Shown here: positions 1 through 32,097 of the stretch, one piece after another
Numbering within the stretch: position 1 is the first letter of the stretch
Layout: each line of letters starts with the position of its first letter
Assembly: GCA_021373255.1 (NCBI GenBank)
Contig: JAJFTD010000148.1
Span: forward strand, 1 to 32,097
From: a bacterium
GTDB taxonomy: Bacteria > Armatimonadota > UBA5829
Length of the DNA: 32,097 bases
Direction of reading: 5' to 3'
The notes under the pieces: generated by a model
What the model was told of the DNA's origin: nothing
Seen by the model: the letters and a program-made list of their open reading frames with translations, nothing else
Databases searched by the model: none
Made by a program: the position numbers and the translations under genes

Positions 1-636
1 AATCCCCTGCCCGCGGCCGGTGTAGACTAGGTGGTAGAAGCATGCCCGCGGAATATTAGCTTGTTCAATTAAGTCAAAGATTTCCGGTAAATCCTGAACA
101 TTGCTCTTGGTGAGAGTAAGACGTAGTCCAACTTTTTGGCCAATACTTGTACAGTTCTCAAATCCCCTCATCGCCGCATCGAATGCGCCGTTCACGCCAC
201 GGAAGCGGTCGTTGGTCTCCCCCACTCCATCCAGGCTTATACCCACGTAGCCGAATCCGGTTGCCTTGATACGAGCAGCTACTTGATCTGTGATCAGCGT
301 GCCGTTGGTGGAGATAACGGGCCTGATGCCGAGTTCACGCGCATAAGCACCAAGTTCGAAAATATCTTCGCGAATGATTGGCTCACCGCCGGAAAACAAC
401 AAAACTGGCGCACCGAAGGCCGCAAGATCCTCAATCATAGTTCGGGCATCGGACGTGGTAAGCTCATTGGAGTAGTGGACGTTGCAGGACTCGGAGTAAC
501 AGTGAACACATTTGAGGTTGCAGCGGCGGGTACAGTTCCATACTACTACTGGTTTGCGTTCGGAACCCCTTTTATGATAGCGCAGTGAGTCACCGGAGGT
601 AGATTTGTCGCAGTAAAGCCTGGTTATGCTGATCAT
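1..636 (-). CDS. ahbC: AhbC-type radical SAM heme-synthesis enzyme (C-terminus beyond window)
   Basis: The 212 residues visible are the N-terminal half of a radical SAM protein that continues past base 1. The opening MISITRLYCDK, the segment KPVVVWN just before the cluster motif, the cysteines C39, C43 and C46 (CxxxCxxC), the FSGGEP motif, ISTNGTLIT and the segment CFYHLVYTGRG all fit AhbC, the enzyme that converts 12,18-didecarboxysiroheme to Fe-coproporphyrin III in the siroheme-dependent heme route. NirJ is the closest alternative. The ATG at 636 lies only 3 bases after the stop of cobA-hemD and has an AGGA ribosome-binding site inside that gene, so the two are probably co-translated. The neighbouring hemC and cobA-hemD support a tetrapyrrole role. 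The family identity is recalled from sequence, not searched. Confidence 0.85.
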   Translation of the reverse strand, partial: MISITRLYCDKSTSGDSLRYHKRGSERKPVVVWNCTRRCNLKCVHCYSESCNVHYSNELTTSDARTMIEDLAAFGAPVLLFSGGEPIIREDIFELGAYARELGIRPVISTNGTLITDQVAARIKATGFGYVGISLDGVGETNDRFRGVNGAFDAAMRGFENCTSIGQKVGLRLTLTKSNVQDLPEIFDLIEQANIPRACFYHLVYTGRGQGI

Positions 637-639
637 TGG

Positions 640-2166
640 TTAGCATCCTTTGTTATTTGCCAGCATTGAATCCACCAGGCCATCAATCGTATACTCCTCG
701 GCGATAATAGAAGGCTCAAATCCGTGCTTGCGTACGGCATCGGCAGTGATCGGCCCAATGCATGCAATCACAACACCGTCAGGCACTCCAGCATCACCAG
801 CGAGCGCCATAAAATTCTTCACAGTGGACGCACTGGTGAATGTGATGATATCCACCTCGCCGCTGGTGAGAATGTTGCGCAGTTGATCGGCATAATCGGT
901 CTCGGTGACAGTCTCATAGACTCCCACAACGCTCACATCCGCACCACGGCTCCGCAAGCCATCGGGAAGTTCGTCGCGAGCCTCCAGCGCCCGTGGAATC
1001 AGCACAGACTTGCCTTGCACATCCTCAGGGAACTCAGAGACCACTGCTTCAGCAACATACTCCGAAGGCACATAATCTACCTTGAGCTTGAGATCTTCAA
1101 GCGCAGCCGATGTGCGCGGGCCGATGGCTCCCAATTTAGCTTTTCCAATGGCGCGTATATCTCTGCCCGTTTCTATAAGCCGTTTCACGAACCAGTCAAC
1201 GCCGTTCGCACTGGTGAAGAGTATCCAATCAAACGCATCAAGCCGCTCTATTGCTTCGTCGAGTGGGCCATAATCAGGAGGCGGGACGAACTTAATCACC
1301 GGTATTTCTTCGACCTCAGCCCCAAGATCTTCCAGTTTGGCCGTGAGCGCACTTGCCTGGTGTTCTGCTCTGGTCACGATAATACGTTTACCAAAGAAGG
1401 GTCTGTTTTCAAACCATGAAATGTTATCGCGCAGCCGAACCACGTCACCGACTACCGTAACCGCAGGGGGTTTGAACCCCGCCTCGCGGCATTTTTGAAC
1501 AATATCACCCAGCGTGCCGACCATCGTCTGCTGGCGTGGGTGAGTGCCCCAACGTATCACTGCTACCGGGGTGACTGGCTTGCGGCCATTGGAAACTAGC
1601 CTATCGACGATGTGTGGGAGGTTCTCTACGCCCATCAGAAAAACAAGTGTATCTACGGCAGTCGCGAGTTTATCCCAGCGGATATCGCTATCAGGCTTGT
1701 CTGGGGATTCGTGACCGGTGATCACGGCAAAGGATGCGGCTTCGAACCTGTGTGTCACAGGGATTCCCGCATACGCAGGCACCGCCACTGACGAACTCAC
1801 ACCCGGCACCACTTCAAATTCGATCCCTGCTTCGGCAAGCGCGAGAGCTTCCTCGCCTCCTCGCCCAAAAACGAATGGGTCGCCACCTTTCAGGCGAGCA
1901 ACTGTTTTGCCCTGCGAGGCCAGGTCGATAAGCAGAGCTATGATTTCGTCCTGCGTAAGGGAGTGGTCGCGGGAGGCTTTACCACAGTAGATGATCTCGG
2001 CATCGGGGCGTGCGTGGTTGAGCAAGCGGGCACTCGCAAGGCGGTCATTAACCACAACATCAGCACGGCTGAGCAATTCCAATCCACGCACAGTGATAAG
2101 GCCCGGGTCGCCCGGTCCAGCACCAATCAGGAAGACCTTACCGGTACGCAGAACCTCATTTTGCAT
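640..2166 (-). CDS. cobA-hemD: Uroporphyrinogen-III C-methyltransferase / uroporphyrinogen-III synthase fusion
   Basis: A 508-residue bifunctional protein. Residues about 10-250 are the SAM-dependent methyltransferase (SUMT/CobA), with the signature LIGAGPGDPGLIT near the N-terminus and GGDPFVFGRGGEEA further on. It makes precorrin-2 from uroporphyrinogen III. From about residue 265 (FGKRIIVTRAE) to the end is a HemD domain, which cyclises hydroxymethylbilane to uroporphyrinogen III. Such fusions are well known in Clostridia and other phyla. The start chosen is the ATG at 2166, because the CobA domain begins right after it and a GGAG lies 13 bases upstream. An in-frame start at 2235 would add 23 unrelated residues. 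The gene overlaps the end of nadB by 11 bases, a sign of translational coupling, and feeds both siroheme and the AhbC route encoded next. Confidence 0.95.
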   Translation of the reverse strand: MQNEVLRTGKVFLIGAGPGDPGLITVRGLELLSRADVVVNDRLASARLLNHARPDAEIIYCGKASRDHSLTQDEIIALLIDLASQGKTVARLKGGDPFVFGRGGEEALALAEAGIEFEVVPGVSSSVAVPAYAGIPVTHRFEAASFAVITGHESPDKPDSDIRWDKLATAVDTLVFLMGVENLPHIVDRLVSNGRKPVTPVAVIRWGTHPRQQTMVGTLGDIVQKCREAGFKPPAVTVVGDVVRLRDNISWFENRPFFGKRIIVTRAEHQASALTAKLEDLGAEVEEIPVIKFVPPPDYGPLDEAIERLDAFDWILFTSANGVDWFVKRLIETGRDIRAIGKAKLGAIGPRTSAALEDLKLKVDYVPSEYVAEAVVSEFPEDVQGKSVLIPRALEARDELPDGLRSRGADVSVVGVYETVTETDYADQLRNILTSGEVDIITFTSASTVKNFMALAGDAGVPDGVVIACIGPITADAVRKHGFEPSIIAEEYTIDGLVDSMLANNKGC

Positions 2167-3781
2167 ATTGGGCAGCCATCTCCGGCAAGTCCTGGCCGTT
2201 TTTGACCAGCAGAGTATCTCGCTTGAAATGTGCATCGTCGATGTTCGGATAGTCGAGATTATACTGCAGGCCCCTGCTCTCCTTACGCCACTGAGCAGAA
2301 AGTATGATCAGTTCGGCCACCTGCGCTATATTACGCAGCTCCAGAAGCTGTGGAGAGAGCTTCCCATAAGAATAAAGCTCCTCTGCGCGTGTGCGAATCT
2401 CACTGACCATATCATGCGCCCTTGCAAGCCTCTCATTGGTGCGGACAATGCCGACGTATTTCCACATCACCGTCTGGATTTGTGTCGTCAACTCAGCAAT
2501 CTCATCTTCAGACGCGCTCCGAGTGTGCTCACCCGCAGGATATTCGTCAACATCTACAAGTTCTATGGAATTGATGCGCCGATCAACATCGGTGGCCGCT
2601 CTGCGCGTGAATACAACAGCCTCCAATAGCGAATTGCTGGCGAGGCGGTTGGCACCATGGACACCAGTGCATCCCACTTCTCCACATGCGTAAAGGTTTT
2701 CGATGGAAGTGCGGCCGTTGATGTCCGTGAGCACGCCCCCACATGTGTAATGCGCGGCGGGCACAATTGGAATCCATTCCTTTGTGATGTCTATACCCAC
2801 TGAAAGGCAGGTTTGATAGATGTGCGGGAAATGTTCGCGGACCTTATCCGGGTCGAGATGAGTGACATCCAGGTATACGCACTCGTCGCCACTCTTCTTT
2901 AGTTCGGCGTCGATAGCGCGGGCGACTACATCACGGGGAGCCAGGCAGCCCATGTCGTGATAGTTCTCCATAAACGTCTCGCCGCTCTTCAAGCGAAGAA
3001 TACCTCCCTCACCTCGCACGGCTTCGGATATCAGGAACGATCTAGCGCCAGCGTGATACAGGGTGGTGGGGTGGAACTGGATAAACTCCATATTAGCTAT
3101 CTTTGCGCCAGCCCTGTAGGCCATAGCAACACCATCACCGGTAGCGATCTCGGGATTAGTAGTATGCAGGTAGACCCGGCTCGAGCCGCCAGTGGCGAGC
3201 ATAGTCACCTTCGCTCGGAAGCTCATAACGTCGCCGGTTTCGGAGTCCAGCACGTGAGCGCCACGGCAGACTATCTTATCCCCCACCCGCTCGGTGATCA
3301 AGTCTATGCCATGATCGTGTTCTGATACACGTATGCGGTAGTCGGCCTTGATCCTGGCCACAAGCGCACGCTCGATCTCACGGCCTGTAAGGTCCGCCGC
3401 ATGCACGATCCGCCTGCGAGAATGCCCACCTTCGCGGCCAAGGTCCAGTCGGCAGGGCTCGGGAGACTCGGGACTGTGGGTGAACCGCACGCCGAAGTCG
3501 ATCAGCTCACGAACCCGGTCTGGACCTTCCTTTACTAGAATGTCCACGGCATCCTCGTGGCACAAAAACGCTCCAGCCACGTGCGTGTCCCTGATGTGGG
3601 ACTCAAAAGTATCGTTAGGGTCCATCACAACTGCGATGCCACCCTGGGCATAGTTCGTGTTAGACTCAGTGTCGCTTTTCTTGGTTACAACTGCCACTCG
3701 CCCGGACTCAGCAGCCCGAAGCGCAAAACTCAAGCCAGCAATTCCCGTTCCAATAACTAGTACATCTACATCAATAATCAA
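2156..3781 (-). CDS. nadB: L-aspartate oxidase
   Basis: A 541-residue flavoprotein that oxidises L-aspartate to iminoaspartate, the first step of de novo NAD synthesis. The N-terminal FAD motif GTGIAGLSFALRAAESG, the NTNYAQGGIAVV segment, the active-site stretch FIQFHPTTLYHAGARSF, the second FAD contact ACGEVGCTGVHGANRLASN and the C-terminal helical domain with MWKYVGIVRTNERL are all present, and the length is normal for the family. The start is TTG at 3781, immediately after the hemC stop codon. GGGAG lies about 12 bases upstream, inside hemC. There is no in-frame ATG before the FAD motif. nadA and nadC are not in the window. The placement between hemC and cobA-hemD, touching one and overlapping the other, makes it part of the heme operon rather than of a nad operon. 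Confidence 0.95.
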   Translation of the reverse strand: MIIDVDVLVIGTGIAGLSFALRAAESGRVAVVTKKSDTESNTNYAQGGIAVVMDPNDTFESHIRDTHVAGAFLCHEDAVDILVKEGPDRVRELIDFGVRFTHSPESPEPCRLDLGREGGHSRRRIVHAADLTGREIERALVARIKADYRIRVSEHDHGIDLITERVGDKIVCRGAHVLDSETGDVMSFRAKVTMLATGGSSRVYLHTTNPEIATGDGVAMAYRAGAKIANMEFIQFHPTTLYHAGARSFLISEAVRGEGGILRLKSGETFMENYHDMGCLAPRDVVARAIDAELKKSGDECVYLDVTHLDPDKVREHFPHIYQTCLSVGIDITKEWIPIVPAAHYTCGGVLTDINGRTSIENLYACGEVGCTGVHGANRLASNSLLEAVVFTRRAATDVDRRINSIELVDVDEYPAGEHTRSASEDEIAELTTQIQTVMWKYVGIVRTNERLARAHDMVSEIRTRAEELYSYGKLSPQLLELRNIAQVAELIILSAQWRKESRGLQYNLDYPNIDDAHFKRDTLLVKNGQDLPEMAAQYAK

Positions 3782-4729
3782 CTATCCGGCCGCTCCCATA
3801 TCTGTCGGCGCGCCAGTACGCCGTACCTCTTCCAACACTTTGGCTGCAGGTGAATCCAGCAACAGCCCGGCAAGTGCCACACCGAGTTCCGCCCCACTGT
3901 CTGATCTCCACGAAAGACTCTTACGCACGATGCTGGTACCATCCAAACTTGCCACCAACGCATCAATGCGCATCTCCGAACCCATTTCACACGCCAGAAC
4001 TGCCACCGGAGTCTGACACCCCGCACCCAGAGCCGCAAGCACTGCACGCTCAGCGGTGACACATCGCCTGGTTGGTCCGTGATCCAGCGTTCGTAAAACA
4101 CTCAAAACGTTTGAGTCAGCGCAACATTGTATTGCAAGAGCACCCTGCCCCGCCGCCGGGAGAGATACATCCGCAGGCAAAGCCTCGGTAATACGCGACT
4201 CCAGCCCCATCCGTCGAAGCCCCGCACACGCCAGTATTATCGCATCATACTCAGAGTCATCGAGCTTGCGAAGCCGTGTGTCCAGGTTCCCGCGCAAATC
4301 CTTCACCATCAGATCAGGCCGCGCATGGAGTAACTGAGATCTACGCCTCACGCTACTCGTGCCGACAACCGATCCCGGGGGCAGATCAAAAAGCCCGCCA
4401 TTCTTGGACACAAGAGCATCCGAGGGGTCCTCTCGTTCAGGATAAGCGGCTATCGTCAGCCGATCATCCATCTCTGAAGGAAGGTCCTTCGCACTGTGCA
4501 CTGCGAAGTCGATCTCACCCCGCAGCAAGGCTAGCTCGATCTCCTTCACGAACAGCCCCTTGTCCCCAATAGCAGCAAGAGGGGCGTCGAGAATCTTATC
4601 ACCCGTGGTCTTGATAACCCGCACGTCGCACGTTACCCCTGGGTTCAAAGCCATTAACCGGCTTATAACCCACCGAGTCTGGCGAAGAGCAAGCCCACTT
4701 CCTCTGGATCCGACAATTAGTTCCCGCAT
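3782..4729 (-). CDS. hemC: Hydroxymethylbilane synthase (porphobilinogen deaminase)
   Basis: A 315-residue enzyme that polymerises four porphobilinogens to hydroxymethylbilane. It starts MRELIVGSRGSGLALRQT. It carries HSAKDLP (residues 78-84), GTSSVRRRSQL (from 123), DLRGNLDTRLRKL and GAGCQTP, whose C238 should hold the dipyrromethane cofactor. The reading frame stays open upstream through the antisense strand of the tRNA gene, but that extension is not protein-like and the conserved N-terminus fixes the start at ATG 4729. The -10 box ends only about ten bases before this ATG and no Shine-Dalgarno sits at a normal distance, so the mRNA may be nearly leaderless. It is the first gene of the operon hemC-nadB-cobA-hemD-ahbC. 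Confidence 0.95.
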   Translation of the reverse strand: MRELIVGSRGSGLALRQTRWVISRLMALNPGVTCDVRVIKTTGDKILDAPLAAIGDKGLFVKEIELALLRGEIDFAVHSAKDLPSEMDDRLTIAAYPEREDPSDALVSKNGGLFDLPPGSVVGTSSVRRRSQLLHARPDLMVKDLRGNLDTRLRKLDDSEYDAIILACAGLRRMGLESRITEALPADVSLPAAGQGALAIQCCADSNVLSVLRTLDHGPTRRCVTAERAVLAALGAGCQTPVAVLACEMGSEMRIDALVASLDGTSIVRKSLSWRSDSGAELGVALAGLLLDSPAAKVLEEVRRTGAPTDMGAAG

Positions 4730-4738
4730 GTCTCGTAT

Positions 4739-4767
4739 ATTATACAGCAACCTCCAAGAGGTAACAA
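4739..4767 (-). promoter_or_regulatory. Promoter of the hemC operon, with a palindrome in the spacer
   Basis: On the minus strand TTGTTA (4767-4762) and TATAAT (4744-4739) are separated by 17 bases, a good sigma-70-type match. Transcription would start near 4733, leaving only about 2 to 5 bases before the hemC ATG. The spacer holds a perfect 5-bp inverted repeat (acctc-caa-gaggt, 4750-4762), a possible operator. No experimental data support either. Confidence 0.65.
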
Positions 4768-4798
4768 GGAAGCATGCATGAATGGTGTGCACGAATGG

Positions 4799-4828
4799 TT
4801 GACAAGCAAACCTTCGCGGTGATATACT
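4799..4828 (+). promoter_or_regulatory. Promoter of the tRNA-Arg gene
   Basis: TTGACA (4799-4804) and TATACT (4823-4828) are separated by 18 bases and placed so that transcription begins about 20 bases before the mature tRNA. It runs divergently from the hemC promoter some 30 bases away. Confidence 0.75.
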
Positions 4829-4852
4829 TTGAGGGTCGATATGAATATATAT

Positions 4853-4928
4853 GCGCTCGTAGCTCAGGGGATAGAGCGAATGGTTGCGGACCATTAGGTC
4901 GGGGGTTCGATTCCCTTCGAGCGCACCA
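4853..4928 (+). tRNA. tRNA-Arg, anticodon GCG
   Basis: The cloverleaf is complete. A 7-bp acceptor stem (GCGCTCG with CGAGCGC), D stem GCTC/GAGC, a perfect anticodon stem AATGG/CCATT around the loop TTGCGGA, and a T arm GGGGG/CCCTT (two G-U pairs) with TTCGATT loop are visible. The discriminator is A and CCA is encoded. The anticodon at 4886-4888 is GCG, which reads CGC and CGU arginine codons. Most bacteria use an ACG anticodon, edited to inosine, for this box, so GCG is less usual. It has its own promoter and a strong terminator. Confidence 0.95.
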
Positions 4929-4931
4929 AAC

Positions 4932-4961
4932 AAGGCCTTCGAATTTATTCGAAGGCCTTTT
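4932..4961 (+). terminator. Rho-independent terminator of the tRNA gene
   Basis: A perfect 12-bp stem (aaggccttcgaa at 4932-4943 with its complement at 4948-4959) closes a 4-base loop and runs into TTTTA. It begins 4 bases after the CCA end. Confidence 0.85.
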
Positions 4962-5089
4962 ACTTATTTAAGGCATATATTGGCTGAATCGCTGAGACGC
5001 TGAATGAGAATGTACAAACTTACGGCGTTAGTTCCTTCTGCGTTTCATTCCTTCAGCGATTCAAAGAACACAACATGGTGCGTCCGGCG

Positions 5090-5115
5090 GTTTCGGGAAA
5101 TGGGTTTCCCGAAAC
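5090..5115. repeat. 11-bp inverted repeat downstream of hisI
   Basis: gtttcgggaaa (5090-5100) and its complement (5105-5115) flank 4 bases. Neither side has a T-run, so it may be a weak terminator for hisI or a small palindromic repeat. The rest of 4962-5160 shows no gene. Confidence 0.4.
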
Positions 5116-5160
5116 AACTTGCGTTATCTCTTCGTCCCTTTCGCGCTTTCGCGATTAAAG

Positions 5161-5532
5161 CTAGTACTTCTCCATAAGCCGCTCTGCAATAACGGTTTCG
5201 TTGCCTTCCGAATCTAGCTGCCTGAAGAAGCAGGATCTGTAGCCTTCGTGGCACGCTGCGCCTTTTTGGTCTACTTTAACCAGAATGCAGTCCTTGTCGC
5301 AATCTATGTAGATAGCCTTTACGGCCTGGATGTTTCCTGAGGTTTCACCTTTAATCCAAAACTTCTGCCTGGACCTGCTCCAGAAAGTGGTACGGCCAGT
5401 GGTGAGAGTGGCTTTTACTGCTTCGCGGTTCATGTAACCCACCATCAGAACATCGCCATTCTCGTAGTCCTGGACCACACCAGGCACCAGTCCGTTTGCA
5501 TCGTATTTTAAGCTATTCAAAAATTCTTCCAT
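5161..5532 (-). CDS. hisI: Phosphoribosyl-AMP cyclohydrolase
   Basis: A 123-residue enzyme opening the adenine ring of phosphoribosyl-AMP, the third step of histidine synthesis. It shows the conserved [18 protein letters not shown] block (residues 50-67), the Mg-binding DCDKD (77-81) and the zinc cysteines C78, C94 and C101 in the DCDKDC and [14 protein letters not shown] segments. It is the stand-alone form without a HisE domain. Two ATG starts are possible. I prefer 5532 because an AGGAG lies 14 bases upstream, whereas the ATG at 5556 has no ribosome-binding site. A TATAAT (minus strand, 5583-5578) would give a leader of about 40 bases to the preferred start. No other his gene is in the window, so it is a detached his gene. 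Confidence 0.93.
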
Positions 5533-5663
5533 CAAGTGATTACCGTCTCCTATCATGCGGGCTATTAGTGAATGCAGATTATATTTTACACGATTATGGC
5601 CAAGTTGGGTAGGATTCGGGGGGGCTGCTCAAGAAGTGAACAGCGACGGAGGTGGCTGTAACT

Positions 5664-6752
5664 ATGCCTGTTTTATTTGGAAAGAGATACACAAAGGCTG
5701 AACTGCTTGCTAGAGTGGGAGATGTTTCACAAGTCGGAGGCGTGAGACCGGTCAGGTTGGCTGGAGGGAAGGGAGATGGAGTTGAGGCGGTTGATTTCCG
5801 CACCGGCTCAGGTCTCCATTTCGTCGCAGTGCCCGGCAGGGGGTTGGATATAACGATCGCCGAGCACAATGGGATGCCATTTTCCTGGCGATCTGCCACG
5901 GGCGAAGCGGATGCCAGATTCTTTGATGAGCCTGGCTTGTGCTGGCTGCGCAACTTCCCCGGCGGGTTGGTGACAACTTGCGGGTTAACTAACGCTGGTG
6001 CCCCATGTGTGGATCAGGGTGAGGCGCTCGGCTTGCATGGTCGGGTATCAAATACTCCGGCATCAAACGTATGGACTGATGGTGAGTGGGAAGGCGACAA
6101 TTATCGAATGTGGGTGCAGGGCAAGATGCGCGAGTCCAGGTTGTTTGGTGAGAACATCGTGCTCAAGCGACGCGTCTCTGCTATGCTGGGAGAGAGCAAG
6201 ATATGGATCGATGATGTCGTAACCAACGAGGGCCCGAGGCAGACGCCGCATATGTTCCTGTATCATATCAATGGTGGATGGCCGGCTATCGACGGTGGCT
6301 CAGTGTTCGTCTCGCCCACCAGAAGCGCCACGCCTCGCGACACTGATGCTGAAGTAGATAAAGAACATTATTATCTAATGGAGCCGCCAACTCCGGGGTT
6401 CAAGGAGCGCTGCTATTATCACGATATGGCCTCAGATCCTGATGGCTTTGTCTACACCGCGTTAATTAATAAGAACTTGCCCGATGGCCGCCAGTTCGGT
6501 TTCTATGTGAAATACAACAAGAATGAGCTACCCCTGTTTACGCAGTGGAAGCAGAACGGCGCACAGGAGTATGTGTGCGGTATGGAGCCTGCCAACTGCA
6601 GGGTTGAAGGTCGCTCCGTGGATCGCGAAGCCGGCAGGCTGCAGTTCCTGGAGCCGGGGGAAAGCCGGGAATACCACATCGAATTGGGCGTGCTTGCTAC
6701 CCCGGTTGAAGTGGCTGAGTTTGAGGACAAGGTAAAGTCTCTGAAGGCTTAG
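5664..6752 (+). CDS. DUF4432 family protein (aldose 1-epimerase-like)
   Basis: A 362-residue cytosolic protein without signal peptide or membrane segments. The N-terminal LFGKRYTKAELLARVGDVSQVGGVR, then VDFRTGSGLHFVAVPGRGLD and MPFSWRS, the FLYHINGGWP segment and the C-terminal LEPGESREYHIELGVL are typical of DUF4432, a galactose-mutarotase-like beta-sandwich family with conserved histidines in a sugar-binding groove. The substrate is unknown. I chose ATG 5664 because GGAGG lies 11 bases before it. The GTG at 5652 falls inside that ribosome-binding site. It stands alone, divergent from hisI. Sugar binding is inference from the fold family, and no reaction can be read from the sequence. Confidence 0.82.
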   Translation: MPVLFGKRYTKAELLARVGDVSQVGGVRPVRLAGGKGDGVEAVDFRTGSGLHFVAVPGRGLDITIAEHNGMPFSWRSATGEADARFFDEPGLCWLRNFPGGLVTTCGLTNAGAPCVDQGEALGLHGRVSNTPASNVWTDGEWEGDNYRMWVQGKMRESRLFGENIVLKRRVSAMLGESKIWIDDVVTNEGPRQTPHMFLYHINGGWPAIDGGSVFVSPTRSATPRDTDAEVDKEHYYLMEPPTPGFKERCYYHDMASDPDGFVYTALINKNLPDGRQFGFYVKYNKNELPLFTQWKQNGAQEYVCGMEPANCRVEGRSVDREAGRLQFLEPGESREYHIELGVLATPVEVAEFEDKVKSLKA

Positions 6753-6826
6753 TCCTTGTTAGCTCTATAAGCCGGTGCCTGAAACGGGTATGATCATCAT
6801 GGAAACACTCCTGGAGGTGATTCATC

Positions 6827-7027
6827 ATGATGGTTACAGACCCTGTCTGCCTTATGGAAATCAACAAAGAAGAAGTAAAATTTGTCTCTGAATACAGGGG
6901 ACAGACTTATTACTTCGACAGTGAAAGATGTAAGCAGGAGTTTGATGACAGCCCCGACGAGTTTGTGGGCACCATTCCTGAGAAGGTATACGGCGATCAC
7001 GGCGAACGTTTTGATGGCTCTGAATAA
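6827..7027 (+). CDS. Small YHS-domain protein
   Basis: A 66-residue protein that is essentially one YHS domain: DPVCLM at residues 5-10, then YRGQTYYFDSERCKQEF, with cysteines C8 and C35. YHS domains occur in copper ATPases and as small metal-associated proteins. The usual DPVCGM here reads DPVCLM. GGAGG lies 9 bases before the ATG at 6827, and a second ATG follows directly. The acidic tail has no recognised motif. It ends at a shared terminator. The metal or partner is unknown. The CsoR-family gene lies 4.4 kb away and no link can be shown. Confidence 0.8.
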   Translation: MMVTDPVCLMEINKEEVKFVSEYRGQTYYFDSERCKQEFDDSPDEFVGTIPEKVYGDHGERFDGSE

Positions 7028-7043
7028 TGCAGATTAATAAAGG

Positions 7044-7067
7044 GGGCGAAGTGCTATTGCTTCGCCC
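7044..7067. terminator. Bidirectional terminator between YHS gene and GH57 gene
   Basis: An 8-bp G+C-rich stem (gggcgaag, 7044-7051, with cttcgccc, 7060-7067) has an 8-base loop, followed on the plus strand by TTATTTT and on the minus strand by CCTTTATT. It ends both convergent genes. The GH57 stop codon abuts it. Confidence 0.75.
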
Positions 7068-8879
7068 TTATTTTGCTGGGTGTTCGACGCGAGTAAACCA
7101 CGACGGGTCGATATCAGGGAACAACGAGTCCCTTTCTTCGCAGTAGTAAAGCGTATCGATCTCATCTTCGGATGGGGTGTGATCGCTATGTACGACGTCG
7201 GCAAGGTCAGCCAGGCGATTGAAGCTGTTGTAGTGCCAGTTCACGCGTAGATCGGCATAATCGGTGGATGTGGTGCTGGTAATATTGAACTGCCAGTCCG
7301 ACGCCTGCAGCAGGAACAACTCCCGCGCAGCCTGACGTATGATCCTCTGGTAGAGTTCTCCGTCATCATCTACCAGCGAAAGCTCTCGCATTCGCTCCTC
7401 GGCCTGATAAATGAGTTTCCAGGTCCACTCAGTATTGTTGTTCAACCACACCCAGTGGAACCCACCTTCTCCCCACGAGCCTTCGGGCAATGCAATCGGT
7501 TCCGGGGCAGCGTGTTCGGCAAGGGCTGTTGTGCCTGTGGCAAGGCTGATCTCGGGGTCAGCCGCCGCAAGCCTGATCACCTGCTTGAGCCAGTCCACAC
7601 CCTCAAACCACCAGTGTCCAAAAAGTTCAGCGTCGTAAGGAGAACATATAACCGGCTTCGCTCCCATTCGACTGCATTCCTCTCGGAGAATATCTTTTGC
7701 GGCTTGCACAAAGTGCGCCGCATGCTCCATCACCCGTTCCTGCGCGACCTGCGGATCGTAGGGCATCTTATCACCCAACTCGACTCCGGCTCCTGACACT
7801 CTATGATACTTGTGACCACCGGGGATGTGTTTTTTATGGAACTCGAGGTAATTCTGGTCCCCTGGATACCCTGTAATAGAACTCCACACCTGGTAGCCTG
7901 TTTTCGGGTCCCTTGCAAAGACCGCCACCGGTTCCGCGACCTCGCCTCTGCTCGCGATGTAGTGTGCCTGATATATGCTCCTGGGCTTGCTATCATACCC
8001 ACCGGATTGGGTAAAACTTTTGGAGAACTGCTCCCAGAGCCCCTTGAGCGCCGGGAACCTGTCAGCATAAACGCTTGCGCCGAAGTCGGATGTATCTATA
8101 CCACCATCACTATTCTCATGTGAATCGCTTTTCCCATAACCCACACCTGAACTGGTGAGTAGGTGGGATTCGATCATAAAATACTTTATGCCGTTCTCGC
8201 CAAGAAACTCTTCCACGCCCTTGCGCAGATATGGACTGGGGGACGTGCCGTCAGGCGCGACCGGGTATGCCCAGCTATATCTGGGCCGATAGGCACATTC
8301 AGGGAGCCAAAATCCGCGGGGGTCGGTGCCGTAGTGACGCTTATATGTCTGCACGCCCTGTTTAACCTGCGCTTGTATGCTCACGTCCTGGGACAATAAT
8401 GGGAAGTATCCGTGAGTAGCCGCGCTGGTGATAATTTCGATGTGCCCTTCATCCTGCAACTTTTTGAAGGCGGCGGTAATCGATTTGTGATACCTCACCC
8501 TGAAGTTGCGAAGAATGCCTCTGAATTTTGCCCCCCAGAAAGTCGCGAGCCCGGCCATCTGCTCATCACCCGACGCCCTAAAGCTCTGTTCGTCCCGATC
8601 AGCCGCCAGAGTTTTGTCCTGCAAATACATCGTGAATTCATAACTGAACACAGGATCAGCAAGCATTTCGGTAAGTACGGGTGTGATTCCGACGGTTATA
8701 TGGGGTGAGACGCCTTCATCCACGAGATCATAAAGCGCATCAAGCAGCGGAATATAACACTCTGCCGCCGCTTCTGATAGCCAATCAGTGCCATGGGGGG
8801 TCCGTCCGTGGCAGAGAACATAGGGGAGGTGCGAGTGCAGCACCAGCATCAGGCTTCCGAGCGATGGTCTATCAGGCAA
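7068..8879 (-). CDS. GH57 family 1,4-alpha-glucan branching-type enzyme (DUF1957-like)
   Basis: A 603-residue cytosolic glycoside hydrolase of family 57. The start LMLVLHSHLPYV, THGYFPLL, the nucleophile motif GFWLPECAYRPR (E194) and the acid motif SPYDAELFGHWWFEG (D416) are those of GH57 branching enzymes, which form alpha-1,6 branches in glycogen. The C-terminal helices with LLQASDWQFNI follow. It is longer than the usual 520-530 residues, and residues about 243-305 look like an insertion. Translation begins at TTG 8879: GAGGAG sits 7 bases upstream and no ATG precedes the HSHLPY motif. Some relatives are amylases or hydrolases without branching activity, so the exact reaction is not certain. 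No other glycogen gene is near. Confidence 0.88.
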   Translation of the reverse strand: MPDRPSLGSLMLVLHSHLPYVLCHGRTPHGTDWLSEAAAECYIPLLDALYDLVDEGVSPHITVGITPVLTEMLADPVFSYEFTMYLQDKTLAADRDEQSFRASGDEQMAGLATFWGAKFRGILRNFRVRYHKSITAAFKKLQDEGHIEIITSAATHGYFPLLSQDVSIQAQVKQGVQTYKRHYGTDPRGFWLPECAYRPRYSWAYPVAPDGTSPSPYLRKGVEEFLGENGIKYFMIESHLLTSSGVGYGKSDSHENSDGGIDTSDFGASVYADRFPALKGLWEQFSKSFTQSGGYDSKPRSIYQAHYIASRGEVAEPVAVFARDPKTGYQVWSSITGYPGDQNYLEFHKKHIPGGHKYHRVSGAGVELGDKMPYDPQVAQERVMEHAAHFVQAAKDILREECSRMGAKPVICSPYDAELFGHWWFEGVDWLKQVIRLAAADPEISLATGTTALAEHAAPEPIALPEGSWGEGGFHWVWLNNNTEWTWKLIYQAEERMRELSLVDDDGELYQRIIRQAARELFLLQASDWQFNITSTTSTDYADLRVNWHYNSFNRLADLADVVHSDHTPSEDEIDTLYYCEERDSLFPDIDPSWFTRVEHPAK

Positions 8880-8966
8880 TACAATACTCCTCTTGTGGGC
8901 AATTCAGCCAGCACAGCAAGTGTAACACCCGAGCTAGTGGCTGTCAATAAAAGCATGTTCAGTTGT

Positions 8967-9755
8967 CTAGTGCTCGTGCTTTGCCGCAATGATTGCTGCA
9001 CCTAGGGCACCTACTATTTGGGGTTCTTCTGGGAGAAGGACTTTGGTTCCCAGGCGCTCTTCGATGGCGGTTACTACTCCACTGTTCTTCGCCACCCCGC
9101 CTGTCATCACGAACGGGGCTCCAGCGCGCAGCCGTACAACCATTCCGTATATGCGTTCGGCAATAGAACGATGCAGGCCTCTGATTATGTTTTCCTTAGG
9201 CACACCCTTTGCTACCAGCGCCACTACCTCGGATTCAGCGAAGACTGTGCATGTGCTGGAGATTCGGATATCCTGTGTGGCGAGAGTTGCGAGGTGACCT
9301 AGAGATTTCAGGTCCGTGTCCAGTGCCCTTGCCATCACTTCCAAGAATCTGCCGGTACCGGCGGCACATTTATCGTTCATGGCGAAGTCTTCTACTCTGC
9401 CATCATCGGAAAGACGGATCACTTTACTGTCCTGGCCGCCTATGTCGATAACAGTCATTGCCTGTGGGAACAGCCTGCGTGCACCTACTGCGTGGCAGGT
9501 AATCTCCGTTACGGCTTTTCCAGCGAGGCTGGTGCTGGTGCGGCCATAACCTGTGGCGACGACGTTCGATACATCCGCATGTGCTAGACCCGCACTCTCC
9601 AGGGCAGAGTCGTACGCAAGAGATGCTGCCGATTCGCTGCTGGAAAGCGTCGGCACGACGTTATATGCAATGATCTGTTCACCTCTGAGGATAACGGCAT
9701 CGGTCGAAAGCGAGCCGATATCGATCCCGGCGGTGATGTGTTGAGTGGTGTTCAT
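8967..9755 (-). CDS. (R)-2-hydroxyacyl-CoA dehydratase-type activase (BcrA/HgdC ATPase family)
   Basis: A 262-residue ASKHA-fold ATPase. It has the phosphate loop GIDIGSLSTD (residues 10-19), IDIGGQDSK, the cluster-binding cysteines C130 (NDKCAAGTGRF) and C169 (SSTCTVFAESEV), and the adenosine motif GGVAKNSGV. In known members a homodimer holds one [4Fe-4S] cluster between its subunits and uses ATP to push an electron into a dehydratase or a benzoyl-CoA-reductase-type partner. The length is that of the single-domain activases. The frame stays open 71 codons upstream, but conservation starts at ATG 9755, which has GAGG 14 bases upstream. No dehydratase subunit is adjacent. The gene lies some 420 bases downstream of the tandem riboswitch-like elements on the same strand, so they may control it. 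Confidence 0.88.
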   Translation of the reverse strand: MNTTQHITAGIDIGSLSTDAVILRGEQIIAYNVVPTLSSSESAASLAYDSALESAGLAHADVSNVVATGYGRTSTSLAGKAVTEITCHAVGARRLFPQAMTVIDIGGQDSKVIRLSDDGRVEDFAMNDKCAAGTGRFLEVMARALDTDLKSLGHLATLATQDIRISSTCTVFAESEVVALVAKGVPKENIIRGLHRSIAERIYGMVVRLRAGAPFVMTGGVAKNSGVVTAIEERLGTKVLLPEEPQIVGALGAAIIAAKHEH

Positions 9756-10114
9756 ACTTACAGGAAATACCTCTTGGGGGCGTGCAAAGTTCCCATCAGA
9801 GAGTATTACGGGATTTATCGGGAATATTCCTTCAAAAGCAGCAAGCGTACAAAGGAAAGACCGGGCGCTTACCGCCGCCACCCCAGGGGAACGCCGACAC
9901 CAAGACTCGCACAGAGAATGTGTCCGCGGCACCCTGCGGTGGCGTCTAATGCGGTAGCCACCCGGCAATCTCTAATTAACCCGCCAAGTACCTCCTCTCC
10001 AGACACCGGCAGGGATAAAACCGTCCATACCAGACATTCGGCAACCCGGCTAACTCACTCCACCCGGACCCCGGAACCGACCCCAACGCCTCACGCGTAT
10101 TATTCACCTTAGCC
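9756..10114 (-). other. Long G+C-rich stretch before the activase gene, no convincing gene
   Basis: Between the second riboswitch-like element and the activase start there is no ORF with family-like sequence. The activase frame is open back to a TTG at 9968, and a 43-codon GTG frame runs upstream of that, but neither looks like protein. Short stem candidates are visible, such as ggtggc/gccacc near 9937-9962. If the riboswitches act on the activase gene, this is its long leader. Confidence 0.4.
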
Positions 10115-10142
10115 GAATACCGCAGGTATTAGTGCGGTATTC
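10115..10142 (-). promoter_or_regulatory. Strong hairpin after the riboswitch pair
   Basis: A perfect 10-bp stem (gaataccgca, 10115-10124, with tgcggtattc, 10133-10142) has an 8-base loop. It comes about 35 bases after the second aptamer on the minus strand, where an expression platform would be expected. No T-run follows, so it is not a classical terminator. Confidence 0.5.
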
Positions 10143-10175
10143 CATCTAATCAAGAATAATACGGCCTTATGGCGC

Positions 10176-10280
10176 GGATAACTCGATTGCGGGTTACTAT
10201 CTCCGGCACTACACGCGAGCCCCGTGGCTTTGCGCCGCCCGATCACTCGGACTTTGCCCTTATCGGTGTCTCCGTTACTC
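10176..10280 (-). promoter_or_regulatory. Cyclic-di-GMP-I (GEMM-I)-like riboswitch, second of tandem pair
   Basis: Read on the minus strand, GATAAGGGCAAA is followed by a perfect 6-bp stem (GTCCGA/TCGGGC, one G-U) capped by the GNRA loop GTGA, then GGCGCAAAGCCACGGGGC. The GGGCAAA and GCAAAGC blocks and the GNRA-capped stem between them are the core of the GEMM-I class. The base equivalent to G20 of the Vibrio Vc2 aptamer is G (10257), and the one equivalent to A47 is A (10230), which favours c-di-GMP over cGAMP. An outer helix can form between GTAAC (10278-10274) and GTTAT (10182-10178). Unlike the first copy it lacks the CCTAAA receptor sequence. Confidence 0.7.
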
Positions 10281-10427
10281 AGCGTTTCGGCGGCAAGGCT
10301 GCCATGCTTCCGAGTCACGCCCAGGATTCAATCCTCAATAAGGACTCAATACTGGGCACCCCACGGTCGTTTAGGCCCTATCGCTTTGCGCCCCCCGGTT
10401 TCCCGAGGTTTGCCCTTATCGTTCGCT
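10281..10427 (-). promoter_or_regulatory. Cyclic-di-GMP-I (GEMM-I)-like riboswitch, first of tandem pair
   Basis: On the minus strand this element reads GATAAGGGCAAA, a 6-bp stem CCTCGG/CCGGGG with a GAAA tetraloop, GGCGCAAAGCGATAGGG and then CCTAAAC. An extended third helix (GCCCAG with CTGGGC) follows, then GCATGGCAGCC. CCTAAA together with CATGG forms the 11-nucleotide receptor that the GAAA loop docks into in GEMM-I structures, so the tertiary contact is predicted too. G20 and A47 equivalents are G (10413) and A (10386). AGCG (10427-10424) and CGCT (10284-10281) can close the outer helix. It is directly followed by the second copy. No clear target gene start lies within 400 bases downstream. 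Confidence 0.82.
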
Positions 10428-10440
10428 TCAAAAAGCACTA

Positions 10441-10910
10441 GGTATTAAGTTGTATATTCACTTTTCTCTATTCATTTGTCCTTACATAGAGATTATGCCT
10501 CTTGATCCTAATATCAGACGCTGGACGAATTACCAGGATTTCATCTTAATGTAATTTATTTTGACGTTGGCAATCCTTTGGGTACTTCGATAAAGCCGAG
10601 CATAGCTTGATATCGATAACTGGCAACTCCTAAGTGGCACTAAGTACAGTTGAGTAGATGATTAGCTCATTATGATCTCTTGATCGAGTCAGGACATAAC
10701 AATCTCGCTATTATTAACTATATATCGATATTTTACTACAATGTTGATGTCTACCATTCATGCATTCCACTCAACAGCCGATATTAAGACAGATAACGCT
10801 TCAAATTAATACTTATAGCTTAGCCAAACGTACTAAAAGAAACGCGCTAATGCAGTAGTTGCGGTCATTGCGACATTGTCTCCAGGATCGCAACACAATC
10901 ATTCATCAAT
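10441..10910. other. A+T-rich intergenic region, no gene seen
   Basis: Between the riboswitch pair and the small membrane-protein gene no frame shows family-like sequence. The stretch must hold the minus-strand promoter for the riboswitch RNA and the plus-strand promoter for the membrane protein, but I could not pick a convincing -35/-10 pair for either. Confidence 0.4.
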
Positions 10911-10926
10911 GAGGAGATAAACACTT

Positions 10927-11355
10927 ATGGACAATGAATTAGCATGGACACCGGACGAAGTTAGAGATGTAGCCAGATACCAGAAGTATCTCATCTGGTT
11001 GATTTTCTTTCAGATCATCAGTATATTTCTTCTTATTGCTACAGGGGTTGGGAGCAAGGCAAGCCCTGCTTCCAAAGTGCTGGCTACATTCATCCCACTT
11101 GCCATTATGGCAGCACGCATTGCGCTCTCGGTCTTGAGCATATACGGCGTCTACAAGATGGCAAAAGCTTTGCGGAATGGTATGGCTTTGGTATATGCCG
11201 TTGCCATGCTGTTGCCCTTGATTGGCCTCCTCGCGCTTCTTCATATTAACTCACTGGCGACCAATGTTCTGCAATCCAATGGAGTCCGAGTCGGGGTCTT
11301 TGGAGCAGACGAGGATGACCTTCAGTTCCTGGATGCAGAAACCATCACACTATGA
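10927..11355 (+). CDS. Small three-helix membrane protein of unknown function
   Basis: A 142-residue protein with three hydrophobic segments at about residues 22-42, 50-74 and 85-108, a short charged N-terminus and an acidic C-terminus. Between the last helix and the tail is HINSLATNVLQSNGVRVGVFGA. A similar motif, ending in a glycine-containing VG-x-x-GA, follows the last helix of other small bacterial membrane proteins that I cannot name. GAGGAG lies 10 bases before the ATG. I do not recognise a function. It stands alone, followed about 90 bases later by the csoR-like gene on the same strand, with its own promoter between them. It is the only plus-strand gene next to the long riboswitch-bearing gap, but that RNA lies on the opposite strand. 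Confidence 0.75.
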   Translation: MDNELAWTPDEVRDVARYQKYLIWLIFFQIISIFLLIATGVGSKASPASKVLATFIPLAIMAARIALSVLSIYGVYKMAKALRNGMALVYAVAMLLPLIGLLALLHINSLATNVLQSNGVRVGVFGADEDDLQFLDAETITL

Positions 11356-11411
11356 TCTGCTGGAATAGCCAGATTTAAAGATACCCACCAAGGGAATGCT
11401 CATAGATATGA

Positions 11412-11437
11412 TATAATGGCAATACCCTTGGGGGTAT
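11412..11437 (+). promoter_or_regulatory. csoR promoter -10 box and palindromic operator
   Basis: TATAAT (11412-11417) is followed by ATACCC-TTGG-GGGTAT (11422-11437), a perfect 6-bp inverted repeat with a 4-base centre. This is the form of the operators bound by CsoR and CstR family repressors, and it covers the predicted transcription start. A weaker copy (ATACCC-ACCAA-GGGAAT) lies at 11381-11397, where the -35 region would be. Autoregulation by the next gene is the natural inference. Confidence 0.75.
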
Positions 11438-11446
11438 CAAACAATT

Positions 11447-11713
11447 ATGGCTAAAGACACAAAACAAGATGTGCTTATACGGCTCAAGAAAGCTGAGGGA
11501 CAGATCAGAGGGCTGCAGCGCATGATAGAAGAAGGTAAAGACTGCTCGGAAGTGGTGATGCAGTTGGCTGCCGCCCGCAAGGCCCTGGACAAGGCTGGGT
11601 TCATTATACTCACGCATCGGATGCAGGAATGCATGCAGGAGCAACAAGCCTCGGGCCCGGATCGTGAGAAAGCTCTTGAAGAGGCAATGAAACTATTCCT
11701 GACCCTGGCCTAA
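11447..11713 (+). CDS. CsoR/CstR family metal- or persulfide-sensing repressor
   Basis: An 88-residue all-helical DNA-binding repressor of the DUF156 family: RLKKAEGQIRGLQRMIEEGKDC, then LAAARKALDKAGFIILTHRMQECM. The two conserved cysteines are C33 and C62. In copper-binding CsoR a histidine sits four residues before the second cysteine. Here that position is R58, and the histidine is H57, one residue earlier. That leaves open a copper sensor with shifted ligand, a persulfide sensor like CstR (two cysteines, no histidine), or another metal. A perfect family-type operator overlaps its promoter. No copper ATPase or sulfur-transfer gene follows, and a terminator separates it from the next gene. 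Confidence 0.88.
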   Translation: MAKDTKQDVLIRLKKAEGQIRGLQRMIEEGKDCSEVVMQLAAARKALDKAGFIILTHRMQECMQEQQASGPDREKALEEAMKLFLTLA

Positions 11714-11782
11714 GAACTTAGCGGCAGATGAGTTATATAATTATCCTCTTCTTAGAGTGCATGAATATGGGTAGGATTATGA

Positions 11783-11812
11783 GCAGGGCCATGTAGGTGG
11801 CCTTGCATTTTT
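11783..11812 (+). terminator. Rho-independent terminator after the csoR-like gene
   Basis: A 9-bp stem (gcagggcca, 11783-11791, with tggccttgc, 11798-11806, one G-U pair) and a 6-base loop run into ATTTTT. It lies just before the ribosome-binding site of the next gene, so transcription of that gene must come from read-through or from a promoter in this interval. Confidence 0.7.
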
Positions 11813-11834
11813 ATATGCCGGGAGGAAAGGTCTT

Positions 11835-12728
11835 ATGAGCAAGAAAATAGGATTTATCGGGCTCGGGATTATGGGACAAGGGATGGCGACAAACCTCATC
11901 AGAGCCGGTTTTGATGTTACTCTATATAATCGCACCATGAGCAGGGCTGAGGAGCTTGCGGCTGAAGGTGCGTCCGTTGCGAATACGCCCGCAGAAGCGG
12001 CTCAAGGGGCAGATGTTGTAATAACTATGCTCGCAGATCCTCCGGCAATACACGAGGTGATCCTTGGCCCCGATGGAGTTGTGGAGGGGCTGAAACAGGG
12101 CGCGGTGCTGGTGGACTGCACTACAGTGGACCCCGCGACCACAGCGGAGACTCTAAAGGCAGTTACCGCCAAGGGTGCAGCATTCGTTGACTCACCAGTG
12201 ACAGGAAGCAAGGAAGGCGCGACAAATGGTGAACTGGTTCTTCTGGCGGGAGGCGACGCAGCGATCATAGACGGCATCCGCGATGTTTTATGTACTTTCA
12301 GCAAGAAGATCATTCACGCTGGTCCTGTTGGAAGCGGCACGGCTCTGAAGTTGAGCTTCAACCTGATGGTATCGCACATGATAGTCGCGCTGTCTGAATC
12401 GATGGTGCTGGGAGTAAGCGCAGGGCTTAAGCCTGAGGTCATACTGGAAGCCATAATGGCCGGGACTATACAATCGCCTTATTACGAGTGGAAGGGCGGT
12501 GCGATTATGGACCGCGATTTTACCACCAATTTCTCAACCAAGTTAATGCACAAGGACCTCACAATGATGATGTCCGCAGGTTACGACCTTAACGTTCCCC
12601 TCCCCATAACCGCCGCTGTAAAAGAGCTTTTCGCGATGTCCAAAGCACAGGGTAACAACGATGAGGACTTCTGCTCAGTAGTCAAGGTGCTGGAAGATAT
12701 GGCGAATGTGGAAGTTAAGAAGACCTGA
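11835..12728 (+). CDS. NAD(P)-dependent beta-hydroxyacid dehydrogenase
   Basis: A 297-residue enzyme of the 3-hydroxyisobutyrate dehydrogenase superfamily. The dinucleotide fold opens with IGFIGLGIMGQGMATNLIRAG (residues 5-25), the substrate-binding loop is DSPVTGSKEGATNGEL (119-134), and the catalytic lysine is K172 with N176 in GSGTALKLSFNLMVS. The helical C-terminal half carries TKLMHKDLTMM. The GSKEGA loop resembles glyoxylate/succinic-semialdehyde reductases (GLYR type) as much as 3-hydroxyisobutyrate dehydrogenase, so the substrate remains open. GGAGG lies 9 bases before the ATG. It stands alone, with a terminator on each side. Confidence 0.9.
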   Translation: MSKKIGFIGLGIMGQGMATNLIRAGFDVTLYNRTMSRAEELAAEGASVANTPAEAAQGADVVITMLADPPAIHEVILGPDGVVEGLKQGAVLVDCTTVDPATTAETLKAVTAKGAAFVDSPVTGSKEGATNGELVLLAGGDAAIIDGIRDVLCTFSKKIIHAGPVGSGTALKLSFNLMVSHMIVALSESMVLGVSAGLKPEVILEAIMAGTIQSPYYEWKGGAIMDRDFTTNFSTKLMHKDLTMMMSAGYDLNVPLPITAAVKELFAMSKAQGNNDEDFCSVVKVLEDMANVEVKKT

Positions 12729-12760
12729 TAGTTTATTCCTGATTCGATTGCTAGAAATGC

Positions 12761-12794
12761 AAAGGGCCGCGATAATACTATCTCGCGGCCCTTT
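12761..12794. terminator. Bidirectional terminator between dehydrogenase and foldase genes
   Basis: A perfect 12-bp stem (aaagggccgcga, 12761-12772, with its complement at 12783-12794) and a 10-base loop lie between two convergent genes. Its A/T-flanked arms work on either strand, although the T-runs are short. Confidence 0.75.
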
Positions 12795-12821
12795 ATGTTT
12801 CTTATTCTGATGTCTGCTTGC

Positions 12822-13979
12822 TTAGTTAGCAGGGGCAGGCGGAGGAGGCGGAGGAGGAGTGTCCTGCGGCTTCTCGCTCGTGGCAGGGGCTACCGGCCTG
12901 GGAGCAGGAGCGGGAGCAGTCACTTTCGGCTTCGGCGCGGGTCCGGGTTGCGGAGCATAAGCCGGCTTGGGAGCCGCGACAACCGGAGCCATCAGGTTGT
13001 TGACAACCTTGGCCTTAGCCTGGAGTTCCTGGAACCACTGGCCCATCTGAGTGGGGACCTTGCGGTCCATGACCATCTTCTTCAGCTCAGCCTTCTCGGC
13101 TGGTGTAGCATCTCTACCGAGCTTCTCAACCTTGATAATATGATATCCGTAGAATGTCTTAACTGGCTCGCTGACCTCTCCGGCCTTAAGTGCGAATGCA
13201 GCAGTCTCGAATTCCTGAACCATGCGGCCACGGTTGAACCAACCAAGATCGCCGCCCTGCTTCTTGCCTTCGCGGTCGTTACCGGGATCTTCAGAATACT
13301 GATCAGCCAGCTTGGAGAAATCTTCACCAGCCTTGAGCTTTGCAGCGATCTCATCGATCTTCTGCTTAGCTGCTTCTTCGCCCTTAGCCTTGTCTTTCTC
13401 GTCCTGCGGGAATCTTACAAGTATGTGGCGAGCCTTAATATACTCAGACAACTCAGCATCGGTAACCTTGGTCTGCTGTGTGACTACCTTCTCAGCAAGA
13501 GCCGAAACCTTGGTCCCGGCCATGAAGCGGTCCTTGGTCACTTTATACTGATTACAAAGCTGATCAATGTTGCTCATATTCATACGCTTGAGCGACTCGC
13601 TGATCTTTCCCTGCAGTTCGGCATTGCTAAGGCTTACTTTGTCCTTCGCTGCCGTCTGTTCGATCATTTTCTGATTAAGAACGTCTGAGAGCACAGTCGG
13701 TGCATTCCAATACCAGAGCGCCTTCATCAATTCTTTCTTTGTGACCGCTACACCATTAACAGTTCCAACAACTGCATTGTCCGGACCGTTCCAGAACTTG
13801 TCCAGCTCTGCCTGCTGATTGAATACTGCAGGCTTGCTAGCCTTTGCACTCGGTTTGGCGGCTTGCTTTACGCTCGGTTTGGCGGCCGGCTTTACGCTCT
13901 TTGTTGCAGCAAGAGCAAAGTTTGGCAGCGCCAAGCATGCGAGCGTAACCGGAATCACTACCAGCATCCTTTTACGCAT
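12822..13979 (-). CDS. Secreted parvulin-type peptidyl-prolyl isomerase
   Basis: A 385-residue exported foldase. Residues 1-24 are a signal peptide (MRKRM, hydrophobic core, FALA before the likely cut). There is no lipobox cysteine, so it is probably soluble outside the membrane, unlike lipoprotein PrsA. Residues 27-50 are a Lys/Ala/Pro-rich linker with an AAKPS repeat. A SurA-like N-domain follows (about 66-170), then one parvulin domain (183-287) with [25 protein letters not shown] and YGYHIIKVE. The tail is Ala/Pro-rich and ends in a run of prolines. The upstream frame is open to 14042, but the signal peptide and AAGGGG eight bases before ATG 13979 fix the start. It has its own promoter. 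Confidence 0.92.
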
Positions 13980-14013
13980 GTATCGAACCCCTTTCGAAAC
14001 TCTATGTGTGGAA

Positions 14014-14042
14014 ATATTACAATAAATAAACGAACTGGTCAA
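14014..14042 (-). promoter_or_regulatory. Promoter of the parvulin gene
   Basis: On the minus strand TTGACC (14042-14037) and TAATAT (14019-14014) are separated by 17 bases, about 35 bases before the start codon. Confidence 0.7.
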
Positions 14043-14087
14043 CAGCTCCGCATAAGAAGCCTACTACTACCACCCCCCATGCAGATC

Positions 14088-14109
14088 AGGCGGCACAAAA
14101 CAGCCGCCT
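14088..14109. terminator. Hairpin between CPBP protease gene and parvulin promoter
   Basis: aggcggc (14088-14094) pairs with gccgcct (14103-14109) around 8 bases. It follows the minus-strand CPBP gene by about 50 bases. No T-run follows on the minus strand, so it is at best a weak terminator. Confidence 0.35.
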
Positions 14110-14161
14110 ATAATATAACGCACGCAACGCCGAGCTAGTTCCCAAATTGACATCACAAAGA

Positions 14162-15598
14162 TTAAAAGAAGAGTCTTGTAAGCATTATGGTCATCGCATT
14201 GTGGATGCAGTGCGCGACCATTGACGGCACCAGCGAGCCTGTCTTCTCTCGTAGAATAGCAAATACAAACCCCAGGACCCATATCGGCAAAAAGTTTGAA
14301 GGTAAAGGATGTCCCACGGCAAATATGGCAGCCGACACTGCAGCAGCTAACCACACGCCCATTCCACCTCTCAGAGCACCATAGAGCGCTCCCCGGAAGA
14401 ATGTTTCCTCAACCAGAGGCGCAATTACAGCCCCCATAACAAACACGACCGCAAATGCCGCTGTACTGCCGCCGGCAAAGAACGGCGTGAGCGGGTGCTC
14501 GGGGGTCTGAATATTCCTGAAGACCGTATTGTCAAGCACCTGAGAGATGATTACCGCGATTCCAAAAAACGGCAGTGCCGCAGCATATCCACCGATACCC
14601 CACAGGATATCTCTCCCCAAAGCGGCAGACCGCAGGCCAATCTCACTTATTCGCTCACCTGTGCGACCCACCAAAGCGTGCAGCATTCCAAGCCCAAGCG
14701 CAAATGCGGCAAGGGTGGCGCCAGCCTCAAGAAGCAAAGCTATAACCTGAGTGCTCCTTGCTGAAGTGTCCATCTCACTCGCCTCTATAGTCAACGCAAC
14801 AATAGAATCCAGCACAAGCAGAGCGAGCATGAAAACCAGGAAAGATAATACCAGCACCGAAGTCTGAATGCGCGGCGGCTGAGTGCGGCTAAGTTCGCGG
14901 GCGTACGTAGTGAAGAAAACCACTGTGAGTCCGATCCCCACTAACCCGCCGCCAAGCATCATCAAAAGCAGGACTGTTCCCGCAGCCAGTGTGGCTAAAG
15001 CCTCACCCCTAGCCTGCTGCCGTATATCCCTGGCGCGGGCAATCTGCCCTGATCGCTGATAAACTTCAGCCGCAGCCAGCTTGCTTAATGGACCCGCGTT
15101 TGTGTTTTCGACCTCGGGGGTGTATCGGTTAGCCTGCTTCACGCTGAGCCGCTCACTCTTAAAGATATCACGCCACATAGCCGCTTCCCTGGCTAGCCGT
15201 GCTTTTTGATCACGAGTCAGCCCACGGTTGGCACTTGGAGAGGCAATTCGAGTGAGCTCGGAAATGCCCGATTGCTTCAGCAGTAACTCTTTTGTAAGGC
15301 CGATTCTTCTGTAGGCCGCTGGGCTGGGGAGCGCCTTTTTATACGCAGCTATAGCTTGGCGAATGTAGCTGGCTCGCTTCGCGCCCGCTTCGTTGGAGAT
15401 TGCAAATTTGACAAGCGCGTCCCCTTGCAGTATGGGCGACAGAGATATATCCTGAACAGACTCCCCTGTGCTCGATTTTAGCCTGATTCCCGCTGCCTGA
15501 AGTGCAATCATGGCAGCACCAACGATCAGCAAGGCGAGCAGATACCAGCGCCAGTGCCTCCCGGCGCGTCTCCCCGGTGAAACCTGTTCAATCTCCAA
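14162..15598 (-). CDS. CPBP family intramembrane metalloprotease (CAAX protease-like) with extra N-terminal region
   Basis: A 478-residue membrane protein. One helix at 18-37 is followed by a large charged region (about 40-200) with helical-repeat character, then about eight hydrophobic segments. The C-terminal CPBP/Abi domain has the conserved PLVEETFFRGALYGALR (E397, E398, R402), AVGHP (H430) and AHCIHNA (H463, N467), the catalytic set of Rce1-type glutamate proteases. The start is TTG 15598, directly after the divIVA stop (TGA-TTG), with GAGG 8 bases upstream inside divIVA, so the two are translationally coupled. Substrates of bacterial CPBP proteins are mostly unknown. Position behind divIVA suggests an envelope role but does not prove it. 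Confidence 0.88.
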   Translation of the reverse strand: MEIEQVSPGRRAGRHWRWYLLALLIVGAAMIALQAAGIRLKSSTGESVQDISLSPILQGDALVKFAISNEAGAKRASYIRQAIAAYKKALPSPAAYRRIGLTKELLLKQSGISELTRIASPSANRGLTRDQKARLAREAAMWRDIFKSERLSVKQANRYTPEVENTNAGPLSKLAAAEVYQRSGQIARARDIRQQARGEALATLAAGTVLLLMMLGGGLVGIGLTVVFFTTYARELSRTQPPRIQTSVLVLSFLVFMLALLVLDSIVALTIEASEMDTSARSTQVIALLLEAGATLAAFALGLGMLHALVGRTGERISEIGLRSAALGRDILWGIGGYAAALPFFGIAVIISQVLDNTVFRNIQTPEHPLTPFFAGGSTAAFAVVFVMGAVIAPLVEETFFRGALYGALRGGMGVWLAAAVSAAIFAVGHPLPSNFLPIWVLGFVFAILREKTGSLVPSMVAHCIHNAMTIMLTRLFF

Positions 15599-16072
15599 TC
15601 AGGCGACCTCGCTCCTGGCCTCTTCTTCCGAACTATGTTTTTGAAGCCATTCCATATATGAACTCAACATTCCCTTAAACTCAGCCTCGAACCTGTCGCG
15701 GGTTGCTTGAAGAAGCGCGATATCAGCACGATACTTCCCGGCCTCTTGCTGAGCCTCAGCTACTGTTTTTACGCGGGACTGTTCAGCCTCCTGCACGATA
15801 AGCTCAGCCTGCCTGTGCGCATTCAGCCTCACTTCCTCAGCACTCTTCTGCGCTACAGTAAGCGCCTCACTCATCGCGGACTCAATCTTTCGGACTCTGT
15901 CGACCTCGTCTTGAAGCGCATCGATCTTTCGGAGCAGATCGCTTTTCTCCTTTAGGACATCTTCCAGAGCCTGCCTGACCGATTGGACGAACGCATCGAC
16001 TTGAGGCCTATTATAGCCCTTGAATGCTGCGTTAAACTCAGTGTGCATAATGTCTACGGGTGTGAGTGCCAT
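15599..16072 (-). CDS. divIVA: DivIVA family cell-pole/septum protein
   Basis: A 157-residue coiled-coil protein. The N-terminal lipid-binding domain MALTPVDIMHTEFNAAFKGY is textbook DivIVA, followed by two long coiled-coil segments rich in Glu, Lys, Gln and Ala (about 33-70 and 72-140). It would recognise curved membrane at division sites and poles and recruit partners. Two ATGs lie close together. I take 16072 because the GGAAGG (16087-16082) is 9 bases before it and only 3 before the ATG at 16078. It follows yggT by about 30 bases on the same strand, as in the ylm clusters of Gram-positive bacteria, and is tightly coupled to the CPBP protease gene downstream. Confidence 0.93.
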   Translation of the reverse strand: MALTPVDIMHTEFNAAFKGYNRPQVDAFVQSVRQALEDVLKEKSDLLRKIDALQDEVDRVRKIESAMSEALTVAQKSAEEVRLNAHRQAELIVQEAEQSRVKTVAEAQQEAGKYRADIALLQATRDRFEAEFKGMLSSYMEWLQKHSSEEEARSEVA

Positions 16073-16104
16073 TGCCATCTTCCTTCCGGGTGCGAGGTCC
16101 GGAC

Positions 16105-16401
16105 TTACCGGACAGGTAGAACAAGGAACCGCAGGATCAATCCCTGCAGAATGTTGCCGATAATAATTATCAGAAAGATCGCGATGACGGGAGACAGGTC
16201 GATATAGCCGGTCTTTTCCGGCGGAATAATCCGGCGGATCGGACGGTATATCGGCTCAGTCAACCTCCGCAGCGCCACCACCACAGGGTGCCGCCTGTCC
16301 ACTTGAGGAAACCACGTAAGAAGCACATCCGCAATAATCAACAGGTTTATCACTTGGACTACCAGGGAGATAAGCCTCACTAATATCAAGCCTGGGTTCA
16401 T
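16105..16401 (-). CDS. yggT: YggT family membrane protein (YlmG)
   Basis: A 98-residue integral membrane protein with two hydrophobic helices (about 6-30 and 68-93) joined by the family signature LLTWFPQVDRRHPVVVALRRLTEPIYRPIRRIIPP. YggT/YlmG proteins are conserved beside division genes and are linked to nucleoid distribution and division in some organisms; the biochemical role is unresolved. It lies 15 bases after proC and just before divIVA in one transcription unit. Confidence 0.93.
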   Translation of the reverse strand: MNPGLILVRLISLVVQVINLLIIADVLLTWFPQVDRRHPVVVALRRLTEPIYRPIRRIIPPEKTGYIDLSPVIAIFLIIIIGNILQGLILRFLVLPVR

Positions 16402-16416
16402 AGCAGTTCCTCCGCT

Positions 16417-17232
16417 CTACCCCAGTTCTTCTGATCTCCTTGTTGCCGCTTTTACAGCCTCTATGAGCGACGACCGGAAACCGTTGCGTTCAAGAGCGTC
16501 TATGCCCGCAATCGTGGTTCCACCCGGGCTTGTGACCCGGTCTTTCAGCTTTGCGGGATGCTCACCCTCTTCGATGACCATCCTCGCCGCTCCCATAACC
16601 GTCTGCGCGGACAGGGCCGTGGAAATGTCCCTCGGCAGCCCCACCCTTACACCAGCGTCTGAAAGCGCCTCGATCATCACATAAACATAAGCCGGTCCAC
16701 TGCCGCTGAGACCGGTTACGGCGTCCAACAGCTTCTCCGGAACCTCATAGGATAACCCCACGGCATCGAAAAGCCTCTTGGCGACGGCAGCCTGATCGTC
16801 CGTTACCGATCTCCCACGGCTGAAGCCGACAGCCCCCGCGCTGATCTGGCACGGTGTGTTTGGCATAGCCCTTACTACGGCGGACCCCTTAGGCAAAGAC
16901 GACTCTAACACCTCAAGTTTTACCCCCGCAGCAATGGAGACAATCAATTGGCTGGGCTTTACAGCCGCCTCAATATCTCCCAGCGCATCGCGAACTATCC
17001 CCGGCTTCACAGCCAAAAGAATGACATCCGCATCCTTTATAGCATTCGCACTGTCTGAACTAGTGTTTACACCAAGCTCATGCGCTATACATTCCAGCCT
17101 GGATACATCGACGTCAACCATAGTTACCTCGCCCGGAGCAAACAGCCCACCGGCAGTCACACCCTTGGCAAACGCCGAACCCATAGCACCCGCGCCGATA
17201 ACCGCCAGGCGACCAATCTTATCCGCAGTCAT
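16417..17232 (-). CDS. proC: Pyrroline-5-carboxylate reductase
   Basis: A 271-residue cytosolic enzyme that reduces pyrroline-5-carboxylate to proline with NAD(P)H. The N-terminal Rossmann motif is VIGAGAMGSAFAKGV, the central AVKP and MPNTPCQISAGA segments are conserved, and the C-terminal signature SGSGPAYVYVMIEALSDAGVRVGLPR leads to the VTSPGGTTIAGI block. AGGAG lies 8 bases before the ATG. It is embedded between sepF and yggT, where many genomes of the ylm type also carry proC. Upstream of it is the 440-base repeat-rich gap, so it probably has its own promoter, but I could not identify one. Confidence 0.95.
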   Translation of the reverse strand: MTADKIGRLAVIGAGAMGSAFAKGVTAGGLFAPGEVTMVDVDVSRLECIAHELGVNTSSDSANAIKDADVILLAVKPGIVRDALGDIEAAVKPSQLIVSIAAGVKLEVLESSLPKGSAVVRAMPNTPCQISAGAVGFSRGRSVTDDQAAVAKRLFDAVGLSYEVPEKLLDAVTGLSGSGPAYVYVMIEALSDAGVRVGLPRDISTALSAQTVMGAARMVIEEGEHPAKLKDRVTSPGGTTIAGIDALERNGFRSSLIEAVKAATRRSEELG

Positions 17233-17261
17233 CTATATAACTCCTATTATTTGCAATGGTG

Positions 17262-17590
17262 AAAGGTCATAAGGTTGAGAAAGAGAAAGTTTAGAGTTTA
17301 GGTAAAATTCTGATCCCACCCCGTATCGGACTATATGTCAACTTGTAGTGGCGAAGCACTTGCCCATCGGATAATGTGTTTGCTGTAATCTTAAGCGCAA
17401 GTGCTTCGCCCGAACGTCGCGGGTTAAGCATTTGCGACTATAACAAAAGACTGCATCAAATATAGGGGCAAATGCTTAACCCCTACAATATCCATGTCTG
17501 CCTTACGTGGTGGCATCGGAGATGCCATTTGGTCAATGCGGGCCAGATCAGAGATCTGCCCGAACCTTTCCTCTCAAACCTTATGACTTT
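17262..17590. repeat. Nested inverted-repeat element between sepF and proC
   Basis: The outer arms are a sequence beginning aaaggtcataaggttgaga (17262-17289) and its near-complement at 17566-17590. Inside lies a 146-bp unit (17343-17488) whose ends TTGTAGtGGcgAAGCA and TTGTAGGGGTTAAGCA are inverted and related. It contains two perfect internal palindromic pairs: ggcgaagcacttgc with its complement (17351-17364 and 17397-17410, within a base) and ggttaagcatttgc with its complement (about 17420-17434 and 17468-17482). Two shorter hairpins (ggcatc/gatgcc and ggcagatc-type) follow. There is no ORF of note. The form is that of a MITE or REP-type extragenic element. Confidence 0.7.
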
Positions 17591-17640
17591 GTGACCTTAT
17601 GACTTTTGTGACTTTCTTGAACCATACCTGAGATAGATAT

Positions 17641-17671
17641 AAGGACCCGGCACGAGTGCCGGGTCCTTATT
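17641..17671. terminator. Terminator at the 3' end of sepF
   Basis: A 13-bp G+C-rich inverted repeat (aaggacccggcac with its complement, 17641-17653 and 17656-17668) has a minimal loop. On the plus strand it runs into TTATTTTTA. On the minus strand, the direction of sepF, the T-run is weaker. It may act both ways. Confidence 0.65.
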
Positions 17672-17672
17672 T

Positions 17673-18122
17673 TTAGTTCTCGTGGAACGGGCTCTGCACC
17701 TTTCTGCTCGGCCCGCCATTTTCAACTTCTATTATGTAGTTGCTCGGGGTGAAGAGATATACCTTATCACCCACTTTTTCGATATAGCCATCCAGAGCAT
17801 AGATGACTCCACTCAGGAAGTCGATCACCCTGGCGCAGACCTCTGGGGCTGCCTTTTCGAGGTTAACAATCTGCTGATGTCCCTCTTTCAGACCGTCCGC
17901 CGCCTGCTGCGCATTTTCAAATGATTGCACAGACAGCCAAACTGAGACATGGTTGATCTTTGAGGAATGGACTCTTACCATGGTCGGCTTACGCTTCCCA
18001 CCCATATCGTCCATAAACTCGATCTCGTCGTCCTCGTAGTCTCCCCATCCGATTCTCTCCTTGAACCGGCCCCACAGTCCTCTCGGCTGCTCGTCATAAT
18101 CTTCTTGTGGTGCTGCTCTCAC
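17673..18122 (-). CDS. sepF: Cell division protein SepF
   Basis: A 149-residue protein with the SepF core VSVWLSVQSFENAQQAADGL, VNLEKAAPEVCARVIDFLSGVIYALDGYIEKVGDKVYLFTP (about 59-135). SepF polymerises, binds the C-terminus of FtsZ and tethers the Z ring to membrane. The segment GLWGRFKERIGWG (residues 15-27) can form the amphipathic membrane-binding helix, followed by an acidic linker. The start is GTG 18122, with GGGAGGG 8 bases upstream; there is no ATG before the helix. The amphipathic helix normally sits at the very N-terminus, so the 14 residues in front of it are slightly unusual. It lies between yggS and proC, on the same strand as pgeF. Confidence 0.93.
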   Translation of the reverse strand: MRAAPQEDYDEQPRGLWGRFKERIGWGDYEDDEIEFMDDMGGKRKPTMVRVHSSKINHVSVWLSVQSFENAQQAADGLKEGHQQIVNLEKAAPEVCARVIDFLSGVIYALDGYIEKVGDKVYLFTPSNYIIEVENGGPSRKVQSPFHEN

Positions 18123-18254
18123 GCTTAAGACCCTCCCATTCAGGATTTGGTGCCAGCCATGGGTTGGGTGTTTGGGCGCCCACTCCGCATCCGTGACTTA
18201 AGCGCACCTGTTTTAATTAACTATCAATGTACTTATTATTGCTTTGGGTTGGTT

Positions 18255-18929
18255 CTATGCTCTCGGACCGAATATGGCTGTGCCGATACGAACCATATTC
18301 GACCCCTCCTGGACCGCAATTTCGTAGTCCTGGGTCATACCCATGGAGAGATAGATCCGCTGCTCATCAGGCAGCTTATCCCACGTCTTCTTCAAATTCG
18401 AGAAGTAAGGCCGTGTTTCTTCAGGATTCGGCAGAAATGGCGCCATTCCCATAAGACCGCAGACCTTGATCCCCGATACTTCAGATATCTTTTCCGCCAG
18501 CCGAAGGACGTCATCGGTGCTTACACCGAACTTACTCGGCTCCTCGGATACTTTCACTTCGACAAGCACATTCACCCGCCGCCCGATCGCTTCGGCTCTC
18601 CGGCCGATCTCCCGAGCAAGATCCTCGCTATCCACGCTGTGAATAAGACTAGCAAACTCCACAACATGCCGGACCTTGTTGCGCTGAAGGTGCCCGATCA
18701 TGTGCCATCTCGCCGCGTCGCCGATCTCACCATATTTGGTCTCGGCTTCCTGAACATAGTTCTCGCCGATGTCGCCAGCCCCGCAGGCAATGGCCTCTCT
18801 AATCTCTGCAACACTCCGGGTCTTGGTTACAACAACCAGCGTTACATCCTGCTCTGAGCGACCACTTTTTTCAGCCGCCACATCAATGCGCTCTCTCACA
18901 GTGCGCAGGTTATCGCATATTAAGGACAT
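18255..18929 (-). CDS. yggS: PLP homeostasis protein YggS/YlmE (PLPBP family)
   Basis: A 224-residue single-domain TIM-barrel protein that binds pyridoxal phosphate on K36 (LVVVTKTRS) and balances free PLP without known enzymatic activity. Also visible are GENYVQEAETK, WHMIGHLQRNKVRHV, VNVLVEVKVSEEPSKFG, the MGMAPFLP segment and the phosphate-binding LSMGMTQDYEIAVQEGSNMVRIGTAIFG. The family length is normal. It has a promoter just upstream, separate from pgeF. A 132-base gap with no gene lies between it and sepF. Confidence 0.94.
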   Translation of the reverse strand: MSLICDNLRTVRERIDVAAEKSGRSEQDVTLVVVTKTRSVAEIREAIACGAGDIGENYVQEAETKYGEIGDAARWHMIGHLQRNKVRHVVEFASLIHSVDSEDLAREIGRRAEAIGRRVNVLVEVKVSEEPSKFGVSTDDVLRLAEKISEVSGIKVCGLMGMAPFLPNPEETRPYFSNLKKTWDKLPDEQRIYLSMGMTQDYEIAVQEGSNMVRIGTAIFGPRA

Positions 18930-19002
18930 ATGTCGTGCTGACCCATCGTAATCACAGTATTACTAGCATTACGCTAGCAACCAACCTCTATCTAGTTTGA
19001 CA

Positions 19003-19030
19003 GTATTACAGATTTTTCCTTCTTCGTCAA
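19003..19030 (-). promoter_or_regulatory. Promoter for yggS-sepF
   Basis: On the minus strand TTGACG (19030-19025) and TAATAC (19008-19003) are separated by 16 bases. A second, similar TAATAC preceded by TTGGTT lies closer to yggS within a short direct repeat (GCTAG-GTAAT-GCTAG), so the unit may have two starts. Confidence 0.6.
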
Positions 19031-19060
19031 TAGCAAAGTGTATAGAATTTCGTATCAAAA

Positions 19061-19882
19061 CTATAACAGGCTCATCCACCCGCCCATTCGGCCGGTTAGA
19101 CCCTCTCGGCGGTAGCTAAAGAACTCATCTCTATCACAACATGTGCAGCTTTCACTGAAGGCGATCTTGGATTCTTTCAACCCAGCCTGCCTGAGAATGA
19201 TTATGTTAGCAATCTTGAGACCGGCACGCCATTTTGTAGCGGTAGACTGTTTGATCACCCGTTCATCGTGCGGAAAAGCATCGAACAGGGCTTTGGCGGT
19301 ATCTTCACCTACGTCATAACACGACCGTGCGACAGCAGGGCCAACCGCAGCAAGCATTGCGCCAGGATCGGAACCGAACTCACGGGTCATGGCTTCTATA
19401 GCCGAGGATACGATCTTGCTCGCAGTTCCTCGCCATCCCGCATGCGCAACACCTATCGCGCGGTGTTCTGGGTCAAGAAGGAATATGCACACGCAGTCCG
19501 CAAAGTGCAGCGCCAAAGGGAGATTCGGGGTGTTGGTAATCAACGCATCGGCGTCGGGAATAGCATTGGAATGATCAAGAGCACCTGAACCGGCATCGCT
19601 TTCGGTGACAAGTTTGACTAAGTTTGAGTGGATTTGCTTAGGCACCACTATCCTCTTTGGGTCAACACCGATAGCTGACGCGAACGCCCGCCTGTTAGCC
19701 AGGACAGCCTCTTTATCATCGTTAACCGCAAGTCCGAGGTTAAGAGAATTATACGGCGCTTTGCTGACGCCGCCTATCCTGGTGCTGAACCCGTGTGCAA
19801 CCAATCCAGTCGCCTGAAGATTCCATGCGCGGTAAAACTTCACCCCGCCGGTCTCGACTCTATACCAGTTCGGTAGTCGCAT
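19061..19882 (-). CDS. pgeF: PgeF/YlmD family (peptidoglycan editing factor; purine nucleoside phosphorylase)
   Basis: A 273-residue zinc protein of the former multicopper-oxidase/laccase-domain family (PF02578). The metal ligands are in KQIHSN (H85), HFADCVCI (C130) and VAHAGWRGT (H147). HGFSTRIGGVS and LNLGL are also conserved. Members have purine nucleoside phosphorylase/adenosine deaminase activity, and E. coli YfiH keeps non-canonical peptides out of peptidoglycan. It starts 6 bases after the stop of the upstream radical SAM gene, so both share a transcript. The ribosome-binding site is poor. Order pgeF-yggS-sepF-proC-yggT-divIVA corresponds to ylmD-E-F-(proC)-G-divIVA. Confidence 0.92.
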   Translation of the reverse strand: MRLPNWYRVETGGVKFYRAWNLQATGLVAHGFSTRIGGVSKAPYNSLNLGLAVNDDKEAVLANRRAFASAIGVDPKRIVVPKQIHSNLVKLVTESDAGSGALDHSNAIPDADALITNTPNLPLALHFADCVCIFLLDPEHRAIGVAHAGWRGTASKIVSSAIEAMTREFGSDPGAMLAAVGPAVARSCYDVGEDTAKALFDAFPHDERVIKQSTATKWRAGLKIANIIILRQAGLKESKIAFSESCTCCDRDEFFSYRREGLTGRMGGWMSLL

Positions 19883-19888
19883 TTAATG

Positions 19889-21574
19889 CTACACACACGC
19901 CCCGCAGATCCGGCATTCACCGATCCTGCATGGGGATGTGGTGTCTCCTTTCAAAGCCTTCTGATATTCATTCCAGAGGTAGACTTTTTCAACTTGGTTA
20001 TCAATATGATCCCATGGAAGAATATCATCGACGCTTCGGGTCTTGTAAAGAATCGGCTTGATATCGACTTCAGCCTTACGAAGCGCTGCGGAATAATCGC
20101 CATCATTCTCCAGTGCCTCATAAAGGACGGCACCTATCCGGCGGTCACCGCGAGCAAGATAACCCTGCACAGTCGCAAGCCGCGGGCTTTCGCCCCCAAA
20201 GTTCGCGCCCTTTATGGAGGATATCCCCGATCTCAGGGTCGCATATCTCTTCTTTAGCACACCCTCGCGCTCCATTGTATGCCACTGGAAAGGCGTCCAC
20301 GGTTTGGGAACAAAACTGCTCGCCGATACTTGGAGATTGATCCCCTGAAACTCGGATGCCAGGCGGCTGACAAGGTCGATAATCGCACGAATGTCATCGT
20401 CAGTCTCAGTGGGAAGCCCGATCATAAAATAAAGTTTAACACGATTTATGCCTGCCTCACGTGCGGCGGCAACCGCCGAGAACATTTGCTCCTCGGCAGT
20501 ATTTTTGTTTATCACCCGCCGAAGGCGCTCGCTGCCCGCTTCCGGGGCAATTGTGATCGTACGCTGTCCACCTTGGGCCATCAGACCGGTAAGCTCAGGG
20601 GTGACAGTCTCAAGCCTCACTGAAGATAGCGTGAACTCCTTACCTGCATTCACAATGGATTGGCAGATATCAGCAGCTTCCGGGTGGTCAAAAATCGCTG
20701 CTCCGACAAGCCCCAGGCGCGAAGCATCACACTCTGCATCTACGTCACGCAGACGCAAGGGGCGAGTGATATGACCCGCAAGGCAGAATCTGCATTTTCT
20801 CCCACACCCACGAGCCACTTCAACCAGGGCAATATCTCCGAATTCAGCTTCATCGGTGCGAATGATCGATGTAGACGGGTGCTGAGACAGATCACGTGCA
20901 ACCGCTCGGGTGACTTTATCGGGTGCCGGTGAGATGTTCGCAATGCGCACAAGCGCGCCTGACTCATCATATTCTGGTTGATAGAATTTTGGAACGTATA
21001 TGCTCGGAAGCGCGGCGAGTGCGGCAAGGCGTTCCTCACGTGGTTTTCCTTGGCTAGACTCCAACGCATCCACAAGGCCGGGTAAAACTTCCTCAGCATC
21101 ACCTACCACGAACGCGTCCACAAAGTCCGCCAATGGCTCGGGATTGAATGTGCCACAGGGACCGCCTACGATCACTATTGGATCGATGTCATCACGGTCC
21201 ACGCTCTTTACAGGCAGGTTCCCAAGCCTGAGAATCTTTAACACATTGAGATAATCCATCTCGAACGATATCGAAAACGCGATCACATCGAATTCAGACA
21301 GCGGCGACATCGTCTCAAGGCTGAATATCTCCGTATTAGTGCGCAGATGTTCTTTCAAATCAATCTCGTCAGGCAGAAACACGCGCTCACTGGATGCGTT
21401 GGGGAGTGAGTTCAACATTTGGTATACGAGCTGGTAGCCCAGCGAGGCCATTGCTACGCTGTAGACGTTGGGGAATGCGAACGCGAACCTCACAGCCGCA
21501 GCCCGTTCAACCGCAACCCCACCACTTTCACGCGCAAGTCTCGCTTTTGCTTTCTCGTAAAGGTCTATTGCCAT
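19889..21574 (-). CDS. Radical SAM protein of the TIGR03960 type
   Basis: A 561-residue protein. An N-terminal cobalamin-binding-like region carries VIVGGPCGTFNPEPLADFVDAFVVGDAEEV (from about 134). The radical SAM core has VARGCGRKCRFCLAGHITRP, with C257, C261 and C264 for the [4Fe-4S] cluster. The extreme C-terminus CRIGECRICGACV (C549, C554, C557, C560) could hold another cluster. This fits the uncharacterised family TIGR03960, often paired or fused with a DUF2344 (TIGR03936) partner near ribosomal L21 genes. That partner is not here. I take ATG 21574, where the conserved region starts, although the frame is open to 21697 and no clear Shine-Dalgarno exists. It is the head of the pgeF transcript. 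Function unknown. Confidence 0.85.
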   Translation of the reverse strand: MAIDLYEKAKARLARESGGVAVERAAAVRFAFAFPNVYSVAMASLGYQLVYQMLNSLPNASSERVFLPDEIDLKEHLRTNTEIFSLETMSPLSEFDVIAFSISFEMDYLNVLKILRLGNLPVKSVDRDDIDPIVIVGGPCGTFNPEPLADFVDAFVVGDAEEVLPGLVDALESSQGKPREERLAALAALPSIYVPKFYQPEYDESGALVRIANISPAPDKVTRAVARDLSQHPSTSIIRTDEAEFGDIALVEVARGCGRKCRFCLAGHITRPLRLRDVDAECDASRLGLVGAAIFDHPEAADICQSIVNAGKEFTLSSVRLETVTPELTGLMAQGGQRTITIAPEAGSERLRRVINKNTAEEQMFSAVAAAREAGINRVKLYFMIGLPTETDDDIRAIIDLVSRLASEFQGINLQVSASSFVPKPWTPFQWHTMEREGVLKKRYATLRSGISSIKGANFGGESPRLATVQGYLARGDRRIGAVLYEALENDGDYSAALRKAEVDIKPILYKTRSVDDILPWDHIDNQVEKVYLWNEYQKALKGDTTSPCRIGECRICGACV

Positions 21575-21719
21575 ATGTTCATGGTACGGCAATCTGCCCT
21601 GAGTTGCAAGCAGCCTGACCGGAGTAGCGGGAAGGGACTTAATCGCGAAAGGGCGAAAACACGAAAAGGGACAGAATGGAGTGGTTTCCATCCCCATCCC
21701 CTACTTTCTATCCCCTATC

Positions 21720-21748
21720 TTGACCGTGGCATGTGCGAGGGGTATACT
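21720..21748 (+). promoter_or_regulatory. Promoter of the PLP-enzyme gene
   Basis: TTGACC (21720-21725) and TATACT (21743-21748) are separated by exactly 17 bases, giving a leader of about 70 bases. A second TATAAT lies at about 21780, closer to the gene. The site is divergent from the radical SAM gene. Confidence 0.7.
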
Positions 21749-21823
21749 TACGGAAGAAAAAATCAGTAGTACTTGGCTGTATAATATTTCACTCTATTAT
21801 TAAACATTGTATAGGATTCTTAT

Positions 21824-22849
21824 ATGAACCTGGACACCATACCGCGAATATCACTCACTCATCTACCGACTCCTCTCGAAGAAGCGCCTAGGTTAGCTAA
21901 GAAACTCGGCTTACGCAAACTGTTGATCAAGCGTGATGACCTTACCAGCCTTGGAGGCGGGGGAAATAAAGCGCGCAAGCTGGAGTATTTATTGGCGGAT
22001 GCGTTGGCGAAGAATGCTGATGTGGTGATGACGGACGGTGGGCCGCAGTCTAATCATGCTCGAATGACTGCTGCAGCAGCTCGCAAGGTTGGGATCGACA
22101 GGTGCATTCTCTTTCTCGGTGGGCCAAGGTTCGATAGGTTTTATGGTAATCTGCTGTTGGATGTGGTATTTGGCGCTGAGATCAGGTTTATGGAAGATGC
22201 CACTGTAAAGGACATGGAGAACGCTATGACGGCGGAGGCTGCGACACTCAGCGCTCAGGGTGCGAGTCCATATATCATTCCTATTGGGGGATCAACACCG
22301 CTTGGGGCGTTAGGGTATGTGCGTGGCATGCGCGAACTTGCCGAGCAGTTGGATGAAGATGACAAGGCACCGCTGGTGATATTGGGAGTTGGATCTGCAG
22401 GGACACTGGCAGGATGCGCGTTGGGGCTCAGGTTGTTCCTGCCACAGGCAGAGATGATCGGGGTAAGCGTGGCTGGGAGAGCCAAGCCAATGCGCGAAAC
22501 AGCCGCACAGAACGCTAATGGGGCTGCGAATATGATCGGCGTAAACGAGCATTTCAACACGGATGACATCGTAGTCACTGATGACTATTATGGCGAGCGA
22601 TATGGCGTGCCATCAGAAGAAGGAAACAAGGCTATATTGCTGGCTGGGCGCACTGAAGGGCTGATCCTTGACCCTATTTACACCGGCAAGGCCATGGCCG
22701 GGCTTATCGGGTTGGCTCAATCAGGTGTAATAGACCCAAACCGAACAGTTATTTTCATTCACACCGGTGGTTCGCCGGGGTTGATGGCGTTCGAGGACCA
22801 GTTCAGAACATTGGCTAAGTTTGAACGCGTCGATATGGACAAGTCCTAA
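21824..22849 (+). CDS. D-cysteine desulfhydrase / ACC deaminase family PLP enzyme
   Basis: A 341-residue fold-type II PLP enzyme. The N-terminal LTHLPTPLEEAPRLAKKLG, the cofactor lysine K49 in GGGGNKARKLEYL, the SNHAR motif (76-80), the phosphate-binding GVGSAGTLAG and the C-terminal FIHTGGSPGLMAF are diagnostic. Family members act as D-cysteine desulfhydrase (pyruvate, sulfide and ammonia), 1-aminocyclopropane-1-carboxylate deaminase or L-cysteate sulfo-lyase. D-cysteine desulfhydrase is most likely from overall resemblance, but specificity cannot be settled by eye. AGGA lies 7 bases before the ATG. It converges on the E2 gene with only 6 bases between stop codons and no terminator between them. 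Confidence 0.88.
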   Translation: MNLDTIPRISLTHLPTPLEEAPRLAKKLGLRKLLIKRDDLTSLGGGGNKARKLEYLLADALAKNADVVMTDGGPQSNHARMTAAAARKVGIDRCILFLGGPRFDRFYGNLLLDVVFGAEIRFMEDATVKDMENAMTAEAATLSAQGASPYIIPIGGSTPLGALGYVRGMRELAEQLDEDDKAPLVILGVGSAGTLAGCALGLRLFLPQAEMIGVSVAGRAKPMRETAAQNANGAANMIGVNEHFNTDDIVVTDDYYGERYGVPSEEGNKAILLAGRTEGLILDPIYTGKAMAGLIGLAQSGVIDPNRTVIFIHTGGSPGLMAFEDQFRTLAKFERVDMDKS

Positions 22850-22855
22850 GCACGC

Positions 22856-24226
22856 TTATGCGTAAATCATATACGGCAGCTCTAATATCTGCTTGAGCCG
22901 GGCAAGAAACTCGGCGGCGGGTGCGCCATCCACTATGCGATGATCGAATGATAAGCACAAGTTCATCATCGAACACACCTTGATCTCGTTATCGACCACA
23001 ACCGGCTTCAGCTTTATCGCACAAACCGCGAGTATTGCGCATTGGCCTGGGGTGATTATAGGAGTGAAACTTTCTATACCGTAGGTGCCAAGGTTGGTTA
23101 TCGTAAATGTACCATCGCGAAAATCATCGGCTGTTGAATGACCGGAACGTGCTCTCTCAGCTAACTCCTTGATCTCTTTGGAAATCTGTGCCAAGCCCTT
23201 ACTTGGGACATCCTTCACCACTGGGACCACCAACCCACCCTCGATAGCCGTGGCGACGCCTATATTTACCTGGTCATGGATGACTATCTTGTCATCCTGC
23301 AGAGACGAGTTCATTATAGGCTTGTCTAGGATCGCACGGGCAACAGCTTTCACGATAATATCTGTAAATGAAATACGTACTCCCTGTGTGTTTTCGATTT
23401 CCTGCAGAATTTGATCCCGCATACGCACGCATTCTGTCATGTCGACTTCCGTGGTAAGCGTCACATGCACGGCTGTCGAATAACTTGCAGCTACATTTTG
23501 CGCGACGGCTTTCCGCATACCAGTAAATGGAATAGTTGCGCCAATGGCAGGGGCGGCCGGTGGCGTAACAGAAGGAGTCGGAGGAGCGGTGGGGGCTGCG
23601 GCGGCCTTTATATCTTCGCTCGTAACTTTGCCCCCCACTCCTGTTCCGGGAATGGCACCCACATCAACACCCATCTCAGCAGCCATCTTTCCAGCAAGCG
23701 GGGTAGCTTTACCAGTCGAAGCAATAAAATCGAGCACATCTTTTTCCACAATCCTACCATCTGGCCCGCTTCCTCGCCCGGCAAGCTGAGTTATGTCGAT
23801 GCCATGCTCTGCGGCGACTCTTCTCGCTGATGGAGATGCGAAAATTCTTTCTTCAACTCCGGCAGCTTCAGCGGCTGGTGCTGGTGCTGCCAATGGAGGC
23901 GCGGGTTGGGTCACAGTCGGGGCACCACCCTCTGCGGCGGCTTGCTCGGCTTTTGGAGTCTCCGCGAGGAGTTGATCTATAGGTTCATCGGCTAACGCAA
24001 TAATGGCGATGGGTTCCCTCACGGGGATCACGTCCTCGGGTTGGGCGAGTATCTTGCGAAGCACGCCCGATTCGGGCGCTTCTACTTCCATGTTGACCTT
24101 GTCCGTCATCACCTCAAGCAGCGGTTCGCCCGCCTTGACTTCGTCACCCTCGTTCTTGAACCACTGTATTATCGTCCCCTCCTCCATCGTCTGGCCAAGG
24201 AGAGGCATCACCATCTTCGTCGCCAT
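22856..24226 (-). CDS. Dihydrolipoamide acyltransferase (E2) of a 2-oxoacid dehydrogenase complex
   Basis: A 456-residue protein. Residues 1-80 are a lipoyl domain with the modified K43 in MTDKVNMEVEAP. An Ala/Pro linker follows, then two peripheral-subunit-binding domains in tandem: 130-168 (ASPSARRVAAEHGIDITQL) and 174-209 (ATPLAGKMAAEMGVDVGAI). After a second Ala/Pro linker comes the catalytic acyltransferase domain (about 232-456) with LSFDHRIVDG, H429 and D433. Such enzymes pass acyl groups from lipoate to CoA. Pyruvate, branched-chain or acetoin dehydrogenase cannot be told apart here, and no E1 or E3 gene is in the window. GGAGGT lies 8 bases before the ATG. The leader carries one copy of the 44-bp repeat. 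Confidence 0.93.
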   Translation of the reverse strand: MATKMVMPLLGQTMEEGTIIQWFKNEGDEVKAGEPLLEVMTDKVNMEVEAPESGVLRKILAQPEDVIPVREPIAIIALADEPIDQLLAETPKAEQAAAEGGAPTVTQPAPPLAAPAPAAEAAGVEERIFASPSARRVAAEHGIDITQLAGRGSGPDGRIVEKDVLDFIASTGKATPLAGKMAAEMGVDVGAIPGTGVGGKVTSEDIKAAAAPTAPPTPSVTPPAAPAIGATIPFTGMRKAVAQNVAASYSTAVHVTLTTEVDMTECVRMRDQILQEIENTQGVRISFTDIIVKAVARAILDKPIMNSSLQDDKIVIHDQVNIGVATAIEGGLVVPVVKDVPSKGLAQISKEIKELAERARSGHSTADDFRDGTFTITNLGTYGIESFTPIITPGQCAILAVCAIKLKPVVVDNEIKVCSMMNLCLSFDHRIVDGAPAAEFLARLKQILELPYMIYA

Positions 24227-24258
24227 ATTTACAGACCTCCAAGGTTGTTGTTAGCACA

Positions 24259-24302
24259 CAAGCTACCTAGACCACAATACCCTGCAGGTGAGATTTGAGA
24301 AA
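24259..24302. repeat. 44-bp direct repeat, copy A
   Basis: This copy begins caagctacctagaccaca and ends gatttgagaaa. It matches copy B (26735-26778) at 41 of 44 positions, all three differences being transitions. It lies in the leader of the E2 gene. A central CCTGCAGG is an 8-bp palindrome. Read on the plus strand both copies encode KLPRPQYPAG followed by E or K, I and a stop. Confidence 0.85.
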
Positions 24303-24351
24303 CAATAAGTACTTCTTCTGTAATCTACATTTGGAATCATACCGGGTTGAT

Positions 24352-24462
24352 ATGGGTTATGGGGTTTGGGTACACAACTTCAACTTCGAGGCTTTTGAGA
24401 TGGCTAAAGAGAAACATTTGCCCATCTCCGCTGAAGCGATGCAATCAATACTTGAAGAATAG
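24352..24462 (+). pseudogene. Possible small ORF or gene remnant, 36 codons
   Basis: An ATG frame of 36 codons ends FEAFEMAKEKHLPI then SAEAMQSILEE and a stop. Its composition looks more protein-like than the surrounding frames, as if it were the tail of a lost gene. There is no Shine-Dalgarno, and I do not recognise it. It sits just inside copy A of the direct repeat. Confidence 0.3.
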
Positions 24463-24487
24463 CATTAGTTGAGTGTTTCAAGCAGGA

Positions 24488-25177
24488 TTAATTAACAAAC
24501 CTATATTTAAACAAAGTCCATACTGCTACAAACGCATCGGACAATCGAATCTTCTTGCCTTCCTTTTTATTGCGACCAGTGTAATGTATAGGGACTTCAT
24601 ATATGTCAATATGATGCTTCGCCAGTTTTGCAGTTACCTCCGGGCAAAACTCAAAACCGCAGCATTTCAGCGGCATCTGTTTTAAAACATCACTTTTAAA
24701 AGCCTTGTAACAGGTTGCCTCATCTGTTATATGCATACCAAAGAGAAGATTGGTTGTAAAAGTAAGTATATAATTAGCTAATCGATTTTGAATACGCATT
24801 CCTTCGATTTTACCAAGAAATCGAGATCCATATACAACATCAGCATTACCTTCTACAATTGGTGTTATTATTTCCAGATACTGCTCAGGATCATATTCCA
24901 GATCTGCATCCTGAATAATAACAATATCTCCCGTTACATAATTAAGACCGGCTCTAATTGCTGCGCCTTTGCCAACATTTTCATTGGAGATGTGCAAAGT
25001 AATCCGCTTATCTGCATTATGCTCATTTATAACACGAATAGTATCATCCGTTGAACCATCATCAACGATTATAATCTCCTTCTCAATTCCATGTAGGTCC
25101 ACATCACTAACAGCCTTGATTACTTGAGCTATATGTTCTGCTTCATTATAGCAAGGGATAATAATCGATAATCTCAT
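24488..25177 (-). CDS. Family 2 glycosyltransferase (polyprenol-phosphate sugar synthase-like)
   Basis: A 229-residue GT-A enzyme. LSIIIPCYNEAEHI and IIIVDDGSTDDT form the nucleotide-sugar site, and QDADLEYDP carries the metal-binding D90-A-D92. VVYGSRFLGKIEGMRIQNRLANY and TDEATCYKAFKSDVL are typical of DPM1/GtrB-like enzymes that load mannose or glucose on polyprenol phosphate. There is no membrane helix at the C-terminus. The ATG overlaps the stop of the upstream membrane glycosyltransferase gene by 4 bases (ATGA), so the two are coupled; a lipid-linked sugar made here could feed that enzyme. A+T content is plainly higher than in neighbouring genes. Confidence 0.9.
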   Translation of the reverse strand: MRLSIIIPCYNEAEHIAQVIKAVSDVDLHGIEKEIIIVDDGSTDDTIRVINEHNADKRITLHISNENVGKGAAIRAGLNYVTGDIVIIQDADLEYDPEQYLEIITPIVEGNADVVYGSRFLGKIEGMRIQNRLANYILTFTTNLLFGMHITDEATCYKAFKSDVLKQMPLKCCGFEFCPEVTAKLAKHHIDIYEVPIHYTGRNKKEGKKIRLSDAFVAVWTLFKYRFVN

Positions 25178-26448
25178 TTCAATTCCTCCGTATCAGCAGG
25201 CTTTGATACAATTCGCCCTGATAACATCAAAAAAGATGTACATGCGAACCCAATTAGCAGCCCAGATAACGGCAGCAGATATCTGTATTCCGCATATATC
25301 ACCCCAAAAACAATGGTTGCATAAACCATCAATAATGCGCACGGCATCCAGAAGATATTTGACCTTTCAAATTTTGGGGTTCCTGCTCCCCAAGCAAGTA
25401 AAAGTAATCCGCTGATAATCGCGGCAAACATTGTTTTTATTTTGGAGTTCGGAGATAGATACCATAAACGTAACGATCCGATACATACTTTTCTAACAAG
25501 CGTCGCCGGGTGCTGCTGAACATCTTTCTTTGCTTTATTATTAAAATAATCATCTGCAACAGGTGTAATATCTAGATAACAACCATGGATACCATTCGTT
25601 CGGGTAGGAAAGCCCAAGCGAGCAGCTAGAGCATCATATTCACCATTTGCAATATTGACATTTACATCCAGAGCTCTATTACCAACCAAATATTGATAAC
25701 CGCCTCCGGTCGTTATCGGTATTAACCGTCCACTTACAATATAGTTCCGTACAGTCCAGGGGCAAATCACTATTAAAGCTACAATACAAAATGCAAAAGC
25801 GCATTTCCAACCTCGGCTTTCATTCTTACGACAGCTCAATAAGAATGCGGGTAACAATAATACAGGAAAACCTAACATCCAGCCTTTTGCAAGTACCTCT
25901 AAAGCGAATGCCGCTCCGGCAGCGGCTCCCCATATTGTATTGCGTATCCTAAACATAAAAAGCAAACAGAATGCAAATAATGATATAAAGAAGAACTGAA
26001 TTAGTTCTGTAAACGCATGCCATGAGTATATTATAAGCTGAGGATATAATGAGACTATTATGCCGGTCATCAACGCAGCATTTCTGCCAGCAATATACCA
26101 AAACATAGCAACCAGAACTGCGCAACCCAGTGCGGCAAATAGACAGTTTATAATTAAAACAGATAAATCCATATTGCCTATCAGATGATCAGTAAAACCC
26201 AACAATAATGGATAAACTGGAGCACGAAACACAGAGGGTTTCAGATCAGGAGCAAATCTTATACCATAACCTTGAGCAACCATTTGCCCGAGGTCTTGGT
26301 AACCATCCGAACTATAATAGCTTGGCGATTTGGGACCGATCTTCATACCAAATGAGAGCGAAGCAAAGACAAATACAGCCCTCACAGCAAGATTTAACAA
26401 AACCATAAATAACATCAACTTGCACAATTGTTTTTGTTTCACCATCAT
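25174..26448 (-). CDS. Polytopic GT-C glycosyltransferase (ArnT/PMT-like)
   Basis: A 424-residue membrane protein with about ten or more hydrophobic helices. The first outer loop contains SDGYQDLGQMVAQGYGI and FRAPVYPLLLGF, in the place where GT39/ArnT-type enzymes have their catalytic acidic loop. Such enzymes move a sugar from a polyprenol phosphate carrier to a lipid or protein outside the membrane. The acceptor cannot be read. Start: ATG 26448, followed by a second ATG at 26445, with AGGG 6 to 9 bases upstream; an earlier ATG at 26472 is weaker. It is coupled to the GT2 gene. It is A+T-rich and lies inside the direct-repeat bracket, which suggests transfer. Confidence 0.85.
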   Translation of the reverse strand: MMVKQKQLCKLMLFMVLLNLAVRAVFVFASLSFGMKIGPKSPSYYSSDGYQDLGQMVAQGYGIRFAPDLKPSVFRAPVYPLLLGFTDHLIGNMDLSVLIINCLFAALGCAVLVAMFWYIAGRNAALMTGIIVSLYPQLIIYSWHAFTELIQFFFISLFAFCLLFMFRIRNTIWGAAAGAAFALEVLAKGWMLGFPVLLLPAFLLSCRKNESRGWKCAFAFCIVALIVICPWTVRNYIVSGRLIPITTGGGYQYLVGNRALDVNVNIANGEYDALAARLGFPTRTNGIHGCYLDITPVADDYFNNKAKKDVQQHPATLVRKVCIGSLRLWYLSPNSKIKTMFAAIISGLLLLAWGAGTPKFERSNIFWMPCALLMVYATIVFGVIYAEYRYLLPLSGLLIGFACTSFLMLSGRIVSKPADTEELK

Positions 26449-26734
26449 CACACACCCTGGTACTGTATACATATCGTGCTCTATGTATAATTGCTTTAGT
26501 TATTGCACATTATACAATTCAATCGCACATAGTTTAGATACTACTAAGTTGCTATTTTTCATCTTCCGTTTTTTTAATACCTCATGATAACTGCAACTGA
26601 GATGGATTCATGATCACTACACAAGATCGGAACTCAAAGCAAGTTACCTTAAACACTATAGCAAATTCTCAAGGAAAGAAAAAGGTCAGCTCATCAGTGA
26701 ATGGTATACCACATATGTGCTTAGCATTAGCATG
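26449..26734. other. A+T-rich intergenic region inside the repeat bracket
   Basis: This is upstream of the glycosyltransferase pair and should hold its promoter; a TATAAT occurs on the minus strand near 26510-26505 without a clear -35. A plus-strand frame from ATG 26610 runs 54 codons into repeat copy B and ends KLPRPQYPAGKI. It has no ribosome-binding site and is not recognised. Confidence 0.4.
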
Positions 26735-26778
26735 CAAGCTGCCTAGACCACAATATCCTGCAGGTAAGATTTGAGAAA
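26735..26778. repeat. 44-bp direct repeat, copy B
   Basis: This copy begins caagctgcctagaccaca and differs from copy A (24259-24302) by three transitions. It marks the right side of the A+T-rich glycosyltransferase cassette, about 115 bases before the aconitase start. The distance between copies is 2,432 bases. Confidence 0.85.
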
Positions 26779-26829
26779 TAGCACATTATCAAGCCTCCAC
26801 CCCAACCTTGTGACCTTCAGCCCGTAAGA

Positions 26830-26859
26830 TTGTCTAGCATGCTCGACTCCTGCTATAAT
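26830..26859 (+). promoter_or_regulatory. Aconitase promoter
   Basis: TTGTCT (26830-26835) and TATAAT (26854-26859) are separated by 18 bases, with a start predicted about 27 bases before the aconitase ATG. Confidence 0.65.
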
Positions 26860-26892
26860 ACCTTTGAAACAGACGAATATTAGGAAGGCGAT

Positions 26893-28821
26893 ATGGGACT
26901 TAGTTTAGCCAAAAAGATAATCAAGGATCACCTGGTTGAGGGAAATATGGTCACCGGCGAGGAAATCGCAATCAGGATCGATCATACTCTCACTCAAGAT
27001 GCTACCGGCACGATGGCTTATTTGCAGTTTGAAGCTATGGGTGTGCCCAGGGTAAAGACAAAGCGTTCAGTGAGTTATGTGGACCATAACACCCTGCAAG
27101 CGGGGTTTGAGAACGCGGATGATCACGCGTATCTACAAAGCGTGGCGGCAAAGCATGGCATTTTCTTCTCAAGGCCCGGCAATGGTATATGCCATCAGGT
27201 GCAGTTGGAGCGGTTTGATATACCCGGTGACACATTGGTAGGGTCCGACAGCCATACCCCCACTGCTGGCGGGTTGGGAATGCTTGCGATGGGTGCAGGT
27301 GGCTTGGATGTGGCTGCAGCAATGGCGGGGCAGCCGTTCTATTTGCCTATGCCAAAAATTGTGTTGGTCAAGCTTACTGGAAAGCTGCAGGCGTGGGTGT
27401 CGGCAAAAGACGTGATCCTGGAAGTTCTTCGGCTGATGAGCGTAAAAGGTGGCGTAGGCAAGATCATCGAATATGGTGGCGAGGGTGTCGCGAGCCTGTC
27501 AGCGACCGACCGCGCAACTATCACCAACATGGGTGCAGAACTTGGCGCGACTACTTCCATATTCCCAAGCGATAACGTCACTCGAGAGTTCATGACAGCG
27601 CAGGGCCGGGAGCATGAGTGGAAAGAGCTCAAGGCCGATGCGGATGCGGAATATGATGAAGTTTACGAAATAAACTTGGACACACTTGAACCCATGATCG
27701 CCCAGCCGCACTCTCCTGATAACGTTGTTAAGGTATCTGAGATAGAAGGCACGAAAGTCGATCAGGTCGCTATTGGAAGCTGTACGAACTCATCACTCAG
27801 AGACCTGATGGTGGTTGCTGGCGCCCTGAAGGGCAAGTCCGTGCACCCAACGGTAAGCCTGGTAATCTCTCCCGGTTCAAAGCAGGTGTTTGAGATGATA
27901 GCCAGAAACGGCGCGCTAGCTGATATGGTTTCAGCGGGTGCGAGAATATTGGAGTCCGCCTGCGGGCCGTGCATCGGAATGGGCCAATCACCAAAGACCA
28001 ATGCAATCTCCATCCGCACATTTAACCGCAACTTCGAGGGACGCAGCGGGACCAAGAGCGCACAGGTATACCTCGCTGGCCCCGAGGTGGCGGTAGCTGC
28101 AGCTATTAATGGCGTCGTTACCGATCCACGCAAGCTCGGAAAGCCTGTTTCGTTCGATACTCCTGAGAAGTATCTGGTTGATGATCGGATGGTACTTGCG
28201 CCGAGTGATAACCCGGAATCAGTGGAAATCGTCCGAGGGCCGAACATCAAGCCGCTGCCGAAAAACGAGGGCGTACCTGCAACAATGTCGGGCAAGGTTC
28301 TCCTCAAAGTGGGCGACAATATCACCACAGACCACATTATGCCGGCCGGCGCAAAGGTGCTGCCGTTGAGGTCGAACATACCCGCGATATCCGAGCACGT
28401 GTTCACAGCGGTCGACCCCGAGTTTCCCAAGCGTGCAAGGGATTTCGGCGGTGGGTTCATCCTCGGTGGTGAGAACTACGGCCAGGGCTCATCTCGCGAA
28501 CATGCCGCTCTGGCACCTATGTATCTTGGCGTGAAAGCCGTGATTACAAAGTCATTCGCACGAATCCACAGGCAGAACCTGATCAACTTCGGCATTCTGC
28601 CGCTTAAACTGGTTGATCCGGCGGATTACGACCGCATCAACCAACTCGACAACATCGAAATTCCCGACATCGCCAGCAAGCTAAAGAACGGCGAGACTGT
28701 TTTTGATCTTGTTGATAAGACAGCCGGAGTTACAGTGAAGGTCACCCACGACCTCTCCGAACGAGAGCGGGAAGTCACGCTTGCGGGCGGCAGGCTGAAT
28801 TATATTAAAGAACAGGGTTAA
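26893..28821 (+). CDS. Aconitate hydratase, short single-polypeptide type
   Basis: A 642-residue [4Fe-4S] hydro-lyase. The N-terminal domains carry IDHTLTQDATGTMAYLQF, SDSHTPTAGGLGML, GSCTNSS and CGPCIGMGQSP, which supply the three cluster cysteines. The swivel domain at the C-terminus has GDNITTDHIMPAG and GGENYGQGSSREHAALAP. The length and fused swivel domain match the Aquifex-type aconitase family rather than the about 890-residue AcnA or the two-subunit isopropylmalate isomerase. It interconverts citrate and isocitrate; a homoaconitase role cannot be excluded. An AGGAAGG precedes the ATG closely. It has its own promoter and a strong terminator, so it is a single-gene unit. Confidence 0.93.
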   Translation: MGLSLAKKIIKDHLVEGNMVTGEEIAIRIDHTLTQDATGTMAYLQFEAMGVPRVKTKRSVSYVDHNTLQAGFENADDHAYLQSVAAKHGIFFSRPGNGICHQVQLERFDIPGDTLVGSDSHTPTAGGLGMLAMGAGGLDVAAAMAGQPFYLPMPKIVLVKLTGKLQAWVSAKDVILEVLRLMSVKGGVGKIIEYGGEGVASLSATDRATITNMGAELGATTSIFPSDNVTREFMTAQGREHEWKELKADADAEYDEVYEINLDTLEPMIAQPHSPDNVVKVSEIEGTKVDQVAIGSCTNSSLRDLMVVAGALKGKSVHPTVSLVISPGSKQVFEMIARNGALADMVSAGARILESACGPCIGMGQSPKTNAISIRTFNRNFEGRSGTKSAQVYLAGPEVAVAAAINGVVTDPRKLGKPVSFDTPEKYLVDDRMVLAPSDNPESVEIVRGPNIKPLPKNEGVPATMSGKVLLKVGDNITTDHIMPAGAKVLPLRSNIPAISEHVFTAVDPEFPKRARDFGGGFILGGENYGQGSSREHAALAPMYLGVKAVITKSFARIHRQNLINFGILPLKLVDPADYDRINQLDNIEIPDIASKLKNGETVFDLVDKTAGVTVKVTHDLSEREREVTLAGGRLNYIKEQG

Positions 28822-28830
28822 TGGTTTGAT

Positions 28831-28864
28831 GGTCCCGGATCTGCGCGATCCGGGACCTATTTTT
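28831..28864 (+). terminator. Rho-independent terminator of the aconitase gene
   Basis: A perfect 11-bp stem (ggtcccggatc, 28831-28841, with its complement at 28847-28857) and a 5-base loop run into TATTTTT. A second hairpin without T-run (gcggatc/gatccgc, 28866-28882) follows. Confidence 0.9.
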
Positions 28865-28973
28865 CGCGGATCTGTGATCCGCTCCATCACGGATTCTAAC
28901 CTCTACCCCTATCCTCCATTCCCCAAAATCTATCTGTTTGGCGGCTGCTGTTCGGGGGCAAATATGAAGCGAT

Positions 28974-31481
28974 ATGAGAACGCTTTTCTTGAACCCCCCA
29001 TCATTCCAAGGTTTCGACGGCGGCGCTGGATCACGTTATCAGGCCAAGCGCGAGGTGCGCTCGTTTTGGTATCCGACGTGGCTGGCGCAGGCTGCGGCGC
29101 TCGTACCCGGCAGCAGGGTGATCGACGCTCCGGCTGATGAGCTCAGAGTCGAGACTATTGTCGATATTAGCAGCGGGTATGAGTTGGTGATTATCTACAC
29201 CAGCACTCCATCGTTTTCCAACGACGCAAGGGTAGCCTCGCAGATCAAACAGAGAAATCCTAAGGCACTAATTGGATTCGTGGGGCCACACGTGACGGTC
29301 TTGCCGGAGCAGTCGCTGCGTGCGGCGGCTTCGGTAGATTTCGTGGTGCGGCGTGAGTTTGAGTTGCCTATCCGTGATATTGCCTGCGGAAAACCGCTGG
29401 GTGATGTGCGAGAGGTATCTTGGAAGGATGGAGATGTTATCCGGCACAACGCTGACGCCGACCTACTCACCGATCTCGATAGCCTGCCTTTCGTGGTGGA
29501 TGTATATAAGCGCGACCTCACGATCGGAAACTACTATATCGGTTATCTCATGCACCCGTATCTTTCAATTTACACGGGCCGTGGGTGCCCGGGACGGTGC
29601 ACTTATTGCCTTTGGCCACAGACTATATCCGGGCATCAATACCGCGTTCGTGGGGCGGAGTCGGTTTATCAGGAATTGGCTTATGCGAAAGAACTGTTCC
29701 CACAGGTGAAGGAGTTCTTCATCGACGACGACACTTTCACCGCGAACACTAAGCGTGCGGAGGAGATTGCAGGAAAACTGGCGACGCTGGGGATTACATG
29801 GTCCACCAGCAGCCGCGCGAATGTGCCAAGAGAAACTCTGAGAATACTCAAGGAGTGTGGGCTGCGGCTGCTTATGGTGGGGTATGAGTCCGGCAGCGAT
29901 GACATCCTCAAAAATGTGCGTAAGGGCATAAGCACTGAGATGGCAACGAGATTCACTGAGGATTGCAAGTCCCTGGGGATTGCCATTCACGGCACGTTTT
30001 GCCTTGGTTTGCCAGGTGAGACAAGGGAGACTATTGAGGAAACCATACGTTATGCATGCCGCCTTGACCCCGACACAATCCAGGTATCCATAGCATCCCC
30101 CTACCCTGGAACCGAGCTGTATCAGCAGGCGTTGGAAAACGGGTGGCTTGCGCAGGAGGACCTTGTGTCCACTGACGGCACACAGACATGCGCCCTCAGA
30201 TATCCGCAGATATCGCCCGAAGAGATCGAGGCTTCTGTGGACAAGTTCTATAAGCGTTTTTATTTCCGTCCCAAGGTAATGGCCAGAATGGGTTTGCAGA
30301 TGGCAAAAGATGCCGACACCAGGCGCAGGCGGCTGCGTGAGGGGAGAGAGTTTCTTTCATTCCTTAAACGGCATGATGCCGCCAAACCAAATGGTGGGTC
30401 TGCTCTTAGAAAGGTGCTACGCGACGGTGGGCCGGGGTTCTGCCAGTTTGCAATTACTAATGCCTGCAATGCACACTGCCAATTCTGCAACTTCCGTGTT
30501 GGCAGTGGGATGACCGGCGAGCGTATCTTTGTGAGTCTCGAAGACAGCAAAGCCGCTATGCGTATTCTGGCTGACAATGGGGTTGAGTATATGGCGCTGG
30601 TCGGTGGGGAACCAACCCTGCATCCGAAGCTGCCTGAGATACTCCAGTCGGCACAATCTCTGGGGATTAACACCCTCATCAGCACAAATGGCTCGTATCT
30701 CACTGACGAGCGGGTGAAAGAATACGCTGATGCTGGGCTAGGCAGCGCCATTATTTCGATAGACGCGCCGGGAGTGGAGGCTCACGAAGCTAATCGGGGC
30801 CTGCCGGGGGTTTGCGAACGTATAGCCAGGACCAATTCGGAATTCCACAGGTTGGGTGTCTCTACTACAGCATCAGTGACGATCAGCAAGCTCCTTGGAG
30901 ACTTGTCTCAGCTACCTGCGTTTCTAAAATCGCTGAACTTCACTCAGGTGACATTCTCCTATCCACTTCGCAGCCTTGACTCGAGTTTTCTCGGGTTCTC
31001 TGATTCGGAGATCATCGAGTTCACTGATGATGAGTTGATCGCAATCTTTGATACTATCATCAAGATGAAAAAAACATTCCCAGTAGTAAATCCAACGGCT
31101 TCGCTGCGTGAGATGCAAAGGTTTATTCGAGGCGAGAGGCAGATGTTCCCGTGCCTTGCCGGGTTCAAGTATTTCCACCTGGACTGGAACCTGGACCTTT
31201 ACAGATGCCACGCATGGCCAAAGAAAATGTGCACAATATGGGATTTCGACTCATCAAAGCTGGTGCGCGATGGCTGCACCCGGTGTATGATCGACTGTTA
31301 TCGTGATGCTAGTGTGCTGCACAACGTCGGAATTGCGCTTTACGATGCGAAAGTCGATCTTAGCAGAGCCAGGCCTGTGATGGCACTCACCCACGTGGCG
31401 AACCGTGCTTTATATGAGTCTGCGAAATCCATATTGGAGGACTTCAGGTGGATCAAAAAGTTGGGTGCTGGACGTTCATAA
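28974..31481 (+). CDS. hpnJ: HpnJ-like radical SAM enzyme fused to a second radical SAM/SPASM domain
   Basis: An 835-residue protein with two radical SAM cores. Residues 1-468 match HpnJ, implicated in forming the cyclitol ether head of bacteriohopanetetrol: MRTLFLNPPS, FDGGAGSRYQAKREVRSFWYP, C205-C209-C212 (GRGCPGRCTYCLWPQT), EFFIDDDTFTANTKRAEEIA and LRLLMVGYESGSDDIL. HpnJ normally ends near residue 470. Here a short linker leads into a second core with C498-C502-C505 (NACNAHCQFC) and LVGGEPTLHPKLPEIL, and then a cysteine-rich tail (C727, C745, C753, C768, C771, C775) like a SPASM domain. The ATG at 28974 is fixed by homology; its ribosome-binding site is poor. The partner domain's reaction is unknown. 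A membrane-protein pair follows on the same strand. Confidence 0.88.
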   Translation: MRTLFLNPPSFQGFDGGAGSRYQAKREVRSFWYPTWLAQAAALVPGSRVIDAPADELRVETIVDISSGYELVIIYTSTPSFSNDARVASQIKQRNPKALIGFVGPHVTVLPEQSLRAAASVDFVVRREFELPIRDIACGKPLGDVREVSWKDGDVIRHNADADLLTDLDSLPFVVDVYKRDLTIGNYYIGYLMHPYLSIYTGRGCPGRCTYCLWPQTISGHQYRVRGAESVYQELAYAKELFPQVKEFFIDDDTFTANTKRAEEIAGKLATLGITWSTSSRANVPRETLRILKECGLRLLMVGYESGSDDILKNVRKGISTEMATRFTEDCKSLGIAIHGTFCLGLPGETRETIEETIRYACRLDPDTIQVSIASPYPGTELYQQALENGWLAQEDLVSTDGTQTCALRYPQISPEEIEASVDKFYKRFYFRPKVMARMGLQMAKDADTRRRRLREGREFLSFLKRHDAAKPNGGSALRKVLRDGGPGFCQFAITNACNAHCQFCNFRVGSGMTGERIFVSLEDSKAAMRILADNGVEYMALVGGEPTLHPKLPEILQSAQSLGINTLISTNGSYLTDERVKEYADAGLGSAIISIDAPGVEAHEANRGLPGVCERIARTNSEFHRLGVSTTASVTISKLLGDLSQLPAFLKSLNFTQVTFSYPLRSLDSSFLGFSDSEIIEFTDDELIAIFDTIIKMKKTFPVVNPTASLREMQRFIRGERQMFPCLAGFKYFHLDWNLDLYRCHAWPKKMCTIWDFDSSKLVRDGCTRCMIDCYRDASVLHNVGIALYDAKVDLSRARPVMALTHVANRALYESAKSILEDFRWIKKLGAGRS

Positions 31482-31554
31482 CTTGATATTTGCCTGATGT
31501 GAGCTTACGCCCAGCACTCGTCTTCGTAGTAAGCAAGGGCTATCAAGTCATACA

Positions 31555-32016
31555 ATGCCAACACCAAAAGTTATAGAAACCATCGTGCCACCGGAAATTG
31601 GAGACACGATATCCGAGGGCCGTAACTTGCGTAAACCTCGCTTATCAAAAAACAGAATAAAGGTGTTGATAACCATGGCCTTTGCTGTGGTATTCGGCGC
31701 GTTTGGCGATATATCCATCAGACACGGGATGAAGACTGTGGAGGAGACACGGCACTCAGACATAGTGGCTCATTTCATCTGCGCTGCCACAAACCCGTTT
31801 GTATGGGCGGGCATTGCGCTTATGATAATCTTTTTTGTGCTGTATCTTGTGTCGCTGTCATGGGAAGATTTGAGCTATGTTCTTCCGCTCACAGCAGCAG
31901 ATTATGTACTGGTGACTCTTCTCGCATTTCTGGTGCTGGGCGAGGATGTTTCTCCGATGAGGTGGGCAGGAAGTGTGCTGGTCGCCACTGGGATTGCGTT
32001 GGTAGTGAGGACTTGA
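31555..32016 (+). CDS. Short EamA/SMR-like membrane protein, first of a tandem pair
   Basis: A 153-residue protein with four membrane helices (about 36-55, 77-100, 103-125 and 131-151), the size of a half-transporter. The FGAFGDISIRHGMK, VLYLVSLSWEDLSYVLPLTAADYVLVTLLAFLVLGEDVSPMRWAGSVLVATGIALV pattern is that of EamA/small-multidrug-resistance folds, which work as dimers. The first about 34 residues form an unusual polar tail. An inner ATG at 31675 has AAGGTG 9 bases upstream and could be the real start, but alignment with the next gene favours a start a little before it, so I keep 31555 with reserve. It follows the HpnJ fusion by about 70 bases and touches the next gene. Confidence 0.82.
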   Translation: MPTPKVIETIVPPEIGDTISEGRNLRKPRLSKNRIKVLITMAFAVVFGAFGDISIRHGMKTVEETRHSDIVAHFICAATNPFVWAGIALMIIFFVLYLVSLSWEDLSYVLPLTAADYVLVTLLAFLVLGEDVSPMRWAGSVLVATGIALVVRT

Positions 32017-32097
32017 ATGTTAAAAGTGGCAATTGGGCTTACAATAGCAATCGTCTTCGGCGCACTTGGAGACATATTCATGAGCAGGGGAATGCGT
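32017..32097 (+). CDS. Second EamA/SMR-like membrane protein, truncated by window end
   Basis: The 27 residues visible, ending VFGALGDIFMSRGMR, repeat the first helix of the previous gene (VVFGAFGDISIRHGMK). The ATG directly follows the previous stop codon. Two adjoining half-size paralogues usually form a heterodimeric transporter of the small multidrug resistance/EamA kind. The remainder lies outside the window. Confidence 0.75.
   Translation, partial: MLKVAIGLTIAIVFGALGDIFMSRGMR

Follow-up and report, generated by a model that had tools for sequence, protein, structure and literature searches.

The fusion gene and its surroundings

The window, by which we mean the whole stretch of 32,097 nucleotides analysed here, begins at base 1 of contig C2 in its genome, and the contig apparently ends about 600 bases past the gene that is the subject of this work. 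This gene is an open reading frame on the forward strand (28974..31481, +), running from ATG to stop through 835 aa with no internal stop codons. It encodes a fusion of two radical SAM enzymes. The first is HpnJ, which elsewhere is a protein of about 470-490 aa that stands alone, whereas here it is extended at its C-terminus by a second radical SAM enzyme. We have given the name RS2 to this second half, which starts at about residue 484. Hopanoids are sterol-like membrane lipids, and HpnJ builds the sugar-like head group of the hopanoid, making a cyclitol ether out of bacteriohopanetetrol (BHT) glucosamine.

The HpnJ part is a cobalamin-binding radical SAM protein covering residues 1-467 (28974..30374, +). 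Over these residues it scores 725.5 bits against the NCBIfam model TIGR03471, for which the curated cut-off is 577.6, and the match takes in profile positions 1-470 of 472. The radical SAM (PF04055) and B12-binding (PF02310) domains of Pfam are both found over their cut-offs, and the core motif C205, C209, C212 is invariant across 35 rows of HpnJ sequence. By score, by domains and by genomic company, the HpnJ half is a true member of its family in every respect that could be tested, and a sequence-only reading of this DNA, which had taken residues 1-468 to be a full HpnJ-like enzyme, was right in this.

A linker that is unconserved and predicted to be disordered (residues 463-483; 30360..30422, +) leads into RS2 (residues 484-835; 30423..31478, +), a second complete radical SAM enzyme that has no NCBIfam name. 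It contains a second CxxxCxxC core (C498, C502 and C505; 30465..30488, +) and six C-terminal cysteines (C727, C745, C753, C768, C771 and C775; 31152..31298, +). The sequence-only reading had picked out both groups, within the one reading frame, and all nine cysteines prove to be invariant in 59/59 relatives, so their presence is not due to chance. C614, which is absent from that reading, is a tenth cysteine constant in the same 59 sequences; it lies in the motif NRGxxGVC, with its codon at 30813..30815 (+). These ten cysteines, together with a squalene-hopene cyclase in the genome, define the RS2 family, and both are found for the fusion of the window. PF04055 is matched by all 59 members, and RS2 is a member of the radical SAM superfamily. 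None of the curated NCBIfam cut-offs was reached by the second half of the fusion, nor by three stand-alone relatives.

The second domain had also been labelled SPASM, and this label finds no support. The Pfam SPASM profiles, searched at E 0.001, gave zero matches to the 59 RS2 members, and the C-terminal cysteines are spaced C-x17-C-x7-C-x14-C-x2-C-x3-C, which differs from the canonical SPASM motif of Cx9-15Gx4C-gap-Cx2Cx5Cx3C-gap-C. The six cysteines probably coordinate auxiliary Fe-S clusters, one or two in number, and C614 is a candidate hydrogen-atom donor.

The fusion gene is followed by a gene for a small EamA/DMT transporter (ArnE/F-like, PF00892; 31555..32016, +). This is the first of a pair, the second DMT transporter gene being present only as its start (MLKVAIGLTIAIVFGALGDIFMSRGMR...; 32017..32097, +) before it is cut by the contig end; a homolog of it is found at L009:4401-4772. 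In genomes with the fusion, its gene is followed by a transporter pair of this kind (e.g. L009:4007-4775), as is hpnJ in a Nitrospirota MAG (L057, 1821-2620); homologs adjoin hpnJ in L154 and L175 and are present at the RS2 locus L064. It is possible that the pair serves as a flippase for the hopanoid head group. On the reverse strand of the window, a polyprenyl-phosphate glycosyltransferase-like GT2 gene overlaps a PMT_2-type glycosyltransferase gene (24488-26472, -), the two forming a lipid-linked sugar unit. Two other radical SAM sequences are present in the window, a Radical_SAM_N2-type protein (19889-21697, -) and a fragment at the start of the contig (37-546, -).

Conservation and origin of the fusion

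A search of 15 genomes belonging to the window's own Armatimonadota family found the same fusion in five further genomes, in four of which it is intact. In these four (G012, G013, G014 and G006) it occupies one frame of 827-830 aa, with 63-71% identity to the window protein. The fifth copy, in G011, has the junction in frame and a broken HpnJ half, in which several frame changes are seen (G011:C67:6440-9026; L013, L036, L044), the result of either assembly error or decay. The relatives of the fusion genomes include the Armatimonadetes MAGs L044 and L045.

The sequence-only reading had itself raised the worry that a sequencing frameshift might have merged two genes, in which case close relatives should have two separate genes. 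The broken frame in the HpnJ half of G011 is a point in favour of a frameshift or an assembly artefact. Against this, five genomes have the same intact single frame, with a linker that has diverged between halves that are conserved, and these five orthologous fusions rule the artefact out, leaving it a probability close to nil. The close relatives are themselves fused, and the fusion is therefore real. Of the expected separate genes, it can be said that they do exist, but in more distant phyla; within the family, G004 has HpnJ alone, with RS2 absent.

Amino acid identity is 60-87% in the two halves against 19-55% in the linker, for which dN is 0.25-1.3. Purifying selection acts on both halves, with dN/dS for G012 versus G014 being approximately 0.07 in HpnJ and 0.08 in RS2, compared with 0.23 in the linker. 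In the trees, the fused HpnJ sequences group in a single clade (100/97), whose sister is the unfused HpnJ of G004, and the RS2 halves likewise make up a single clade (100/100). The simplest reading is that there was one fusion event, and that G004 either diverged earlier or lost RS2.

Of 291 Armatimonadota genomes searched, about 36 gave an HpnJ, and no RS2 was seen outside the six fusions; three candidates were scored per genome, so that a distant RS2 may be missed. A frame of 973 aa at L194 was considered as another HpnJ fusion and rejected: Pfam finds no additional domain in it, and it is therefore probably just a long open frame. The fusion is a conserved, lineage-specific union of two enzymes whose genes often adjoin each other in other lineages.

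RS2 as a separate gene in hopanoid genomes

The RS2 alignment was scanned against approximately 85,000 species genomes, which returned 200 relatives, 80 of which were kept. Among those kept, RS2 outside the Armatimonadota is a separate protein of about 370-400 aa. It occurs in Cyanobacteria (including Nostoc, Anabaena and Calothrix), Verrucomicrobiota, Planctomycetota, Nitrospirota, Methylomirabilota and Pseudomonadota, and also in MAGs labelled Marinimicrobia, Omnitrophota, Acidobacteriota and Thermodesulfobacteriota, these labels being possibly wrong. A search for RS2 on plasmids gave zero matches.

The sequence-only reading had proposed a search for genomes in which the second domain is encoded separately, beside hpnJ. 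The outcome is positive, in that RS2 and hpnJ are immediate neighbours, with one strand carrying both, in 14 loci (L046, L053, L055, L056, L061, L067, L070, L071, L072, L087, L093, L094, L100 and L103; neighbours were named by the NCBIfam cut-offs, applied to representatives). Both gene orders occur, with hpnJ followed by RS2 in Planctomycetota and Verrucomicrobia, and RS2 followed by hpnJ in Pseudomonadota and in loci labelled Marinimicrobia. The order is hpnI, RS2, hpnJ, hpnK, hpnL in L067, and hpnH, hpnJ, RS2 is seen in Verrucomicrobia, while in L070 and L071 RS2 is grouped with hpnN, hpnM and hpnJ. The cyanobacterial RS2 genes either follow hpnH or are separated by a few kb from hpnI, hpnK and hpnJ, and in many Verrucomicrobia hpnJ is not close to RS2 within the flanks examined. 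A further gene in these surroundings codes for a PhyH-type (Fe/2-oxoglutarate) dioxygenase (L071:2680-3549); it is located between hpnK and hpnN in L070 and L071, adjoins hpnN in L087, and is a candidate hydroxylase for bacteriohopanepentol (BHpentol) and bacteriohopanehexol (BHhexol).

Squalene-hopene cyclase (PF13243) was found in 50/50 RS2 genomes, in 49 of them at E <1e-100 and in G045 as a partial match. These 50 genomes had been chosen by their RS2 similarity. HpnJ is present in 47/50, made up of 44/47 genomes from outside the Armatimonadota and three Armatimonad fusion genomes. The RS2 genomes without HpnJ are G040, G053 and G059, and in G040 hpnI and hpnK lie at the extreme end of a contig, where relatives have hpnJ next. 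HpnI was found in 49/54 of the genomes searched, which corresponds to 45/50 of the RS2 genomes tested for the cyclase, and HpnK in nearly all. Within the window's family, the 7/15 genomes with HpnJ are exactly those with the cyclase, which is absent from the other eight. The window's own genome (G000) has a squalene-hopene cyclase, as well as adjacent hpnK and hpnI genes at C186:10034-12009, away from the window, and the cyclitol-ether pathway is thus complete there. Over 38 genomes, the distances between pairs of HpnJ sequences correlate with those between RS2 sequences (r = 0.93), the largest value in 2000 permutations being 0.30. Shared ancestry accounts for part of this correlation and of the phylogenetic profiles.

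Three genomes, two of them Planctomycetota MAGs and one a related RS2 genome, have a second HpnJ-like paralog beside the true HpnJ (G022:C179, G029:C44 and G031:C62), which at 366-394 bits is below the HpnJ cut-off.

HpnJ is frequently found where RS2 is not. A sample of 385 Alphaproteobacteria had HpnJ in 31, with RS2 in at least 3/31 (one of these at 40% identity), and a sample of 390 Cyanobacteria had an HpnJ-like match in 52, with RS2 in at least 6/52; both RS2 counts are lower bounds, two candidates having been scored per genome. In 388 Verrucomicrobiota, both HpnJ and RS2 were few. In Alphaproteobacteria, the presence of HpnI, HpnK and HpnJ matches cyclitol ether production (PMC12583986), and HpnJ therefore seemingly needs no RS2. 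Given the adjacency to hpnJ, the cyclase in 50/50, HpnJ in 47/50 and the many HpnJ genomes without RS2, which are the majority, RS2 is best described as an accessory enzyme of the cyclitol-ether branch. Two RS2-like proteins from Alphaproteobacteria, with 40-42% identity (G452:C109:8151-9212 and G578:C2:13750-14787), do not adjoin HpnJ, and G452 has no HpnJ match; they may form a divergent branch whose role is different.

The same evidence, namely the 14 adjacent loci, the hpn operons, the cyclase and HpnJ, bears out the proposal that the second domain works in the same pathway as HpnJ. It is very probable, from this genomic company, that RS2 is a hopanoid-pathway enzyme alongside HpnJ. Taken as a whole, the sequence-only reading is partly supported; its further idea, that the second domain acts on the head group or passes on an intermediate, is a proposal.

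Possible function of RS2

Both the full-length protein and RS2 were modelled. The full-length model has a pLDDT of 75, with a shallow alignment, a poor second half and values <50 from residue 470. The RS2 model, made with AlphaFold2, has a pLDDT of 90 and pTM of 0.89. Its closest solved fold is BlsE (PDB 7vob; TIGR04466), with Z 24.9 and rmsd 3.4 over 291 residues, the next entry being a viperin-like structure at 21.5. BlsE is also the best sequence match in the PDB, at 21% identity, and is, like RS2, a radical SAM enzyme. Such a likeness of fold does not establish a function. The sequence match is confined to the core, the pathways differ, and RS2 scores 61.4 bits against TIGR04466 where 400 is required, placing it outside the BlsE family. 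At the place aligned with C614, BlsE has RRSPGMFD, with no cysteine. BlsE is a cytosylglucuronate decarboxylase, whose target is a glucuronosyl residue (PMC3715490). The sugar and epimerase radical SAM enzymes DesII, AbmM and EpeE are also fold matches, at Z 15-17 and so well under BlsE; they exemplify the type of chemistry proposed here, but act on other substrates, and RS2 does not belong with them at the sequence level. Another radical SAM enzyme of the hopanoid pathway is the adenosyl-hopene transferase HpnH (TIGR03470), whose gene adjoins RS2 in some cyanobacteria. The RS2 relatives scanned gave no match to the HpnH model at E 1e-20, and HpnH has a DUF3463 domain.

From the invariant cysteines, and from BlsE as the best match in both fold and sequence, we infer that RS2 acts on an aminosugar or cyclitol head group. 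The reading that we favour, with reasonable but far from complete confidence, is that the fusion is bifunctional and works in the cyclitol-ether branch of hopanoid synthesis, with RS2 tailoring the head group. The HpnJ half would function as a normal HpnJ, converting BHT glucosamine to the cyclitol ether. In RS2, the [4Fe-4S] cluster held by C498, C502 and C505 would be reduced and SAM cleaved, giving a 5'-deoxyadenosyl radical, which would take a hydrogen from the sugar-like head group of either BHT glucosamine or BHT cyclitol ether. The resulting radical would be quenched or oxidised by way of C614 or the auxiliary cluster(s), and the product would be a tailored head group, for example an epimer, or a cyclitol in oxidised or deoxygenated form. 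The fusion would thereby bring the enzymes of consecutive steps together on one membrane-lipid substrate. The parts of this scheme, from the substrate and the order of steps to the chemistry and the role of C614, are proposals of differing strength. That the substrate is the head group is rather probable; that the reaction is specifically a stereochemical inversion is a tentative suggestion, to which we give a probability of perhaps a quarter.

A different view would accept the hopanoid pathway and have RS2 act on the polyol side chain or the ring system of the same lipid, with the link to HpnJ reflecting the shared pathway only. Such a reaction might be the addition of the extra hydroxyls of BHpentol or BHhexol, a change of stereochemistry at C-34 or C-22, or the step from ribosylhopane to BHT. 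There are no known genes for BHpentol or BHhexol, nor a known enzyme for the conversion of ribosylhopane to BHT (PMC12583986), and in several cyanobacteria it is hpnH and not hpnJ that lies directly ahead of RS2. Set against these points, RS2 tracks HpnJ (47/50) and HpnI closely, and the fusion partner is HpnJ, not HpnH. Furthermore, most HpnJ genomes have no RS2, and RS2 is therefore not a general BHT-forming enzyme. We consider a side-chain or ring substrate unlikely, while regarding it as a serious competitor. The fusion with HpnJ and adjacency to it, and the additional Fe-S cysteines, would suit an auxiliary partner that assists HpnJ in the ring contraction, by electron supply, radical relay or shielding, and catalyses no separate step. 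This is improbable, in that no RS2 is shown in 28/31 of the Alphaproteobacteria and 46/52 of the Cyanobacteria with HpnJ, nor in the other Armatimonadota sampled; HpnI, HpnK and HpnJ match cyclitol-ether production in Alphaproteobacteria with no such partner named (PMC12583986); and RS2 has kept a complete catalytic core.

Two further ideas place RS2 outside lipid head-group synthesis of this kind. Several of the weak family matches are RiPP maturases (StsB, PapB and SkfB), which would fit a peptide- or protein-modifying enzyme, of RiPP type or a SPASM maturase, that was fused to HpnJ by accident. The lack of a SPASM profile match, the unreached cut-offs of the curated families, the cyclase in 50/50 RS2 genomes and the recurrent hpn operons all speak against it, and we give it very little credence. 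A non-hopanoid role, concerned with a lipid-A-like aminosugar, was prompted by the ArnE/F-like transporters and the GT2/PMT genes of the window; it was put aside, since the genome has squalene-hopene cyclase, HpnI and HpnK, and since within the family the cyclase tracks HpnJ.

Returning to the tailoring of the head group, RS2 could make a hopanoid head group to which no gene has so far been assigned, such as the later-eluting isomer of BHT cyclitol ether, with the single polypeptide of the fusion carrying out two radical rearrangements in succession on the same lipid-bound aminosugar. We offer this as a conceivable outcome, the balance being somewhat against it. A survey of Alphaproteobacteria in 2025 described many variants (isomers of unknown structure, pentols and hexols) for which genes are not known, and saw nothing near the hpn clusters that stood out as a new candidate (PMC12583986). 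Our search for literature on hopanoids, radical SAM and SPASM together found no paper; subscription literature was mostly outside this search, and an earlier mention of RS2 is possible.

The larger novelty is RS2 itself, an unnamed hopanoid-linked radical SAM family present across phyla, and the smaller is the fusion, which is found in one family only. Hopanoids serve as molecular fossils, and RS2, which occurs in many phyla, is tied to squalene-hopene cyclase and HpnJ, and is present in culturable cyanobacteria, is a candidate for the hopanoid variants that are without genes. The Armatimonadota fusion is an independent line of evidence for joint action of RS2 and HpnJ, and provides a ready bifunctional enzyme for the study of two radical reactions on one lipid. 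RS2 points to an unrecognised step in the synthesis of hopanoid head groups.
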